This document shows, piece by piece, positions 1 to 64,000 of a DNA stretch of 64,000 nt. The notes beneath the pieces are model-generated. The model searched no databases and was not told the DNA's origin. It saw only the letters and a list, made by a program, of their open reading frames with translations. The number at the start of each line of letters is the position of its first letter. Position 1 is the first letter of the stretch. The DNA lies in assembly GCF_009834565.1 (NCBI RefSeq), contig NZ_CP019428.1, positions 5,270,001 to 5,334,000 on the forward strand, written 5' to 3'. Both the position numbers and the translations under genes were made by a program. This DNA comes from Pseudomonas sp. R76. GTDB lineage: Bacteria; Pseudomonadota; Gammaproteobacteria; Pseudomonadales; Pseudomonadaceae.

Positions 1-180
1 AAAGACTCCGTGGTGGCGAAAGCTCACCCAACCTTTCCGAATGAAGCAGCGAATGCACTGACGCAAACGAACGGCAAGTCCCACCGATTCGTAGGAAATT
101 TCGTAGACGTCATAATGGCTACTCAGTATCGTCCGAGGGTTTTCTACCCTCGGCGGCTGTATGGATACGAAAAAAAGTAA
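1..180 (+). other. Possible 3' end of an upstream gene (partial)
   Basis: Frame 1 is open from the first base to a TAA at 178-180, giving 59 residues that end in LYGYEKK. If real, it is the C-terminal tail of a gene starting left of the window and overlaps the HNH gene start by 20 bases. I recognise no domain. A perfect hairpin (8-bp stem CCGAGGGT, loop TTTCT, 133-153) lies within it just before the HNH start. The open frame could be chance, so confidence is low. Confidence 0.3.
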
Positions 181-874
181 TACCGGATGGAGCGATCAGG
201 AGCTTGAAGCGTCCGTCGATGGCTACCTGAAAATGTGGACGCTTGAACGAAGTGGGCAAGCCTTCAAAAAGTCAGATGAGAACCGGTTACTGCGAGAGGG
301 TCCACTCAACCTGCGCAGCGCTTCGTCAATTGAATATCGCATGCAGAACATCTCTGCGGTATTTGAACAGCTAGGTTTGCGACGTATCACTGGCTATATG
401 CCTGCGAAAAACATCGGTGCCGGAGTGAGTGAACGTATTCGCAAGGTGCTAGCAACAAAACCTGGCCTGCACGCTGAGCTTGGTCTGACAGCTGTAGATA
501 AGCCACTGCCCGGCGAGCGCCCGCCCTTTTCGAAGCCTTTCCTTGTAATTGAGCCACAAGGCATTCTGAATCCGCGACAGTTGTTTACTGTCAGTCTTTC
601 TTACGCACGCGCCGATCATGTGCGTAAGCTGGTTCTACAGTTTGCGAATGGGGTCTGCGAAGGTTGCAATTTGCCCGCGCCATTCGCTGGGATTGATGGC
701 CAGCCATTTCTTGAAGTACATCACGTCAAGCACCTCGCCCAGAAGGGTTCGGATCGCACGACCAATGCTGTAGCCTTGTGCCCCAATTGCCATCAGCGTT
801 GTCACCGGTCGAGTGACCGGGATGCTTTCACCGAGTCGCTTTACGCCAAGATCGGAAGATTGGCACGCGAGTAA
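161..874 (+). CDS. HNH endonuclease domain protein
   Basis: A 237-residue protein with a C-terminal HNH nuclease module of the McrA type. Cys166 and Cys169 (CEGC) and Cys207 and Cys210 (CPNC) form a likely structural zinc site. The core reads EVHH at 185-188, Asn202, then His211 and His215. The first 150 residues are charged, mostly helical in appearance and not recognised; in such proteins this part usually sets DNA specificity or binds a partner. The ATG at 161 has only a weak ribosome site and follows a hairpin. HNH enzymes of this shape act in restriction, phage defence or repair, but no methyltransferase is visible inside the window, so the role is open. Confidence 0.75.
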   Translation: MDTKKSNTGWSDQELEASVDGYLKMWTLERSGQAFKKSDENRLLREGPLNLRSASSIEYRMQNISAVFEQLGLRRITGYMPAKNIGAGVSERIRKVLATKPGLHAELGLTAVDKPLPGERPPFSKPFLVIEPQGILNPRQLFTVSLSYARADHVRKLVLQFANGVCEGCNLPAPFAGIDGQPFLEVHHVKHLAQKGSDRTTNAVALCPNCHQRCHRSSDRDAFTESLYAKIGRLARE

Positions 875-934
875 ACTCCTGCTGTCACACCTGATGAACG
901 CTCAAAAAATACCAGATAGGACCGAGGCCCACCC

Positions 935-1591
935 GTGAACCCAGACATGCTCGAAGCCGGCCCCGCTGACGCCAAAGTACTTTCCGTCTTTGACTTCGAC
1001 GGCACCCTGACCCATCACGACAGTTTCGTGCCCTTCCTCAAGTTTGCCTTTGGCCCCGGTGAGTTTTATGGCCGGATGGTCAAGCTGGCGGTGCCTGGGC
1101 TGCGCTTTTTGCTGCGGCAGATCAGCCGGGATGAGTTGAAGGCGCAGTTGATCCGCACCTTTATGACGGGGGTGGAGAAGGCGTGGGTGCAGCAGAAGGC
1201 TGAGGAGTATTGCCAGAAGAATTGGGCGCGGTTGATGCGCCCGGCAGGGGTTCTTTCGGTAGAGCAGGAGTTGGGCTCGGGGGCGGTGGTGACGCTGTGT
1301 TCGGCGTCGCCGGCGTTGGTGTTGCAGCCGTTTGCGAATCGGTTGGGGATCAAGTTGATTGGTACTGAGCTTGAAGTGGTCGACGGGGTGTTGACGGGCA
1401 AGCTCACGGGGAATAATTGCCGCTGTGAGAATAAGGTGCTGCGGCTTGAGGCGGTGTATGGGGATTTGGGCGAGTATCGGCTGAGAGCTTGGGGCGATAC
1501 GCGTGGGGATCGGGAGTTGTTGGCGGCGGCGCAGGATGCGCATTTTCGGCATTTTCATTCGAAGAAGAAGCAGGGCAAGTTGCAGCGGTGA
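935..1591 (+). CDS. HAD-IB family phosphatase (SerB-like)
   Basis: A 218-residue haloacid-dehalogenase-superfamily hydrolase. Motif I is VFDFDGTLT with Asp20 as predicted nucleophile and Asp22 as general acid. Motif II is the Ser of TLCSAS, and motif IV is GDTRGDREL, which binds magnesium. The helical cap between motifs I and II and the CxxN-rich segment before motif III fit subclass IB, related to phosphoserine phosphatase and the CicA family. The start is a GTG. Likely substrates are small phosphomonoesters such as phosphoserine or lysophospholipid-type compounds; the sequence does not decide. It is separated from its neighbours by non-coding gaps and probably transcribed alone. Confidence 0.85.
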   Translation: MNPDMLEAGPADAKVLSVFDFDGTLTHHDSFVPFLKFAFGPGEFYGRMVKLAVPGLRFLLRQISRDELKAQLIRTFMTGVEKAWVQQKAEEYCQKNWARLMRPAGVLSVEQELGSGAVVTLCSASPALVLQPFANRLGIKLIGTELEVVDGVLTGKLTGNNCRCENKVLRLEAVYGDLGEYRLRAWGDTRGDRELLAAAQDAHFRHFHSKKKQGKLQR

Positions 1592-1606
1592 TGCGGGTGG
1601 GTGGGG

Positions 1607-1669
1607 TCGGCGGGTGGGCCGAGGCGATCCCATCGCTGCCTCGCTGGGGCTCGAGAGCTCCCACATTTG
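1607..1669 (+). repeat. REP-type element, family C, copy 1
   Basis: This 63-bp element ends in GAGCTCCCACATTTG and matches 2041-2103 at 59 of 63 positions in the same orientation. It occupies the space downstream of the orphan antitoxin where a toxin gene would be expected. Confidence 0.8.
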
Positions 1670-1713
1670 ATCGGTGCCAGATAGATAGCGCACTAGCATG
1701 GGGTGCTGGGGGT

Positions 1714-1953
1714 CTAGTCTTCAAAGGACTCTCGGTCCTGCTGTTTCGGCTGGGTTCTTTCAGGCATGAAGTCGCTGGAGACGAATTCAGGGTCTAGGAA
1801 GAAGCTGTCCCAGGTATTTTCTGCTGGAGCAATGATTTGCTCATTGCCCATCGCGCGCACCGTTATATCTGCTGCCCCTGCCGGGAGATGCAAATCTGCT
1901 GGGGTGCAGACTGTTTGTTCTCGGTTGCCTGAGTTAATTTTTGTTTGATGCAT
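1714..1953 (-). CDS. Orphan VapB-like antitoxin
   Basis: A 79-residue protein starting MHQTKINSGNREQ, with the AbrB/MazE-type swapped-hairpin layout of VapB antitoxins (M-x-TK-x-x-SNR at the N terminus, then GNE-x-I-x-P and W-x-x-FF). The C-terminal tail DFMPERTQPKQQDRESFED resembles the toxin-wrapping tail of VapB. A very strong ribosome site (AGGAGGAG) precedes the ATG. In normal loci a PIN-domain VapC toxin of about 130 residues follows directly. Here only about 120 bases separate the stop from the HAD gene, and they hold a REP element, so no toxin is present. It may be a relic, or an antitoxin acting on a toxin elsewhere. Confidence 0.8.
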   Translation of the reverse strand: MHQTKINSGNREQTVCTPADLHLPAGAADITVRAMGNEQIIAPAENTWDSFFLDPEFVSSDFMPERTQPKQQDRESFED

Positions 1954-2040
1954 AGGCGTACTCCTCCTGGTTGGTTAAAGACAATACAAGTCAGATGGCT
2001 TGCCGCCTATGCAGAAAATGTATCGATACAAATAGCGAGT

Positions 2041-2103
2041 TCGGCGGGTGGACCGAGTCGATCCCATCGCAGCCTCGCTGGGGCTCGACAGCTCCCACAT
2101 TTG
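2041..2103 (+). repeat. REP-type element, family C, copy 2
   Basis: Direct repeat of 1607-1669 with four mismatches. It lies between the vapB ribosome site and the end of the LysR gene, so the two copies bracket the antitoxin. Confidence 0.8.
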
Positions 2104-2139
2104 AGCTGCGTGAGCTTGTTGATCGACGTTCGGAGGGGT

Positions 2140-3099
2140 TTATGTCGCGGCTTTGAGGTCTACGCCCAGGGCTGTTGCGAAGGCTTTTACCATTGGGCTT
2201 CTTGGCGCGTTGTGGCGCAGGATCAGGTTGAACGCGGTGCTCAGGTGAACCTGTTCCGGGCACAGTGCGCGCAGGCGCCCTTCCCTTACCAGGGGCGCGG
2301 CGTAATGTTCCGGCAGGAAGCCCAGGAAGCGGCCGGTGAGGATCAGGATGGCGACGGCTTCAACCTGTGAGGCCGAGGCGGACTGGCTGTCGTAGGTGAC
2401 GAAGTTGGCCTTGTCGCGGTGGATCGCATAGCGGTGGTTGACCACTTCGTATTGGCGCAGTACGTCTGGCGTGATGTCGCTCGCGTTGAACAGCGGGTGT
2501 CCTGCGGCGCAGTAGGCGTGGGCTTTTTCTTCGTACAGCGGGAAGTAGTCGAATTCTTCGCGGCGTTGGTACACCGGGACGATGCCGACGATCAGGCGTC
2601 CTTCCACTACGCCGCGTTCAACTTCGTCCAGTTGCGAGGCATGCAGGCGCAATCTAATTTTCGGTGATTCGCTGTGTAATTTACCTAAGGCGGTAATTAG
2701 CGGCGAATTAACGTCGGAGACGGTGTTATCAATTACGCCGACACTAAGGTCACCAATAAGCTCGTTTTGCGCCGAACTAAGCTTGTCTCTGAAACTGTCC
2801 ACCGAGGTAAATAACTCGATGGACGCCTGATACACCAACTTGCCTTCTTCGGTCAGGCCGAACCCTTCCCGGCCCCGTGTGCACAGGCGCATGCCGATGC
2901 GGATTTCGAGGTCGGAGATCTGTTTGCTGATGGCCGCCAGGCCCACGTTCAGCTCGTTTTGCGCGGCGCTGAAGCCGCCGGCTTCGACCACGGCCATGAA
3001 TACGCGCAGTAATTTGAAGTCCAGCCCGCTCAGTTGCAGCGGCGGCCGAGTGCCGGGTTTTGGCGGCATGTTTCCAGAAGTGGAAAGTGGGGTTTCCAT
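2140..3099 (-). CDS. LysR-family transcriptional regulator
   Basis: 319 residues with an N-terminal winged helix-turn-helix (about residues 26-85; FSAAQNELNVGLAAISKQI) and a LysR substrate-binding domain after it. I chose the ATG at 3099 (GAGG upstream) over the TTG 18 bases earlier. A proline-rich stretch of about 25 residues precedes the helix-turn-helix. The gene diverges from the argH-like lyase and amino-acid transporter operon at 3328, which it probably controls. A segment around 2650-2820 is much richer in A+T than the rest and uses codons rare in this genome (TTA, CTA, AGA) while the protein still reads as LysR. Confidence 0.9.
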   Translation of the reverse strand: METPLSTSGNMPPKPGTRPPLQLSGLDFKLLRVFMAVVEAGGFSAAQNELNVGLAAISKQISDLEIRIGMRLCTRGREGFGLTEEGKLVYQASIELFTSVDSFRDKLSSAQNELIGDLSVGVIDNTVSDVNSPLITALGKLHSESPKIRLRLHASQLDEVERGVVEGRLIVGIVPVYQRREEFDYFPLYEEKAHAYCAAGHPLFNASDITPDVLRQYEVVNHRYAIHRDKANFVTYDSQSASASQVEAVAILILTGRFLGFLPEHYAAPLVREGRLRALCPEQVHLSTAFNLILRHNAPRSPMVKAFATALGVDLKAAT

Positions 3100-3252
3100 A
3101 ATACGCGTTGACCTCAAGTGCCATATTCAACAGGCTTCAACCCAATCCTTGAACATAGCCAGGCGGCGATAATGGCCGTAAACATCCGCCCTTGGCAACC
3201 TTGAATATAGCGGGTTGAACAGCACGCAGAGGCTGATTTAACACCCGTAAAA

Positions 3253-3278
3253 ACCTGACACTACGATCAGGTCTTTTT
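3253..3278 (+). terminator. Terminator-like hairpin before argH
   Basis: Stem ACCTGA/TCAGGT with an 8-base loop, followed by CTTTTT and preceded by an A tract, 50 bases upstream of the argH-like start. Lying between divergent genes, it would stop readthrough towards argH or act as an attenuator. Confidence 0.5.
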
Positions 3279-3327
3279 AGTTTTTTACTGCCTCCGACTC
3301 TTCTAAAAACAAGCGTGAGGAATACCG

Positions 3328-4755
3328 ATGTCCCAGCCCACCGACCGCCTTTGGGGCGCTCGTTTCAAGACCGGCCCGTCTGCTGCATTGGCCGCGTTGT
3401 CGCGTTGCCCCGAGCGCTATTTTCGCCTGACGCCCTACGACCTGGCCGGCTCCCGTGCCCATGCCCGTGAATTGCAGCGCGCCGGTTTGCTGGATGAGTC
3501 GGAGACCTTGCGCACCCTCGAGACCCTGGACCGTATCGGTGAGGACTTCGCCGCCGGCCACCTGCATCCAACCCTGGATGACGAGGACGTACACACCTTC
3601 ATCGAACGCGTATTGACCGAGCGCCTGGGCGCCCTGGGCGGCAAGCTGCGCGCCGGACGTTCGCGTAACGATCAAACCGCCAATGACCTGCGCCTTTTCC
3701 TACGTGACCACGCGCGCACCATCACCACTGAGGTGCTGGGTTTGCAGCAAGCGTTGGTGGAGCAGGCCGAGCAGCATGTGGAGAGCATTTGCCCAGGCTT
3801 CACGCACTTGCAGCAGGCGCAACCGATTGTGTTTGCCCACCATTTGCTGGCCCACGCGCAGTCGATGCTGCGCGATGTGCAACGCCTGGTGGATTGGGAT
3901 GCGCGCACAGCGTTGTCGCCGTTGGGCGCAGCCGCCATGGCAGGTTCGGCGATTGCGCGGCAGCCGCAGCATTCGGCCAAGGAAATGGGCTACACCGGGC
4001 CGTGCGAAAACTCGATTGACGCTGTCGCCAGCCGTGACCATGTGGCGGAGTTTCTGTTTGTGGCGGGCATGCTCGGGGTGAATATTTCGCGGCTGTCGGA
4101 GGAATTTTGCCTGTGGTCGTCGCGCCAGTTTCGCTGGGTGGTGCTGGACGATGCCTACGCGACGGGCAGCTCGATCATGCCGCAGAAAAAGAACCCGGAC
4201 ATTGCCGAACTGGCGCGGGGCAAGGCTGGGCGTTTGATTGGCAACCTGACCGGGTTGATGTCGACGCTCAAGTCGTTGCCGCTGTCGTACAACCGCGATT
4301 TGAGTGAAGACAAGCACAGCGTGTTGGACAGCGTGGACACCTTGCTGTTGGTGTTGCCGGCGATGGCCGGGATGGTCGCGACCATGAAGGTGCAGGTGGA
4401 AGAGCTGCGCAGGCAAGCGCCGATGGGCTTCACCTTGGCGACTGAGGTGGCGGATTGGCTGGCCACGCGCGGTGTGCCGTTTAAAGAGGCGCATGAGATT
4501 ACCGGTGCCTTGGTACAAGCCTGTGAGAAGCATGAGATTGAGTTGTGGGAAGCCTCGCCGGCGATGCTGGCCGAGGTGGATGCTCGGTTGTTGCCTGAGG
4601 TGCGGGACTGCTTGACCCTGGAGGCGGCGATTGCGGCGCGCAGTGGTTGGGGCGGGACGGCGCCGGAGCGGGTTCGGGAGCAGATTGGGCGGTTGAAGGT
4701 GGCGTTGGCTGAGCAGCAGAAGTGGGCTGAAAGCTACACCGGGTTTCGTATCTGA
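3328..4755 (+). CDS. argH: Argininosuccinate lyase family protein (second copy type)
   Basis: A 475-residue member of the fumarase/aspartase superfamily. The signature loop GSSIMPQKKNPD, with the catalytic serine, is intact, as are the AGRSRNDQ and TH-LQ-AQP motifs, so activity is expected. ArgH splits argininosuccinate into arginine and fumarate in the cytoplasm. The biosynthetic argH of pseudomonads normally sits elsewhere. Here the gene leads an amino-acid ABC transporter operon and diverges from a LysR regulator, so it more likely cleaves an imported fumarate-releasing compound, such as argininosuccinate or another N-substituted aspartate. The start has a good site (GTGAGGAATACCG before ATG). 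The catabolic role is inference. Confidence 0.85.
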   Translation: MSQPTDRLWGARFKTGPSAALAALSRCPERYFRLTPYDLAGSRAHARELQRAGLLDESETLRTLETLDRIGEDFAAGHLHPTLDDEDVHTFIERVLTERLGALGGKLRAGRSRNDQTANDLRLFLRDHARTITTEVLGLQQALVEQAEQHVESICPGFTHLQQAQPIVFAHHLLAHAQSMLRDVQRLVDWDARTALSPLGAAAMAGSAIARQPQHSAKEMGYTGPCENSIDAVASRDHVAEFLFVAGMLGVNISRLSEEFCLWSSRQFRWVVLDDAYATGSSIMPQKKNPDIAELARGKAGRLIGNLTGLMSTLKSLPLSYNRDLSEDKHSVLDSVDTLLLVLPAMAGMVATMKVQVEELRRQAPMGFTLATEVADWLATRGVPFKEAHEITGALVQACEKHEIELWEASPAMLAEVDARLLPEVRDCLTLEAAIAARSGWGGTAPERVREQIGRLKVALAEQQKWAESYTGFRI

Positions 4756-4756
4756 C

Positions 4757-4877
4757 GATCGTTCCTACGCTCTGCGTGGGAATGCATCCTGTGACGCTCC
4801 GCGTCGCCAAGTCACGCACGAACAGCGGGACGCGGAGCGTCCGAGGCGGCATTCCCACGCGGAGCGTGGGAACGATC
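4757..4877. repeat. REPIN-like inverted repeat, family B copy 1
   Basis: Outer arms start GATCGTTCC and end GGAACGATC. Nested inside are GACGCTCCGCGTC-type arms. It sits between argH and the permease gene, inside the operon, and could affect transcript processing. Confidence 0.85.
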
Positions 4878-4907
4878 AGGTAACACGTATTTTTTTGGAG
4901 AGTCACC

Positions 4908-5786
4908 ATGAACCAAACCCCGGCGGAGCGCTTGGAAGCTGAGCGCAAGTTGTCCGAGAACCAGTTCGATATCACGCAGTACGAGCACGTGCCGCGTCGT
5001 TATTACGGGCGGATGTTTTTTGCCACGTTGATCGTGATCGCATTGGCCGCATTGCTGCGCGCCTTTGCCAATGGCCAGATCGAATGGTCCTACATCGGGC
5101 AGTTCCTCACATCTGAGGCCATTTTGTGGGGCCTGGTGAACACCATCGTCATGTCGATTTTGGCGATGGCGTTGGGCGTGGTCATCGGCGTGATCACGGC
5201 AATCATGCGCATGTCGGCCAACCCGATCCTGCGCTACGTGGCCATCACCTACACCTGGCTGTTTCGTGGCACGCCGCTGATTCTGCAGCTGTTGCTGTGG
5301 TTCAACCTGGCACTGATTTTCCCGGTGATCGCAATTCCGGGCTTGTTCAGCATCGACACCGTCGACTTGATGACGCCGTTCGCGGCCGCCCTGCTCGGTT
5401 TGAGCATCAACCAGGGCGCCTACACCGCCGAGGTGGTGCGCGCGGGTTTACTGTCGGTCGACACTGGCCAGTACGAAGCCGCCAAGTCCATCGGCATGCC
5501 GAGCCTTCAGGCGTTGCGTAGGGTGATTCTGCCGCAGGCCATGCGAGTGATCATTCCGCCGGTAGGCAACGAGTTCATCAGCATGGTGAAAATGACCAGC
5601 CTGGCCAGCGTGATCCAGTACTCGGAGCTGTTGCACAACGCGCAAAACATCTACTACGCCAACGCCCGGGTCATGGAGCTGCTGATTGTGGCCGGCATCT
5701 GGTACCTGGCGGTGGTGACTGTTCTTTCATTTGGTCAAAGCCGCCTCGAGCGTCGTTTTGCCCGCGGCGCCGGCAAGCGTTCGTAA
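4908..5786 (+). CDS. Polar amino-acid ABC transporter permease
   Basis: A 292-residue inner-membrane permease of the HisM/GlnP family. A hydrophilic N-terminal tail of about 35 residues precedes several membrane segments (about 38-58, 78-103, 112-135 and on). The cytoplasmic coupling loop YEAAKSIGMPSLQALRRVIL is the EAA motif that docks the ATPase. This is the only permease in the operon, so it probably works as a homodimer. It has a good ribosome site (GGAGAG before ATG). It is followed 24 bases later by the ATPase gene. Substrate is unknown; the linked argH-like lyase suggests an acidic or guanidino amino-acid derivative. Confidence 0.9.
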   Translation: MNQTPAERLEAERKLSENQFDITQYEHVPRRYYGRMFFATLIVIALAALLRAFANGQIEWSYIGQFLTSEAILWGLVNTIVMSILAMALGVVIGVITAIMRMSANPILRYVAITYTWLFRGTPLILQLLLWFNLALIFPVIAIPGLFSIDTVDLMTPFAAALLGLSINQGAYTAEVVRAGLLSVDTGQYEAAKSIGMPSLQALRRVILPQAMRVIIPPVGNEFISMVKMTSLASVIQYSELLHNAQNIYYANARVMELLIVAGIWYLAVVTVLSFGQSRLERRFARGAGKRS

Positions 5787-5810
5787 GTTTGGGTTGAGGA
5801 GATTTGCCCC

Positions 5811-6575
5811 ATGAGAAGCATCGTCAAGGCCGTCAACCTGAACAAGTATTACGACCAGTATCACGCGCTGCGCGACATCAATATCGAGGTCGAGCAAGGC
5901 GAAGTGATGTGCATCATCGGCCCGTCCGGCTCGGGTAAAAGCACGTTGCTGCGGTGTGTGAATCAGCTGGAAAAAATCGACAAGGGCGGCCTGTGGGTCG
6001 ACGGCGAACTGGTGGGTTACCGCGTCGTCGGCAACAAGCTGCATGAAATGAATGAATCGCAGATTGCGCGCCAGCGCCTGGCGACCGGCATGGTGTTTCA
6101 GCGCTTCAATTTGTTCCCGCACATGACCGTGTTGCAAAACATCATCGAAGGCCCGGTGCAAGTGCTCAAGCGCTCGCCCAAGGAAGCCATCGAAGACGCG
6201 CTGGAGTTGCTGGCCCGTGTCGGCCTGGCAGACAAGCGCAATGCTTACCCGGTGGAGTTGTCTGGCGGGCAGCAGCAGCGTGTGGCGATTGCCCGCGCGC
6301 TGGCGATGCGCCCCAAGTTGATGTTGTTTGACGAACCCACGTCAGCCCTCGACCCGGAGCTGGTAGGCGAAGTGCTGTCGGTGATGCGTGATTTGGCCAC
6401 CACCGGCATGACCATGATCGTGGTCACCCATGAGTTGGGCTTCGCCCGCGAAGTGTCCAACCGCATGGTGTTTATGGATGCCGGCCAGATTGTGGAAGCC
6501 GGCAGCCCGGAAGAAATTCTAATAAGCCCACAAAACCCGCGTACCCAAAGCTTTATTTCTGCCGTTCGCACTTAA
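5811..6575 (+). CDS. Polar amino-acid ABC transporter ATP-binding protein
   Basis: 254 residues of the GlnQ/HisP type. Walker A is GPSGSGKST, the signature is LSGGQQQR, Walker B is [11 protein letters not shown], and the switch histidine is in VVTHE. The short insert between Walker A and the Q loop ([19 protein letters not shown]) is usual in this subfamily. It energises uptake with the permease just upstream and the binding protein 25 bases downstream, in one operon. Nothing looks damaged. Confidence 0.95.
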
Positions 6576-6600
6576 CTAAAAAACTAACGAGAACGCCCCC

Positions 6601-7422
6601 ATGAAAAAATTGTTTATCCCAACGTTGCTCGCAGGCCTGATGGCCTCCTCGTGTGTATTCGCGGCATTGCCGGCGGCAATCAAGGACAAGGGTGAGATCA
6701 GCGCGGCCATCGTGCCGAACTACCCGCCGATGGATTTCAAGGACACCGCCACCAACAAACTCACCGGCCTGGACTTCGACCTCGGCAACGCCCTGGCCGA
6801 GCGCCTGGGCGTGAAGATCAAGTGGCAGGAAACCGGCTTCGAACAGATGCTCAGCGGCCTGACCACCAAGCGCGTCGACATCGTGTTGTCGGGCATGAGC
6901 GACACCGCCGAGCGCCAGAAGGCCGTGACCTTCATCGACTATTTCACCAGCGGCCCGCAGTTTTACACCCTGGCCAAGCGTGAAGACCTCAAGGAATTGA
7001 CTGACCTGTGCGGTAAAAAAGTCGGCACCAGCCGCCGGACTACCTGGCCGTCGGAAATTGCCGCGTGGAGCAAGGAAAACTGCGAAGCGGCGGGCAAGCC
7101 GGCAATCGTGGTGATCGGCACCGAAGGCTCGGCGGATGCGCGCGCGCAGTTGCAGCAGAACCGTCTGGATGCGGCGATGCAGGGCAGCGAGACGATTCCT
7201 TATTTGATGTCGTTGGATAAGGGCAAGTACAAGCCGGTGGGCCTGGCGATTTCCAAGCAGTTCACCGGGCTGGGGATTGAGAAGAGCAACACCGAATTGG
7301 TCACGGCGATCAGTGAAGCGCTGCAGGGCATGATTGACGATGGGACGTACGGCAAGATCCTGAAGAAGTGGGATCTGGAGCAAGGTGCGGTGGAAAAGAT
7401 CAGCATCAACGCCGGCCAATAA
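6601..7422 (+). CDS. Amino-acid ABC transporter substrate-binding protein
   Basis: A 273-residue periplasmic binding protein of family 3. The signal peptide MKKLFIPTLLAGLMASSCVFA is probably cut after Ala21. The mature fold shows the usual YPPMDF and FDLGNALAERLGVK segments, and a ligand-pocket region LSGMSDTAERQK. A cysteine pair (CGKK and ENCEA) could form a disulfide. It is the last gene of the lyase-transporter operon and delivers substrate to the permease. The family recognises polar or cationic amino acids; the exact ligand cannot be read from sequence. Confidence 0.93.
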   Translation: MKKLFIPTLLAGLMASSCVFAALPAAIKDKGEISAAIVPNYPPMDFKDTATNKLTGLDFDLGNALAERLGVKIKWQETGFEQMLSGLTTKRVDIVLSGMSDTAERQKAVTFIDYFTSGPQFYTLAKREDLKELTDLCGKKVGTSRRTTWPSEIAAWSKENCEAAGKPAIVVIGTEGSADARAQLQQNRLDAAMQGSETIPYLMSLDKGKYKPVGLAISKQFTGLGIEKSNTELVTAISEALQGMIDDGTYGKILKKWDLEQGAVEKISINAGQ

Positions 7423-7435
7423 ACACAATAAAAAA

Positions 7436-7528
7436 CTGTGGGAGCTGGCTTGCCTGCGATAGCGGTAGGTTGGCTTGCACCGACATTGCCTGTTACACCG
7501 CCATCGCGGGCAAGCCCGGCTCCCACAG
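7436..7528. repeat. REPIN, family A copy 1
   Basis: Inverted pair of the GTGGGAGCTGGCTTGCC type, arms at each end of a 93-bp element just after the binding-protein gene. Confidence 0.85.
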
Positions 7529-7592
7529 TTGATCTGTGTTCACAGTTGGATTGTGTTGTTTTGAAGAAATAACAAGGACGCTCGCCCTCACC

Positions 7593-8768
7593 GTGGCCAC
7601 CTACTCCCTGGTAATCCGCCGTCTGATGATCTGCTCGGTGACCATCGTGGTCAGCCGTGCCATGACCAGCCCCCTGCTCGCCTTGCTCTTGAGTACCCGC
7701 CTGGGCCTCAATCAACAAGACATCGGCCTGCTGATGGGCATTGCCGTCTTTATCGCCACACTGCTCGGCCTTTATGGCGGCTACATCATCGACCGCCTGG
7801 AAAAGCGCAAGCTGCTGATCCTGGCCATGCTGTCCAGCTCCATCGGTTTTTTGTTGCTGACTTTTGCCAGCAATCTCTACCTCACCACCCTGACGCTGGT
7901 GATCACGGAAGCCGCCTCGGCACTGTTCCTGATCGGTTCCAAGGCCATCATCAGCGAAAACCTGCCGGTGGGTGATCGCGCCAAGGTGTTTTCCCTGCGC
8001 TACACCCTGACCAACGTCGGCTACGCCACCGGCCCGATGGTCGGCGTGGTGATCGCCGGCCACATGCAACTGGCGCCGTTCCTGATCGCCAGCGCCATTG
8101 CGTTTGGCAGCCTGTTCCTGATGATCGGCATCCCGCCGACGCAACGCGATGAGAGCAATAAACCCCTGAGCTTCCTCAGTACCCTGCGCACGTTGCGCAG
8201 CGACCGCACACTGATTCTGTTCACCAGTGGCAGCCTGTTGAGCACCATTGTCCACGGGCGCTACACCCTTTATCTGTCGCAGTTTTTGCTGGTGGCCTAC
8301 AAACCCGCCGAGGCGCTGAAGATTCTGTCGGCGGTGCTGGCCTGCAATGCCATAACCGTGATTTTGATGCAGTACCAGATCGGTCGGTTTCTGAAGCGCG
8401 AACAGCTGCGCTACTGGATCGTGCTGGGCACCTTACTGTTTATGGCCGGGCTGATCGGTTTCAGCCTGGCGCACAGCCTGATCACCTGGTGCCTGGCGAT
8501 GTTCGTCTTCACCTTGGGCGAGATGATTATCTACCCGTCGGAGTTCCTGTTTATCGACACCATCGCCCCCGACGCGCTGCGCGGCAGTTACTACGGCGCG
8601 CAAAACCTGGCGGCATTTGGCGGGGCGATGAGCCCGGTGATTTGCGGGTACTTGTTGATCAATGCGGCGCCGGTCAGCATGTTCTATGCCCTCGGCGCCT
8701 TGACCGCGGTAGGCGGCACCTTGTGTTTCCTAAGCGGACGGCGTGTGAACAGCACTCCTCACATCTAA
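7593..8768 (+). CDS. MFS transporter
   Basis: A 391-residue major-facilitator protein with about 12 membrane segments. The loop after segment 2 reads GGYIIDRLEKRK, a form of the MFS G-x-x-x-D-R motif. The family resembles drug or sugar efflux permeases of the MdtH/YttB kind. I prefer the GTG at 7593 (AAGGA 14 bases upstream). A longer GTG start at 7536 would add 19 poorly hydrophobic residues and begin right at the repeat edge. It is isolated between a REPIN and an unrelated gene, so substrate and regulation are unknown. Confidence 0.8.
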   Translation: MATYSLVIRRLMICSVTIVVSRAMTSPLLALLLSTRLGLNQQDIGLLMGIAVFIATLLGLYGGYIIDRLEKRKLLILAMLSSSIGFLLLTFASNLYLTTLTLVITEAASALFLIGSKAIISENLPVGDRAKVFSLRYTLTNVGYATGPMVGVVIAGHMQLAPFLIASAIAFGSLFLMIGIPPTQRDESNKPLSFLSTLRTLRSDRTLILFTSGSLLSTIVHGRYTLYLSQFLLVAYKPAEALKILSAVLACNAITVILMQYQIGRFLKREQLRYWIVLGTLLFMAGLIGFSLAHSLITWCLAMFVFTLGEMIIYPSEFLFIDTIAPDALRGSYYGAQNLAAFGGAMSPVICGYLLINAAPVSMFYALGALTAVGGTLCFLSGRRVNSTPHI

Positions 8769-8862
8769 ATGTGGAAGTTGGCTTGTGTGGGACATTTTTT
8801 GATCTCCGCAATGGCGAAGTTTTGCGTAATATCCAGCCATACATCTCACGGACCCGAGCCCC

Positions 8863-9810
8863 ATGAAATTCGACACGGCCTACAGCCTGAGTCTCGATGA
8901 CAAGCTGTCGATCTACGACGTACGAGACCTGAATTTCGACGAAACCAGCCCTTTCGACTCCGACAAGGACAGCTTCCTGTGCCCTAACGACGAATGCCGC
9001 GCGGCGTTCGATGCGGGCAATGCGCTGAGTACCTTCAACGCCAAAAACGTCAACTATCAGCGCACGCCGCACTTCAAGAACAAGGCCGGCACCCGGCATA
9101 TCGACGGCTGCCGCTATGCCAGCACGCACAAGACTTCGACCGGTGAAGGTGACGACGAGCGCGAGGAAAATTTCCCATCGGAATTCGTACTGACGCGACG
9201 TCAGTACGAACGCAAGGCACCGGTGCCCGGCATCGAAGGTTCTGCCCCGCAGGAGCCTGCGAAAGCACCGTCAAATCGCGTCGCCGTGTCCCACAGCGCC
9301 AGCGATACCACCCCAGACAAAACCAGCGTGTTCGCTCATCCGGTGGAATGCTACGTGTCCAACATCGATGACAAGGACAAACTCAAACGCATGCCCTTGA
9401 AGATCGGCGATCACACGGCGACTTACTGGACGTTTTTCAAGAAGATCGAATACCTGCAGGACAACAAGGGCCTGATCTACTGGGGCAAAATCAAGGCGAT
9501 CAAGGACTACACCGCCAGCGTTCGCATCGACTTCGAGAAGAAGGTTTGGCTCGACAAAAAGCCCTACTCGGTCAACGTCTACCTGAGCAAAAAACTCATC
9601 GAGAACTACCGCAAGCGCACGGCTTTCCTGGAGCAGATCAGGGCGGCGGCAGGCAGCGAAAAGGCGTTGTATTGCTTCTTCTATGGGGTAACGCCGGAAT
9701 TGAAACAGGTGCCGAGCAAGAAGAACCCCGACCAGACCTTCGGGGTATTCAGTGCGAATATCGAGAACCTGGATCACCTGATTATTCGGGAAGCGCCGGG
9801 AGTGGAATAG
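8863..9810 (+). CDS. Hypothetical protein with possible N-terminal zinc site
   Basis: 315 residues, soluble and charged, not assigned to a function. Near residues 44-50 it has CPNDEC, followed by a PHFKNKAGTRHIDGC segment. This recalls the zinc-ribbon and F-x-H arrangement of CoiA-like or restriction-associated proteins, but the similarity is weak. A low-complexity linker (about 105-150) leads to a second domain rich in Lys and aromatic residues. The ATG at 8863 follows a weak site. It lies alone between the MFS gene and the LexA-box regulator. A nuclease-associated or DNA-sensing role is only a guess. Confidence 0.6.
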   Translation: MKFDTAYSLSLDDKLSIYDVRDLNFDETSPFDSDKDSFLCPNDECRAAFDAGNALSTFNAKNVNYQRTPHFKNKAGTRHIDGCRYASTHKTSTGEGDDEREENFPSEFVLTRRQYERKAPVPGIEGSAPQEPAKAPSNRVAVSHSASDTTPDKTSVFAHPVECYVSNIDDKDKLKRMPLKIGDHTATYWTFFKKIEYLQDNKGLIYWGKIKAIKDYTASVRIDFEKKVWLDKKPYSVNVYLSKKLIENYRKRTAFLEQIRAAAGSEKALYCFFYGVTPELKQVPSKKNPDQTFGVFSANIENLDHLIIREAPGVE

Positions 9811-9862
9811 TCGATGGCTGAATTGCCATCAAAAAAATCCAGTTGATGAGCGGTAGAAACAA

Positions 9863-9878
9863 CTGTACAAAAACACAG
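9863..9878 (+). promoter_or_regulatory. LexA (SOS) box
   Basis: CTGTACAAAAACACAG matches the gamma-proteobacterial LexA consensus CTG-N10-CAG with alternating pyrimidine/adenine. A -10-like TATAGT follows at once (9879-9884), so bound LexA would block the promoter of the XRE gene. Confidence 0.75.
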
Positions 9879-9917
9879 TATAGTTTGCCCTCCCCCGTCG
9901 AATCCTGGAGAAACCCC

Positions 9918-10298
9918 ATGTCCTCTCTGGCAATGAGCTCTTTCGTAGAACAGCAGATCGTCCTGCATCAATTCACCGCCAAGCACAGTGTGCAGGCCCG
10001 CGCGATGCTCGGTTGGAGCCGCGAAGAACTGGCCCGACAAGCCGGGTTGGCGGTGGAGGCGGTACAGCGCTTTGAAAGCCAGGCCGATGTGGATGATGAA
10101 ACCCGCTTGGCGTTGGCTTTTCGGCTGGAAGCTGAAGGGCTGGTGTTTTTCCCGGGGTTTACGCCGGGGTGGGGGATGAGTGTGCGCAAGTTTGACAGCG
10201 CCCCATCCGAGCCCGCCGCACAAGGCATCATTTCGCGGCTGATGGGCTCAACAGCGGCATCAATTGATTCACCAACGCCTCAACCGAATGGTGCGTAG
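9918..10298 (+). CDS. XRE-family regulator under SOS control
   Basis: 126 residues with a Cro/C1-type helix-turn-helix at about residues 30-85 (ARAMLGWSREELARQAGLAVEAVQRFE). The C-terminal 35 residues look disordered. The ATG at 9918 has GGAG upstream; the longer start at 9843 would place the LexA box inside the gene. With a near-perfect LexA box over its promoter, it should be induced by DNA damage. No phage or pyocin genes are adjacent, so its targets are elsewhere or it is a stand-alone SOS regulator. Its end overlaps the convergent kinase gene by 71 bases. Confidence 0.8.
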   Translation: MSSLAMSSFVEQQIVLHQFTAKHSVQARAMLGWSREELARQAGLAVEAVQRFESQADVDDETRLALAFRLEAEGLVFFPGFTPGWGMSVRKFDSAPSEPAAQGIISRLMGSTAASIDSPTPQPNGA

Positions 10299-10785
10299 CG
10301 TCCAACCGAATCACCGGGCAGGTCAGCGGTTTCAACCAGCTTTCATGCCGACGCAGACTGCGAAGGCTATGGTTGCCGCCATCGTAACGAGCCGCCCAGG
10401 CGAGAAACGCGAGGCTGTTTTCATGGCGGCTGCCGCCCTCCAGAACCCGGTCGCCATAGCGTTGCACTTCCCGCAGCTGCAGGCGGTGAAGACGAACGTG
10501 AGGGTCCACACGCAGGAACACCACGTGGGTGAACTGCGGGATCATGGCGTCACCCCATCCGCACAGAGAACCGGAGAGTACCCAGCCTTCGAGGCCGGCA
10601 CTCTGCTCCTGTAGCAGCCGAGTGCGTTCGTCTCGCAGCCGGGCGACGGTAAAGGGCTCAGGGGTTTGCAGCCAGTAGAAGTCGTCGGAGTCGAAATAAG
10701 CCACATTGAGGCGTTCGGCCAGGGCTTTGCCCAAGGTGGTGGTGCCTGCACCCGCCGCACCGAGGATGTGAATTTTGTAGCTCAT
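10228..10785 (-). CDS. P-loop nucleotide kinase-like ATPase
   Basis: A 185-residue protein starting MSYKIHILGAAGAGTTT, with Walker A GAAGAGTT and the size and shape of adenylate- or shikimate-kinase-like AAA proteins. The FDSDDFYW segment at about residues 31-38 is typical of the nucleotide-monophosphate-kinase-like family in which Asp-Asp binds substrate. An RHENSLAFLAWAARYD stretch could be the lid. The substrate is unknown. It is convergent with the XRE gene and overlaps its last 71 bases; GlxA-type regulator 10823-11761 lies upstream on the same strand. Confidence 0.8.
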   Translation of the reverse strand: MSYKIHILGAAGAGTTTLGKALAERLNVAYFDSDDFYWLQTPEPFTVARLRDERTRLLQEQSAGLEGWVLSGSLCGWGDAMIPQFTHVVFLRVDPHVRLHRLQLREVQRYGDRVLEGGSRHENSLAFLAWAARYDGGNHSLRSLRRHESWLKPLTCPVIRLDATHHSVEALVNQLMPLLSPSAAK

Positions 10786-10822
10786 GGCGTCCCCCGTGCA
10801 TTGAGTGTCATCTGTTCACGCA

Positions 10823-11761
10823 TCAGGCTTGCAATTGCAGCGCGCGGCGCATCATTTGTGGCGGTTGGCCGAAGGCACGCAGGAAGGCGCGGCGCATACG
10901 CTCGGGGTCACCAAAGCCGGTTTCTCGGGCGATGATGTCGATGGCGTGGTCGCCGGATTCAAGCATCAGCCGCGCCGCTTCAATGCGCAGGCGTTCGATG
11001 GCCTTGGCTGGGGTTTGCCCGGTCTCGCTGCGAAACAGTCGGCTGAACTGGCGCGGGCTGAGGTGGGCGACCTCGGCCAACTGCTCGACGGACAGTTCCT
11101 CCTGCAAGTGCTGGCGAGCGTAGGCCAGGGCGGTTTGCACACGGTCGGATTTGGGGTCGATCTCCAGCAACGCAGAAAACTGCGACTGGCCGCCTGCACG
11201 CCGATGGTAGATCACCAATTTGCGCGCCACCTCGCGGGCTACCTCCACACCCAGGTCGTTTTCGACCAGGGCCAGTGCCAGGTCGAGGCACGCGGTCATG
11301 CCGGCGGAGGTCCAGAGCGGGCCGTCGACCGTGAAGATGCGGTCTTCTTCCAACCTTACATTCGGGTAGGCCTGGCGAAAGGCGCGGGCGTGATACCAGT
11401 GCGTGGTTGCCTTACGCCCTTCCAGCAACCCGGCCGCTGCCAGGTGGAAAGAACCCGTGCAAGCGGATGTAACACGGCGCGATTTCAGCATGGCTTGCTG
11501 CAAGTAAGCGAGCATGCCCGGACTGGCTTCCAGCACATCGTTGTCTCCCGCCACTAACAGCGTGTCGTAGGGGCGCAGGCCAAAGGGCACGGTATCAATG
11601 GCAAACCCCATGGAGCTGTTGACGAGGCCACCCTTCTCGGACACCAGGTCTACCCGATAGAAGGGCTGCGGCATTTCCAGGTTGGCAAATTCGAACACCG
11701 TGCTCGTGCTCAAATTGAGCATCTGAAACTCTGGAAACAGCAAAATACCGACAGACACCAT
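10823..11761 (-). CDS. GlxA-family regulator (DJ-1/PfpI + AraC HTH)
   Basis: 312 residues. The N-terminal half is a DJ-1/PfpI (class I amidotransferase-like) domain with the cysteine in SACTGSFHLAAAGLL at the nucleophile-elbow position. The C-terminal half is an AraC-type double helix-turn-helix (about 215-310), ending in the ETGFGDPERMRRAFLRAFG signature. These proteins activate or repress catabolic genes after sensing a small metabolite. I took the ATG at 11761 (ATGGTG) with GAGG before it. It diverges from the SDR gene at 11877, its probable target, with a gap of 115 bases holding both promoters. Confidence 0.9.
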   Translation of the reverse strand: MVSVGILLFPEFQMLNLSTSTVFEFANLEMPQPFYRVDLVSEKGGLVNSSMGFAIDTVPFGLRPYDTLLVAGDNDVLEASPGMLAYLQQAMLKSRRVTSACTGSFHLAAAGLLEGRKATTHWYHARAFRQAYPNVRLEEDRIFTVDGPLWTSAGMTACLDLALALVENDLGVEVAREVARKLVIYHRRAGGQSQFSALLEIDPKSDRVQTALAYARQHLQEELSVEQLAEVAHLSPRQFSRLFRSETGQTPAKAIERLRIEAARLMLESGDHAIDIIARETGFGDPERMRRAFLRAFGQPPQMMRRALQLQA

Positions 11762-11876
11762 GGCCAAACCTCATGTCTCTAAAGGAGGGATATACGACAT
11801 TGCAGACATCACGGTACACCCATAATCTGGGTTCCAACAAGGCCGAACTTTCCTCGGCCATCCTGGAGCAACTGCA

Positions 11877-12668
11877 ATGACTCAAACCAAAGGCTATGCC
11901 CTGATCACCGGCGCCTCTTCGGGTATTGGCGCCCTTTATGCCGACCGTCTGGCTCGCCAGGGTTACGACCTGATTCTGGTGGCGCGTAACCAGCAGCGTC
12001 TGGACCAACTGGCCACGCACCTCAAAGCCGACACCCAACGGGATGTCCAAGTGGTAGCCGCCGACCTCAACCTGCCGGCCGACCTGGCACGTATCGAACA
12101 GATCCTGCACGAAGACAAGCGCATCAGCCTGCTGGTTAACAATGCCGGTGTCGGCGCCAGCGCATCCTTACTGGACTCCGACGCAGACAAGATGGAGGCG
12201 ATGATTCTGCTCAACGTGCTGGCCCTGACCCGCCTGGCCAAAGCCGCCGCGACCAGTTTTGTCGCCCAGGGTCGCGGCACCCTGATCAATATCGGCTCCA
12301 TCGTAGCGGTCGCGCCAAAATTGCTGAACGGCGTGTACGGTGGCACCAAGGCATTTGTGCAGGCGTTCAGCGAGTCTCTCGAACATGAACTGAGCGACAA
12401 GGGTGTGCGCGTTCAAGTGGTGCTGCCTGGGGCCACCGCCACCGAGTTCTGGGATGTCGCAGGGCTGCCGGTGAATAACCTGCCCGGAACGATGGTGATG
12501 AGCGCAGAGAATCTGGTGGATGCCGCCCTGGCTGGGCTCGCTCAAGGTGAGAAGGTCACCATCCCATCGCTGCCCGACAGCCTGGATTGGGAGGCCTACG
12601 AAGCAGCGCGCCTGGCCCTGGGCCCTAACCTGTCACATAGCAGCCCGGCGGCACGTTACGGCGTGTAG
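11877..12668 (+). CDS. SDR-family oxidoreductase
   Basis: 263 residues of the classical short-chain dehydrogenase fold. The cofactor loop is TGASSGIG (about 11-18), NNAG follows at about 90, the catalytic Ser is in INIGSI and the YxxxK pair is in YGGTK. It uses NAD(P)H to reduce or oxidise a carbonyl or alcohol; the substrate cannot be told. The site GGAG precedes the ATG. It is divergent from the GlxA-type regulator. Its last 13 bases overlap the stop of the amidase-like remnant on the other strand. Confidence 0.9.
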   Translation: MTQTKGYALITGASSGIGALYADRLARQGYDLILVARNQQRLDQLATHLKADTQRDVQVVAADLNLPADLARIEQILHEDKRISLLVNNAGVGASASLLDSDADKMEAMILLNVLALTRLAKAAATSFVAQGRGTLINIGSIVAVAPKLLNGVYGGTKAFVQAFSESLEHELSDKGVRVQVVLPGATATEFWDVAGLPVNNLPGTMVMSAENLVDAALAGLAQGEKVTIPSLPDSLDWEAYEAARLALGPNLSHSSPAARYGV

Positions 12669-13423
12669 TCAGCTAAACGGTTAAAGCCCAGGTTTCGTTG
12701 CCGCCTGGGCCGCCTGCTCATACCCATAGTCGATGGCCAACAACGTGGGCTCTGACCAACGGGTGCCAAAAAAAAGTAGGCACCGGTTGGCAGACCGTCG
12801 TCATCGGTTCCGGAAGGCAAGGTGATCCCTGGGTAACCGGCGATAGCGGTACCGAAGTAACTGTTGGTTGCGAAATCCGAGACCATGGCATCCAGGTTAT
12901 GCGTGCTGATCGGGGTATCCACCGTGTCGCGAAAATCTTCGATAAGCGCGTCCCAAAGCGTCTTGCGCTGCTCCGGAGCCAGGCTGGAGGCGCTGACTTC
13001 CTTAAGCACGGGCTGGTGCTCAACCTCAGTGCCATCACGCTCTTTATTGAACGTGATCAACTCGGTCAATGACTTGACTGGCAGTCCTGGGCGATTGGCC
13101 AAATAGGCACTCAGTTCCTCCTTCACATCCGATAGCAGCAGTTCGTCGTAGCGTGACGCGTCAACCAGGCGCAAATTGACCGGCACCATAATGGCGCCCT
13201 GCTCGCGAAGCACTTCCAGCGTCTTACGAAACTGCGGGCTGTTTTCCACCGGCAGATTTTCACCGTTCAAAGCCTGCGGAACCAACAGGCTGGTGCCCGC
13301 CGGGACAGGTTTCCCATCGGCTACTGGTTGGCTTGCGGCCAGTGACTGCGCACTCTGTCGGATGATCGAATACATGCCATAAGCGATGGCAACCCTATGG
13401 ACTCTCCTGAGTTCCGAGAACAT
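12656..13423 (-). pseudogene. Amidase-signature C-terminal remnant, frameshifted
   Basis: The open frame (255 residues) matches only the late part of amidase-signature enzymes: LEVLREQGAIMVPVNL, then LDAMVSDFATNSYFGTAIAGYPG, then LPTGAYFF. The catalytic Lys-Ser-Ser half is missing. At a run of eight A (12768-12775 on the plus strand) the frame slips. In the shifted frame the sequence reads GTRWSEPTLLAIDYGYEQ and continues as a normal amidase C terminus to a TAA. In the annotated frame the last 40 residues are nonsense. The simplest reading is a decayed gene; the homopolymer could also be a sequencing error or a slippage site. Confidence 0.65.
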
Positions 13424-13493
13424 GAAGGATCAACGTTGATCCGTTCGCCATTCCAGGAACCCGGCCCACCGCACACGTTAAGACCGTAACCAC

Positions 13494-14264
13494 TTACAGA
13501 GCAGGAGTATTCAGCGCGCCTCGTAATTGCTCTTGGCCGCCCGACACGCCAGCGCTGACCTGTCGATAGGCCAAGAGCAACGTGGGCAACGCGTCGCGAG
13601 AACACCGTGCGCCATAAAACCAGAGCTTCGCCCCGTCCGCCAACGGTTCGCAATGCGAGGGGTACCCACTGACACATGCGTTATGAAAGGCTGCACTCCG
13701 GCCGTCAGACACTAAGGCATCAAGACGATGCTCGATCACAAGCTCATCGATTTCATTGCGCTGCAGAGTGAATTGAAGGGAGGGATCCGCACGTCGCGCG
13801 TCCACTGGCACCAATTGCGCACCGGCTTGGCGCAGGATGTGGAAAGCTCGCAGCAACGCTGAGCTGTACTCGACGAGTTCGTAATGCCCCCCGCGCACAT
13901 ACCGCTCAGCGAACCCGATGCGCCAGCCGTACAGCACCTTGGTCGCCGTGAAGGTGGTGTTATTCATCACCAGAGGGACTTCCACCATCACAGGCTCTGC
14001 GGGATCGATACCGCTCAAGGCGACGAGGGATAATGCAGGATCTCGCAGGGGCGTGATCGGCGGGGCGATGGCGTTATAGCCGGGAATGAGCGTGCGCCCC
14101 ATAGGCTGTTCGGCGCCGAAGACGACACCGCCTGGGTTCGCTTTTTCGGTTTGCAACTGCGCCGGGGCCGGCCGCATGCCGGCCGCTTCGCCAGCGCCCG
14201 GCATGGAGAGCACTGGGCCACAGGGCAGACCCAATCGCCAATGTTCCCAACAATTTTTCTCCAT
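13494..14264 (-). CDS. Amidase-like protein without catalytic half
   Basis: 256 residues from the ATG at 14264 (GGGAGC upstream). The middle reads ITPLRDPALSLVALSGIDPAEP and then LKG/YGWRIGF-like and LRAFHILRQAGAQLVPVD segments, as in amidase-signature proteins just after the catalytic serines. The end, LDALVSDGRSAAFHNACVSGYP, matches the region also seen in 12656-13423. The Gly-Ser-Ser catalytic stretch is absent, replaced by about 60 unrelated residues. With its neighbour it may be the remains of a larger or duplicated amidase locus, or a non-catalytic binding protein. I cannot tell whether it is expressed. Confidence 0.5.
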   Translation of the reverse strand: MEKNCWEHWRLGLPCGPVLSMPGAGEAAGMRPAPAQLQTEKANPGGVVFGAEQPMGRTLIPGYNAIAPPITPLRDPALSLVALSGIDPAEPVMVEVPLVMNNTTFTATKVLYGWRIGFAERYVRGGHYELVEYSSALLRAFHILRQAGAQLVPVDARRADPSLQFTLQRNEIDELVIEHRLDALVSDGRSAAFHNACVSGYPSHCEPLADGAKLWFYGARCSRDALPTLLLAYRQVSAGVSGGQEQLRGALNTPAL

Positions 14265-14371
14265 CAGAAACTGCTCCCGACAATTACGTTGCCGGGATGA
14301 TCGCACTCTCATCTGCTGTTTGTCGCAGGGCTGAAACACCCTGAAAACTCATTTCTCCACGGCCTCGCGTG

Positions 14372-15430
14372 TCAGCCCGCAGCGTGCTCTTTGGCACCTT
14401 GAGTTTCCACCTCCAGCCACCACGCATGCCCACGCTCAGGCTGGTTCAAGCTGAACGCCTGGCCCATCGCCGGCGTGGTAATCGACACGTTGCGCTCCCA
14501 GGCCAACGCCATGATGCGGTCGAACGGTTCATGCCAGGCGTGGAAGGCCAAGTCGAAAGTGCCGTTGTGAATCGGCAGCAACCAACGGCCCCTGAGGTCG
14601 ATGTGTGCTTGCAGGGTTTGCTCCGGTTGCATGTGCACATGGGGCCAATCGACGTTGTAAGCACCTGTTTCCATTAGCGTCAGATCAAACGGGCCGTACT
14701 GTTCGCCGATACGTTTGAAGCCGTCGAAATAACCGGTGTCGCCGCTGAAAAAAATCCGCCGTGCGCCGTCGATCATCACCCAGGAACACCATAGCGTCTG
14801 GTTGCCATCAAACAGGCCACGCCCGGAAAAGTGCTGGGCCGGTGTGGCGACAAAACGAATGCCGTCCACCTCGGTGCCTTCCCACCAATCCATTTGCCGA
14901 ACCTTGCTGGCATCAACGCCCCATTTGATCAGGGTGTCGCCCACGCCCAGCGGCGCGAGAAAGTAACGGGTTTTGTCGGCCAGTTGGACCACGGCCTTAT
15001 GGTCAAGATGGTCGTAATGATTGTGCGAAAGAATCACCGCCTCCAGCGGCGGCAGGTCTTCCAGGCTGATCGGCGGCTGGTGGAAGCGCTTGGGCCCGGC
15101 CCAGCTGAAGGGTGAGGCGCGCTCAGCGAACACCGGGTCGGTGACCCAGAATTTGCCGCGCATTTTCAGTAGTACCGTGGAATGCCCCAAGCGAAAAACG
15201 CTGTGATCGGGAGCCGCCAACAGTTGCTCGCGCGTCAGCGGTTGCACCGGGATCTTACCCACGGGGCGCGTGCTGCGAGGCTTGTTAAAAAGCATGTTCC
15301 AGAAAATACGCAACGTCTTGCCGAAGCCACCGTGTTGCACCGGTGCATCGTTGCTGAAATGCCCTTGCTCCTGCTCGGCAGTCTTGGGCGCCGCTGGCGC
15401 TGGGTCGAGTCGGCTTGAAATCGTGGCCAT
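14372..15430 (-). CDS. MBL-fold metallo-hydrolase (RomA/NAPE-PLD-like)
   Basis: 352 residues from the ATG at 15430 (AGGAG upstream). The metal motif SHNHYDHLDH is the H-x-H-x-D-H signature of metallo-beta-lactamase folds; further ligands lie in TPAQHFSGRG and FSGDTGY, and a late His in LPIHNGTF. The arrangement fits the N-acyl-phosphatidylethanolamine phospholipase-D/UlaG branch that includes RomA. An N-terminal segment of about 60 residues is less conserved. It diverges from a TetR regulator, with two palindromic sites between them, so it is probably repressed by that protein and induced by an unknown ligand. Confidence 0.88.
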   Translation of the reverse strand: MATISSRLDPAPAAPKTAEQEQGHFSNDAPVQHGGFGKTLRIFWNMLFNKPRSTRPVGKIPVQPLTREQLLAAPDHSVFRLGHSTVLLKMRGKFWVTDPVFAERASPFSWAGPKRFHQPPISLEDLPPLEAVILSHNHYDHLDHKAVVQLADKTRYFLAPLGVGDTLIKWGVDASKVRQMDWWEGTEVDGIRFVATPAQHFSGRGLFDGNQTLWCSWVMIDGARRIFFSGDTGYFDGFKRIGEQYGPFDLTLMETGAYNVDWPHVHMQPEQTLQAHIDLRGRWLLPIHNGTFDLAFHAWHEPFDRIMALAWERNVSITTPAMGQAFSLNQPERGHAWWLEVETQGAKEHAAG

Positions 15431-15460
15431 TGCTGAGTGACTCCTGCATTCCGCTCTATA

Positions 15461-15482
15461 ATTACACTGCACAGTGTAGTTT
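15461..15482 (+). promoter_or_regulatory. Palindromic operator 1 (TetR candidate)
   Basis: ATTACACTGCACAGTGTAGT contains the inverted repeat ACACTG-CA-CAGTGT, in the gap between the metallo-hydrolase and tetR genes. Confidence 0.6.
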
Positions 15483-15510
15483 CTAGATTGCAACAAAACC
15501 CGGAGCAAGT

Positions 15511-15528
15511 AAACTACCGAGTGTAATT
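15511..15528 (+). promoter_or_regulatory. Operator 2 (TetR candidate)
   Basis: AAACTACCGAGTGTAATT shares both half-site words with operator 1 (TTACACT and GTAGTTT on the other strand) at a tighter spacing. It is 24 bases before the tetR start. Confidence 0.5.
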
Positions 15529-15552
15529 TCCCTTTAGAGCCGAACGCACTCC

Positions 15553-16179
15553 ATGACTGCTCCCCAACGCCTCACCGACCGCAAACGCGAAGCCATCGTG
15601 GCCGCCGCCATCGCCGAGTTTCGCGCGAACGGGTTCGAGGTCACCAGCATGGATAAAATCGCCGCCACGGCGGGCGTTTCCAAGCGCACGGTGTACAACC
15701 ACTTCCCCAGCAAGGAAGAGTTGTTTGCCGAAATCCTCCACCAGCTGTGGGCCAGCAGCGTCGCCCAGTTGGACGTAAGCTACGCCAGTGACCGCCCACT
15801 GCGCGAGCAGTTGCGTGGCTTGCTGCAAGCAAAAATGAAGATGATGTCGGACGCCAACTTCCTCGACCTGGCCCGTGTCGCGATTGCCGCCACCATTCAC
15901 TCGCCGGAACGCGCACAAGACATGGTCAACCGCCTGAGCAAGCGCGAAGAGGGTTTCACCCAATGGGTGCGCGCCGCCCAGGAAGATGGGCGCCTGCGCT
16001 GCTCCGATCCGGCCTTCGCGGCGCACCAGATTCAAAGCCTGCTCAAGGCGTTCGCCTTCTGGCCGCAAATCACTCTGGGCCAACCAACGCTTGATGACGC
16101 CAGCCAGGCCAGCGTTATCGAGTCGGCCATCGACCTGTTCCTGGCCGGCTACGAAGTCAGCGCTCCCCACCCGCAGTAA
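15553..16179 (+). CDS. TetR/AcrR-family regulator
   Basis: 208 residues. The N-terminal helix-turn-helix spans about 10-55 (MDKIAATAGVSKRTVYNHFPSKEELF), and the C-terminal ligand domain is of the AefR-like kind (TetR_C_7-like). It should bind the palindromes at 15461 and 15511 and repress both itself and the divergent metallo-hydrolase. The effector is unknown, probably a hydrophobic small molecule. A simple intrinsic terminator follows at 16194-16215. Confidence 0.92.
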   Translation: MTAPQRLTDRKREAIVAAAIAEFRANGFEVTSMDKIAATAGVSKRTVYNHFPSKEELFAEILHQLWASSVAQLDVSYASDRPLREQLRGLLQAKMKMMSDANFLDLARVAIAATIHSPERAQDMVNRLSKREEGFTQWVRAAQEDGRLRCSDPAFAAHQIQSLLKAFAFWPQITLGQPTLDDASQASVIESAIDLFLAGYEVSAPHPQ

Positions 16180-16193
16180 AAATCAGTTGTATG

Positions 16194-16215
16194 AACGACA
16201 TTCCGGGTCGTTTTT
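16194..16215 (+). terminator. Intrinsic terminator of tetR
   Basis: Stem AACGAC/GTCGTT with a 7-base loop followed by TTT, 15 bases after the TetR stop codon. Confidence 0.6.
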
Positions 16216-16370
16216 AGCTTATTCGCACGCTGTGCCGTGCAAATGGCTTGGAAGGACACTGATTATTCCCACGCGAATAACTGACAATATTCACAACTAT
16301 TATCCGATCAACGGTTCTAGCCGCTGACGCACGCTGTCATATCTGCAAAAAAGAGCTGACCCGGAACATT

Positions 16371-17429
16371 ATGGAAAACAGACGAGGCAAAGGGCTTTCA
16401 TTTGCCAGGCGTATTTACAAGCCAAGGATCATCGGCCTGGGTATCGGTTGTATCAGTGTCGTCGGCGCCCTTTACCCTCTGGCGATGCCAGGTTGGGTCT
16501 GGGCGTTGCTGTTATTCAATGGCTATGCCTGGGCGCATGTGGCGTACCAGCTCTCCACGCGCTCGCAGTTTCCCTACCAGGCTGAACAGCGCAACCTGCT
16601 CTATGACTCGTTGCTCGGCGGGTTCTGGGCCGCAGCCGCTCAGTTCACCCCGCTCACAGCTGTGACCATCCTGTCGATGATGACCATGAATAACGTCGCG
16701 GCCGGTGGCAAGCGCCTGTTCCTGCGTGGGCTGCTGGCACAGGCCGCGGGTATCGGGTTGGCATGGGGGCTGTTCGGGATCAAGTTCAACCCCAACGTCA
16801 GCCTGGCCCAGGTCTATACCTGCCTGCCGATGCTGACGCTCTATCCGATGGCCATCGGCATGGTCTGCTATCAGCTGGCAATCAAGCTCTCGGAACACAA
16901 ACGCGCCCTCAGCGCCCTGAGCCGCACCGACAGCCTGACCGGTTTGCTCAACCACGGTTCCTGGAAAGACCTGCTGCAGCTGAAATTCCACAAATGCCAA
17001 CAGCAGCAAAGCCACGCGACTATTGCCCTGATTGATATCGACCACTTCAAGCAAATCAACGACACCCACGGCCATATCGTCGGGGATGCCGTGCTGCGGC
17101 AATTGAGCCTGGAATTGCGCCGAGTGTTGCGCGAGAACGACCTGGCGGGCCGTTACGGCGGCGATGAGTTCTGTGTGATTCTTCCGCAAATGCCCCTGGA
17201 AGACGCCGCACAGGTCATGGAACAGATGCGCGAAACCTTCAGCAACTATCGCAACCCGCAGATCCCTGAGCTGCGCGTAAGCCTGAGCATCGGCCTGGCC
17301 GACTTCCAGGCGTCCTTCAGCGATGCCGCAATGTGGCTCAACGCTGCGGATCGCGCGCTGTACACGGCCAAGGACACCGGTCGCAACCGGGTCAATGTCA
17401 GCGACTACGTAGTCGCCCACTCCGCCTGA
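16371..17429 (+). CDS. MASE2-GGDEF diguanylate cyclase (AdrA/DgcC type)
   Basis: 352 residues. The first 180 form a MASE2 membrane sensor with several hydrophobic segments; GKGLSFARRIYKPRIIGLGIG and MNNVAAGGKRLF are typical of it. The C-terminal GGDEF domain (about 185-345) has DxLTGLLN, the intact active site RYGGDEF, and an inhibitory I-site REND five residues before it. It should make cyclic di-GMP at the inner membrane and be product-inhibited. AdrA relatives promote cellulose or biofilm formation. The gap upstream (16216-16370) shows no clear operator. A PAS-PAS chemoreceptor follows on the same strand but 225 bases away. Confidence 0.93.
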   Translation: MENRRGKGLSFARRIYKPRIIGLGIGCISVVGALYPLAMPGWVWALLLFNGYAWAHVAYQLSTRSQFPYQAEQRNLLYDSLLGGFWAAAAQFTPLTAVTILSMMTMNNVAAGGKRLFLRGLLAQAAGIGLAWGLFGIKFNPNVSLAQVYTCLPMLTLYPMAIGMVCYQLAIKLSEHKRALSALSRTDSLTGLLNHGSWKDLLQLKFHKCQQQQSHATIALIDIDHFKQINDTHGHIVGDAVLRQLSLELRRVLRENDLAGRYGGDEFCVILPQMPLEDAAQVMEQMRETFSNYRNPQIPELRVSLSIGLADFQASFSDAAMWLNAADRALYTAKDTGRNRVNVSDYVVAHSA

Positions 17430-17654
17430 GTCGTCCGACGACATCTCGTCTGAATCTTCTGCCGCCACCCTGCTGCGATAGCATAATGCCGCCATTGGTC
17501 GCATAGCCATTAAGAACGCTGCCGTGGTGGCGAACTTCTTGGCAGGCCGATCACTCTGAATCCGTTGTTCAACCCCCCTCTGTCGGCACAAGGAAGCTGA
17601 CAATGAGCAAGTCAACCGTAAGGCCCGCGGCCCTACGGGGGCAGGCGCATATTC

Positions 17655-19013
17655 ATGGATACCTCAGACGCGTGCTTCCCCGAGCCTTCGAACATGCTAT
17701 TCAACGCCCATAAAAAAACCATCAGCACCCTGCAACACACCAACGCCCAGCAAGCCAGCATGCTGGATGCCATCGAGCGCTCCATGGCGGTGATCGAATT
17801 CGACCTGCAGGGCACCGTGCTGCGGGCCAATGAGAATTTCCTCAAAACCATGAGTTATCGCGCCGAACAGGTCGTGGGCCAGCCCCACCGAATGTTCTGC
17901 ACACCCGCGTTCGCCCGCAGCGCCGAGTACAACCAGTTGTGGACGCAACTGCGCAACGGCCAATTCCAATCGGGCACCTTTGAACGCGTTGCGGGTGACG
18001 GCCAGTCAGTGTGGCTGGAGGCCAGCTACAACCCGGTGCGCGACGACACCGGCCAGGTCATCAAAGTGGTGAAGTACGCGATGGACGTCACCCCACGCCT
18101 GCAGGCCGAAAGCGAAGCCAACGCCAAACTGGGCGCCATCGACCGCGCCATGGCGGTGATCGAGTTCAACCTCGACGGCACCATCATTACCGCCAACTCG
18201 AATTTCCTGCAGCGAATGGGCTACAGCCTGGCGCAGATCCAGGGCAAGCATCACCGCCTGTTCTGCAAGCCGGAGCTGGCCAACAGTGCGACCTACAGCG
18301 AATTCTGGAAACGCTTGAACCAGGGCGAGCTGTTCAATGGCCAGTTCGAGCGTATCGATAAAAACGGCCAGACCGTCTGGCTCGAAGCCAACTACAACCC
18401 GGTGTACGACGCCAGCGGGCGCCTGTGCAAAGTGGTGAAGTTCGCCTCCGACGTCACCGCCAGGGTGCAACAACATGCGGCCGACGCCGCCAGTGCCGCC
18501 CAGGCCTACCACATCTCCCTGAACACGCGGGACATCGCCGAAAAAGGCGCCGATGTGATCCAGCAAACCGCCACCGGCATGCGCGAAATTGCCGCCGACA
18601 TTGACGGCTCGTCGCAGTTGATCGCCAAGCTCGGCGAGCGTTCGCAGCAGATCACCGCCATCGTCAACACCATTCGCGGCATCGCCGACCAGACCAACCT
18701 GCTGGCCCTCAACGCCGCCATCGAAGCCGCGCGTGCAGGCGAACAAGGCCGTGGCTTTGCGGTGGTCGCCGATGAGGTGCGGCAACTGGCGGCACGTACC
18801 AGCGGCTCGACGGCGGAAATTTCCAGCATGATCGCGATGATCCAGGAGGAAACCCGCCAAGCCATCGACAGCATGGAAGGCACGCGCGACCGTGCCGCCC
18901 TGGGTGTGGAGTTGGCCAACCAGGCCGGCACGGTGATCCTGCAGATTCGCGAAGGCACCGGCGAAGCCGTGCAGGCCGTGAGCGCGTTTGCCAATGAGCG
19001 GGGCAACAACTGA
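17655..19013 (+). CDS. PAS-PAS methyl-accepting chemoreceptor (BdlA-like)
   Basis: 452 residues, soluble, no membrane segment. Two PAS domains (about 35-150 and 155-270) carry the repeated words [17 protein letters not shown] and [18 protein letters not shown] signalling domain follows with the hairpin [32 protein letters not shown]. This is the layout of BdlA, which links cues to biofilm dispersal in P. aeruginosa, and of Aer-like cytoplasmic receptors. I kept the ATG at 17655; ATG 17694 is an alternative. A 36-codon frame with a good ribosome site (17603-17713) overlaps the start out of frame. A second protein of the same layout is at 54961-56280. Confidence 0.9.
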
Positions 19014-19089
19014 CCTGATCTTCATGTGTCTGGCCGAGGGCTCGGTCTATAGTGCTGACTAGTCTTTACGCTAAGGATTCGAGCCCGCC

Positions 19090-19608
19090 ATGACCCCAGA
19101 CAAGCCAGCCGCCGCCCCCGTCGACCACCTGCGTTTTCACCGAGGCCACGCGCACCTGGCGCCGACTTTCGGGAATGACACCTTTGCCCTCAAGGCCGAA
19201 GCGTTCGCGCGTTTTTTTGGTACGCCGACGTTTCTCGGTGCACAAACCGCAATCGTGGTGTTGTGGGTGGTGTTGAACATCACCGGCGTCACGCACTTCG
19301 ACGTGTACCCGTTCATCCTGCTCAACCTGGCTTTCAGTCTGCAATCGGCGTATGCCGCGCCGTTGATCCTGCTGGCCCAGACCCGCCAGGCTGCCCGCGA
19401 TAAAGCCCAGTCCGACGCCGATGCCCAGCACCGCGAAGCCCTGGCCATCGCCAACACCGAGCGCCAGGCACAGGCCGAACAGACCACCAAACAGCTGCTG
19501 GAACTGCTGGAGCAGAACACCCGCCTGACGGAAATGACCAAGCAGCTGACCGAGCGTATCGAGACCCTGACCTGCGAAATGCATGAGCAGTTTATGCGTA
19601 AACCTTGA
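19090..19608 (+). CDS. DUF1003 membrane protein
   Basis: 172 residues. The DUF1003 core includes FFGTPTFLGAQTAIVVLWV and YPFILLNLAFSLQSAYAAPL, giving two membrane helices (about 48-68 and 80-100). It is followed by a long, Ala/Gln-rich coiled coil (about 105-165) with several TERxQAQAE-like heptads. The function of DUF1003 is not known. It stands alone between the chemoreceptor and a REPIN. Confidence 0.85.
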   Translation: MTPDKPAAAPVDHLRFHRGHAHLAPTFGNDTFALKAEAFARFFGTPTFLGAQTAIVVLWVVLNITGVTHFDVYPFILLNLAFSLQSAYAAPLILLAQTRQAARDKAQSDADAQHREALAIANTERQAQAEQTTKQLLELLEQNTRLTEMTKQLTERIETLTCEMHEQFMRKP

Positions 19609-19636
19609 AAAAACAGCGATCTTGCGCGGGTAACTC

Positions 19637-19729
19637 CTGTGGGAGCGGGCTTGCCCGCGAAGACGTCGGCCCGGCAAACATTGACGTTGACTGAACCACC
19701 GCTTTCGCGGGCAAGCCCGCTCCCACAGG
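19637..19729. repeat. REPIN, family A copy 2
   Basis: Inverted pair CTGTGGGAGCGGGCTTGCCC / GGGCAAGCCCGCTCCCACAG, 93 bp, nearly symmetric, downstream of the DUF1003 gene. Confidence 0.85.
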
Positions 19730-19784
19730 GGATCTTCGCTGCTACAAGCATTGGGTTAACTGACATGGCATTCGCGCAAGCCCG

Positions 19785-20669
19785 CTACACACGAGGCAAT
19801 CGCACATGCCGCCCCAGCTCATCAAATAACGTCACCACCGAACGCAGCGCCCGGCAATCCGGGCGTGTCAGCAGCCACAATGCCGTGTCACGCCCAGCCA
19901 AAGCCGGCCCAAGCGGTTGTAGCCCATTGCCCAAGAGAAAATCCGGCAGCGCCGCCACGCCCATCCCCGCGCGCACCAGCTCGGTGACCGACAACATGCT
20001 GTTGCAGCGATAACTGGGGCGCACGCCCGGCAAGTGCTCGCGGCGCCAGGCAACGGTGGGGTGATCGGGCAGGAAGTCATCCGGCGCAATCCAGGGCAGG
20101 TCGGCCAGCGCACGGCCTGCATGCTGACGGGCGAAACCAGCACTGGCACACACCTGATAGGCCACCGTGCCCAGGCAACGGCCGACCAGATGCTCCGGCG
20201 GCGTCTTGGTCAGGCGCAGGGCGATATCCGCATCGCGGCGGCTGAGGTTGGCGAAATCATTCGAGGTGCTCAGCTCCAGGGTCAGCGCCGGGTATTCGGG
20301 CATGAACTGCGCCAGCGCCGGCAGCAGCAAGCCTTGCAGCACCGAGTCGGTACAGGTCAGGCGCACGGTGCCGCTGATCACTTCACCGCCCTGCTCCACG
20401 CCAATGCGCGCGGCTTCCAGGGCCTGTTCCGCGTGTTCGGCCTGTTGCGCCAAGTTGCTGGCCAAGCTGGTGGGCAGGTAACCGGCGCGGCTTTTTTCAA
20501 ACAGCGTCTGGCCCAATGCCGCCTCCAGCCGCCGTACCGCGCGGAACACCGTGGACACATCCACCCGCAACAACGCCGCCGCCCGCGCCAGGGTGCCGCC
20601 GCGCACCAGGGCGAGGATCAACGCCAGGTCCGGGTAGTCGATTTGATAGTGCGTGGCTGCATTGAGCAT
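19785..20669 (-). CDS. LysR-family transcriptional regulator
   Basis: 294 residues from the ATG at 20669; an open extension to 20864 has Arg-rich, non-LysR sequence and is not used. The helix-turn-helix is at about 8-65 (TLARAAALLRVDVSTVFRAVRRLE), and a LysR effector domain follows. It diverges from the amidotransferase-like/monooxygenase pair at 20750, which is its likely target. The short 80-base gap holds both promoters. Confidence 0.9.
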   Translation of the reverse strand: MLNAATHYQIDYPDLALILALVRGGTLARAAALLRVDVSTVFRAVRRLEAALGQTLFEKSRAGYLPTSLASNLAQQAEHAEQALEAARIGVEQGGEVISGTVRLTCTDSVLQGLLLPALAQFMPEYPALTLELSTSNDFANLSRRDADIALRLTKTPPEHLVGRCLGTVAYQVCASAGFARQHAGRALADLPWIAPDDFLPDHPTVAWRREHLPGVRPSYRCNSMLSVTELVRAGMGVAALPDFLLGNGLQPLGPALAGRDTALWLLTRPDCRALRSVVTLFDELGRHVRLPRV

Positions 20670-20749
20670 GTGGGCAAACGCCAATTTTGATTGCGTGAGC
20701 GCCAATCTATAGTGCAGCCCAGGACACAACAAGCCATGGGACGTACACG

Positions 20750-21457
20750 ATGAAAGCCACCGCCCTGCACCTCGCCCTGATCGGCGACTACAACCCCGAC
20801 GTGACTGCGCACCAGGCCATCCCCGTCGCCCTGCAACAGGCGTCCGACGCCTTGGGCCTGACACTCCACGTGCAATGGCTGGACACAGACACGATCACAG
20901 CCAACACCGAACTGCACGCCTTCGACGGCTTCTGGTGCGTACCCGCCAGCCCCTACCGCGACATCGACGGCGCACTGCGGGCGATCCGTTTTGCCCGCGA
21001 ACGCAAACGCCCGTTCCTCGGCACCTGCGGTGGTTTTCAACACGCCGTGCTGGAATATGCCCGCAACGTGCTGGGCTGGGCTGACGCAGAACACGGTGAA
21101 TTGGCCCCACAGGCCAAACGCGCGGTCATCACGCCGCTGAGCTGCGCGCTGGTGGAGGCAACGGACACCGTGCGCCTGGTGCCCTACACACGCATCGCCG
21201 AGGCCTACGGCCAGCTGGAGCTGCACGAAGGTTATCGCTGCAGCTACGGCCTCAACCCCGAATTCGCCGAGGCACTGCTGGAAGGCGATTTGATTCCCAG
21301 CGGCCACGATTCGGCGGGCGACCTGCGTGCCATCGAGCTGCTGGACCACCCGTTTTTCGTCGCCACGCTGTTCCAGCCCGAGCGCGCCGCACTCAAGGGC
21401 ATCACGCCGCCGTTGGCGCTGGCCCTGCTCAAGGCCTGCCGGCAGGTGTCGCAATGA
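20750..21457 (+). CDS. Glutamine-amidotransferase-like protein (CTP synthase C-terminal type)
   Basis: 235 residues. It matches class-I glutamine amidotransferases of the CTP-synthase C-terminal kind. The nucleophile elbow is GTCGGFQHAVLEYARN, with the Cys at about residue 91. The late ATLFQPE supplies the Glu usually next to the catalytic His, but here the expected H-P-E reads Q-P-E, so the triad histidine seems replaced. Such stand-alone CTP-synthase-like proteins exist in many bacteria without known function. The stop codon overlaps the next gene by four bases (ATGA), showing translational coupling. Confidence 0.8.
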   Translation: MKATALHLALIGDYNPDVTAHQAIPVALQQASDALGLTLHVQWLDTDTITANTELHAFDGFWCVPASPYRDIDGALRAIRFARERKRPFLGTCGGFQHAVLEYARNVLGWADAEHGELAPQAKRAVITPLSCALVEATDTVRLVPYTRIAEAYGQLELHEGYRCSYGLNPEFAEALLEGDLIPSGHDSAGDLRAIELLDHPFFVATLFQPERAALKGITPPLALALLKACRQVSQ

Positions 21458-21774
21458 TCGCCAACACGCCTGCCCCGCCCTACTACGCGGTTATTTTCAG
21501 CTCACTACGTACTGAGGGTGACCAAGGCTACAGCGCGGCCGCCACGCGCATGCTGGAACTGGCGCGTGAGCAACCGGGGTTTCTGGGCGTGGAGTCGGCA
21601 CGCGAAGACGGCTTGGGGATCACCGTGTCTTATTGGCAGGACGAGGCGGCGATCCTGGCCTGGAAGAGGCAGGCCGAGCATCGCGAAGTGCGCGAACAAG
21701 GGCGCGCCACGTGGTACTCGGCGTTTCAAACACGCGTGTGCAAGGTGGAGCGGGCTTATAGTTTTGCGCAGTGA
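21454..21774 (+). CDS. Antibiotic biosynthesis monooxygenase-family protein
   Basis: 106 residues of the ABM ferredoxin-like fold, with the words AVIFSS, MLELAREQPGFLGVESAR and SYWQDEAAILAWKRQAEH typical of the family. Members include small cofactor-free oxygenases and heme-degrading enzymes, and many have no known reaction. It is coupled by a four-base overlap to the amidotransferase-like gene, so the two are made together, probably under the divergent LysR protein. A REPIN follows directly. Confidence 0.85.
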   Translation: MIANTPAPPYYAVIFSSLRTEGDQGYSAAATRMLELAREQPGFLGVESAREDGLGITVSYWQDEAAILAWKRQAEHREVREQGRATWYSAFQTRVCKVERAYSFAQ

Positions 21775-21785
21775 AATGCTTACCC

Positions 21786-21890
21786 CTGTGGGAGCTGGCT
21801 TGCCTGCGATGGCATCAACTCGGTTTTACTCAGAGACCGCGTCGCCTGCATCGCAGGCAAGCCAGCTCCCACACCAGCCAGCTCCCACAG
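21786..21890. repeat. REPIN, family A copy 3, right arm duplicated
   Basis: The usual inverted pair, but the right arm end CCAGCTCCCACA is repeated in tandem (21874-21890), making the element 12-17 bases longer than its relatives. Confidence 0.8.
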
Positions 21891-21922
21891 TTGATCTTCA
21901 TTGCCGGCAAAACAACAGGTGC

Positions 21923-22246
21923 CTAGCTCACCAAACTGCGCAACGCACTGATCTGCGGGATCTCCACCCGGCGCATGTACACGCGCAGCGGCTCGGTGAT
22001 GTTGATGCGGTCGTCGATGTTCTGGTCCAGCAGCAGTTGAATGCGCTCTCGCGACAAGGTCATGGCGTGGTCGGGGGCTGGCAGCCAGACAAACTCGGCG
22101 GTGGGGATGATGCCGTCATCGGCGACGTCCATGCCGAAGGAATCTTCGCTGAAACGTACGATGTACTGGCCGGTCTTGCGGTTCAGGCCGACAAAACCGT
22201 GGAGTTGGTCGGCGGCCTGGCAGATAAGTTCGGACGTGATGCGCAT
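21923..22246 (-). CDS. Conserved small Pseudomonas protein (DUF2025-like)
   Basis: 107 residues from the ATG at 22246 (GTGAGG upstream). It reads MRITSELICQAADQLHGFVG and continues with RKTGQYIVRFSEDSFGMDVADD, a soluble single domain conserved in pseudomonads. From memory it resembles PA1123 of P. aeruginosa (DUF2025), for which no function is known. It has no signal peptide or membrane segment. The upstream gap (22247-22476) contains a small hairpin AGTCCC-ACA-GGGACT but no clear operator. Confidence 0.75.
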   Translation of the reverse strand: MRITSELICQAADQLHGFVGLNRKTGQYIVRFSEDSFGMDVADDGIIPTAEFVWLPAPDHAMTLSRERIQLLLDQNIDDRINITEPLRVYMRRVEIPQISALRSLVS

Positions 22247-22476
22247 GGTAAACCTCACTGAAAAGTCCCACAGGGACTGGAAAGATGGTTTACACGCGTG
22301 GCAGAAATTACGGCCCTCTAACGGGGCAGCTCGGCCAAGAATACTGCAACACCGAACAAAAAAACCCGGAAAAATGCCGCGTGAGCACCTTAATGTCGGT
22401 TTGGTGATAGCGCCTTTCGCAATCAATTGTTAAAAAGGACACCTTCTCAAGTTACCTCCACGAAAGGACTTCGCAT

Positions 22477-23604
22477 ATGCCTGTCACGTTTACCAAGAGC
22501 GCCTTGCTGCTCGCGCTGATGCTCGGCCTTGGCCAGGCACAGGCTGCCGACCCGATCAGCCCGGCTGAATTGGCGACAAACGAAGGCATTCCGTACCCGG
22601 CCGTCATCGCCCACCGTGGCGCTTCCTACGACGCCCCCGAATCCACCGCCGCGTCCTACAAGCTGGCCCGCGACCTGGGCGCCGACTACCTGGAAATGGA
22701 CCTGCAGCGCAGCAAGGACGGCGTGCTGTTCGCCCTGCACGACAACAACCTGCAGCGCACCACCGACGTGGCCACCAAGTTCCCGGAGCGTAAAGACGCC
22801 CCGGCCAACGAGTTCACCTGGGCCGAATTGCGCACCCTGGACGCCGGCAGCTGGTTCAACGCCGCCTACCCGGACCGCGCGCGCCCTGCGTTCGTCGGCC
22901 TGAAAATCCAGAGCCTGGATGAAATCATCAAGATCGCCGAAGGCAACCCGCAGCACAAACCCGGCCTGTACATCGAGACCAAAGAACCCAAGCAATTCCC
23001 GGGCATCGAAGCCGACCTGAAAAACAAGCTGCTGGACAAGGGCTGGTTGAGCTCCGCCGGCTCCAAGCTGGGCAAGAGCAACACCGGCGTTGGCCAGGGC
23101 AGGGGCCGCGTGGTGCTGCAGACGTTTGAAAAAGACAGCTTGAAAGAGCTGCAAAAAGAAATGCCCAACACCCCGAAAATCCTGCTGTTGTGGGTTGGCC
23201 CAGGCAGCATCGAGCCGAAATCCGCGCAAACTTTCGCCGAGTCGGGCGAGCCGACCAAAGCCGCTTACTACGCCAAGCAAGAGCCGAAGGATGCTGCCGA
23301 ATTCGAAAAATGGGTTGACGAAGCCAAGAGCCTCGGCGCCATCGGCACTGGCCCGTCGGCCGAGCTGACCAACCATGGCGACCAGAGCTACACCGACCTG
23401 GTGAAGCCTGAAATGAACAAGCTGACCCACGACAAAGGCCTGCTGGTGCACGTCTACACCGTCGATGAGCCGGTGGACTTCGAGAAAGTGATGAAGGCCG
23501 GCGTCGATGGCATCTTCACCAACCGCGCCGCCGAACTGTTGAAGTTCTACAAGCGCTGGCCGTCGTCGAGTGTGCAGGATCTGCTCAAGGACAATGGCTA
23601 CTAA
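22477..23604 (+). CDS. glpQ: Glycerophosphodiester phosphodiesterase, periplasmic
   Basis: 375 residues with a signal peptide (about 1-23, ending AQA-AD). The GDPD core has AHRGASYDAPESTAASYKLA, YLEMDLQRSKDG and LHDNNLQRTTDV, giving the two catalytic histidines, the calcium ligands Glu and Asp, and a late VYTVDEP. It splits glycerophosphodiesters such as glycerophosphocholine into glycerol-3-phosphate and an alcohol in the periplasm, feeding phosphate and carbon uptake. A good site (GAAAGGAC) lies before the ATG. I see no clear Pho box upstream. A PepSY gene follows about 100 bases later. Confidence 0.93.
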   Translation: MPVTFTKSALLLALMLGLGQAQAADPISPAELATNEGIPYPAVIAHRGASYDAPESTAASYKLARDLGADYLEMDLQRSKDGVLFALHDNNLQRTTDVATKFPERKDAPANEFTWAELRTLDAGSWFNAAYPDRARPAFVGLKIQSLDEIIKIAEGNPQHKPGLYIETKEPKQFPGIEADLKNKLLDKGWLSSAGSKLGKSNTGVGQGRGRVVLQTFEKDSLKELQKEMPNTPKILLLWVGPGSIEPKSAQTFAESGEPTKAAYYAKQEPKDAAEFEKWVDEAKSLGAIGTGPSAELTNHGDQSYTDLVKPEMNKLTHDKGLLVHVYTVDEPVDFEKVMKAGVDGIFTNRAAELLKFYKRWPSSSVQDLLKDNGY

Positions 23605-23634
23605 GCGTCAGGCCGCTTAGGTGTCAGTGCGCCA

Positions 23635-23650
23635 TTAAGGATGAGTTAAG
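23635..23650 (+). promoter_or_regulatory. PmrA/QseB-type tandem TTAAG box
   Basis: TTAAG at 23635-23639 and again at 23646-23650, an 11-base period. This matches the NTTAAG-N5-NTTAAG pattern bound by OmpR-family regulators such as PmrA. Confidence 0.45.
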
Positions 23651-23678
23651 TTGCGCCGGTTAATCTGGCGCCACTTAA
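23646..23678. repeat. Inverted repeat before the PepSY gene
   Basis: TTAAGTTGCGCC and GGCGCCACTTAA form 12-base arms (one mismatch) around a 9-base spacer. It could be an operator or a hairpin in the 5' untranslated RNA. Confidence 0.5.
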
Positions 23679-23704
23679 ACAGCTCACCCAGAAGGACACG
23701 CACC

Positions 23705-24010
23705 ATGAAAACCCTGACTGCCCTGTTCGCCGCTACCGCCCTGACCCTGACTGCCGGTCTGGCCCAGGCGGATGTTCGTCCGGATCATATTGAAGGCCTG
23801 CTCAAATCCGGCGCGGTGTTGCCTTTCGAGAAACTCAACGCCGCTGCCGTCGCCACTCACCCTGGCGCCAGCATCACCGACACCGAGCTGGACCACAAAA
23901 ACGGTGTATTGGTTTACGAAGTTGACGTGACCGACACCGCCGGCAAACGCTTTGAAGTCAAGCTCGACGCCAAAACCGGCGCCGTGCTGGAAAACAAACA
24001 AGACACCTGA
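23705..24010 (+). CDS. PepSY-domain periplasmic protein
   Basis: 101 residues. A signal peptide ends near LAQA-DV (about residue 22). A single PepSY domain follows: ATHPGASITDTELDHKNGVLVYEVDVTD and KRFEVKLDAKTGAVLE. PepSY proteins inhibit proteases or sense metals and envelope stress in the periplasm. An OmpR-type tandem box lies about 60 bases upstream, and a strong terminator follows 11 bases after the stop, so it is a single-gene unit. Confidence 0.9.
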   Translation: MKTLTALFAATALTLTAGLAQADVRPDHIEGLLKSGAVLPFEKLNAAAVATHPGASITDTELDHKNGVLVYEVDVTDTAGKRFEVKLDAKTGAVLENKQDT

Positions 24011-24020
24011 TTCAACCGCC

Positions 24021-24060
24021 AAAAAAACCGCGCCACTTTTTAAAGTGGCGCGGTTTTTTT
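24021..24060. terminator. Strong bidirectional intrinsic terminator
   Basis: AAAAAAACCGCGCCACTTT and its complement form a near-perfect 40-base palindrome with T and A tracts on the two sides, directly after the PepSY gene. Confidence 0.93.
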
Positions 24061-24195
24061 ATGCGCGCTCATCAGCCAAGCGTAGGAAAAGTATCCACGT
24101 AGTTAATGAAATTACACCCACAGCACCTAAGGTCGCTAGAATCCCCTCATTGGCTCGGGCACAACGCCCACCACCTTCGGAATCGAGATCGCTGC

Positions 24196-25368
24196 ATGGG
24201 GCAGAAAGCCGTCGACATCGCCACTATTGGCCGTATCAGTGCCGTACCCGCGATGCTCAAAGTCATCAGCGACATGACCGGCCTGCGCTTCGCCGCCGTG
24301 GCGCGGGTGACCGACGACACCTGGACCGCCTGCGCCGTGCTTGACCGATTGGAGTTTGGCCTTGGCGTCGGTGGCGAGCTGGACCTGACCACCACAATCT
24401 GCCACGAAATTCGCGGTTCCCACGCGTCCGTGGTGATCGACAAGGCCAGCGAAGACCCGCTCTACCACGACCACCACACCCCGCGCATGTACCACTTTGA
24501 AAGCTACATCTCGGTGCCGGTGTTCCGCACTGACGGGCGCTTCTTCGGCACCCTTTGCGCACTCGACCCCAACCCCGCGCCGCTGCGCAGCAGCACGATC
24601 CAGTCGACCATGGAATCGTTCGCCCGGGTGCTGTCGTTGCAGATTGAAGCCGAAGAGGCGCTGCAAACTACACAGGCCCAATTGCAGGAAGAACGCGGCA
24701 CTGCCGAACTGCGCGAGCAATTCATCGCCGTGCTCGGCCATGACCTGCGCAACCCGCTGTTCGCCATCAACTTCGGCGCCGAGCGGTTGCTGCGTAAACA
24801 CCCGAACCCTGCAACCGACACCCTTGTGCGCCACATCCTCACCAGCGGTCGGCGCGCTTCGCAACTGGTCGAAGATGTGCTGGATTTCGCCCGCGGCCGC
24901 ATGGGCAGTGGCATCCCGCTGCACCTGAATGACTGCCAGGATTTGCAGGACGCTTTGCAGCATGTGGTGCTGGAAGTGCAAAGTGTGAACCCGCAACGCC
25001 TGATCCAGGCCGATATCGGCGACCTGCGCGGCGTCTACGGCGACCGCGATCGACTGGCGCAATTGCTCTCCAACCTGGTAGCCAATGCCATCCACCATGG
25101 CAGCCACGACGGCCCGGTGGAAGTTACCGCGCGGGTTGAGGATGAACAGTTCACACTGACGGTGAAAAACCCCGGCCAGATCGACGAACTCGCTCTGCCG
25201 CGACTATTTCAGCCCTACTCGCGACCGGTCAAAGACACGCCGCAAGCCGGTCTCGGTCTGGGTTTGTATATCGTCAAGCAGATTGCCGATGCCCACGGCG
25301 GCCAGCTTGAGGTGTCATCCTGCGCGCAAACAGGCACGCTGTTCACCTTCACCCTGAAAACCCGCTGA
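24196..25368 (+). CDS. GAF-domain sensor histidine kinase
   Basis: 390 residues from the ATG at 24196 (MGQKAVDIATIGRIS). A GAF sensor (about 15-165) comes first, with no membrane segment, so it is cytosolic. The phosphoacceptor is His in VLGHDLRNPLFAI. The ATPase domain has NLVANAIHHG (N box) and GLGLGLYIVKQI (G box). No receiver or response regulator is next to it, so it is an orphan kinase. The input is unknown; GAF domains of this kind bind small ligands, heme or bilin. The next gene is 100 bases away and not obviously related. Confidence 0.9.
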   Translation: MGQKAVDIATIGRISAVPAMLKVISDMTGLRFAAVARVTDDTWTACAVLDRLEFGLGVGGELDLTTTICHEIRGSHASVVIDKASEDPLYHDHHTPRMYHFESYISVPVFRTDGRFFGTLCALDPNPAPLRSSTIQSTMESFARVLSLQIEAEEALQTTQAQLQEERGTAELREQFIAVLGHDLRNPLFAINFGAERLLRKHPNPATDTLVRHILTSGRRASQLVEDVLDFARGRMGSGIPLHLNDCQDLQDALQHVVLEVQSVNPQRLIQADIGDLRGVYGDRDRLAQLLSNLVANAIHHGSHDGPVEVTARVEDEQFTLTVKNPGQIDELALPRLFQPYSRPVKDTPQAGLGLGLYIVKQIADAHGGQLEVSSCAQTGTLFTFTLKTR

Positions 25369-25381
25369 ACAAGTTTTCAAA

Positions 25382-25399
25382 CCGTCACAAAATCGTCAT
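25382..25399 (+). promoter_or_regulatory. Pho-box-like site
   Basis: CCGTCACAAAATCGTCAT agrees with the PhoB consensus (two CTGTCAT-like heptamers 11 bases apart) at about 14 of 18 positions. It is 70 bases upstream of the zntB-like gene. Confidence 0.35.
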
Positions 25400-25468
25400 C
25401 CCACCTTGCAATGATTCGCCCACGCGAACCTGTGAAACGTCCTACAGGCGCTTTCTCTGCGAGCCTCC

Positions 25469-26491
25469 ATGAACCACAGCATCGACCACGGCCACCAGGA
25501 TCCCGATCTGTTTGGCCTGCTTTACGGTTTTCGTTTTCGACCCGGTGAAAAAGGCGAGCAGATTGACTCGGCCACCGCGCTGGCCGCCTTGCAGGCGCCG
25601 CAAGACCCGGAAGAATTTCTCTGGTTGCACCTGAACCTGGCCCACGCCGCGTGCGAGCGTTGGATGCAAACGCATTTGTCGCTGCCGGATGAGTTTTTCG
25701 AAGCCTTGCACGAAGGTTCGCGCTCCACCCGCATCGAACACGTCGACTCGGCCTTGCTGGCGGTGGTCAACGACGTGGTGTTCAACTTCAGCAGCATGGT
25801 CTCGTCGGACATTTCCACGTTGTGGGTGTGTGCCCGCAGCCGTCTGCTGGTGAGTGCGCGCCTGCAACCGCTGCATTCGGTGGATAAATTGCGCTCATCG
25901 GTGAAGGCCGGTGAACGCTTTCGCTCGCCACTGGAATTGCTGGTGCATTTGCTGCGCGACCAGGGCGAAGTGCTGACGCAGATCGTGCGCAAGACCAGCC
26001 TCAGTGTCGACCATATCGAAGACCAGTTGCTGTCCTCGCGCCTGTCCACCAACCGCGCCGAGCTGGGTGCTGCGCGCCGCGTGCTGGTGCGCCTGCAACG
26101 CTTGCTGGCGTTGGAGCCCGGCTCGTTGCTGCGCCTGCTCAATCGCCCGCCGCAGTGGCTGCAAAAAGAAGACGTGAAGGAGTTGCGCAAATCCACCGAG
26201 GAATTTGCGCTGATCATCAACGACCTGATGGCGCTGGGTGAGCGCATCAAGTTGTTGCAGGAAGAAATCGCCGCCAACCTCAACGAGCAAAGCAACCGCA
26301 CGCTGTTCACCCTGACTGTGGTGACGGTGCTGGCGTTGCCGATCAATATCATTGCCGGTTTTTTCGGCATGAACGTGGGTGGCGTGCCGCTGTCCACCGA
26401 CCCGGAAGGGTTTTGGATTCTGGTGGCGTTGGTGGCGACGTTTACCTTGATTGCCGGCCGCTGGGCGTTCCGCAAACGCAAAGATTACTAG
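25469..26491 (+). CDS. zntB: Zinc transporter ZntB (CorA family)
   Basis: 340 residues. A large cytoplasmic N-terminal domain is followed by two C-terminal membrane helices (about 280-305 and 315-335). The signature after the first helix reads GMNVGGVPL. This G-M/I-N-V-G-G form marks ZntB within the CorA family, whose magnesium members have GMN followed by other residues. ZntB moves zinc across the inner membrane, probably by proton-coupled uptake. A REPIN follows. Confidence 0.88.
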   Translation: MNHSIDHGHQDPDLFGLLYGFRFRPGEKGEQIDSATALAALQAPQDPEEFLWLHLNLAHAACERWMQTHLSLPDEFFEALHEGSRSTRIEHVDSALLAVVNDVVFNFSSMVSSDISTLWVCARSRLLVSARLQPLHSVDKLRSSVKAGERFRSPLELLVHLLRDQGEVLTQIVRKTSLSVDHIEDQLLSSRLSTNRAELGAARRVLVRLQRLLALEPGSLLRLLNRPPQWLQKEDVKELRKSTEEFALIINDLMALGERIKLLQEEIAANLNEQSNRTLFTLTVVTVLALPINIIAGFFGMNVGGVPLSTDPEGFWILVALVATFTLIAGRWAFRKRKDY

Positions 26492-26509
26492 CCTTGCAAC
26501 ACAATCAAA

Positions 26510-26613
26510 CTGTGGGAGCTGGCTTATGTGGGAGCTGGCTTGCCTGCGATAGCATCCCCCCGGTTTCTCTGAAAGACCGAGGTGCCCGCATCGCCGGCAA
26601 GCCAGCTCCCACA
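26510..26613. repeat. REPIN, family A copy 4, left arm duplicated
   Basis: The left arm start TGTGGGAGCTGGCTT occurs twice in tandem before the complete arm; the right arm is normal. It lies between zntB and pitA. Confidence 0.8.
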
Positions 26614-26755
26614 TTGATCGCACTCTGACATCGGTTTTGCGGTGGTTTGTAGACCAGCGGCACACCCAATTCCTTAAACACTGACTTACCGCAGCATCTC
26701 TGTAACATTCTGCAATGATCATCAACGACATCCTCCCCACACTGGATGCTCCGGC

Positions 26756-28372
26756 ATGGCCACCCCTTCCCTGACTGCCTCCTCCACCGCGTCACACGCT
26801 GACCCCAAACCCCGCCTGGATAAAAAACCCGGCCTGGTGACGGTGATCATTTTCTTCGCCGTGCTCGCAATGGGTTTGCTGTTTACCGCCTACAGCCTGA
26901 TGCACGACATGCACGAACTGGGCACGGTGGTGACCACCTGGACGCCGTTCCTGCTGCTCGGCGTGGCGCTGTTGATCGCCCTGGGTTTTGAGTTCGTCAA
27001 CGGTTTCCACGACACCGCCAACGCGGTCGCGACGGTGATCTACACCAACTCGCTGCCGCCGCACTTTGCGGTGGTGTGGTCGGGCTTTTTCAACTTCCTC
27101 GGTGTGCTGCTGTCCAGCGGCGCAGTGGCGTTCGGCATCATTGCCCTGCTGCCGGTCGAGCTGATTTTGCAGGTGGGCTCATCGGCTGGTTTCGCGATGA
27201 TCTTCGCCCTGCTGATCGCCGCGATCCTGTGGAACCTCGGCACTTGGTGGCTGGGCTTGCCGGCCTCGTCATCGCACACCCTGATCGGCTCGATCATCGG
27301 CGTCGGCGTGGCGAACGCCCTGATGCACGGGCGTGACGGCACCAGCGGTGTGGACTGGAGCCAGGCGATCAAGATCGGTTATGCCTTGCTGCTCTCGCCG
27401 CTGATCGGCTTCGCCTTCGCCGCCCTGCTGTTGCTGGCCCTGCGCGCCTTCGTAAAAAACCGCTCGCTGTACAAAGCGCCCAAGGGCGACACCCCGCCAC
27501 CTTGGTGGATTCGCGGCATGCTGATCGCGACCTGCACCGGTGTGTCGTTTGCCCACGGTTCCAACGATGGCCAGAAAGGCATGGGCCTGATCATGTTGAT
27601 CCTGGTCGGCACCTTGCCGATGGCCTACGCGCTGAACCGCACCATGCCCGCCGAGCAGTCGTTGCAGTTTGCGGCGGTGGCCGAGGTGACTCAGGTCGCG
27701 TTGGTGAAAAGCGCACCGCAAGTACTGCCGGGCGACCCGCGGCCGATCCTTTCGACCTACGTGCGCACCAAGGAAGCCACCCCGGAACTGGTGCCGGCCC
27801 TCGCCGCCCTCGCCGGCCAGATTGGTGACGAAGTAAAAGGCTACGGCTCCCTGGCCAAAGTCCCCGCTGAAGCGGTAGGCAACGTGCGTAACGACATGTA
27901 CCTGAGCAGCGAAACCATTCGCCTGATGGAAAAGGACAAGGTCGGCAACTTCGATGCCGACACCCAAGGCAAGCTGAAGCTGTTCAAAGAACAGATCGAC
28001 AATTCCACGCGCTTTATTCCGCTGTGGGTGAAGATCGCCGTGGCCATCGCCCTCGGGCTGGGCACCATGGTGGGTTGGAAGCGTATCGTGGTGACGGTCG
28101 GCGAGAAGATCGGCAAGACCCACCTGACCTACGCCCAAGGTGCATCGGCTGAGATGGTCGCGATGCTGACCATTGGCGCAGCGGACATGTATGGGTTGCC
28201 GGTGTCGACCACCCATGTGCTCTCGTCCGGTGTGGCCGGGACCATGGTGGCCAATGGCGGTGGGTTGCAGATGAAGACCATCCGCAATTTGTTGATGGCG
28301 TGGGTGCTGACATTGCCGGCGGCGATTTTGCTTTCAGGCAGTTTGTACTGGCTGTTCACCAAACTGTTCTGA
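26756..28372 (+). CDS. pitA: Inorganic phosphate transporter, PitA type
   Basis: 538 residues with many membrane segments. The two diagnostic repeats are EFVNGFHDTANAVAT (about 80-95) and SFAHGSNDGQKGMG (about 262-275), as in the PiT family of low-affinity phosphate:proton symporters that carry metal-phosphate. A long cytoplasmic loop (about 300-415) separates the halves, which is usual for bacterial PitA. The start is an ATG with a weak site. PitA follows zntB, so a link between metal and phosphate supply is possible. A REPIN follows directly. Confidence 0.95.
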   Translation: MATPSLTASSTASHADPKPRLDKKPGLVTVIIFFAVLAMGLLFTAYSLMHDMHELGTVVTTWTPFLLLGVALLIALGFEFVNGFHDTANAVATVIYTNSLPPHFAVVWSGFFNFLGVLLSSGAVAFGIIALLPVELILQVGSSAGFAMIFALLIAAILWNLGTWWLGLPASSSHTLIGSIIGVGVANALMHGRDGTSGVDWSQAIKIGYALLLSPLIGFAFAALLLLALRAFVKNRSLYKAPKGDTPPPWWIRGMLIATCTGVSFAHGSNDGQKGMGLIMLILVGTLPMAYALNRTMPAEQSLQFAAVAEVTQVALVKSAPQVLPGDPRPILSTYVRTKEATPELVPALAALAGQIGDEVKGYGSLAKVPAEAVGNVRNDMYLSSETIRLMEKDKVGNFDADTQGKLKLFKEQIDNSTRFIPLWVKIAVAIALGLGTMVGWKRIVVTVGEKIGKTHLTYAQGASAEMVAMLTIGAADMYGLPVSTTHVLSSGVAGTMVANGGGLQMKTIRNLLMAWVLTLPAAILLSGSLYWLFTKLF

Positions 28373-28388
28373 CACAACACAGATCAAA

Positions 28389-28480
28389 CTGTGGGAGCTG
28401 GCTTGCCTGCGATAACGGTGTACCAGCCAACAGATAGGTAAGCTGACCCGCCGCCATCGCAGGCAAGCCAGCTCCCACAG
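28389..28480. repeat. REPIN, family A copy 5
   Basis: CTGTGGGAGCTGGCTTGCC and GGCAAGCCAGCTCCCACAG arms, 92 bp, between pitA and the convergent pxpC. Confidence 0.85.
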
Positions 28481-28495
28481 GGGTTTTAGGGTGTG

Positions 28496-29470
28496 TCACG
28501 AAGTAAAGAGGCCAGCCATGGCTTTCAGCCGCTTCTTGTACACCCGCCGCGCCTCCAACGCTTCCTCCAGCGTCACCGCCACAAACCCCGCCCTTTGATT
28601 CGGCTGCATCTGCCCAATCAAATCCAGGTCCGCACTGATCACCGTGCCGATCATCGCGTAGCCACCGCCCGACACCGCATCCCGGTGCAGCACAATCGGC
28701 TCCAACCCCGCCGGCACTTGGATCGAGCCAATCGGGTAGCAACTGTCGACGATGTTCGACGGGTCCGACCCCGCGCCAAACGGCTGCTCGCGCGGCTGAA
28801 AGCTCAGCGCACTGCCGCCCTTGAAGCGATAGCCGATGCGATCCGCCTCGGAACCCACCGTCCACGGCTCGGCGAAAAAGCTGCTTTTTGCACCGTCCGT
28901 CAGCCGGTCGTAATACAGCCCCGGCACCACGCGCAAGGTCACATCACCGCCGACCGAACGGCGCAGCGCCATCGGCAAACTGTTGCCTGCACGGCCTTGG
29001 CCACTGGCCTCGCCAATCGGCAGTTCATCGCCTTCCTGCAAACGCCGCCCTTGAAACCCACCCAGCGCGCCGAGGGTGTAAGTCGAGCGGCTACCAAGCA
29101 CCAGCGGCACATCAATGCCGCCCGCCACCGCCAGGTACGTACGCGCGCCCGCCTTGGGAAATTCAAAGCGCAGCACTTGCCCGGCGCGCACCTGGAACGC
29201 GGTGTCCTGGTGCACCACTTCACCGTCCAGGCGCGGCGACATCAGCGCACCGCTGAGTGCCACCAGGGCGTCCTGTTGAAACAACAATTCGGGGCCGATC
29301 AGCGTGCATTCCAACCCCGCTGCGCCGAGCGGGTTGCCCACCAGATGGTTGGCCGCGCTTAACGCGTACTGGTCCAGCGCGCCCGAGGGCGGAATGCCCA
29401 AGTGGTAATAACCTTCGCGGCCAAGATCCTGCACGGAGGTGGCGAGGCCGGGTTTGAGCACCTTGATCAT
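28496..29470 (-). CDS. pxpC: 5-oxoprolinase subunit C (biotin-dependent carboxyltransferase-like)
   Basis: 324 residues of the KipA/allophanate-hydrolase-subunit-2 family: MIKVLKPGLATSVQDLGREG at the start, then RFEFPKAGARTYLAVAGGI and YPIGSIQVPAGLEPIVL. With PxpA and PxpB it hydrolyses 5-oxoproline (pyroglutamate) to glutamate using ATP. It overlaps pxpB by four bases, so expression is coupled. It is the last gene of pxpABC. Confidence 0.92.
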   Translation of the reverse strand: MIKVLKPGLATSVQDLGREGYYHLGIPPSGALDQYALSAANHLVGNPLGAAGLECTLIGPELLFQQDALVALSGALMSPRLDGEVVHQDTAFQVRAGQVLRFEFPKAGARTYLAVAGGIDVPLVLGSRSTYTLGALGGFQGRRLQEGDELPIGEASGQGRAGNSLPMALRRSVGGDVTLRVVPGLYYDRLTDGAKSSFFAEPWTVGSEADRIGYRFKGGSALSFQPREQPFGAGSDPSNIVDSCYPIGSIQVPAGLEPIVLHRDAVSGGGYAMIGTVISADLDLIGQMQPNQRAGFVAVTLEEALEARRVYKKRLKAMAGLFTS

Positions 29471-30345
29471 GCCAGCGCCTCCTGCAGGGTTTTCGGATAG
29501 CCGATGGGGTCGGCGAGAAAGGCGTCGAGGGAGAATTCCACCGGGCGGATACGCAGGTCAAAACGCCCGGCATCCACCTCGGCCACTGCCAAGTCATAGG
29601 CGTCGCGGTCGATAGGCTTGAACTGCACAATATCGCCAGGGCGAAAGAACACCATGTGTTCCTTGAGGTACGCCAACTGCTGCGCCGGGTCGTAGATCGG
29701 CGCCGGGGTCACGCCGAACATCTGGTAGCCACCGGCGCCGCGTACCGAGTAGATGCAGCCAAAGCAGCCGCCATGGCCGAGGGTCAATTTCGGCGTGTCG
29801 GTGCGCGGGCGCAGGTACTTGGGCACCTGCAATTGCCGTTCGCGCTCGACCATCTGGAACATGAACGGCAGGCCCGCGACAAAGCCGACCATCGACACAA
29901 ACCACGGCGCGCCACTGTGGGCGGCGATAAACGCGTCCACATCGGCCAGGCCGTTGATGCGTGCGGCGTATTCCAGGTCAGTGCCGCTGGGGTCTTGATG
30001 GCGGTCGCGAAAACGCATCAGGGTTTCATGGGTCCACGGGTCGTTGTAGAGCACCGGGATTTCGATGATGCGCGTGTGCAACGTGCGCTCGGCCACGGCC
30101 TGGGCTTCGGCGCTTTGCACCGCGTCGAGCAGCACATGCGGCGCAATGCGGTCGGGGTCGAAGCGAATCTGGAACGACGCATTGGCCAGGCACACATCCA
30201 GCACGCCTTCCAGCGCCAGGCGCTCCACAGCGCGGGTCACCGCCATGCCTTTGAAAAAAGCCTGCAGGGACATGCTGTCGCTGACCTCGGCAAACAGGTG
30301 TTCATCACCGCCGAAGCTGTAGCGGATGGGGGACGTTTCAGCCAT
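29467..30345 (-). CDS. pxpB: 5-oxoprolinase subunit B (KipI-like)
   Basis: 292 residues from the ATG at 30345 (AGAGGAAC upstream); the longer open frame to 30423 is not used. It is of the KipI/allophanate-hydrolase-subunit-1 family, with VCLANASFQIRFDPDRI and GCFGCIYSVRGAGGYQMFG. Length is above the usual 220-240, owing to an N-terminal extension and an insert near the middle. It lies 55 bases after pxpA and overlaps pxpC, forming the complex of the 5-oxoprolinase. Confidence 0.92.
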   Translation of the reverse strand: MAETSPIRYSFGGDEHLFAEVSDSMSLQAFFKGMAVTRAVERLALEGVLDVCLANASFQIRFDPDRIAPHVLLDAVQSAEAQAVAERTLHTRIIEIPVLYNDPWTHETLMRFRDRHQDPSGTDLEYAARINGLADVDAFIAAHSGAPWFVSMVGFVAGLPFMFQMVERERQLQVPKYLRPRTDTPKLTLGHGGCFGCIYSVRGAGGYQMFGVTPAPIYDPAQQLAYLKEHMVFFRPGDIVQFKPIDRDAYDLAVAEVDAGRFDLRIRPVEFSLDAFLADPIGYPKTLQEALA

Positions 30346-30400
30346 GTCTGTTCCTCTTGGAATCATTGTAGAAAGGCAGGCAAAAAGCAGTGGTTCGATC

Positions 30401-31159
30401 TTATTGGGGGGTTCTGACTTCAATGCCCGCCTGGTCCAGGGCTTCGCGGGTTGCCTCTACCAATTCCAGGGCGCCAGGCGTGTCGCTGTGCAGGCAAATG
30501 GAGTCGAACTCGATCAGCAGGTCTTCGCCTTCGACGGTGCGTACACGACCGGTCTGACACGCACGCAAAACCCGCGCCGCAACCGTTGCAGGGTCCAGCG
30601 CGCGCACATTGCGGGTAAACACGATGGAGCCGCTCAGGTCGTACTCACGGTCGGCGTAAAACTCGCGCACTACCGGCTGCCCGAGCTCGTTGGCGACGCG
30701 CCAGATCACCGAGTTGGGCATGCAGTACAGCAACAGCGTCGGCTCAATGATTTGCAGGTTTTGCACCAGCAGCCGCGCGGCTTCTTCGTCGCGGGCCAAA
30801 TGCATGTAGAGCGCGCCGTGGGGCTTGATATGTTGCAGGGTCACGCCTTGGGCGCGGGCGATTTCGCGCAGGGCGCCGAGCTGATAGAGCATGTCGTCCA
30901 CCAGCTCCTGGGCCGGTGCGTTGATATGCCGACGGCCAAACCCCACCAGGTCGCGAAAACCCGGGTGCGCGCCGATGGCCACGCCGAGTTGCTTGGCACG
31001 CGCGACGGTGCGGCGCATGGTGCCGGGGTCGCCGGCGTGGAAGCCGGTGGCGATATTGGCCGAGCTGATATACGCCATCAGTTCCGCGTCGACGCCATCG
31101 CCGATGGTCCAGGGGCCAAAGCCTTCGCCCATGTCTGAATTGAAATCCACTGCCTGCAT
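30401..31159 (-). CDS. pxpA: 5-oxoprolinase subunit A (LamB/YcsF family)
   Basis: 252 residues of the LamB/YcsF family, starting [17 protein letters not shown] with the conserved D-x-N-x-D-x-G-E metal-site motif. Also typical are [15 protein letters not shown] and HIKPHGALY. It is the first gene of pxpABC. The promoter gap upstream holds two tandem palindromes (31239-31276) and faces a LysR gene, its likely regulator. Confidence 0.94.
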
Positions 31160-31238
31160 CGGGGCTGCTCCGCCAAAAGGTGATGGCTGAAAGTAGGCTG
31201 GCGCTTGACCCCTTGGGAAGATCTATTATCAGATAGGG

Positions 31239-31276
31239 TATCTTCTGAAAAACAGATATATTCTGAAAAACAGATA
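31239..31276 (+). promoter_or_regulatory. Tandem LysR-type operators between pxpA and LysR
   Basis: TTCTGAAAAACAGATA occurs at 31243-31258 and 31261-31276. The first copy lies within TATCTTCTGAAAAACAGATA, an inverted TATCT...AGATA. The site is 80 bases before pxpA. Confidence 0.6.
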
Positions 31277-31283
31277 CACACAG

Positions 31284-31395
31284 CTCGTACCCGCGCTCTG
31301 CGTGGTTACGCCTCCTGTAACGCTCCGCGTCACGATTTTAAACGCGGACGCGGAGCGTCCCTGCCTGCATGCCCACGCGGAGCGTGGGAACGATC
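31284..31395. repeat. REPIN-like repeat, family B copy 2
   Basis: The element has lost similarity at its left outer arm, but retains GCGCTCTGCGTGG, an inner GACGCGGAGCGTC arm and the right end GGAACGATC. It ends only 9 bases before the LysR start, so it was inserted between the operators and that gene. Confidence 0.8.
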
Positions 31396-31404
31396 GGATA
31401 AGCC

Positions 31405-32322
31405 ATGTCCCTGACCCTTCGCCAAATCCGCTACTTCGTCGCCACCGCCGAAATCGGCCAGATTTCCCAGGCGGCGATTCACCTGAACATCTCCCAGTCG
31501 GCGGTGACCACCGCGATCAAGGAGCTGGAAGCCATGCTCGGCGTGCAGCTGTTCGTGCGTTCGGCCCAAGGCATGAACCTCACCGACGCCGGGCGGCATT
31601 TTCTCAACCGCGCCTATGTGATCGCGCGCAGCGTGGACGACGCGCTGAACAGCCCGCTGCCGGATTACCGCGCCAGCGGCGTGCTGCGGGTGGCGGCCAG
31701 TTACACGGTACTCGGTTACTTCCTGCCGCATCACCTGCAACGCATGGAACACTGGCACCCGGACGTGACCATCGAGGTCTTCGAGCAGGAGCGCCAGGCC
31801 ATCGAACACGGCCTGCTCGACGGTCAATTCGACATGGCCGTGGTGCTCACCGCCAACCTCACTCACGCGGATATCGTCTCCGAAATCCTGTTCAATTCGG
31901 AGCGCCGGCTGTGGCTGCCCAGCCACCACCCGCTGTGCGAACGCGGTGCGGTAAGCCTGGCCGATGTGGCGCAAGAGCCTTACATCCTGCTCACCGTCGA
32001 CGAGGCCGAACACAGCGCCATGCGCTACTGGGAACAGGCCGGGCAAACGCCCAAGGTGCGGCTGCGCACCAGTTCGGTGGAAGCGGTGCGCAGCATGGTT
32101 GCCAATGGCAGCGGCGTGGCGATTCTGTCGGATTTGGTGCACCGGCCGTGGTCGCTGGAAGGCAAACGCATCGAGACGCTGACCGTGACCGACCCGGTCA
32201 CGCCCATGAGCGTCGGCCTGGCCTGGCACCGCGAGCGTGCGTTCACCCCGGCGATGCAGGCGTTTCGGGATTACTTCCACGACGCCTTCCTGGCGCCGCA
32301 GCAGTTGTCGGCGCGGCGCTAG
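31405..32322 (+). CDS. LysR-family regulator (probable pxp regulator)
   Basis: 305 residues. The helix-turn-helix lies at about 5-60 (GQISQAAIHLNISQSAVTTAIKELE), with a LysR effector domain after it. It diverges from pxpABC and probably binds the tandem palindromes at 31239-31276. The family B repeat has moved its start 9 bases from the repeat, and the ribosome site (GGATAAG) lies at the repeat edge. The effector is unknown; 5-oxoproline would be logical. Confidence 0.9.
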   Translation: MSLTLRQIRYFVATAEIGQISQAAIHLNISQSAVTTAIKELEAMLGVQLFVRSAQGMNLTDAGRHFLNRAYVIARSVDDALNSPLPDYRASGVLRVAASYTVLGYFLPHHLQRMEHWHPDVTIEVFEQERQAIEHGLLDGQFDMAVVLTANLTHADIVSEILFNSERRLWLPSHHPLCERGAVSLADVAQEPYILLTVDEAEHSAMRYWEQAGQTPKVRLRTSSVEAVRSMVANGSGVAILSDLVHRPWSLEGKRIETLTVTDPVTPMSVGLAWHRERAFTPAMQAFRDYFHDAFLAPQQLSARR

Positions 32323-33215
32323 AGCTGCGCTTGCAGCGTGGCGGCCAGCCAATCCATAAACACCCGCACCCGTTGTGGCAGATGCCGTTGCCCGGCGTAG
32401 AGCAGCGACACGTCCAGCGCCGGTGCGGGGTAATCGGGCAGCACCGCCACCAGTTCACCGCTGTCGAGTAAATCGCGAATCCCCAAGGCCGGCACTTGCG
32501 TGATACCGAAGCCGCCCAGGCACGCGGATTTATACGCGTCGGTGCTGTTGACCGTGACGCGCCCGGCCATCGGCACGCGGTGCACCTTGTTGCCCTGCTG
32601 GTATTCGAACCCCGCTGAGCGTGAGCCCAAGGGCCGCACGTAATGCACCAATTGGTGATGCGCCAGGTCGGCCAAGGTTTCGGGCACGCCATAACGCTGA
32701 ACATAACCGGCGCTGACACAGTTGAGCATCGGCAGGCTGCACAGCAGGCGCGCCACCACGGTCTGGTCGGGCTGCGCGCCCACGCGCAACACGCAGTCGA
32801 AACCTTCGGCGAGCAGGTCGACCTGACGGTCGGTGGTGCTGATTTCCAGCTCGATCAACGGGTGCGCGTGCAGGAAGTCGGGCAGGCGCGGCAGGATCAA
32901 ATCCCGCGCCATGACGTTGGGCATGTCCACGCGAATACGCCCGCTGAGCTGCGCTTCATCCTGGCGAAACAGGCCTTCAAGTTCCTCCATGTGCGCGAGC
33001 AAATCCTTGCTGCGCTCATACAGCACGCGGCCGTCCTGGGTGGCTTGCACCTTGCGCGTGGTGCGCTGTAACAAGCGCGCACCGAGCAGCTCTTCGAGCG
33101 CCTGCACATGCTCGGACACCGTCGAGCGCGGCAAGCCCAGGCTCTCGCCCGCCTGGGTAAAACTCGACAGTTCAGTGACCCGCACGAAGGTGCGCAACAG
33201 CTCAAGCTTGTTCAT
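32319..33215 (-). CDS. LysR-family transcriptional regulator
   Basis: 298 residues. Its helix-turn-helix is at about 3-60 (SSFTQAGESLGLPRSTVSEHVQALE), and the rest is of the CrgA/AaeR-like group that often controls oxidoreductases. The stop overlaps the end of the previous LysR gene by four bases. It diverges from the SDR gene at 33321 with a 105-base gap, which includes GTGAT-N6-ATCAC (33240-33255), a candidate site. Confidence 0.9.
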   Translation of the reverse strand: MNKLELLRTFVRVTELSSFTQAGESLGLPRSTVSEHVQALEELLGARLLQRTTRKVQATQDGRVLYERSKDLLAHMEELEGLFRQDEAQLSGRIRVDMPNVMARDLILPRLPDFLHAHPLIELEISTTDRQVDLLAEGFDCVLRVGAQPDQTVVARLLCSLPMLNCVSAGYVQRYGVPETLADLAHHQLVHYVRPLGSRSAGFEYQQGNKVHRVPMAGRVTVNSTDAYKSACLGGFGITQVPALGIRDLLDSGELVAVLPDYPAPALDVSLLYAGQRHLPQRVRVFMDWLAATLQAQL

Positions 33216-33320
33216 GGGATTGTTCGCCTTATCCGGCCAGTGATTCCGATATCACCCTGTTTATCACGTTATCCACGGACAAATACACTCAGTCCCACGA
33301 TCACCTCAGAGGACTGCACC

Positions 33321-34079
33321 ATGACCCGTAAAATCGCACTGATCACCGGCGCCAGCCGCGGCCTGGGCAAAAGCGCCGCGCTGCACCTGGCAGCACAAGG
33401 CGTCGACATCATTGGCACTTATCACAGCGCAGCGGCCGAGGCCCAAGCGGTGGTGGAACAGATTGAAGCCCTGGGTGGCCGCGCCGCCATGCTGCAACTG
33501 GATGTCAGCCAAAGCGGCACGTTCAATGATTTCGTCGGCGAAATCGCCACCGTACTCAAGGATGTTTTCGCACAGGATCACTTCAACTTTCTGATCAATA
33601 ACGCGGGTATCGGAGCGCATGCCAGCTTCGCCGAAACCACTGAAGAGCAGTTCGACCGTTTGGTGGCGATCCACTTCAAGGCGCCGTTTTTCCTCACGCA
33701 AAAATTGCTGCCGCTGATCAGCGATGGCGGGCGCATCATCAATATTTCCAGCGGCTTGGCGCGGTTCAGCCTGCCAGGGTATGCGGCGTATGCGTCGATG
33801 AAGGGCGCGGTGGAAGTGCTGTCGCGCTATCAGGCCAAGGAGCTTGGCCCACGCGGGATTACCGTGAACACCCTGGCACCGGGCGCGATTGCCACCGATT
33901 TCAGCGGCGGTGCGGTACGCGATAACCCGGCAGTCAATGCGATGGTCGCCAACAACACCGCGCTGGGCCGCGCCGGTTTGCCGGACGATATTGGCGGGGC
34001 GATTTCGACCTTGCTGGCCGATGGCAGCAACTGGATCACCGGGCAGCGCATCGAAGCCTCGGGCGGCATGTTTCTGTAG
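33321..34079 (+). CDS. SDR-family oxidoreductase
   Basis: 252 residues from the ATG at 33321 (AGAGG upstream). The cofactor loop is TGASRGLGKS, NNAGIG follows, the catalytic region is INISSGLARFSLPGYAAYAS and the Lys is in MKG. It resembles FabG-like and glucose-dehydrogenase-like NAD(P) enzymes. It is divergent from a LysR gene, so probably regulated by it. The next LysR gene starts 50 bases after it on the same strand and may be co-transcribed. Confidence 0.92.
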   Translation: MTRKIALITGASRGLGKSAALHLAAQGVDIIGTYHSAAAEAQAVVEQIEALGGRAAMLQLDVSQSGTFNDFVGEIATVLKDVFAQDHFNFLINNAGIGAHASFAETTEEQFDRLVAIHFKAPFFLTQKLLPLISDGGRIINISSGLARFSLPGYAAYASMKGAVEVLSRYQAKELGPRGITVNTLAPGAIATDFSGGAVRDNPAVNAMVANNTALGRAGLPDDIGGAISTLLADGSNWITGQRIEASGGMFL

Positions 34080-34129
34080 GCATTCTGCGCTAGCATTAAT
34101 GCCTTCAGATCACTGACAGGCAAGCACCG

Positions 34130-35035
34130 ATGAGTTTTGATCCAGGTTTGGCCGGCGGCATGGGCGTATTGGCGGCCGTGGTCGACAGCGGCAGTTTTGC
34201 CCGCGCCGCCGACAGCCTGGAGATGACGCCTTCCGGGGTCAGCCGGGCAATTTCACGTTTGGAAAAACGCCTGGGCATTCGCCTGTTCGACCGCACCACG
34301 CGCTCGGTGCAATTGACCGACGAAGGCCGCCGGTTCTACCAGCAAATCGCCCCGCTGCTGGCCGGTCTCGAAGAGGCCGCCAGCTCCGCCGCCGACAGCG
34401 CATTGACCGTGCGTGGGCGCTTGCGGGTGAATATCGACCCGTACTTCTCGCGCCTGGTATTGGGCCCGGTGCTCGGCGATTTCATGCGCCGCTACCCACA
34501 ATTGCAGTTGGACCTGCACACCCGTGACCAACTCGGCGACTTGGTGGCCGACGGTTTTGACCTGGCGATTCGCTTCGGCATCCCGCAGTCCTCCTCGCTG
34601 ATCGCGCGCAAGCTGATGGAAGTGCGCGTGCTCACCCTGGCCTCCCCCGCTTACCTGGAACAATACGGCCGACCGGCGATTCCGCAAGACCTGGAGACCG
34701 GGCATATGTGCCTGGACTTTCGCGACTCGCAGACCGGGCGCCCGTTTGCCTGGGAGTTCCACCGCAACGGCGAACACGTGATCGTGCGCACCAACGGCCG
34801 CTTGGTGGTCAACGACGCCAGCACGTTATACAGCGTGTGTGAACACGGGCACGCTGTGGCGCAAATGCTCGATTTGGGCCTGGCGCCGGCACTCAAGGCC
34901 GGCAGCCTGGTGGACCTGTTTCCTGACTGGCCGGACGAGCGTTTTCCGTTGTACGCCTATTACCCTTCGCGGCATTTGCCCGCCGCCAAGGTGCGGGCGT
35001 TTCTGGACTTTGTGGCCTCGCTCAAACTTGGCTAG
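34130..35035 (+). CDS. LysR-family transcriptional regulator
   Basis: 301 residues, with the helix-turn-helix at about 15-70 (SFARAADSLEMTPSGVSRAISRLE) and the DsdC/CrgA-like effector domain. The body reads RVNIDPYFSRLVLGPVLGDF. It follows the SDR gene on the same strand and converges with the PACE efflux gene, overlapping its stop region by 14 bases. Its target is uncertain; the SDR upstream already has a divergent regulator. Confidence 0.9.
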   Translation: MSFDPGLAGGMGVLAAVVDSGSFARAADSLEMTPSGVSRAISRLEKRLGIRLFDRTTRSVQLTDEGRRFYQQIAPLLAGLEEAASSAADSALTVRGRLRVNIDPYFSRLVLGPVLGDFMRRYPQLQLDLHTRDQLGDLVADGFDLAIRFGIPQSSSLIARKLMEVRVLTLASPAYLEQYGRPAIPQDLETGHMCLDFRDSQTGRPFAWEFHRNGEHVIVRTNGRLVVNDASTLYSVCEHGHAVAQMLDLGLAPALKAGSLVDLFPDWPDERFPLYAYYPSRHLPAAKVRAFLDFVASLKLG

Positions 35036-35462
35036 CTACACGCTGCTGCACAATTTTCTCGCGCAGCACGTCGTAGCCCCAGTGATACACGTAGGTGTAC
35101 GGCAGGAAGAACAGCAACACGCCGATGTCGAGAATAAACGCCTGCATCAGGCTGATATTCAGCCACGCGGCGATCAACGGCACGCACACCAAAATCAAGC
35201 CACCTTCGAACATCAACGCGTGCAGTACACGGGTCCAGCCGTTATTGGCGAGCTGCCAGCGTGCTTTCAGGCGGTCGAACAGGCCGTTGAAAATCACGTT
35301 CCAGGTCAGCGCCATCAGGCTGATCGCCAGGGTGACCATGCCCATTTCCAGGGCGGGTTTATCCATGATCCACGCCAGCAACGGGGTGCAGATCAACAGC
35401 GCCAAACCCTCAAAACCAATGGCTTGGCAAACACGTTCAGTAATCGACTTGGTAGGGTTCAT
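35022..35462 (-). CDS. PACE-family efflux transporter
   Basis: 146 residues with four membrane helices, two of them starting with the duplicated layout seen in PACE proteins (ERVCQAIGFEGLALL and RVLHALMFEGGLIL). The family includes AceI, a proton-driven exporter of chlorhexidine and other biocides. It diverges from a LysR gene at 35551, the usual neighbour of aceI-type genes. The gap holds GATGG-TTG-CCATC (35483-35495) and a separated AACCATC, possible operator parts. Confidence 0.9.
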   Translation of the reverse strand: MNPTKSITERVCQAIGFEGLALLICTPLLAWIMDKPALEMGMVTLAISLMALTWNVIFNGLFDRLKARWQLANNGWTRVLHALMFEGGLILVCVPLIAAWLNISLMQAFILDIGVLLFFLPYTYVYHWGYDVLREKIVQQRVASQV

Positions 35463-35550
35463 AACCCGGCTCCGTGAGTGACGATGGTTGCCATCATTAC
35501 CCTTTGACTCGATACTTCATAACTAATAACCATCGACCAAGGCGATAGAC

Positions 35551-36405
35551 ATGGCCTCTAATGAAGTGCTGCAGGCGTTTGTCCAGGCGGCTACCCAGGG
35601 CTCGTTTTCTGCGGCGGCGCGCAAGTTGGGCAAGAGCCAGTCCACCGTCAGCGCGGCGGTGGCGAGTTTGGAGATTGACCTGGATGTGGTGCTGTTCGAT
35701 CGCAGCAGCCGCAAGCCAACGCTCACGCCCGCCGGCCATGTGTTATTGCAACGGGCCGAGCAGGTGTTGGAAGCCAGCAGCCGCCTGGAGCTGGCGGCGA
35801 GCCAGTTGGCAATGGGTTTGGAGCCGAAGTTGAGTATCGCCATGTCCGATACGTATCAGTCGGAGCGTTTCGAGCTCGCGCTTAAAGCGTTTGAACAACG
35901 CTACCCGGACCTGGAGCTGGAATGGCTGATCGCCGAATGCGAAGACCTGATCGCCCTGGTGCAAAGCGGCCGCGCGCAGATTGCCTTGATCGAAGCCCAA
36001 GAGGTTTACCCGCCCGACCTGACCCGCGCGCCCGTGGCGCAGCGTACGGAAATCGCCGTGTTCGTGGCGCCCACTCACCCTTTGGCCAACGTGCAAAACC
36101 TTGACCCGCAAGCCTTGCAGCAACACCGCGAACTGCGTCTGGCGAGCATCATCAACCCCAACGAAACCCGCCCGAGCGGCCGTGTGTGGTCGGCGCCGAG
36201 TTTTCTGATGCTGATGGAAATGGCCCAGCTCGGTTTCGGCTGGGCGGCGCTGCCGCGCTGGTTGGTGGAGCGCTTTGGGAATGCCGGGCTGGTGGAACTC
36301 AATGTGCGCAGTTGGCCGCGTTCGGTGGCGGTGGATGCGCTGTGGTCGCGCCAGCACCCGCCAGGGCCGGCGGGGAGTTGGATGTTGGGGCAGATGTTGG
36401 AGTGA
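35551..36405 (+). CDS. LysR-family regulator (probable PACE regulator)
   Basis: 284 residues. The helix-turn-helix is at about 5-60 (GSFSAAARKLGKSQSTVSAAVASLE), followed by an effector domain. It is divergent from the PACE efflux gene with a gap of 88 bases. This matches the arrangement of aceI/aceR in other bacteria, where the regulator senses the exported compound. The effector here is not known. A REPIN follows. Confidence 0.9.
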   Translation: MASNEVLQAFVQAATQGSFSAAARKLGKSQSTVSAAVASLEIDLDVVLFDRSSRKPTLTPAGHVLLQRAEQVLEASSRLELAASQLAMGLEPKLSIAMSDTYQSERFELALKAFEQRYPDLELEWLIAECEDLIALVQSGRAQIALIEAQEVYPPDLTRAPVAQRTEIAVFVAPTHPLANVQNLDPQALQQHRELRLASIINPNETRPSGRVWSAPSFLMLMEMAQLGFGWAALPRWLVERFGNAGLVELNVRSWPRSVAVDALWSRQHPPGPAGSWMLGQMLE

Positions 36406-36446
36406 TAAACCTGCCCCCTCATACAACCTGGCAATAAAGACCCAAC

Positions 36447-36539
36447 CTGTGGGAGCTGGCTTGCCTGCGATGGCGGTGGTTCAGCCTGCATCTTTGCTAA
36501 CAGACATACCGCCATCGCAGGCAAGCCAGCTCCCACAGG
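36447..36539. repeat. REPIN, family A copy 6
   Basis: CTGTGGGAGCTGGCTTGCC / GGCAAGCCAGCTCCCACAG arms, 93 bp, between convergent LysR genes. Confidence 0.85.
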
Positions 36540-36565
36540 GGATCGGCGTTGTTGGTTGGGTTGTG

Positions 36566-37408
36566 TCACGCCGCAGAGAGCTGTGGCGGCCGATTGTTCT
36601 GGAAATATTCATGCAAGGCACGCAGTGCGGGCAGCTCCAACGCCTGCGCGGCGAAGCACAACCCCACCCGGCGCGTCGGTGCCGGCAGGTGCCACTCGCG
36701 AATCACTACCCCGGCCCGCTCGGCGGCCATCGACTGCGGCAACATCGCCACGCCCACACCCGCCGCGACCATGTGCAATGCCTGAGTCAATGAACCGGCG
36801 TGCCCGACCACCGCTTGCGGCGAGCGGCCATACAGCGCCATCAAGCGCTGGTGGGAATCGTGCTGTGGGCAGGTGATCCAGTCTTCAATCGGCGCCCACG
36901 CCTGCTCTTTGCCGGCCTGCGCCATCGGGTGCGCCGTGCGCAACGCCATTACGTAAGACTCCTCCCAAAGCGGCAGGAACAACTCGTCCTCACAGCACAT
37001 TTCTTCCACTGCCAGGCGCGCGTCGCCTTCGCAGCCTTCCTGCAAGGTCAGCAGCAAGCCTGGCAGACCTTGGTGCGCCATGCGCAGGAAGGTTTCGATC
37101 TGGCTGTCGGCAATATCGCCTTCCATACCCAGTTCCAGGGCAATGCGATTTTCGCGTCCGCGAAATAAACCGCTCAAGGCGTCCGCTTCCGCGACCATGC
37201 GCCGCGCCTGCGGGTACAGCACGCGCGCCTCGGCGCTGACGTCCACGCCGCGCGGCTGACGCACAAACAGCGCCACGCCGAGTTCATCTTCCAGCTGCTT
37301 GATGGTTACTGACAAGGTCGGCTGACTGATAAACAGACGCTGGGCGGCGGCGGTGATGTTGCGCTCTTCGAACACCGCGAGAAACGCCTTGAGGTGACGC
37401 ACATCCAT
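36566..37408 (-). CDS. LysR-family transcriptional regulator
   Basis: 280 residues from the ATG at 37408 (MDVRHLKAFLAVFEERN); 24 extra residues upstream are not LysR-like. The helix-turn-helix is at about 1-58 (NITAAAQRLFISQPTLSVTIKQLE). It diverges from the SDR gene at 37521. The gap contains a perfect inverted repeat (37456-37482) that may be its operator. Confidence 0.9.
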   Translation of the reverse strand: MDVRHLKAFLAVFEERNITAAAQRLFISQPTLSVTIKQLEDELGVALFVRQPRGVDVSAEARVLYPQARRMVAEADALSGLFRGRENRIALELGMEGDIADSQIETFLRMAHQGLPGLLLTLQEGCEGDARLAVEEMCCEDELFLPLWEESYVMALRTAHPMAQAGKEQAWAPIEDWITCPQHDSHQRLMALYGRSPQAVVGHAGSLTQALHMVAAGVGVAMLPQSMAAERAGVVIREWHLPAPTRRVGLCFAAQALELPALRALHEYFQNNRPPQLSAA

Positions 37409-37455
37409 AGCTTTATCCGATGGCAGACAGAGAAATAAGGCATTTTTCAGCCTAG

Positions 37456-37482
37456 GCGTGGGTAAATATACTGCGCCCACGC
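37456..37482. promoter_or_regulatory. Inverted repeat in LysR/SDR gap
   Basis: GCGTGGG-N13-CCCACGC, perfect arms, 39 bases before the SDR start. Confidence 0.5.
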
Positions 37483-37520
37483 TTTAAGTTATCGGTTTTT
37501 CTTATTCCAGGAGTGCATTT

Positions 37521-38246
37521 ATGAGCAAGCCACTGATCATCATCACCGGCGCCAGTTCCGGCATTGGCGAAGCCACCGCGCGCCTGTTATCAGCCGCCGG
37601 GCATCCGCTGCTGTTGTTGGCGCGGCGTATTGATCGCCTGAACGATCTGGCCCTGCCCAACACCTTGAGCCGGGGCGTGGACATCACCGACCGCGCGGCA
37701 TTGGTCGCCGCCGTGAAGGAAGCCGAAGCCCAATTCGGCCCCGCCGATGCGCTGATCAACAATGCCGGCGTGATGTTGCTGGGCGCCGTCAGCGAGCAAG
37801 CCCCCGAGCAATGGGAGCAGATGCTCGACGTTAACGTCAAAGGCCTGCTCAACGGCATTCACGCGGTGGCCGGCAGCATGGTCGCACGCAAGGGCGGCAC
37901 GATCATCAACGTGAGTTCGGTGGCTGGGCGCAAGACCTTCCCGAATCATGTGGCGTATGTCGGCACCAAGTTCGCGGTGCATGGGATTTCGGAGAATCTG
38001 CGTGAGGAATTGTCGCCGAGCAATGTGCGGGTGATCACCATTGCGCCGGGCGCGGTGGAGACCGAGTTGCTCAGCCACACCACGGATGAGGCGATCAAGA
38101 GCGGTTACCAGGCCTGGAAACAGGACATGGGCGGCACGGTGTTGAGTGCCGATGATGTGGCTTCGGCGATTGCCTATGCGTATCAGCAGCCGCAGCATGT
38201 GTGCATTCGCGAGATTGTGTTGGCGGCGACGCGTCAGCAGCCATAA
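37521..38246 (+). CDS. SDR-family oxidoreductase (YdfG/serine-dehydrogenase-like)
   Basis: 241 residues: ITGASSGIGEATARLLSAAGH at the N terminus, NNAGVM, the catalytic INVSSVAGRKTFPNHVAYVGTK (Ser, Tyr, Lys), and IAPGAVETELLSH later. This set is usual for NADP-dependent SDRs acting on small alcohols or hydroxy acids. It is divergent from the LysR gene 36566-37408. A REPIN follows. Confidence 0.92.
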   Translation: MSKPLIIITGASSGIGEATARLLSAAGHPLLLLARRIDRLNDLALPNTLSRGVDITDRAALVAAVKEAEAQFGPADALINNAGVMLLGAVSEQAPEQWEQMLDVNVKGLLNGIHAVAGSMVARKGGTIINVSSVAGRKTFPNHVAYVGTKFAVHGISENLREELSPSNVRVITIAPGAVETELLSHTTDEAIKSGYQAWKQDMGGTVLSADDVASAIAYAYQQPQHVCIREIVLAATRQQP

Positions 38247-38260
38247 CCTGAAAAACTGAA

Positions 38261-38348
38261 TGTGGGAGCTGGCTTGCCTGCGATGGCATCGACCAGGTCC
38301 CACTGATACACCGAGGTGTCTGCATCGCAGGCAAACCAGCTCCCACAG
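38261..38348. repeat. REPIN, family A copy 7
   Basis: Arms TGTGGGAGCTGGCTTGCC and GGCAAACCAGCTCCCACA with one mismatch, 88 bp, between convergent genes. Confidence 0.85.
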
Positions 38349-38356
38349 TTTGATCT

Positions 38357-39580
38357 TCACTGTTTGTAGGATTTGAGTTCTGCCAGGCGCCGCTTTAGGA
38401 AGCTTTTTTCTGGGGTTTGTTGGGTCAGCGACAGAGCCTTTTCGTAGGCCGCCTTGGCCTCATCGGTACGCCCCAACTGCCGACAAAACTCCCCGCGCGC
38501 CGAATGCGCCAAGTGGTAATCCAGCAATTCTCCTCGCGACACAATCCCCTCAACCAACTGCAAACCTGCCAACGGCCCATCGCGCATCGCCACGGCCACC
38601 GCGCGGTTCAGCTCGATCACCGGCGATGGCACCTGCCTGAGCAATACGTCATAGAGCCCGACAATCTGCAGCCAATCCGTCTCGCCTGCGCTGGGCGCTT
38701 CGGCGTGCACCGCAGCAATCGCGGCTTGCAGGCAATACGGCCCAAACCGCCGGGTTCTCAGTGCCTGCTCCACCAGCGCACAGCCTTCAGCGATCAAGGC
38801 GGCGTCCCACAGCCTGCGGTCCTGTTCATCCAGCAGCACCAACTCGCCTTTGTCCGTACTCCGCGCCGCTCGGCGCGACTCGTGCAGCAGCATCAACGCC
38901 AGCAAGCCCGCGACTTCAGGCTCCGGCAGCAACTCCAGCAGCAGGCGGCCCAGGCGAATGGCTTCGCGGGTCAACTCCTCGCGGGTGAGGCCTGCGCCCA
39001 TCGACGCCGAGTAGCCCTCGTTGAACACCAGATAAACCACGCGCAACACGCTGTCGAGCCGCTCGGGCAGTTCATCCAGGGACGGCACCTGATAGGGAAT
39101 TTTCGCTTCACGGATTTTGCCTTTGGCGCGCACGATGCGTTGGGCGATGGTGGTGGGCGTGGCCAGAAACGCGCGGGCGATTTCTTCGGTGGTGAGGTCG
39201 CAGATCTCACGCAAGGTCAGCGCCGCCTGGGCGTCGGGCGCCAATGCCGGGTGGCAGCAGGTAAAGATCAGGCGCAGGCGGTCGTCTTCCACGTCGTTCT
39301 CACTCCAGTCAGCCGCTTCCAGCGCGTCCGCCTGTTCCTGCAACAACGGGGTAAACCGGGCCTGGCGGCGCAGGCGGTCGATGGCTTTGAAACGGCCGGT
39401 CGACACCAACCAGGCACGTGGATTACTCGGCACGCCGTCCTGCTGCCAGCGCTCGACCGCGACGAAGAACGCCTCGTGCAAGGCTTCTTCGGCGAGGTCG
39501 AAATCACCCAGCAGGCGAATCAGCGTGGCGAGTACGCGGCGTGATTCGCTGCGGTAAATGGCCTCGATCTGAGGCGTCAA
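38357..39580 (-). CDS. ECF RNA polymerase sigma factor with C-terminal extension (ECF42-like)
   Basis: 407 residues, twice the size of a plain ECF sigma. Region 2 is at about 10-75 (LLGDFDLAEEALHEAFFVA) and region 4 at about 115-170 (LTLREICDLTTEEIARAFLATPTTIAQRI). A helical, TPR-like C-terminal domain of about 230 residues follows. This is the layout of the ECF42 group, which lacks an anti-sigma factor and sits with YciI/DGPF genes, as here. It overlaps the SRPBCC gene by four bases. Confidence 0.92.
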   Translation of the reverse strand: MTPQIEAIYRSESRRVLATLIRLLGDFDLAEEALHEAFFVAVERWQQDGVPSNPRAWLVSTGRFKAIDRLRRQARFTPLLQEQADALEAADWSENDVEDDRLRLIFTCCHPALAPDAQAALTLREICDLTTEEIARAFLATPTTIAQRIVRAKGKIREAKIPYQVPSLDELPERLDSVLRVVYLVFNEGYSASMGAGLTREELTREAIRLGRLLLELLPEPEVAGLLALMLLHESRRAARSTDKGELVLLDEQDRRLWDAALIAEGCALVEQALRTRRFGPYCLQAAIAAVHAEAPSAGETDWLQIVGLYDVLLRQVPSPVIELNRAVAVAMRDGPLAGLQLVEGIVSRGELLDYHLAHSARGEFCRQLGRTDEAKAAYEKALSLTQQTPEKSFLKRRLAELKSYKQ

Positions 39581-40053
39581 TCGGGCATGCCTTGGGTCAC
39601 CAGCGTCACCAGGCGGTCCAGGCTTTGGCCCCAGCCATCATGGAAGCCCATGGCTTCGTGGGCCTGCTTGTCGGCTTCGCTCCAGTGCATGGCGCGGGCG
39701 GTGTAGAGGGTTTTGCCGTCGACGTCTTCGAAGGTTACTTCGGCGGTCATGAACGGCTTGCCCGACGGGATCCAGCCCGGCGCGTAGGCGTCGGTAAACA
39801 CCAGCCGGCTCGGCGCCTGGATTTCCAGGAACACCCCTTGGGTCGGGTATTCGGCGCCGTCCGGCGCGCGCATCAAGGTGCGAAACAGGCCGCCGACCCA
39901 CAGGTTCATTTCGCATTCGGGCGTGGTCATGCCGTGTGGGCCCCACCATTGCTGCAGCAAGGCGGGCTCGGTCCAGGCGCGAAATACGCGGTTGCGCGGG
40001 GCGTCGATCAAGCGGCTGATGGACAGTTCAAATTCAGCGGGTTGGGTGGTCAT
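39577..40053 (-). CDS. SRPBCC (AHSA1-like) domain protein
   Basis: 158 residues of the START/AHSA1 fold, with FELSISRLIDAPRNRVFRAWTEPALLQQWWGP at the start and TVLTFEDVDG-like and GWGQSLDRLVTLVTQG later. The fold binds hydrophobic ligands. It lies directly upstream of the ECF42-like sigma gene with a four-base overlap. YciI and SnoaL-like genes precede it on the same strand, which suggests one detoxification-type unit controlled by the sigma factor. Confidence 0.9.
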   Translation of the reverse strand: MTTQPAEFELSISRLIDAPRNRVFRAWTEPALLQQWWGPHGMTTPECEMNLWVGGLFRTLMRAPDGAEYPTQGVFLEIQAPSRLVFTDAYAPGWIPSGKPFMTAEVTFEDVDGKTLYTARAMHWSEADKQAHEAMGFHDGWGQSLDRLVTLVTQGMPD

Positions 40054-40087
40054 GGGGTAAACCTCCTGAGTCTTTTGATTGTTGTGT

Positions 40088-40432
40088 TCAGAGATTCAAT
40101 TCACGCACAGGGCGTACTTCCACGCTGCCGACCCTGGCTGCCGGAATGCCACCGGCCACCTGGATCGCTTCGTTCAAGTCCTTGGCCTCGATCAGGTAAA
40201 ACCCGGCGAGCTGCTCCTTGGTTTCGGCGAATGGCCCGTCGGTGATCGACAACTTGCCATTGCGCATGCGCACGGTGGTGGCGCTACTCACCGACTCCAG
40301 CGGCTCGGCGGCGAGCATGCGCCCGCTGGCCTGGATCGCCTCGGCGTAGGCGAAACACTCCGGGTCTGCCGGGCTGTCCGGCGAGGTGTGCAGCACCTGT
40401 TCGTTGCTGTAGATCAGGCAGAGGTATTTCAT
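40088..40432 (-). CDS. YciI/DGPF-domain protein
   Basis: 114 residues of the YCII family: MKYLCLIYSNEQVL at the start, the hallmark DGPFAETKEQLAGFYLIEA (DGPF), and a late RPVRE. YciI proteins have a ferredoxin-like fold and are consistently linked with ECF42 sigma factors. It lies between the SRPBCC and SnoaL-like genes on the minus strand. Confidence 0.93.
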   Translation of the reverse strand: MKYLCLIYSNEQVLHTSPDSPADPECFAYAEAIQASGRMLAAEPLESVSSATTVRMRNGKLSITDGPFAETKEQLAGFYLIEAKDLNEAIQVAGGIPAARVGSVEVRPVRELNL

Positions 40433-40474
40433 GTGCGTCTCCGTTTTCGGACTACTGACTATAGTTCGTGGCGG

Positions 40475-40894
40475 TCAGGGTTTCAGGTCGAACAGCGCCG
40501 TGCCGCTTTCCATATCGAAAGGCGCCGACCAGTGCTCATGCACCACGCGCCATTGGCCGTTGATCCGTTGGTAACCGGCGGTCACCCGCATCCAGCACGC
40601 CTTCACTTCGCCATCCGGCCCGGCACCGCCGCAATGAGCCAGCCAATGGGCAAACGCGCTGTCTTGGGCCTCTACAATGTGCAGTTCATGAAACTCGAAG
40701 ATGCCGGGGCCGGGGCAGTGCTTCATGCACGCCTCCCAATGGGCGCGGTAGGCGGCCTTGCCCTTGAATTGCAGCGCGGTAACGGCGTCGAACGAGACGA
40801 TATCGTCGGCGTAAAAGCTGACAATGCTGTCGATATCACGGGCCAGCACGGCCTGCTTCCATTGCTCGATCAAGGTGTTGATTGCAGTGCTCAT
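40475..40894 (-). CDS. SnoaL/NTF2-like protein
   Basis: 139 residues with the nuclear-transport-factor-2 cone fold: LIEQWKQAVLARDIDSIVSFYADDIVSFD and the C-terminal INGQWRVVHEHWSAPF. Members catalyse small isomerisations or simply bind ligands. It is the most upstream gene of the sigma-factor group on the minus strand, so the operon runs SnoaL-YciI-SRPBCC-sigma. Confidence 0.85.
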   Translation of the reverse strand: MSTAINTLIEQWKQAVLARDIDSIVSFYADDIVSFDAVTALQFKGKAAYRAHWEACMKHCPGPGIFEFHELHIVEAQDSAFAHWLAHCGGAGPDGEVKACWMRVTAGYQRINGQWRVVHEHWSAPFDMESGTALFDLKP

Positions 40895-41042
40895 GGCGAT
40901 ACTCCTGGGGGTTGGAAAATCACGAAGGACACCCTTAGTCGAATGACGCTTGGCTCAATCGACACCCCGCTGAAAAATAATTTCGCCACGCGCAAACCCG
41001 CTAGAATCCACGCCTCTTTGTAGGATTTCGGATGCGCCCTCG

Positions 41043-41531
41043 ATGGAAACCCGCCTCGTCCCCTATGAGACGCTGAGCCTTGTGCAAAAACAGCAGCTCG
41101 ACACCCTGCAAGTGCATCCCGAGCAACTGGCGTACTCCGGCGATATCTACTGCGCGCTGAACAGCCTGCTGGTCAACCCCAACCCCGGCGCGATCAAAGG
41201 CTTTGCCCTGCTCGCCGACGACCGGCCCGTGGCCTTCCTCCTGCTTAAACGCCCGCCGTGCCTGCCTCACTGGGCCGATGAACACAGCGCCACGCTGCAT
41301 GCGCTGCAAGTGGACCGCACCCAGCAAGGGCGAGGTTTCGGCAAAGCCTGCTTACACGCACTGCCGGCGGCGGCCCTGCTGGCCTGGCCGCAGATCCAGG
41401 GGCTGGAGTTGTCGGTGGACGCCGACAACGTGGCGGCGATGGGGCTGTATCTGGCGGCCGGGTGGGTCGACAGTGGGGAGGCATATCGGGGACGGGTTGG
41501 GTATGAGCGCCGGTTGGCGTTAGTATTTTGA
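41043..41531 (+). CDS. GNAT-family N-acetyltransferase
   Basis: 162 residues. The acetyl-CoA loop reads VDRTQQGRGFGKACLHALP (Q-x-x-G-x-G/A), and the late AMGLYLAAGWVDSGEAYRG follows the family. It moves an acetyl group to an unknown amine. Its stop is 21 bases before the start of the flavin-type gene, so the two are probably co-transcribed. Confidence 0.88.
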   Translation: METRLVPYETLSLVQKQQLDTLQVHPEQLAYSGDIYCALNSLLVNPNPGAIKGFALLADDRPVAFLLLKRPPCLPHWADEHSATLHALQVDRTQQGRGFGKACLHALPAAALLAWPQIQGLELSVDADNVAAMGLYLAAGWVDSGEAYRGRVGYERRLALVF

Positions 41532-41551
41532 ACGATAAGGAGCTGGCGAAT

Positions 41552-42157
41552 ATGCTGACAACCCTCGAACAACTCGAAACCCTCTACGGCCTCCCCCACG
41601 AGCGGGCGGTGCGCAAGGAGATTGCGTTTCTCAACGAGGATTACCAGGCCATGGTGCGCGCATCGCCGTTGGTGGTGGTGAGCTCATCCGGGGCGGATGG
41701 CATCGACGGTTCGCCGCGTGGCGATGTGCCGGGGTTTGTGCGGATTGTGGATGAGCGCACGTTGGCGATTCCCGATCGGCCGGGCAATAACCGTCTCGAT
41801 ACCTTGCGTAATCTGCTGCACGACCCACGGATTGCGTTGCTGTTCATCATTCCGGGCATCGGCGAAACGTTGCGCGTGAATGGCCGGGCGCAGATTTCCA
41901 TCGAGCCCGAGCTGTTGGAGAGTTTTGCGGTGAATGGCAAACCTGCGCGATCAGTGATTCTGGTGCAGGTGGAGGCGGCGTATTTCCACTGTTCCAAGGC
42001 GTTTGTGCGCTCGGACTGCTGGAACCCCGAGAAACACCTGGACCGCTCGGCATTGCCGTCGGCCGGGGCATTTCACAAGCGGCTCAATGACGGGCAATTT
42101 GACGCCGAAACGTATGACCGGGAGATGCCGGAGCGGGTCAGAAGCACGTTGTATTGA
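41552..42157 (+). CDS. Pyridoxamine-5'-phosphate-oxidase-like flavoprotein
   Basis: 201 residues from the ATG at 41552 (AAGGAG upstream). It has the split-barrel FMN-binding fold: SPLVVVSSSGADGIDGSPRGDVPGFVRIVDERTLAIPDRPGNNRLDT is the typical N-terminal half, and VEAAYFHCSKAFVRSDCW the end. This is the MSMEG_1061-like family of unknown substrate. It follows a GNAT gene. Confidence 0.9.
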   Translation: MLTTLEQLETLYGLPHERAVRKEIAFLNEDYQAMVRASPLVVVSSSGADGIDGSPRGDVPGFVRIVDERTLAIPDRPGNNRLDTLRNLLHDPRIALLFIIPGIGETLRVNGRAQISIEPELLESFAVNGKPARSVILVQVEAAYFHCSKAFVRSDCWNPEKHLDRSALPSAGAFHKRLNDGQFDAETYDREMPERVRSTLY

Positions 42158-42199
42158 TCCACTGCCGGGGCCGGCGTACCGGCTCCGGCAGGGCCGCAG

Positions 42200-42682
42200 T
42201 CAGCCTCTTTCGCCAACCGGCAACCAGATTTCCACGGTGCCCGTGCCCTTGCGTACATCAAAATCGGCACTGTAACGCTCGAAGTCCGCCCCCATCACCT
42301 TATAGCCCGAGTGCGGCAGCCATTCGAACATGATGCGCTCGTACGTTTGCTCAAGTGCCTGCACCGGCCCGTCATGCCGGAACACGGCGTAGTTGAGCGG
42401 TGGAATTTCGACAAACTCGAAGTTGCTCGGCACGTCGCTTTTGCTTGGCACTTCAGCACCGGCCAGATAGTCGAATTCGCCGTGCTTGGGGTTATGGCAA
42501 ACGCCATACGTCACGCCACCGACACGCTTCTTGAGGTCCTTGATGCATGTATCGAACAACTCCCACAGTTTGGGAATATCACCCACAGTGGCCTTCGAAT
42601 AACGCCCTTGGACGCCTGCGATCACCAGGGCTTTACCGGCTTCCATGCGCGGCTCCAACGGTTGTTTTATCTGCTGATCCAT
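42200..42682 (-). CDS. GyrI-like / AraC effector-binding domain protein
   Basis: 160 residues with no DNA-binding part, of the GyrI-like small-molecule-binding family. Typical pieces are YGVCHNPKHGEFDYLAGAEV, PPLNYAVFRHDGPVQALEQTYERI and the closing GTVEIWLPV. These stand-alone proteins bind drugs or peptides, and some act as esterases. It is convergent with the flavoprotein gene and divergent from alaC. Confidence 0.85.
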   Translation of the reverse strand: MDQQIKQPLEPRMEAGKALVIAGVQGRYSKATVGDIPKLWELFDTCIKDLKKRVGGVTYGVCHNPKHGEFDYLAGAEVPSKSDVPSNFEFVEIPPLNYAVFRHDGPVQALEQTYERIMFEWLPHSGYKVMGADFERYSADFDVRKGTGTVEIWLPVGERG

Positions 42683-42879
42683 CTAAACAGTCTCCTTCTT
42701 ATGAGGGAACAAACCCGCATCGAGTATAGGGGCATATACACGCCGCACTCCAAGCAGAAATTTTTCCGGCGCCATCTGGACAACGGGCCATCATCGACCG
42801 TATTGTCTGCCCCGCAGGCCACCGCAGTGGCCGACGTCGCTCGGACGGTTCCGGGCGCTTACGTACTCTTGAGGCAACA

Positions 42880-44097
42880 ATGGCAGACCAAGGTTCGCCG
42901 CGCCGCTTTGCGCGCATAGATCGACTCCCCCCTTACGTTTTTAATATCACTGCCGAGCTGAAGATGGCTGCGCGTCGGCGCGGCGAAGACATCATCGACT
43001 TGAGCATGGGTAACCCTGACGGCGCCACGCCTCCACATATTGTGGAAAAAATGGTCACCGTCGCCCAGCGTGAAGACACCCACGGCTACTCCACCTCCAA
43101 AGGCATTCCGCGTCTGCGCCGGGCGATTTCGCGCTGGTACAAAGACCGTTATGAGGTGGATATCGACCCCGAGTCGGAAGCCATCGTCACCATCGGTTCC
43201 AAGGAAGGCCTGGCGCACTTGATGCTGGCCACCCTGGACCAGGGCGACACCGTGCTGGTGCCCAACCCCAGCTACCCGATTCACATCTACGGTGCCGTGA
43301 TTGCCGGCGCCCAGGTGCGCTCGGTGCCGCTGATTCCCGGCGTGGACTTCTTCGCCGAGCTGGAACGGGCGATTCGCGGCTCGATCCCCAAGCCGAAAAT
43401 GATGATCCTGGGCTTCCCGTCCAACCCGACCGCGCAGTGTGTGGAGCTGGATTTCTTCGAGCGCGTTATAGCCCTCGCCAAACAGTACGACGTGCTGGTG
43501 GTGCACGACCTGGCCTACGCCGACATCGTCTACGACGGCTGGAAAGCCCCGTCGATCATGCAAGTGCCGGGCGCCAAGGACATTGCGGTGGAGTTTTTCA
43601 CCCTGTCCAAGAGCTACAACATGGCCGGCTGGCGCATTGGTTTCATGGTCGGCAACCCGGAACTGGTCAACGCCCTGGCGCGGATCAAGAGTTACCACGA
43701 CTACGGCACCTTCACCCCGCTGCAAGTGGCGGCGATTGCGGCGCTGGAAGGCGATCAGCAATGTGTGAAGGACATCGCCGAGCAGTATCGCCAGCGCCGT
43801 AACGTGCTGGTCAAGGGCCTGCATGAGCTGGGCTGGATGGTCGAGAACCCGAAGGCGTCGATGTACGTCTGGGCGAAAATTCCCGAGCAGTATGCGGCCA
43901 TGGGCTCGCTGGAATTTGCCAAGAAACTGCTGCTGGAAGCGAAGGTGTGTGTGTCGCCGGGGATTGGCTTTGGTGAGTATGGGGATGATCATGTGCGCTT
44001 TGCGCTGATCGAGAACCAGGACCGGATCCGCCAGGCGGTGCGCGGGATTCGCGGGATGTTCCGCGCGGATGGTTTAACTCGCAAAACCGAGGTTTGA
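42880..44097 (+). CDS. alaC: Alanine aminotransferase AlaC
   Basis: 405 residues of the class-I aminotransferase fold. The PLP lysine is in [16 protein letters not shown], and the substrate and cofactor residues are in [16 protein letters not shown] and [12 protein letters not shown]. The close match to AlaC-type sequences ([23 protein letters not shown] at the start) supports conversion of pyruvate and glutamate to alanine and 2-oxoglutarate. A perfect 10-bp inverted repeat lies 6 bases after the stop. A 43-base relic of its own codons 322-336 lies at 44595-44637. Confidence 0.93.
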
Positions 44098-44103
44098 ATC
44101 GCC

Positions 44104-44125
44104 AGGGGCTAGCTGGCTAGCCCCT
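44104..44125. terminator. Palindrome after alaC
   Basis: AGGGGCTAGC-TG-GCTAGCCCCT, perfect, with no T tract following. Confidence 0.55.
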
Positions 44126-44152
44126 GTGTCTTCGATCACGCCTGGTGGCCTA

Positions 44153-44476
44153 TCAAACGTAAAAACTCCATTTATATTCGTCTTGTCCTGTAGGGCTTTT
44201 GTACTCCGCCTTAAGGTGCACCGTACCCGTCACTGGGTTGGGATGGTTACTGGGTGGAGGCTGAATCATCGACTGGTCGATCACCACATTTCCTTGCCAC
44301 TGACCAGCCCGGTTTACCAAAAAGGGGCCACCGATTTGCACACCAGCACTGTTGAAAACAGAAACCTGAGCGCCCCGTTCACCTTCGCCTCCAACAATGT
44401 GCTGACCTGTTGGTTTATTGTCATGAGAATAAGAATAGCCGTTTGATGCCGGAACAAAAACTCTGAATGCATCCAT
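44153..44476 (-). CDS. Small single Ig-like-fold protein
   Basis: 107 residues from the ATG at 44476 (GGAGG upstream); the open frame continues 70 codons further but that part runs into a repeat and the relic of alaC. The sequence [20 protein letters not shown] leads to [20 protein letters not shown] and GQWQGNVVI, which looks like one bacterial Ig-like domain as found in adhesins. There is no signal peptide or membrane segment. Its composition (many Asn, Gln, Ser) differs from neighbours. The function is unknown; a detached adhesin domain or a recently acquired gene is possible. Confidence 0.6.
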
Positions 44477-44594
44477 TTCCCTATACCTCCAGAACGCTGC
44501 CACGACAGTGGCAACCTGGAAATAACCTAGCAGCGTGAAACCATCACGCCTACCTGTGAAAGTTGACAGTTCCGACAAGTGAAAAGGTAGGGTA

Positions 44595-44637
44595 GAGACC
44601 CCAAAGACGTCGATGTACGCCTGGGTGAAGATTCCCG
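44595..44637 (+). pseudogene. Relic of alaC (43 bp)
   Basis: Matches alaC 43843-43885 at about 37 of 43 bases, in the same orientation and with no gap, including the shared core CGTCGATGTACG. The best explanation is an old duplication or rearrangement of alaC. Confidence 0.8.
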
Positions 44638-44645
44638 CAGCGCAT

Positions 44646-44752
44646 GATCGTTCCCACGCTCCGCGTGGGAACGCAGCACGGGGCGCTCTGCGTCCCAAAG
44701 CGTGACGCGGAGCGTCACAAGAGGCATTCCCACGCGGAGCGTGGGAACGATC
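44646..44752. repeat. REPIN-like repeat, family B copy 3
   Basis: Complete copy, from GATCGTTCCCACGC to GCGTGGGAACGATC, ending five bases before the gntP stop codon. Confidence 0.9.
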
Positions 44753-44757
44753 AACTG

Positions 44758-46110
44758 TCAGACCACCAACGACAGCAACATGATAAAGATCAGCGCCACC
44801 ACCGACAGGATGGTCTCCATCGCCGTCCAGGTCTTGAACGTCTCGACCACGGTCATATTGAAGTACTGCTTCACCAGCCAGAACCCCGCATCGTTGACGT
44901 GAGACAACACCAACGACCCCGCCCCCGTCGCCAACACCAGCAGCTCACGGTTAACCCCCGGAATCATCCCCACCACCGGCACCACAATGCCTGCGCCAGT
45001 AATGGTCGCCACGGTCGCGGAACCGGTGGCCACACGAATCACCGCCGCCACCAGCCACGCCAGCAGAATCGGGTTGATCTGTGCGTTCACCGCCATATGG
45101 CCGATCACGTCGCCCACGCCGCTGGTCACCAGCATCTGCTTGAAACCACCGCCGGCGCCGATGATCAGGATGATCGCCGCCGTCGGCGCCAGGCTGGCGT
45201 CGAGCAGCTTGAGGATTTGCTTGGAGTGAATGCCCTGGCGATGGCCAAAGGTGTAGAGCGACAGCAGCAACGCCAGCAGCAGCGCGGTGATCGGGTGACC
45301 GATCATGTCCATCCAGTTGCGGATGACATGGCCGTCGGCCAACGCGACGTCAGCGAAGGTTTTGAGCAGCATCAGGAACACCGGCAGCAGCACGGTGATC
45401 AGGGTAATGCTGAAGCTCGGCAGGTCTTTGGATTCCGGCTCGCGGGCCAGTTGGTCGACCAGTTCCTGGGACGGGTTGCCCGGGATGTACTTGGCGATAA
45501 ACGTACCGAAAATCGGCCCGGCGATGATGGCGGTCGGCAGCGCGACGATCAGCCCGTACAGGATGGTCTTGCCGATGTCCGCGCCAAATACGCCGATGGC
45601 CAGCAGCGGGCCCGGGTGCGGTGGCACCAGGCCGTGCACCGCCGACAGGCCGGCGAGCAGCGGGATGCCGATTTTGATCAGCGACACACCCGTGCGGCGC
45701 GCGACGATGAATACCAGCGGAATCAGCAGTACAAAACCGATCTCGAAGAACAGCGGGATGCCCACCAGGAACGCGGCGAACATCATCGCCCACTGGACTT
45801 TCTCTTTGCCGAAGGCGCGGATCAAGGTCTGCGCGATCTGATCGGCGCCGCCGGACTCGGCCATCATCTTGCCGAGCATCGTGCCCAGCGCAAGGATGAT
45901 GCCGACAAAGCCGAGCACCCCGCCGAAGCCGTCCTGGAACGCCTTGATGATCTTGTCCACGGGCATGCCCGAGGTCAGGCCGAGGAAGCCGGCCGCGATG
46001 ATCAGTGCAATGAACGGGTGCACCTTGAACTTGGTGATCAAAAAGATCAGCCCGATGATAGTGACCACTGCATCTAGCAGCAGGTAGGACTCGTGGGACA
46101 TGCCAAACAT
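44758..46110 (-). CDS. gntP: Gluconate:proton symporter, GntP family
   Basis: 450 residues with about 12-14 membrane segments. It belongs to the GntP family ([12 protein letters not shown], [18 protein letters not shown] and [27 protein letters not shown] segments). It carries gluconate through the inner membrane with protons. It lies 85 bases after gntK on the same strand. A GntR operator at 46168-46179 lies between them, so it can also be induced from its own promoter. Confidence 0.94.
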
Positions 46111-46167
46111 GGGGGGGGTCTCCTGTTTGTTGTTGTTATTAAAGCGGGTGTTGAATTTTTCGCCGGG

Positions 46168-46179
46168 GATAGCGCTATC
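46168..46179. promoter_or_regulatory. GntR operator 1
   Basis: GATAGCGCTATC, a perfect palindrome in the gntK-gntP gap, 58 bases before the gntP start. Confidence 0.75.
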
Positions 46180-46194
46180 TTTTCCGGCAAAAAA

Positions 46195-46728
46195 TTAATG
46201 GGTTGGTTCAAAGCCGTGTTGCAGCCACCAGGCATTGGTTTGCTCGGCCAGGTCCTCGACGCTGTCTTCGCTGGCGTTCAGCGCCAGGGTCAGCGGCTCG
46301 CCCACGGGCGACTCGAGGGTGGCGAACTGGCTGTCGATCAGGCTTGCCGGCATGAAATGACCGGGGCGATGGGACACGCGGTCGGCGGCCACGGCGCGGG
46401 TCAGCTCCAGGAACACAAAGCCCAGGCCCGGCGCGGCTTCGCGCAGGTGGTCACGGTATTTTTTCTTCAGGGCTGAACAGGTGAGCACCGGATGCTCGCC
46501 GGCTTTGAGCGAGCGGCGCAGTTCATCGCACAGGATGTCGAGCCAGCCGGCGCGGTCGTCGTCGTTGAGAGGGTGGCCGGCGCTCATCTTCTCGATGTTC
46601 GCGGCGGGGTGAAAGCTGTCGCCTTCAATGGCGGTGGCGCCGTTCAGGCGGCATAGGGCTTCGCTGACGCTGGACTTGCCACAGCCGGAAACACCCATGA
46701 TGACCAGGGCGGTAACAGGTTGACTCAT
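46195..46728 (-). CDS. gntK: Gluconokinase
   Basis: 177 residues, with a P-loop VSGCGKSSVSEALC at about residues 13-26 and the GntK-type ATAIEGDSFHPAANIEKMSAGHPLNDDDR and LTCSALKKKYRD. It phosphorylates gluconate to 6-phosphogluconate, which enters the Entner-Doudoroff and pentose-phosphate routes. An operator (46747-46758) lies 18 bases before its start. It is divergent from gntR. Confidence 0.96.
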   Translation of the reverse strand: MSQPVTALVIMGVSGCGKSSVSEALCRLNGATAIEGDSFHPAANIEKMSAGHPLNDDDRAGWLDILCDELRRSLKAGEHPVLTCSALKKKYRDHLREAAPGLGFVFLELTRAVAADRVSHRPGHFMPASLIDSQFATLESPVGEPLTLALNASEDSVEDLAEQTNAWWLQHGFEPTH

Positions 46729-46746
46729 GAAACACCTCAGGACGCA

Positions 46747-46758
46747 GATAGCGCTACC
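46747..46758. promoter_or_regulatory. GntR operator 2
   Basis: GATAGCGCTACC, one or two changes from operator 1, directly upstream of gntK. Confidence 0.7.
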
Positions 46759-46898
46759 TTCGCACGCTGTAAGGCTAGTGCAAAAACAGGCTTTTCCCGC
46801 GCCGACTTGTCATTTTTATGGAGTGACGCGTGCATCCTCTCCAAAACAGTTGAACCGGATCAGGCAACCCAGGATTCAAGAATTTGCAGCCTTTTGGA

Positions 46899-46910
46899 GA
46901 CAGCGCTACC
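46899..46910. promoter_or_regulatory. GntR operator 3
   Basis: GACAGCGCTACC, 33 bases before the gntR ATG at 46944. Together with operator 2 it covers the divergent promoters. Confidence 0.65.
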
Positions 46911-46943
46911 TTAGTGCCTCGATTTTTGTTTGGCAACCGCCTG

Positions 46944-47972
46944 ATGACCTCCAAGAACGATAAAAATACCCGCACCACCGGTCGCCCGACCCTCAATGAA
47001 GTAGCCCGCCTGGCCGGCGTCAGCCCGATTACCGCCTCCCGCGCCCTGCGCGGCATCAGCACCGTGGCCACCGAACTGGTGGAAAAAGTGCAGCAGGCCG
47101 CCGCCGAACTCAACTACGTGGTCAACCCCGCCGCCCGCGCACTGGCCTCCGCGCAAAGCCACTCGGTGGTGGTGATCGTGCCATCGCTGTCCAACCTGCT
47201 GTTTATCGAAACCCTGGAAGCCATCCACCAAGTGCTGCGGCCCAAGGGCTTTGAAGTGCTGATCGGCAACTCCCACTATTCGCGCGATGAAGAAGAAAAC
47301 CTGCTGCGCAACTACATGGCCTACCAGCCACGCGGTTTGCTGCTGACTGGGTTTGACCGCACCGAAAGTGCGCGACGGATGGTCGAGGCCAGCAATGTGC
47401 CGTGCGTGTACATGATGGACCTGGACCCGAATGCCGGCGTGAACTGCGTGGGCTTCTCGCAACTGAGCGCGGGCGAAACGGCGGCGGCGCATTTGATTTC
47501 ACGGGGGCGCAAGCGCCTGGCGTATATCGGTGCGCAGCTCGATCAGCGTACGTTGCTGCGCGGTGAAGGTTTCCGCCGTGCGCTGCAACAGGCGGGCCTG
47601 TACGACCCGGCGCTGGAACTGCTGACGCCGCGTCCTTCCTCCGTGGGCTTGGGGGGCGAGCTGTTTTTGCAGCTGCTGGCCAGCCATCCGGATGTGGATG
47701 CGATCTTCTTTGGTAACGATGACTTGGCCCAAGGTGCGCTGCTGGAGGCCATGCGCCATGGCATCAAGGTGCCGGAGCGCGTGGCCGTATTGGGCTTTAA
47801 CGACTTGCCCGCCTCGTCTTTTATGGTGCCGCGCTTGAGCAGCATCAGCACCCCGCGTGAAGCCATTGGCCGGCGCTCGGCAGAGCATTTGCTGACCATC
47901 ATGGCGGGCAACAAGATCGCCAAGCCGGTGGTGGACATGGGTTTTGAGTTGCAGGTGCGCGAAAGCACCTGA
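46944..47972 (+). CDS. gntR: LacI-family gluconate repressor GntR
   Basis: 342 residues from the ATG at 46944; the earlier start at 46884 is less likely because it would put operator 3 inside the gene. The LacI helix-turn-helix is at about 10-60 (TLNEVARLAGVSPITASRALRG), followed by the periplasmic-binding-protein-like sensor (NYVVNPAARALASAQSHSVVVIVPS). It should release the three operators when gluconate or 6-phosphogluconate binds. It is divergent from gntK-gntP. Confidence 0.93.
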   Translation: MTSKNDKNTRTTGRPTLNEVARLAGVSPITASRALRGISTVATELVEKVQQAAAELNYVVNPAARALASAQSHSVVVIVPSLSNLLFIETLEAIHQVLRPKGFEVLIGNSHYSRDEEENLLRNYMAYQPRGLLLTGFDRTESARRMVEASNVPCVYMMDLDPNAGVNCVGFSQLSAGETAAAHLISRGRKRLAYIGAQLDQRTLLRGEGFRRALQQAGLYDPALELLTPRPSSVGLGGELFLQLLASHPDVDAIFFGNDDLAQGALLEAMRHGIKVPERVAVLGFNDLPASSFMVPRLSSISTPREAIGRRSAEHLLTIMAGNKIAKPVVDMGFELQVREST

Positions 47973-47981
47973 TCGCGGCCT

Positions 47982-48088
47982 GATCGTTCCCCCGCTCTGC
48001 GTGGGAACGCCTATTGTGACGCTCTGCGTCACGCTTTGGACGCAGAGCGTCCAGGGCTGCATTCCCACGCGGGAGCGTGGGAACGATC
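47982..48088. repeat. REPIN-like repeat, family B copy 4
   Basis: From GATCGTTCCCCCGC to GGGAACGATC, just after gntR and before the structured region. Confidence 0.88.
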
Positions 48089-48110
48089 AGAGTGGTGTAG
48101 GACGCCTGTA

Positions 48111-48417
48111 GGACGCGACTGACATTGCGGTAAGCGCCTTGCCCGGTTGCCTACGCTTACGTCAGAATCCGCCGGCTTGTGCGCTTGGGTGGTGGTCTTT
48201 AAGGTTTGCCGGTCGCTGAATTTCTCGGTGACCGGGTTTAGTAGCCCTACTTTTGGACACTTTTTGTGCATGAGCCTCATCTGAGTTTGATGGCGGCTGT
48301 GCGTAGGGCATCTTCGGGTGCGCCGGCTTTAAGTGTCCACCGGTCTACTAACCTGCGTACAGCTGCCACCCTTCGTTTAGTAGCGATCCGGCGGCGGCCT
48401 ATTTCCAGGACGCTTAA
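48111..48417 (+). ncRNA. Structured leader-like region before DUF6124 gene
   Basis: This 300-base stretch has no gene on the plus strand but holds many stems. CTGAC and GTAAGCG (48119-48136) pair with CGCTTAC and GTCAG (48154-48165). GGTCGCTG/CGGTGACC forms an 8-bp hairpin (48211-48233). GCATC-TTCG-GGTGC is a UUCG tetraloop hairpin (48308-48321). TGGACACTT (48254-48262) is complementary to AAGTGTCCA (48331-48339). Three small hairpins share the loop words TTTAGTAG, TCTACTAA and TTTAGTAG, which can pair with each other. A cis-acting RNA or a large repeat is likely; strand and limits are uncertain. Confidence 0.45.
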
Positions 48418-48657
48418 ATGATCAATGAAACCGAAAAACCGCCAACCATTCTTTTCACCCTCATCCCCGATACCCCCACCGAATCCCTGCTGACAAACAG
48501 CTACGAAACCCTGTGTTCCGTCAGCACCTTGTTGCTCGACCTGTCCGATGACCTCACCGGCAAACACCGCGATGTCGCATTGGCGATTCATCAACTGAGC
48601 GAGCTATCAGTGCTGATGGTAGGCAAAGCCATGGACCAGCAAACACCGCGCACCTAA
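48418..48657 (+). CDS. DUF6124-family small protein
   Basis: 79 residues. It reads ESLLTNSYETLCSVSTLLLDLSDDLTGKHRDVALAIHQLSELSVLMVGKAMD, the pattern of DUF6124, a family of about 80-120 residues largely found in Pseudomonas. The start overlaps the end of the structured region, and no clear ribosome site is seen. Members have no known function. The helical body suggests a binding or regulatory role. Confidence 0.75.
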   Translation: MINETEKPPTILFTLIPDTPTESLLTNSYETLCSVSTLLLDLSDDLTGKHRDVALAIHQLSELSVLMVGKAMDQQTPRT

Positions 48658-48676
48658 AGCCCTGTTCGGTCAAAAA

Positions 48677-48766
48677 TGTGGGAGCTGGCTTGCCTGCGAT
48701 GGCCGTGTGTCAGCTACAAATTGGCTAACTGACCCACCGCATTCGCGAGCAAGCCCGCTCCCACAT
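48677..48766. repeat. REPIN, family A copy 8, chimeric arms
   Basis: The left arm is TGTGGGAGCTGGCTTGCCTG, but the right arm is CGCGAGCAAGCCCGCTCCCACA, which belongs to the sub-type seen at 58036-58126. Confidence 0.8.
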
Positions 48767-48862
48767 TGGCTGTGCCCACTTACGAGCAGACACAACTGCA
48801 TAGCGTCGACAGGGCACCACTGATAGATTCCCATGGGTCATCACCATCGACAGGGAAGCACC

Positions 48863-49495
48863 ATGGGACACTCACTGAAAATCCTCGGCCGCACGTCCTC
48901 CATCAACGTGCGAAAAGTGCTCTGGACCTGTCAGGAACTGGGCATCGACTATGTGCGTGAAGACTGGGGCATCGGCTTCAAGCCCACCCAGTCCGCCGAG
49001 TTCCTGGCCCTGAACCCCAATGCCCAAGTGCCGGTGCTGATCGACGACCACGGCGTGCTGTGGGAATCCAACACCATCTGCCGTTACCTCGTCGGCCTTT
49101 ACCAACGCACTGACTTGCTGCCCGCCGAGCCCGCGCCACGCGCTCGGGTCGAGCAGTGGGTTGACTGGCAAGCCGTGGAACTCAACCGCGCCTGGGGCGA
49201 TGCCTTCACCGCGCTGGTGCGCAACAACCCGGACGGCCTCGACGCGGCGCAAATTGCCGCCGCCGTGCAGCGCTGGAACGACAAGATGGGCCTGCTCGAA
49301 CAACAGCTGGCGAAAACCGGCGCCTATGTCGCCGGCGATGAATTCACCCTCGCCGATATCCTCATCGGCCTCTCGGTGCACCGCTGGCAGAACACGCCCA
49401 TGCAGCGCCCGCCCTACCCCGCCATTGCGGCCTATTACCAACGCCTGAGCCAGCGCCAGGGCTTCAAGACCTTTGCCCTCGACGGCCATAACTAA
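48863..49495 (+). CDS. Glutathione S-transferase
   Basis: 210 residues from the ATG at 48863 (GGGAAGC upstream). The thioredoxin-like half has RTSSINVRKVLWTCQELGIDY with Ser as probable activating residue. It also has LNPNAQVPVLID and the glutathione contacts WESNTICRYL. The all-helical C-terminal half has FTLADILIGLSVHRW. It couples glutathione to an electrophile; the substrate is unknown. It ends 15 bases before the dehydrogenase gene, so the two are likely co-transcribed. Confidence 0.93.
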   Translation: MGHSLKILGRTSSINVRKVLWTCQELGIDYVREDWGIGFKPTQSAEFLALNPNAQVPVLIDDHGVLWESNTICRYLVGLYQRTDLLPAEPAPRARVEQWVDWQAVELNRAWGDAFTALVRNNPDGLDAAQIAAAVQRWNDKMGLLEQQLAKTGAYVAGDEFTLADILIGLSVHRWQNTPMQRPPYPAIAAYYQRLSQRQGFKTFALDGHN

Positions 49496-49510
49496 AACAA
49501 GGAAATCCCC

Positions 49511-50248
49511 GTGAAAGGACTCAACGTACTGCTTACCGGCGCCTGCGGCAGAATCGGCAAGACGTTTTTCCAAGCCTCCCAAGACCGCTACCGCTTCACC
49601 CTCACCGACCGCGTCGCGCCGGAATTTCCAACCGGCGAGCACCGGTTCATCCACGCAGACCTCAGCGATAAAGCCAGCTTGGCCGCCCTGCTTGAAGGCA
49701 TCGACGTGATCGTGCACCTGTCGGGCATCCCCCACGCCAGCGCCTCGTTCGAGGAGTTGCTGCCAAACAACATCCTCGCCACCACCTACCTGTTCGAAGC
49801 CGCCGTGGCCGCCGGCGTAAACCGGTTGGTGTTCGCCAGCAGCGCGCAAACCATCGAAGGCTACCCGGTGGACCGCCAGATCACCCCCGGCATGCCGGTG
49901 CTACCCGCCAACCTGTATGGCGTGAGCAAATGCTACGGCGAGGCGCTGTGCGGCTATTACGCAGCCAAGACGCCACTGTCGACCATTGCCCTGCGCATCG
50001 GCGCCTTCGAATTCCCCGAAACCCACGACCTCAACAACGCCCGCGACCTCAGCGCCTGGCTCAGCCCGCGTGACGCAGTGCACCTGCTGCAACGCTCGGT
50101 GGAGGCACAAGGCGTGAAGCACCTGATCGCCCACGGCATTTCCAATAACCGTTTCAAGCGCCTGGACCTGAGCGAAACCACGCGCATGTTGGGCTACCAA
50201 CCGGTGGATGATGCGTTCCAGACGTTCGAGATCCCGATCACCTATTGA
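49511..50248 (+). CDS. NAD-dependent uronate-dehydrogenase-like epimerase-family protein
   Basis: 245 residues, extended SDR family. The cofactor loop is TGACGRIGKTFF, the catalytic region is FASSAQTIEGY and YGVSKCYGEAL (Tyr and Lys), and ALRIGAF follows. The length and motifs fit uronate dehydrogenases (Udh), which oxidise galacturonate or glucuronate to aldarolactones. It is followed by the MFS transporter that the IS30 element has split, so the locus may once have taken up and oxidised a uronic acid. The exact substrate is inference. Confidence 0.8.
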   Translation: MKGLNVLLTGACGRIGKTFFQASQDRYRFTLTDRVAPEFPTGEHRFIHADLSDKASLAALLEGIDVIVHLSGIPHASASFEELLPNNILATTYLFEAAVAAGVNRLVFASSAQTIEGYPVDRQITPGMPVLPANLYGVSKCYGEALCGYYAAKTPLSTIALRIGAFEFPETHDLNNARDLSAWLSPRDAVHLLQRSVEAQGVKHLIAHGISNNRFKRLDLSETTRMLGYQPVDDAFQTFEIPITY

Positions 50249-51582
50249 GCCGCTGCGGCATAAAACCTCGAAACCTGAGGCCGTGGCGCAATAAATCGGC
50301 GAATGTGTGGCCTGCCACCTGCAACTTCACACACACCGATTTCCGTTAGCCGGCTAAGATTCCAGGTCACTGCCCCTGGAATCTGCCCATGTCGACACTC
50401 ACCGCCTCAGCCACGGACGGCATCGACCCGATCCGTGCCGCCCATATCAGCGCGCGCATTGACCGCTTGCCCGCCGTCGCCACTGTCTGGCACCTGGTGG
50501 CGTTGCTGTCGATCGGCGGTTTTTTCGAGCTGTATGACCTGTTCCAGACCGCCTACATCAGCCCCGGTTTGATCAGCGACGGGATTTTCCACACCGGCAG
50601 CGAAGGCGTGTTCGGTTTCTCCGATCAGGCCGCGTTCGCCTCGGCGACCTTCCTCGGCCTATTCCTCGGCGCCAGCCTGCTCAGCCCCATCGCCGACCAC
50701 TTCGGGCGGCGGGCGATCTTCACCTTTGCGTTGATCTGGTACACCGTCGCCACCGTGCTGATGGGCATTCAGACGTCTGCACCGGGCATTATCTGCATGC
50801 GTTTTCTGGTGGGTATTGGCCTGGGCATCGAACTGGTGACCATCGACGCCTACCTCTCGGAACTGGTGCCCAAGCGCATGCGCAGCTCGGCATTCGCCTT
50901 TGCGTTTTTCATCCAGTTTTTGTCGGTGCCGGCGGTGGCGTTGATGTCGTGGTGGCTGGTGCCGCAGGCGCCGTTCGGGGTCTCCGGCTGGCGCCTGGTG
51001 GTGCTGAGCAGCGCGGTGTTTGCGCTGTTTATCTGGCAACTGCGCAAACGCCTGCCGGAATCACCGCGCTGGCTGGCGCAGAAAGGCCGCTTTGACGAAG
51101 CCGGGCAGATCATGGACAGCCTGGAGGCACGTTGCCAGAAAGACCATGGCAAACCCTTGGATGAACCGGAGCCGCAAGCCGTCAGCGTGCAAGGCAACGG
51201 CCGCTTTGCCGATATCTGGCAGCCGCCGTACCGGCGCCGGGCGTTGATGCTGATTGTGTTCCATGTGTTCCAGGCAATCGGCTTTTTCGGCTTCGGCAAC
51301 TGGTTGCCGGCGCTGCTGTCCGGTCAAGGCGTGAGCGTGACCCACAGTTTGCTCTACGCGTTCATCATCACCCTCGCCTACCCGCTGGGGCCGTTGCTGT
51401 TTGTGAAGGTGGCCAACCGTTTTGAAAACAAATGGCAGATCGTCGGCTCGGCCATGGGCGCGATGATTTTCGGCAGCCTGTTCGCCCTGCAAACCACGGC
51501 CGTTGGGTTGGTGATCTGCGGGGTGATGATCACCTTCTGCAACGCCTGGCTGAGCTTCAGTTATCACTCGTACCAAAGTGAA

Positions 51583-51585
51583 TTG
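51583..51585. repeat. Target-site duplication, left copy (TTG)
   Basis: TTG left of the IS matches TTG at 53034-53036. Confidence 0.85.
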
Positions 51586-53033
51586 GGCGGATTCAACCGG
51601 TCGTCGCAACACTGGATTGTTGTACAGACTTTAGATACTCATTGAGTGCTTCGGCAGGTGTTTTCCAGCCGAGTGTTTTTCGAGGTCTAGTGTTAAGTAC
51701 GTGAGCTACCGCCTGTAATTCTTGGGCACTCCAACGAGAGAGGTCAGTGCCTTTCGGGAAGTATTGCCGTAGAAGGCCGTTCGTATTTTCGTTTGTACCG
51801 CGCTGCCATGGACTATGTGGATCAGCAAAGAAAACCTTTACTCCGGACTCGATGGTAAATCGAGCGTGATCCGACAGCTCCTTTCCACGATCCCAGGTCA
51901 AAGATCGCCACAGCTCGATGGGAAGATCAGTCACCGTCTTCTTCAATGCGTTGGCCATACTAACAGCCCCATAGCCAGCCAGCGCCGGGCCGTTCTTCGT
52001 GCGGGGAATTAGCCCATAACCTTTCTCGCGAGGCAGATGGACGAGCATGGTAAATCGAGTTGAGCGCTCGACCAGAGTTCCAATCGCAGACCGGTTCAGA
52101 CCGATGATCAGGTCGCCCTCCCAATGCCCGGGTACAGCCCGATCTTCTACCTCAGCAGGGCGACTGGAGATCATGACGTCCTCGCTGACATGTGCCCACA
52201 CTTTGGCCTGCGCTCTGGCTCTCGGCACGCGCAATGCGCGTCCTGAGCGCAGGCAGCTCACCAGTTCGCGCTTGAGAGCTCCTCGACCCTGAATGTAGAG
52301 CGCCTGATATATGGCTTCATGAGAGATGCGCATGGATTCATCATCCGGAAAATCGATCTGGAGCCGGTTGGCAATTTGTTCAGGCGACCAGCCATTGACC
52401 CATTTACGGTCACTGCGATGCGGTTTATTTCGGCCTTTGAAGGGTGCTTGCCGAGGCCCAGAAATCTCACGACCATCGGCGTCTTGAACCTTGCCCTCAA
52501 GGCGGTCGCGTACGTACTGGTGCAGTCGCGGGTTAGTGACCAATTTCGCTGGTTTCGGTCTCTTGGCCACCAGTTCTGCCTTCCATTGCGCTACTGACGC
52601 TCGATATTCAAGCCGACCGCAACGGGTAGCAGCATTTCGTGTCAGCTCCCGTGAAATTGTCGATGGGCTTCGTCCAAGGCGACGGGCGATCTCACGAACG
52701 CCAATACTTTGCGCTCGAAGCAGCCCAATCTCTTCTCGCTCTGCAAACGATAAGTATCGTCCTGATATGTGATTCGACATGAATAATGGCATCCCGCCGC
52801 GATGACGGAACCAGCGTGTACCTACCGCTGTTGATACGCCAACGGCATGTGCTGCCTTTTCGCTTGTGATGCCTGTTGCAATCTGCACCCAAAATAGCCG
52901 CTCGATCTCATTACGAAGTGAGGGCGCACCTGGAGAACGCATCGCTCCCCGGCCCGTCAATTTTTGCATCCATCCTGCGGGTCGTCCCATAAACACCTCG
53001 AACAAGGTGTTGCGACGACCGGTTGAATCCGCC
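51586..53033 (-). mobile_element. IS30-family insertion sequence
   Basis: A 1448-bp element with 27-bp perfect inverted ends (51586-51612 and 53007-53033; GGCGGATTCAACCGGTCGTC then GCAACAC) and 3-bp target duplication TTG. One transposase gene fills it. It lies inside the MFS gene. Confidence 0.95.
51593..52990 (-). CDS. IS30-family transposase
   Basis: 465 residues from the ATG at 52990 (GAGG upstream); the open frame to 53047 reaches outside the element and is not used. The helix-turn-helix is in SFAEREEIGLLRAQSIGVREIARRLGRSPSTISREL. The DDE catalytic core shows GHWEGDLIIG (first Asp), WDRGKELSDH (second Asp), and DPHSPWQRGTNENTNGLLRQY (Glu). All residues are present, so the enzyme should be active. 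The length is more than the usual 340-390 because of an N-terminal extension of about 60 residues. Confidence 0.95.
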   Translation of the reverse strand: MGRPAGWMQKLTGRGAMRSPGAPSLRNEIERLFWVQIATGITSEKAAHAVGVSTAVGTRWFRHRGGMPLFMSNHISGRYLSFAEREEIGLLRAQSIGVREIARRLGRSPSTISRELTRNAATRCGRLEYRASVAQWKAELVAKRPKPAKLVTNPRLHQYVRDRLEGKVQDADGREISGPRQAPFKGRNKPHRSDRKWVNGWSPEQIANRLQIDFPDDESMRISHEAIYQALYIQGRGALKRELVSCLRSGRALRVPRARAQAKVWAHVSEDVMISSRPAEVEDRAVPGHWEGDLIIGLNRSAIGTLVERSTRFTMLVHLPREKGYGLIPRTKNGPALAGYGAVSMANALKKTVTDLPIELWRSLTWDRGKELSDHARFTIESGVKVFFADPHSPWQRGTNENTNGLLRQYFPKGTDLSRWSAQELQAVAHVLNTRPRKTLGWKTPAEALNEYLKSVQQSSVATTG

Positions 53034-53387
53034 TTGTTCCCCACCAATATCCGCGCGCGGGCGGTGGGGTTCTGCTATTCGTTCAGCCGCTTGTCCACGG
53101 TGTTCAGCAGCCTGTTGATCGGGTTCATCCTCGAGCACTTGGGCACGCCGGGCGTGTTGGCGTTTATTGCCAGCAGCATGTTGATCGTGATGATCACCAT
53201 CAGTTGGTTCGGCCCGCGTACGCGTAATCTGGCGTTGGAGAATATTGCGCACTGACGGCAACGCTTGGCCGCCGGCAGGATAATGTTTGCCGCAACGGCC
53301 GCGCCATCCCCAATAAAACCGGGCCTGACGCCTGCGGCACGCTATTTGCTCCACCTGTGGCACCGAACACATCCCAGGTGAGCAATC

Positions 53388-53897
53388 ATGCTGATCAACA
53401 ACAACACCCAAGCCGTATCGACCGTGCAACAGCTCAAGCGTCCCGACATGGACCCGGCCAACGCTGCCGCCAGCACGCTGTACAGCGGCGCCCTGCAAGC
53501 GGCGCAGCAAAGCGTGACCGTGCCGGCTGCGCAAAAGGACCTGGACAAGGCCAACGACCGTATCGACGAAGCCTTCGCCAAGACCCGCGTGCAGTTGCAA
53601 GCCACCACCGCAGCCCCGACGGCATCGACGGATGTGCCGGCGGCCGGCTCAAGCACCAGCACCGCGCGTGCCGACTTCACCGACTACATGAGCAAATCTC
53701 CGGCTGAACGCATTCGCGAACAACTGCTCAAGGAGCAGGGTTTGACCGAAGCGCAAGTGCAGGCCATGCCGCAGGAGAAACAGGACGCGATTGCCAAGCA
53801 AGTGGCTGATCGCGTGAAGCAGCAGCAAGAGCAGCAAGTCGCGGCGAAGGCCACTGACCCGGCGCAGACCGTGAAAGAGACCTTGGCCGCGATCTGA
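53388..53897 (+). CDS. Ala/Gln-rich conserved small Pseudomonas protein
   Basis: 169 residues, no signal peptide or membrane helix. It starts MLINNNTQAVSTVQQLKRP. A central low-complexity part (TTAAPTASTDVPAAGSSTS) precedes DYMSKSPAERIREQLLKEQGLTEAQVQAMPQEKQDAIAKQ, a helical block seen in several hypothetical Pseudomonas proteins. The end is Gln/Lys-rich. The function is unknown. It is not related to its neighbours and is followed by a strong palindrome (53913-53938). Confidence 0.7.
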   Translation: MLINNNTQAVSTVQQLKRPDMDPANAAASTLYSGALQAAQQSVTVPAAQKDLDKANDRIDEAFAKTRVQLQATTAAPTASTDVPAAGSSTSTARADFTDYMSKSPAERIREQLLKEQGLTEAQVQAMPQEKQDAIAKQVADRVKQQQEQQVAAKATDPAQTVKETLAAI

Positions 53898-53912
53898 AGA
53901 TGCAGCCCTGGC

Positions 53913-53938
53913 GCCCGGGAGCAGATCTGCTCCCGGGC
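53913..53938. terminator. Perfect palindrome between convergent genes
   Basis: GCCCGGGAGCAGA and its complement TCTGCTCCCGGGC make a 26-base perfect palindrome. It is a likely terminator for both convergent genes despite a weak T tract. Confidence 0.7.
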
Positions 53939-53952
53939 TTACTCGAAGAACC

Positions 53953-54843
53953 TTACAGCGCCTGACCCGGCTGATCCGTCGGGGTGCTGAACATCTGCCC
54001 CATCTGCGCTGAAAAGGGCACATTCACATTCAGCGTCTTTGTCGCAATCGGCGATTCAAACCACTTCCCATACAGTGCCTTGGCTTCCCCCGAGGCCATC
54101 AAGCCCATCAGGGTCGAGTCCACGGTGCGTTTTAATGCAGGGTTATTTTTCGGCATGATCAGCCCCAGGTGTTCCACCACCAGCACGTCCTTCAAGAACT
54201 GATAACGCGCAGGCTCAGCCGCACTCGCCATCAGCGGGGCCACTACCACCTCGTCAAACACCAGGCTGTCGGCTTGGTTATCGACCAGCAACTTGAAGCC
54301 CTCGGCGAGGTTTTTGGCAGGCACCTTTTTAAGGCTCCAGCCTTCGCGCTGCTCAAGTTGCTTGACCACCTCCCCAACGGTGGTGCCCTCGACAATCACT
54401 ACGGATCGGCCATTGAGTTCCTTCAAGGTATCGAGCTTCTCGCCCACCCGGGAAACCACCTTGATCGAGGCTGCAAAGGTTGAAACGCTGAAATCCACCT
54501 GCTTCTGGCGTTCCAGCGTATTGGTGGTAGAACCACACTCCAGGTCCACCGAACCGCTGCTGACCGCGCTGATACGGTCTTTGAAACTCAAGGGTTTAAA
54601 GCTCAAGACCAGTTCATCAAGCTTGAGGTTTTTCTTGATGTCACCGGCGATACGCCGACACAGGTCGATTGAATAGCCAACCGGTTCACCGGCGCCGGGT
54701 TGATAAGAGAACGGCAGGGCCTCGGCCGGGTAACCAATCACCATGTGTTTTGTTGCGTGGATTTTTTCCATGACGGCATCGTTCGCGGTCACGCCGGCTG
54801 ACAGCATGCACAGCGACAGGCATAAGGCACCTTGCAACTTCAT
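53953..54843 (-). CDS. Amino-acid ABC transporter substrate-binding protein (GltI-like)
   Basis: 296 residues of periplasmic-binding family 3. The signal peptide ends near GVTA-ND (about 20). Mature parts PFSYQPGAGEPVGYSIDLCRRIAG and DLECGSTTNTLERQKQVDFS fit glutamate/aspartate binding proteins of the GltI/AatJ group. No permease or ATPase gene is next to it, so it is an orphan that may feed another transporter or a chemoreceptor; a BdlA-like chemoreceptor is the next gene on this strand. Confidence 0.88.
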   Translation of the reverse strand: MKLQGALCLSLCMLSAGVTANDAVMEKIHATKHMVIGYPAEALPFSYQPGAGEPVGYSIDLCRRIAGDIKKNLKLDELVLSFKPLSFKDRISAVSSGSVDLECGSTTNTLERQKQVDFSVSTFAASIKVVSRVGEKLDTLKELNGRSVVIVEGTTVGEVVKQLEQREGWSLKKVPAKNLAEGFKLLVDNQADSLVFDEVVVAPLMASAAEPARYQFLKDVLVVEHLGLIMPKNNPALKRTVDSTLMGLMASGEAKALYGKWFESPIATKTLNVNVPFSAQMGQMFSTPTDQPGQAL

Positions 54844-54960
54844 AGCTCTTCCTACTCAGTGATTAAACCTGAGCCTTATACGTCCCACCCAGGAACCACT
54901 CTGTAGGCCTAATCGCAGAGCTCGCTGGCGACCCGGCGCCGACAGCGAGCCACACGACGT

Positions 54961-56280
54961 CTACTGCAACTGCAGCGTCGAATTGAACTGGCTGATCGCG
55001 TCCACCACATGCCGCGAGCCTTCCTGAATTTCCAGGATCACCTGCCCCGCTTCATTGGCCAGCTCCACGCCGAGCCCGGTGCGGCTCAAGCTCGATTGCA
55101 TGCTCGACACCGCGCTCAGCGACAGGTCATGGTTCTTGCGCACCACGTCGACAATCTCCACCGTCGCCTGGCTGGTGCGTGCCGCGAGGCTGCGCACTTC
55201 GTCGGCCACCACCGCAAACCCGCGCCCATGCTCGCCGGCCCGCGCCGCTTCAATGGCCGCGTTAAGCGCGAGCATATTGGTTTGCTCGGCGATGCTGCGG
55301 ATGGTTTGCACGATGGCGCCGATGATGTCCGACTGCTTGCTCACCGCATCAATGCTCTGCGCCGCCTGGTTCAGGTCGTGGGAGATTTCTTCGATGATTT
55401 GCACCGTTTGCTGCACCACCTCCGAACCTTTGCGCGCGCAGGCGTCGTTTTGTACCGAGGTGGCGTGGGCCGAATCGGCGGCGGTGCGCAAGGTAGTGAC
55501 CTGATCGGTGATGTCACTGGCGAACTTCACCACTTTGTACAGGCGCCCGTTGGTGTCGAAGATCGGGTTGTAGGACGCCTCCAGAAACAGGGTTTTGCCG
55601 TATTTGTTTTTACGCTCAAAGCGATGGGAGTGGTATTCGCCACGGTTGAGCGAGGCCCAAAAGGCCTTGTATGCCGGTGACTCAACCTCGGCGCGATGGC
55701 AGAACATGCTGTGGTGCTGGCCGATGATTTCTTCGCGCGAATACTGCACGGTGCGCAGGAAGTTATCGTTGGCGTTGATGATCTGGCCTTGGGGCGTGAA
55801 TTCGATCACCGCCATGGAACGGCTGATGGCGTCGATCAGGCTCTGGTTCTCGTGTTCATGGTGGACCCGCGCGGAAATATCCGACGCCACTTTGATCACG
55901 CTCTGCACCTGGCTGCTGCTGTCCAGCACCGGCATATAACTGGCTTCCAGCCACACCTCCTCACCCCGCTTGTTAAGGCGCATGAACGTGCCGCTGAGGG
56001 CTTCACCGCGCGCCAAGTCACGCCACAACTGGGTGTAGGCCTCGGTGTGGGTGTAGGCCTCTTCGCAAAAGACCCGATGATGTTTGCCGCGAATCTCCTC
56101 GACGTTGTAACCCATGGTTTTGCAGAAGTTGTCATTGGCGTCGAGAATCACGCCGTTGCGGTCGAACTCGATCATCGCCATGGAACGGCTGATGGCGGCG
56201 AGTTTGGCGTTGGCTTCGGTGAGGGCACAGGAAAAACGTTCGATTTCTTGCAGGTCGGATTTGTGATGGCGGTTGAACAT
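54961..56280 (-). CDS. PAS-PAS methyl-accepting chemoreceptor (BdlA-like), second copy
   Basis: 439 residues, soluble. Two PAS domains (about 20-140 and 145-265) with [22 protein letters not shown] and [22 protein letters not shown] are followed by a signalling domain with [32 protein letters not shown]. The overall layout and length match P. aeruginosa BdlA. It is the second such protein in the window, alongside 17655-19013. It has no membrane segment, so the stimulus must be cytosolic, such as redox state or a metabolite. A hairpin GCTCGCTG-N15-CAGCGAGC (54920-54950) follows its stop. Confidence 0.92.
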
Positions 56281-56447
56281 GATCGGATCACCCTAGATTC
56301 CCGGCGCCTAAACAGGCGCATTCCATTCTTCAGTTGGCTATTGCTGGCACACCTTCAGGGGAAAAAACCATCCGAATCGCTTTACATGCCAAGCGTCATC
56401 AACGGTTCTGGGTGAGCATAGACAGGGCTTGGCGCTATGCAAGGCCA

Positions 56448-57317
56448 CTAGTCAGCCAGCATTTTTAACAATGCAATGACTGCAGCCGAGGGCGGCTGGC
56501 TTGGTGAACCAACCAAAGCAAATTCACGGTGCAACGGCACCGTCAGCGGCATCACGCGCAGGCCATTACGCTGCGCCGGCAAGGCCATTTCCGGCACCAG
56601 GGTGACACCCACGCCTTCGCGCACAAGGCTGTAGGCGCTGCTCCATTCGCGCACTTCCACGCGGATATCGCCCAGGCTCAACCCGGCAGCGGCGGCCAGG
56701 CTGCGGGCATTCGCGGTACAGCCGCCGGTGGCCAGCACGAAGGGTTGTTCGAGTAATTCTTCAAGCGACACGCTGGCATCGGCCGGGCGCTGCGCCAGTG
56801 CATGGTCCGTCGGCAGCACGGCCATCCACAGGTCGCGGCCTAAAACCGTGGCGTTGTGCTCGGGCTTGGGGTTGAGCACCACGCCCAGGTCGATCAGGCC
56901 CGCGTCGAGCAAGGTGTGCACTTCGCTGTCCGTGACATCCAGGGTGGTCACCTCGATACCCGGGTTCAACTGGCGAAAACGCTGCAGCAACGGCGTCAGA
57001 AACGTCGCCAGCACCCTTGGGAAACTGGCGATGCGAATGTTCCCACGCAGCAGCGGGCGTGCTTCGTCGACCGTTGTGCGGATGGTTTGCAACGCGCCCA
57101 TCATCACCCGCGCCTGCTCGATCACACTCAGCCCCAGCGCAGTGGGCAGCGTCTTGCGCGGCTCACGGGTAAACAGCTGCGCACCCAGCGTCGCCTCCAT
57201 GGACGCCATGGCCTGGCTCGCAGCGGACTGGGTCATGCCGACCTGTTCGGCTGCCGCCGTGATGCTGCCGTGATCGGCCACGGCCACCAGCAAACGCCAG
57301 TGCATCAGGTTCATCAT
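56448..57317 (-). CDS. LysR-family transcriptional regulator
   Basis: 289 residues from the ATG at 57317 (MMNLMHWRLLVAVADHG); a much longer open frame to 57980 exists but its first 220 residues are not LysR and overlap the GST gene. The helix-turn-helix is at about 8-65 (GSITAAAEQVGMTQSAASQAMASME). It diverges from the GST gene at 57414, the likely target, with a 96-base gap. Confidence 0.9.
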   Translation of the reverse strand: MMNLMHWRLLVAVADHGSITAAAEQVGMTQSAASQAMASMEATLGAQLFTREPRKTLPTALGLSVIEQARVMMGALQTIRTTVDEARPLLRGNIRIASFPRVLATFLTPLLQRFRQLNPGIEVTTLDVTDSEVHTLLDAGLIDLGVVLNPKPEHNATVLGRDLWMAVLPTDHALAQRPADASVSLEELLEQPFVLATGGCTANARSLAAAAGLSLGDIRVEVREWSSAYSLVREGVGVTLVPEMALPAQRNGLRVMPLTVPLHREFALVGSPSQPPSAAVIALLKMLAD

Positions 57318-57413
57318 GGCAGTAGCTGTCCTTATGGGAGGGGGCTGAAGGTTTAATTTTACCCACGGTGCCATGCCCGTGAGACTGGCGCAAATCCAAC
57401 GGAGCCGCCTTAG

Positions 57414-58016
57414 ATGAAACTGTATTTTTCCCCGAATGCCTGCTCGCTCGCGCCGCATATCGTCCTGCGTGAACTGGCCTTGCCGTTCGAACTGGTGCAG
57501 GTGAATAACCAGGCTAAAACCTTCGCCGACGGCGAAGACTTCCTGCAGATCAACCCCAAAGGCTACGTGGCGGCGCTGCAACTGGACAACGGCCAGGTGC
57601 TGACCGAAGCCAGTGCGATCCTGCAATACCTGGCCGACTTGAAACCCGCCGCCGACCTGGCCCCGGCCAATGGCAGTTGGGAACGTGTGCGCTTGCAGGA
57701 ATGGCTGAATTTTATCGCCAGCGAGATTCATGGTGGGCTGGCGATTTTCTTTAATGGTGCGATTCAGGGGGATGTGCGCGCGATGTTCCTGGCCACGTTG
57801 TACAAGCGCTTTGCGATTCTGGTGCAGACGTTGGAGGGTCAGGATTATCTGTTGGGCACGCAGTACTCGGTGGCGGATGCATATTTGTTTGTGGTGCTGC
57901 GTTGGGCCGGGTTGCACGACATTGATTTGCAGCAGTGGCCGGCGTTGGCGGCGTTTCAGCAGCGGGTTGGCGAGCGGCAAGCCGTAATCGCCGCATTGGC
58001 CGCCGAAGCCGCATGA
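57414..58016 (+). CDS. Glutathione S-transferase
   Basis: 200 residues. The thioredoxin half MKLYFSPNACSLAPHIVLRELALPFELVQ has Ser/Cys as in beta-class bacterial GSTs, with NPKGYVAALQLDNGQVLTEASAILQYLADL for glutathione contacts. The helical half has VADAYLFVVLRWAGL. It is probably regulated by the divergent LysR protein. A REPIN follows. Confidence 0.93.
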   Translation: MKLYFSPNACSLAPHIVLRELALPFELVQVNNQAKTFADGEDFLQINPKGYVAALQLDNGQVLTEASAILQYLADLKPAADLAPANGSWERVRLQEWLNFIASEIHGGLAIFFNGAIQGDVRAMFLATLYKRFAILVQTLEGQDYLLGTQYSVADAYLFVVLRWAGLHDIDLQQWPALAAFQQRVGERQAVIAALAAEAA

Positions 58017-58035
58017 CCTGAAATGCGATTAAACA

Positions 58036-58126
58036 TGTGGGAGCGGGCTTGCTCGCGAATGCGGTGGGTCAGTCAGCACATGCATCAACTGATACACCGC
58101 ATTCGCGAGCAAGCCCGCTCCCACAG
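58036..58126. repeat. REPIN, family A copy 9
   Basis: TGTGGGAGCGGGCTTGCTCG and CGAGCAAGCCCGCTCCCACA arms, 91 bp, of the CGCGAA sub-type, between the GST and the convergent lyase gene. Confidence 0.85.
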
Positions 58127-58141
58127 TTGATCTGCTTCGTT

Positions 58142-59536
58142 TCAAAGAAAGGGTTTCAAGCTGCCATCGGTGATGAACGCACTCAACGCCAACACATCCA
58201 CCGACCCCGACCGATCCTGATCCAGATGCGTCACTTGGCTGCGCACCGCGTCATGAATCCGCTGCGCGCCCTGCCCCAATCGCAAATCGCCGCGCAAATC
58301 CACCGCTTGCGCGGCGACGATCAGTTCAATGCTCGCCAACCACAACACCCGCTCGGTTAAACGGCGGGTTTTGTCGACCACGGCCAACGCCTGCCCGGAG
58401 TAGTCTTCGACCCGATCCGCCACCGGCACGTTCACAGCAGGCAATGGGTTGGCAAGGTGGCCGATCTCCGCGACCAACGCCGAGCTGGTGCGCTGCAAGG
58501 CAGCCATGCCGACGTGCCCCGGTTGCGTGGTCAGAAAGCGCGGCAAGTCGCTGGACGCCGGTGACAGCAATTTGGCAATGCGCTCAGCACTGCAGGCCGC
58601 CACGCGACTGAGCGCCAAGCCCACGCCTTCCGCGGCCAGGGCCAAGTGCGTGCTGTCGAAATTGGCCGTGGCCACTACCCGCGACGCTTCGCTGATCAAC
58701 GCCGGGTTATCCGCGCCGCTGCGCAATTCCAGCTCGACCAGCTCATGCAGTTGCTGCAACGCCTGCTGCGTCGCACCCTGCACAACGGTGGCACAGCGAA
58801 AGCTCAACGGGTCTTGCAAGCGGCGCGGGCTGCCCGCCAAATCGCCGCCTTCAAGCAGGTGCAACAACGCCGCCGACTGCTCGCTTTGCCCCGGCGCCGG
58901 GCGCAAGCGTGAAGCCCACGGCTGGAACGGGCTGAGGTTGGCCCGATAGCCTTCACACGACAGCGCCAGCGCAGCCAACACCGCCTGCAACACCTGCTGC
59001 ACTTGCGCCACCAGCAACGCGCCCAGCCCGACACTTGCCGCATTCGCCGACACCAGCGCCAGGCCGTCCTTGCCGGTCAACGGCACCGTAAGCGCCAAGC
59101 TCAGGTGAGCCAGCGGCGCCAAGTCACTCTCGCCCAACGAGCCGAGCAACGGCACCTCGGGCTCGACGCCGGAGTTAAGCAACGCCAGCAGCGCCTCTGC
59201 CGTCGCCGGTGAAATGCCCGAACGGCCCTGAGCCAACCCGGCCAAACGGGCGGCGGTAATGGCGCGCAACTCCTGACGATTGGCCAGGCGCCCGACACCC
59301 ACCGCACGTCCCAGGGGAATGTTGGCCTGCAACGGCGCCACCGAGGTATCCACCGCCGCTCCGAGACCGGTGGTCACGCCATAAATCGGCGTGCCCTCGG
59401 CCGCGAGTTTCAGCAGCAACTGGTGGCCTTCGTTAATACGCTGACGCGCCTGCGCAGTGAAATTCGCTGGCCTGTCGTGCTGGGCAATCGCCAGCAAATC
59501 CTCCAGCGTGAGGCCTTGGGGATCGATGAGAATCAC
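58142..59536 (-). CDS. Histidine-ammonia-lyase homologue lacking the MIO triad
   Basis: 464 residues, shorter than HutH (about 510). The fold is clear: YGVTTGLGA near residue 53 (first catalytic Tyr kept), RLRPAPGQSEQ, SGADNPALISEA, and VEDYSGQAL. But where HutH has GSVGASGDLAPLAH, this reads GSLGESDLAPLAH. The Ala-Ser-Gly that cyclises to the MIO electrophile is replaced by Glu-Ser with one residue missing. QDPYSLRC is QDPLSFRC, so the second catalytic Tyr is Leu. The enzyme probably removes a better leaving group or runs a different elimination. It overlaps the cyclodeaminase gene by four bases. Confidence 0.85.
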   Translation of the reverse strand: MILIDPQGLTLEDLLAIAQHDRPANFTAQARQRINEGHQLLLKLAAEGTPIYGVTTGLGAAVDTSVAPLQANIPLGRAVGVGRLANRQELRAITAARLAGLAQGRSGISPATAEALLALLNSGVEPEVPLLGSLGESDLAPLAHLSLALTVPLTGKDGLALVSANAASVGLGALLVAQVQQVLQAVLAALALSCEGYRANLSPFQPWASRLRPAPGQSEQSAALLHLLEGGDLAGSPRRLQDPLSFRCATVVQGATQQALQQLHELVELELRSGADNPALISEASRVVATANFDSTHLALAAEGVGLALSRVAACSAERIAKLLSPASSDLPRFLTTQPGHVGMAALQRTSSALVAEIGHLANPLPAVNVPVADRVEDYSGQALAVVDKTRRLTERVLWLASIELIVAAQAVDLRGDLRLGQGAQRIHDAVRSQVTHLDQDRSGSVDVLALSAFITDGSLKPFL

Positions 59537-60537
59537 GCCCAGCGCAGCCGCTGGCAGATCCCCAGGCGCTTGGCTTTTTCCAGCAGCGCATGGCCCAGGG
59601 CGATATCGCTGAGGCTCAAGCCGCGGTGCCAGAAGAGGATGGTTTCTTCGGGGTTTTCACGGCCGCTCTTCAGGCCGGCGACAATCTGCCCAAGCTCGGC
59701 GTGCAGGGTGTCGGCGCTGAGCTTGCCGGCGTCGACATGGGCGCGCAGTGCGCCAAACATACCGCCTTTGCACTGGCCCCAATCGTCCACCACTAGTTTG
59801 CTCATGATGTCGGTGAGCGACAATTCCACCGCGCTCATGGTGCCGTAAGGCACCACAAAGGCACCGGGTTTGATCCAGTCGGTGCGCAACAACGGTTCAG
59901 GCTGATCCAGCCGCGAGGCCTCGACCACAATGTCGGCGCCGCGCACGGTGGACTCCCAGTCTTCGGTGACGATGACCGGCTTGCCCAAGTCGCGACGCAG
60001 GCGTTCGGCGAAGGCTTCGCGGCTTTCGCTACGACGCGAATGCACGCGGATTTCCTCGAAGTCGAACAGGTGGTCGAGCAGCCGCACATTCCAGTACGCC
60101 GTGCCGCGCGCGCCGATATGCGCCAGCACTTTACTGTCGGGCCGGGCCAGGTATTTGGCGCCGATGGCAGTGACGGCGCCGGTGCGCATGTCAGTGATCG
60201 CCGAGGCATCGAGGATGGCCTTGGGAATGCCGGTGGCCGGGTCCAGCAGGTTGAGAATCGCCAATTCCGAAGGCAGGCCCTTGCGGTAGTTGTCGACGAA
60301 GTCGCCCACCACCTTGACCCCGGCGTAACCGATGCCGCCACCGAGCACACCACGCAACACGTTGAAGTGGCCATTGATCTCACCGCCAGGAATCAGGTGC
60401 GTGCGCGGCTCGATCACCGCCTCACCCCGGCCCTGAATGCCCAGGCTGGCTTCGATGGCGCTGAGGATTTCATCGTTGGAAAGGTTGAGTTCGTCGATGT
60501 CCAGGCCGTTGAGAAAGTCGATGTAGATCGGTTGCAT
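59533..60537 (-). CDS. Ornithine cyclodeaminase / mu-crystallin family protein
   Basis: 334 residues. The NAD-binding core reads LAHIGARGTAYWNVRLLDHLF, with HSRRSESREAFAERLRRDLG for cofactor and substrate side, and DASAITDMRTGAVTAIGAKYLA earlier, typical of this family. Members deaminate ornithine to proline or reduce imino acids; mu-crystallin-like ones reduce ketimines. The lyase follows with a four-base overlap, so the two products work together. It is 39 bases after the SsuA-like gene. Confidence 0.88.
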   Translation of the reverse strand: MQPIYIDFLNGLDIDELNLSNDEILSAIEASLGIQGRGEAVIEPRTHLIPGGEINGHFNVLRGVLGGGIGYAGVKVVGDFVDNYRKGLPSELAILNLLDPATGIPKAILDASAITDMRTGAVTAIGAKYLARPDSKVLAHIGARGTAYWNVRLLDHLFDFEEIRVHSRRSESREAFAERLRRDLGKPVIVTEDWESTVRGADIVVEASRLDQPEPLLRTDWIKPGAFVVPYGTMSAVELSLTDIMSKLVVDDWGQCKGGMFGALRAHVDAGKLSADTLHAELGQIVAGLKSGRENPEETILFWHRGLSLSDIALGHALLEKAKRLGICQRLRWA

Positions 60538-60576
60538 GGTCTGCTCACTGATAAAAGGTTTTAGTGCTTCTTGTGC

Positions 60577-61515
60577 TTATGGCGCCTTGAACACGATCTG
60601 CTGCACATCGACCTTTTTCGGGATCAGGCCATTGGCAAAAAACAGGTCGGCGGTGCGTTGCTGGTTGGCGATATCCACTGCCTCCAACGGGCGAATCGGC
60701 GCCGGTGAGCGGTGTTCGAAGTAGCTTTTGACCACCGCCGGTGGCAGGCCCAGGGTCTTGGCCATCAATGCGATGCTTTGCTCGGGTTGGTCCAGGGACA
60801 GGCGCTGCGCCTTGGCCAGGGTCTTGATGATCGCGCCGACCGCCTGCGGGTGCTGCTTGGCAAACGGGCTGCTGACCACAAAGAAACTGCCCGCCGGGTT
60901 GAGGCCTTGGCCGTCACCCAGCACGCGCGCAGAACCGTCGACCACGGCCGCCGAGTAGTACGGGTCCCACACCACCCAGGCGTCGACTTTGCCCTGCTCA
61001 AACGCGGCACGCCCGTCGGACGGCGACAGGTACACCACGTCGACATCCTTCCACTGCAAACCGGCGCGCAGCAGGCTCTTGAGGAACAGGTTGTGCGCGC
61101 TGGAACCCTTGAGCAGCGCGACGCGCTTGCCCTTGAGTTCGGCCACGCTCTGAATCAGGCTGGCCTTGGGCACCAGCACCGCCTCGGTCTTGCCCTCATT
61201 CGGCTCGACCGCGAAGTACTGCAAATCAATGCCGGCAGCCTGGGCGAAGATCGGCGGGATGTCGCCGATATTGCCGATGTCCAGGCTGCCGCCGTTCAGC
61301 GCTTCGATCAGCGGCGGGCCACCGAGGAATTCGATCCACTGCACCTGAGTGCCGGGCAGCGCCTCTTCGAACAACTTGTGCTCGCGGGCCAGCACCATGC
61401 TCACCGAGCTTTTCTGGTAGCCGATGCGCAAGGTGGAAGGTTCGGCGGCTGAAACCGCTGCCGAAAACACCATTGAAGCCAGGATCACGCTGAAAAATTT
61501 AACCATCTGTGTCAC
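60577..61515 (-). CDS. ABC substrate-binding protein, SsuA/TauA-like
   Basis: 312 residues with a signal peptide ending near VSA-AE (about 23). The fold is of the NMT1/SsuA type (LRIGYQKSSVSMVLAREHKLFEEALPG and FLGGPPLIEALNGGSLDIGNIGD). Such proteins bind sulfonates, taurine, nitrate or thiamine precursors. There is no permease or ATPase gene near it in the window. It lies between the ProX-like gene and the cyclodeaminase in one operon. Confidence 0.9.
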   Translation of the reverse strand: MTQMVKFFSVILASMVFSAAVSAAEPSTLRIGYQKSSVSMVLAREHKLFEEALPGTQVQWIEFLGGPPLIEALNGGSLDIGNIGDIPPIFAQAAGIDLQYFAVEPNEGKTEAVLVPKASLIQSVAELKGKRVALLKGSSAHNLFLKSLLRAGLQWKDVDVVYLSPSDGRAAFEQGKVDAWVVWDPYYSAAVVDGSARVLGDGQGLNPAGSFFVVSSPFAKQHPQAVGAIIKTLAKAQRLSLDQPEQSIALMAKTLGLPPAVVKSYFEHRSPAPIRPLEAVDIANQQRTADLFFANGLIPKKVDVQQIVFKAP

Positions 61516-61519
61516 CTCT

Positions 61520-61612
61520 GATCGCTCCCACGCTCAGCGTGGGGATGCATCCTGTGAGAGCGGGACGCGGAGCGTCCCTGGTGGCGTTCCTTTGCTGCGC
61601 GTGGGAACGATC
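61520..61612. repeat. REPIN-like repeat, family B copy 5
   Basis: GATCGCTCCCACGC to GTGGGAACGATC, shortened to 93 bp, filling nearly all of the gap between the ProX-like and SsuA-like genes. Confidence 0.85.
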
Positions 61613-61617
61613 AAGCA

Positions 61618-62631
61618 TCAAAGGGCGGCTTTGACTTTGGCCGCCACGTCCGCCGGCACCCATTGCTGCCAGACTTGCGGCTGCTCTTTGAGGAACGCCA
61701 GCGCGACTTGGCGCGGCTGCTCACGCTTCTCGCTCATCTGCGCGAGGATGCCGTTGAGCAGGTCAATCGGCAGGTCGACTTTTTCAAAGAAAGTCACCAG
61801 TTGCGGGTACTGCGCCTTGAACGGCGCCGACACGCCAATCGCCAGGTGCGCGGGCATCGAGCGGGTGCCGATGGGGTGCGGGTTATTGGCGTCGGCCAGG
61901 GTTTTCCAGGCTTCGGCGTTGAACGGCGGCTCTTCCAGTTTGATCAGCTTGAAGCGGCCGAGCAGCGGGGTCGGCGACCAGTAGTAGAACAGCACCGGTT
62001 TGCCACGGCGGATCGACGAGGCCACTTCGGCGTCCAGCGCCGCGCCGGAGCCGGTGCGGAAGTTGACGAAGGTGTCGGTCAGGCCATAGGCCTTGAGCTT
62101 CTGGCTGTTGACGATTTCCGAGGTCCAGCCGGTGGGGCTGTTGAGGAAGCGGCCTTTGCTTGGGTCTTCGGGGTCGCGGAACACGTCCTTGTAACGCGAC
62201 AGGTCGGCCACCGACTTGAGGTCCGGCGCCAGGGGCTTGATGCCGCGCTCGGCGTCGCCCTTGATCACGTATTCCGGCACCCACCAGCCTTCGGTCGCGC
62301 CTTTGACCGTATCGCCCAGGCCGAACACTTTGCCTTCGCCCTCCGCCTTGACCCACGCCGGACTGCGCCCGGCCCATTCTTCGCCGATCACTTGGATGTC
62401 GTCCTTGGCCAGCGAGGCTTCCAGGCTCACGGTGCTGCCGGGCAAAGTGTCGGTGGGCAGGCCGTAGCCTTTCTCGACAATCAGGCGCAGTACTTCGGTG
62501 ATCAGGCTGCCACTTTCCCAGGTGATGTCGCCGAAGTGGATCGGTTTGACGGCATCGGCGGCGGGGGCTTGCTGGGCCAGGACAGCGAGTGCCAGCAGCG
62601 AGCCGCCGAGCAGTTTTTTAATTGTTTTCAT
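61618..62631 (-). CDS. ABC substrate-binding protein, ProX/OpuAC-like
   Basis: 337 residues from the ATG at 62631 (MKTIKKLLGGSLLALAVLAQ), a signal peptide of about 24-25 residues. The body belongs to the OpuAC/ProX family: GDITWESGSLITEVLRLIVE, EGWWVPEYVIKGDAERG and VLFYYWSPTPLLGRFKLIKLEEPPFN. Several Trp and Tyr could form the aromatic box that holds a quaternary ammonium. It should bind glycine betaine, choline, proline betaine or another trimethylated compound. The longer open frame to 62736 is family B repeat. Confidence 0.9.
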   Translation of the reverse strand: MKTIKKLLGGSLLALAVLAQQAPAADAVKPIHFGDITWESGSLITEVLRLIVEKGYGLPTDTLPGSTVSLEASLAKDDIQVIGEEWAGRSPAWVKAEGEGKVFGLGDTVKGATEGWWVPEYVIKGDAERGIKPLAPDLKSVADLSRYKDVFRDPEDPSKGRFLNSPTGWTSEIVNSQKLKAYGLTDTFVNFRTGSGAALDAEVASSIRRGKPVLFYYWSPTPLLGRFKLIKLEEPPFNAEAWKTLADANNPHPIGTRSMPAHLAIGVSAPFKAQYPQLVTFFEKVDLPIDLLNGILAQMSEKREQPRQVALAFLKEQPQVWQQWVPADVAAKVKAAL

Positions 62632-62649
62632 GCAGAACCTCGTGGTGAT

Positions 62650-62755
62650 GATCGTTCCCACGCTCCGCGTGGGAATGCAGCCCCGGACGCTCTGCGTCCA
62701 ACAGGTGACGCAGAGCGTCACAAGAGGCATTCCCACGCAGAGCGCGGGAACGATC
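62650..62755. repeat. REPIN-like repeat, family B copy 6
   Basis: GATCGTTCCCACGC to GCGGGAACGATC, between the TonB receptor stop and the ProX-like start. Confidence 0.88.
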
Positions 62756-62765
62756 GGTGAGCGGG

Positions 62766-64000
62766 TTAAAAGTCATAACTGAGCCGCGTGTAGTAAAACG
62801 CCCCTTCCGGCGCGGTCGGTGACAGGTAGCTGTATTGCTGGCCCGGCGTCTGGCGCAGGCGGCTGTTGAAGTCGTCGGGTTTGCTGTCGAACAGGTTGTT
62901 CACGCCCACCGACACGCGCAGTTGCTGGGTGAAGGCGTAGTTCACGTCGAGGTCGGTGGTCCATTGCGCGCTGAAGACTTGGTCGTATTGCGCGTTGGTC
63001 TCGCTGGCCGCGTATTTGCGGTATTTGCCGTAGCGCGTTTGGTTGAGGGCGATGGTCCACTGGTTGAGCCTGTGCACCGCGCCGAACACCAGTTTGTCTT
63101 CGGGGTAGCCGTGCTCGATAAAGCCACGGGCTTCGCGGGTCAGCACTTCGAAACCGTTGGGGTTTTCGTGGACTTTCTCAATCGTGGTGCGCGCCTTGGT
63201 GTAGCCGGCCGACAGCGCCAGGTCACCGAACTGCGCGAGGTCCAGGTTGTACTTGCCGACGATATCGACGCCGCGGGTGCGGGTGTCGGCGGCGTTGGTC
63301 ATGAACTGCGCCCACGAGTACTGGCCGTAGCCGGCATTGGTGAGGATCTGCTCGGCCAGCGGCCCGGAAATGCCGCCGCTGAACAGCAGGCGATCACGAA
63401 TCGAGATTTGATAGGCGTCGATGGTCAGCGAGGCATTTTCGGCCGGTCGCAGCACCAGGCCCAACGAGTAGTTGGTCGACTTCTCCGGCTTGAGCGGTTG
63501 CGCGCCGAGGGCACGCGCCGCCGGGTTGTCGGCCGGCAGCATGCGCGTCAGCACCGGGTTGCCGTTGGCATCGAGGTTGGTGGTGGTGGTCCACGAGGTG
63601 CCGATCTGCCCCAGGCTTGGCGCGTGATACGCGTTGTTGACCGTGGCGCGCACGCCCACTTGCGGGGTGAAGTCATACCGCGCCGAGAGCTTGCCGGTGG
63701 TGGCCGAGCCGAAGTCCGAATAGTGCTCGGTGCGCCCGGCCACGCCGACTTGCAGCTTGTCGGTGACCTGGTTTTCGAGGCCGAAATACACGCCGCCCAC
63801 ATCACGTTTAAACGTGCCGGCGTCGTCCGGAGTCAGCCCGGAGGCTTGCACCGCGCCGACCTGCACGCCATCGATACCGCCGTAGGAATAGGAGTCGTAG
63901 TCGCCGGCTTCGAGGCGATATTGCTCGTGCCGATAGGCCACGCCCGCCGAGACGGTCAGCGGGTGGCTGGACCAGTTCACGTCCAGATCCTTGGCGTAGT
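62766..64000 (-). CDS. TonB-dependent receptor, C-terminal part
   Basis: The gene continues past the right edge. About 410 residues are visible, with the repeated beta-strand pattern of an outer-membrane barrel (YRLEAGDYDSYSYGG, GLENQVTDKLQVGVAGRTEHYSDFG, LKPEKSTNYSLGLVLRPAENASLTIDAYQISIRDRL) and the final aromatic FYYTRLSYDF. TonB receptors bring large or scarce compounds through the outer membrane. It leads the ProX-SsuA-cyclodeaminase-lyase cluster on the minus strand. The ligand cannot be read; the plug domain is outside the window. Confidence 0.93.
   Translation of the reverse strand, partial: YAKDLDVNWSSHPLTVSAGVAYRHEQYRLEAGDYDSYSYGGIDGVQVGAVQASGLTPDDAGTFKRDVGGVYFGLENQVTDKLQVGVAGRTEHYSDFGSATTGKLSARYDFTPQVGVRATVNNAYHAPSLGQIGTSWTTTTNLDANGNPVLTRMLPADNPAARALGAQPLKPEKSTNYSLGLVLRPAENASLTIDAYQISIRDRLLFSGGISGPLAEQILTNAGYGQYSWAQFMTNAADTRTRGVDIVGKYNLDLAQFGDLALSAGYTKARTTIEKVHENPNGFEVLTREARGFIEHGYPEDKLVFGAVHRLNQWTIALNQTRYGKYRKYAASETNAQYDQVFSAQWTTDLDVNYAFTQQLRVSVGVNNLFDSKPDDFNSRLRQTPGQQYSYLSPTAPEGAFYYTRLSYDF

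Follow-up and report, generated by a model that had tools for sequence, protein, structure and literature searches.

A MIO-less lyase and its partner genes in Pseudomonas sp. R76, a candidate cluster for histidine-betaine breakdown

The window, the 64,000-nucleotide stretch of Pseudomonas sp. R76 DNA analysed here, ends in five minus-strand genes (58142..64000), all at the positions and of the families given by the original prediction. In order of transcription, they encode the C-terminal part of a TonB-dependent receptor whose start lies beyond the window (62766..63998; PF00593; ORF L009:7767-10655), a ProX/OpuAC-type quaternary-amine binding protein (61618..62628; PF04069, 188 bits), an SsuA-like sulfonate-type periplasmic binding protein (60577..61515; TIGR01728, 292.8 bits, cut-off 163.5), an ornithine-cyclodeaminase/mu-crystallin-family protein (OCD; 59533..60537; PF02423, 185.8 bits), and its partner, a 464-residue MIO-less protein of the aromatic-amino-acid-lyase family (58142..59536; PF00221, 354 bits) that is a candidate betaine trimethylamine-lyase. 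The predicted four-base overlap of the last two genes is present at 59533-59536, where the sequence reads GTGA. A REP/BIME-type repeat fills the gap between the TonB and ProX genes (about 62650..62755), with about 100 match rows genome-wide, many of which are a single site on both strands, and a second, diverged REP-type repeat lies between the ProX and SsuA-like genes (about 61520..61613; match 5331520-5331613). Because two of its gaps hold such repeats, the five-gene run is described here as gene order and strand only. The ProX ORF of 372 residues reads through the REP element; a signal peptide results when translation begins at the ATG at 62628, for a protein of 336 residues.

The Pfam scan of the window agrees with the prediction of two binding proteins and no permease or ATPase inside the run. 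The prediction suggested reading the genes to the right of the window for the missing transporter parts; no permease or ATPase was found there, in locus L009, by a seed-protein search or by Pfam on part of its ORFs, and a permease on that side was rejected. The locus does contain the 962-residue TonB ORF with plug (PF07715) and barrel (PF00593), genes for FecR and a FecI-type ECF sigma factor upstream of the receptor gene, a PhnD-like protein (PF12974) that lacks a signal peptide, and a PF00487 protein of the fatty-acid-desaturase family. The genome encodes two paralogues of the window ProX, one of which sits with a permease and an ATPase in the hut operon.

In terms of ligand type, the window ProX falls in the OpuAC Pfam family and scores 65.4 bits against the ProX glycine betaine/proline model NF008334 (cut-off 215); its best PDB match is 7yle. 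EgtU, whose ergothioneine-binding residues are named in PMC9732360, is among the listed matches for an OsmF-type protein of Acerihabitans (L037) and absent from those of the window ProX. The SsuA-like protein has a signal-like N-terminus and passes its family cut-off, yet no permease or ATPase genes adjoin it in the run or among the L009 seed matches. Its gene occurs in 7 of the 81 loci of the lyase clade described below, all of them among the 11 Pseudomonas loci.

Where HutH carries GSVGASGDLAPL, the window lyase reads GSLGESDLAPL and has no MIO tripeptide. The MIO-forming ASG is absent from all 81 clade lyases and all 11 ergothionase-clade rows, whereas 5/5 HutH sequences have it. Judged from its sequence, the window lyase is unable to form MIO, as the prediction of a MIO-less HAL-family protein had it. 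In profile searches, the window lyase reaches 301.6 bits with the HutH model TIGR01225 (cut-off 539) and 103.7 bits with the PAL model (cut-off 519). Ergothionase, 6s7j, is its best match in a PDB sequence search, with PAL far below both ergothionase and HAL, and 6s7j also takes Foldseek ranks 1-3 for the full-length AlphaFold2 model (pLDDT 92.6). A class-wide search for the lyase returned only the genome itself (1/369).

Phylogeny was examined in a quick tree of 69 rows and a careful tree of 79 rows, both built from lyases selected by hand among those retrieved and with no PAL rows; the careful tree omits a divergent paralogue (PARA_L111), the Streptomyces ORF of L150, which is over-long, and L141-L144, which are near-duplicates. 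One relatives scan covers 80 of 93 relatives, and the lyase of L042, cut at a contig end and without a start, is excluded from the residue, ASG, and neighbour counts. The lyase clade groups apart from HutH in the trees. In the careful tree, it is monophyletic with ergothionase (100/100), and the two form separate sister clades, both supported (100/95 and 100/100). The proposed kinship with ergothionase rather than HutH therefore stands, with the qualification that a separate clade is not ergothionase itself and that PAL is set apart by scores only. Standard HutH was rejected on the missing tripeptide and the score below cut-off, and PAL/TAL on profile and PDB scores. Names given to clade members in the records examined include aromatic amino acid lyase, phenylalanine ammonia-lyase, and histidine ammonia-lyase; the last two are probably misnomers.

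The window lyase resembles ergothionase, the ergothioneine trimethylamine-lyase of Treponema denticola (PDB 6s7j/6s7q), in its HAL fold, in a motif shortened by one residue, and in keeping DPLSFRC and the Glu, at 28-30% identity. It differs at the HAL His83 position, where the window lyase reads Gly-Arg; this position is Arg in 60 and His in 21 of the 81 clade lyases and His in 11/11 of the ergothionase clade. In the window lyase and its closest relatives (5 of 20 aligned), ~25 residues of a loop after residue 149 are also missing. On sequence grounds, namely the separate clade, the Arg for His, and a genome with no thiourocanate hydratase over the cut-off (best 687.9 bits against 930), the window lyase is distinct from ergothionase itself. 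With HutH, the window lyase shares the fold and the Tyr53, Gln277, Arg283, Phe329, and Glu414 positions, and it has Leu at Tyr280. Across the clade, the Tyr53, Gln277, Arg283, and Glu414 positions are kept in 79, 81, 81, and 81 of 81 lyases. The missing loop and the low HutH scores would suit a relic of HutH, decayed or regulatory, that chance has left beside the OCD gene, but the kept positions, the confident full-length predicted fold, and co-inheritance with OCD in 9/9 Pseudomonas genomes make such a relic highly improbable.

Partnership of the lyase with OCD recurs in many other bacteria, beyond what chance would give. Within Pseudomonas, both are confined to the same 9 of 119 genomes, and with set score thresholds for neighbours, OCD lies near 51 of the 81 clade lyases, which are not 51 independent cases because many are close relatives. 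The other 30 have no OCD within the locus stretch examined. The same OCD subfamily is found in the loci of ergothionase-type lyases from Polaromonas, Paracoccus, and Paraburkholderia; that of Sinorhizobium (L115) has no OCD match in its locus. OCD belongs to the fold family of alanine dehydrogenase, SbnB, and ornithine cyclodeaminase (1omo, 4m54) and shares the Lys in GYAGVK, but PYGTMS replaces AIGAD, the nucleotide-site GARGTAY is distinct, and no equivalog cut-off of the family is reached. The Asp of the AIGAD segment, which is catalytic in alanine dehydrogenase, is absent. Each position of PYGTMS is found in 53-54 of 54 relatives, and by this signature and its distribution, OCD is a dedicated subfamily tied to the lyase.

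The PhnD-like partner has the predicted fold of the periplasmic oxyanion-binding proteins AioX, PtxB, and PhnD (Foldseek TM about 0.8 to AioX). Unlike them, it has no signal-like N-terminus in 36/36 cases (the ORFs scoring >120 bits), an invariant Cys-Gly-x-Pro, and no adjoining ABC partner in Pseudomonas. OCD and PhnD-like genes also stand beside an ordinary MIO HutH (G672 L146 and Rhodococcus L151), and both are present in Cupriavidus L148, where 19 kb of sequence gave no match to the lyase; L148-L150 are unannotated plasmid records whose gene content was read by seed-protein matches.

Gene neighbourhoods in other bacteria bear out the predicted quaternary-amine setting. Betaine ABC operons surround the lyase in Rhizobium (L047/L113), Acerihabitans (L037), and Martelella (L154), a BCCT transporter lies near it in one lineage, and MTTB is found in 3/81 clade loci. 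A hut context, as of HutH, also surrounds some relatives, in several separate lineages. In L138, a single strand reads hutU-BCCT-hutH2-hutI-hutG-lyase-OsmF-OCD-PhnD-permeases-ProV; L086 combines HutF, HutH, lyase, and OCD; in L103, OCD adjoins hutU about 5 kb from the lyase; and in Paracoccus L117 and Paraburkholderia L149, ergothionase-type lyases adjoin hutU with OCD in the locus. A HutC-like repressor (TIGR02018, over cut-off) is encoded beside the lyase in L047. The HutU proteins of L149, L117, and L103 score above the urocanase cut-off and below that for thiourocanate hydratase, and the HutU fragment of L138 gives 672 bits with the urocanase and 453 with the thiourocanate hydratase model. 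These arrangements are consistent with the predicted histidine-type substrate. Over the whole clade, hut genes are present in only 3/81 loci, of which L080 has a split HutU alone.

Hercynine and ergothioneine are histidine betaines from fungi and some bacteria. On balance, we lean toward uptake and breakdown of a trimethylated histidine as the role of the cluster, with hercynine (histidine betaine) as the likeliest compound. The TonB receptor, controlled by a FecI/FecR-type pair of its own, would carry the compound across the outer membrane, and the ProX-like protein would bind it in the periplasm and pass it to a permease and ATPase encoded elsewhere, perhaps those of the hut operon. The lyase, with its predicted fold and missing tripeptide, would then split trimethylamine off the alpha-carbon in the manner of ergothionase; since trimethylamine leaves readily as it is, MIO would be unneeded. 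The resulting urocanate would enter the ordinary hut pathway, for which the genome has an operon, and OCD and the cytosolic PhnD-like protein, as frequent partners, may act on an imidazole compound near urocanate.

Several observations count against hercynine. The Pseudomonas cluster, at 5.33 Mb, has no permease and is distant from the hut operon at 0.47 Mb. Likewise, OCD and PhnD-like proteins occur with a MIO HutH or without a lyase, and 30/81 lyases lack OCD. The predominance of Arg at the His83 position and the scarcity of hut genes in clade loci also weigh against it.

A sulfur-bearing substrate, ergothioneine or ergothioneine sulfonate, is an unlikely alternative, in which the lyase would form 2-thio- or 2-sulfo-urocanate, ordinary HutU would act once OCD and the PhnD-like protein had stripped the sulfur, and YeiH-type exporters would dispose of sulfite. 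The YeiH-family putative sulfate exporter found in the loci of one Rhizobium group (all 8 of the 81 clade loci that have it), Polaromonas, and Paracoccus, including the ergothionase-type L114 and L117, favours this, as does the SsuA-like protein of the window, but the 11 Pseudomonas loci have no YeiH match. LLM monooxygenases (3/81 clade loci; seen in L116, L153, L065, and L071) point the same way, although both L116 proteins are of NtaA/DmoA type, not specifically SsuD. The sulfur-linked neighbours (SsuA-like, YeiH, and LLM monooxygenases) are superfluous for hercynine. An Arg at the His83 position could hold an anionic ring group; this sulfonate reading lost weight because the L138 lyase, of Arg type, stands beside an ordinary hutU. 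Thiourocanate hydratase is also absent at the cut-off from the genome and from the lyase-linked HutU of L138 (a fragment), L149, L117, and L103. Yan, Huang, and Zhang (ACS Catal 2022) reportedly describe, in a paper cited by PMC13405746, a bacterial ergothioneine sulfonate catabolic pathway; going by its title, it is a bacterial route from a sulfur-bearing histidine betaine, and it may cover part of the cluster described here.

The Rhizobium operons raise a different substrate. There, genes for a CoA-transferase, an SDR, and a MaoC hydratase immediately precede the HutC-like and lyase genes, as would suit another aromatic betaine (the tryptophan betaine hypaphorine or tyrosine betaine) whose aryl-acrylate is degraded via CoA thioesters, and the host field of many lyase-bearing Rhizobium records names legumes. 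These three genes are superfluous for urocanate breakdown. Such a substrate is rather improbable, given the Glu at the HAL E414 position throughout the clade, the lyases in or near hut operons in other lineages, and the 11 Pseudomonas loci, in which the CoA genes are unmatched save for weak SDR matches.

Returning to histidine-derived compounds, we put forward, as a speculative proposal, that OCD and the cytosolic PhnD-fold protein together form a new enzyme system of two proteins, through which modified imidazole-acrylates (e.g., thio- or sulfo-urocanate) become usable by the ordinary histidine pathway. In some bacteria this system would be coupled to a betaine lyase and in others to a normal HutH, so that one modular route, spread over two phyla, would serve several metabolites derived from histidine.

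Among the matches listed, titles and abstracts on hypaphorine, hercynine/urocanate, and ergothioneine degradation include no cluster of this kind, and so far as the literature searched goes, use of histidine betaines by soil and fungus-associated bacteria is little described. If confirmed, the reading of the cluster as a histidine-betaine route would establish a new group of trimethylamine-releasing enzymes, provide a testable role for OCD and the PhnD-like protein, and make lyase, OCD, and PhnD-like protein together a marker module for spotting betaine users.

The five minus-strand genes predicted in the window (G000:C1:5270001-5334000 of a 6.83-Mb genome) are real, as judged by ORF reading and by Pfam and family-model scans, and encode a TonB receptor, a ProX-like protein, an SsuA-like protein, a member of the ornithine-cyclodeaminase/mu-crystallin family (OCD), and a lyase (PF00221). 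The sequence GTGA forms the overlap of the OCD stop with the lyase start, and REP-type repeats separate the TonB from the ProX gene and the ProX from the SsuA gene. Past the window edge (locus L009), the run goes on: the TonB receptor gene is completed there, and further genes encode FecR, an ECF sigma factor, a PhnD-like protein (PF12974), and a PF00487 desaturase-family protein (L009:13110-14039), the last adjoining the PhnD-like gene in Pseudomonas. Eleven Pseudomonas loci (L009, L029-L036, L045, and L094) keep the order PF00487 protein, PhnD-like, FecI, FecR, TonB, ProX, (SsuA), OCD, lyase; as SsuA is found in seven of them, it is accessory to a core that includes ProX, OCD, and the lyase.

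Several features lie beside these genes. The PF00487 protein also occurs in lyase loci of Azospirillum, Gemmobacter, and one Rhodospirillales record (15 of 81 loci with window-type lyases in total). A convergent GstA-type glutathione transferase gene (window 57414-58016; 207 bits, cut-off 198) adjoins the lyase in all seven SsuA-bearing Pseudomonas loci. A minus-strand transposase-like ORF (51593-53047) lies between two parts of what appears by eye to be a single MFS transporter frame (50389-51645 and 52866-53255).

A protein named from Pseudomonas poae shares 97% identity with the lyase, whose best solved relative in a PDB sequence search is ergothionase (6s7j, 197.6 bits), followed by the HAL structures 7tqr (171) and 1gkj (165). 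In Foldseek with the AF2 model (pLDDT 92.6), 6s7j takes the first three ranks (E about 1e-31), with HAL close behind (7e-30). The lyase was expected to lack MIO, and the ASG tripeptide is indeed found in none of 81 window-clade and none of 11 ergothionase-clade sequences, the motif being one residue shorter at the MIO site in all 92. In the careful tree (79 rows), the window clade (54 rows, support 100/95) stands apart from MIO HutH and joins the ergothionase clade (12 rows, 100/100) in one group of 66 rows (100/100); a quick tree of 69 rows gave the same outcome. This group is also distinct from a further set of MIO-less HutH-like sequences. The latter, a separate branch with six of six rows lacking ASG, is that of the second HutH-like lyase of the R76 hut operon (G000:C1:472355-473728), which reads GSVGYLTHM at the tripeptide site.

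Residue positions and roles follow work on HAL (Tyr53, His83, Gln277, Arg283, and Glu414). Tyr53 is kept in 79 of the 81 clade sequences and Gln277, Arg283, and Glu414 in all 81, whereas the His83 position, His in 11/11 ergothionase-clade sequences, holds Arg in 60 of the 81 and His in the other 21. An OCD accompanies 51 of the 81 clade lyases, all Arg-type (51/60 against 0/21 His-type), counted within about 10 kb or up to the contig end where that comes sooner. Mesorhizobium and its close relatives supply the His-type sequences, together with a single actinobacterial record, so the split in OCD linkage reflects few events. In this sub-clade (21 loci between L058 and L082, including L064 and L080), neither OCD nor PhnD nor a betaine binding protein exceeds the neighbour score thresholds, and it probably acts on another substrate.

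The OCDs belong to a single subfamily, marked by PYGTMS (conserved in 53-54 of 54 sequences at each position) in place of the AIGAD of alanine dehydrogenase. Nine of 119 Pseudomonas genomes hold the OCD (E 1e-60), and the same nine hold the lyase (identity at least 64%); three others hold lyase paralogues of only 32-34% identity. In a phylum sample, 11 of 398 genomes carry the OCD; among the ten besides R76, eight share the locus with a MIO-less lyase, one (L146, G672) has it in a hut operon with ordinary MIO HutH, and one (L139) has no lyase nearby.

The second partner, the PhnD-like protein, is close to 35/81 clade lyases, and a betaine-type binding protein to 31/81. By a hydropathy measure, a signal-like N-terminus is present in 0/36 PhnD-like proteins; the same measure gives 23/24 for OsmF-type, 8/11 for ProX-type, and 7/7 for SsuA-type proteins. 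The PhnD-like model (pLDDT 90.9) has the fold of AioX/PtxB/PhnD, and residues invariant in 22 aligned relatives include Cys59, Gly60, Pro62, Ser119, Ser121, Gly122, Arg127, and Asp167. A Rhodococcus qingshengii plasmid (L151) encodes OCD and PhnD-like proteins with MIO HutH, and Cupriavidus L148 encodes both with no lyase match within 19 kb. As OCD and PhnD-like proteins keep company with ordinary MIO HutH in both L151 and L146, the pair goes beyond betaines.

Some neighbourhoods elsewhere connect the lyase with histidine degradation genes. In gammaproteobacterium G772 (L138), hutU, a BCCT betaine transporter, hutH2, hutI, and hutG lie on one strand with the lyase, OsmF, OCD, PhnD-like, permease, and ProV genes, about 375 bases dividing the two blocks. 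In locus L103, the genes for HutI, a HutC-like protein, HutU, and OCD are consecutive, with the lyase about 5 kb off on the opposite strand, and L086 unites HutF, MIO HutH, MIO-less lyase, and OCD. Martelella L154 combines a HutC-like gene, lyase, OsmF-type protein, OCD, PhnD-like protein, permeases, and ATPase. Ergothionase-type lyases show like settings in part: Paracoccus L117 (lyase behind hutU; OCD and YeiH), Polaromonas L114 (YeiH, OCD, and PhnD-like), and Paraburkholderia L149 (OCD-hutU-lyase), while YeiH, OCD, PhnD-like, and hutU were not found in the Sinorhizobium locus L115. An MTTB-family methyltransferase shares the locus with OCD and lyase in the Leisingera and Ruegeria records L104 (Pfam and seed match) and L105 (seed match).

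The linked HutU proteins bear on the substrate. Full-length HutU from L149, L117, L103, L146, and the R76 hut operon scores 966.7, 943.5, 933.0, 940.7, and 1017.1 bits with the urocanase model (cut-off 375), and the L138 fragment, which ends at the stretch edge, scores 672 against 453 bits with the thiourocanate hydratase model; the scan covered these six proteins, and L080 has a split HutU. In R76 nothing exceeds the thiourocanate hydratase cut-off, the only match being HutU of the hut operon. As the HutU proteins scanned thus read as ordinary urocanase, the lyase product would most simply be urocanate, and from these sequences we lean toward hercynine as substrate. Ergothioneine or ergothioneine sulfonate, with desulfuration following, is a rather unlikely substrate; sulfur-linked neighbours (SsuA-like, YeiH, LLM monooxygenases) and the Arg switch at the His83 position fit it, but the scanned full-length HutU proteins reach 668-688 bits with the thiourocanate hydratase model, all below its cut-off of 930, which counts toward urocanate. 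Rhizobium L047/L113 carries YeiH exporter, CoA-transferase, SDR, MaoC, HutC-like repressor (279.5 bits, cut-off 220), lyase, OsmF-type, OCD, PhnD-like, two permease, and ProV ATPase genes; its CoA genes fit a substrate yielding another aryl-acrylate, which we consider improbable.

The run in the window contains no permease, as noted originally. Alongside permease and ATPase genes, the R76 hut operon encodes a paralogue that matches the window ProX at 345 bits, and a third ProX (547 bits) stands alone; as a guess, the window ProX would share the hut operon permease. Its best solved relative in a PDB search is 7yle, presumably a DMSP-binding protein.

According to one report, few bacteria are known to have ergothionase, the enzyme has no MIO, and divergent homologues of it may go unrecognised; the same report cites 2022 work on a bacterial ergothioneine sulfonate pathway, tied in the text to Agrobacterium radiobacter (PMC13405746). 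Window-type clusters occur in Rhizobium rhizogenes records L050 and L099. Some A. radiobacter strains are now assigned to this species. The 2022 pathway may belong to a relative of the window cluster, which limits any claim of novelty; a lyase-OCD-PhnD module was not found described in the titles and abstracts searched, a coverage with most subscription journals outside it. The original prediction of a catabolic system for a trimethylated histidine is partly supported and is extended: the genes appear to constitute a catabolic module of the trimethylamine-lyase type that is sister to ergothionase and has two partners, OCD and the PhnD-like protein.
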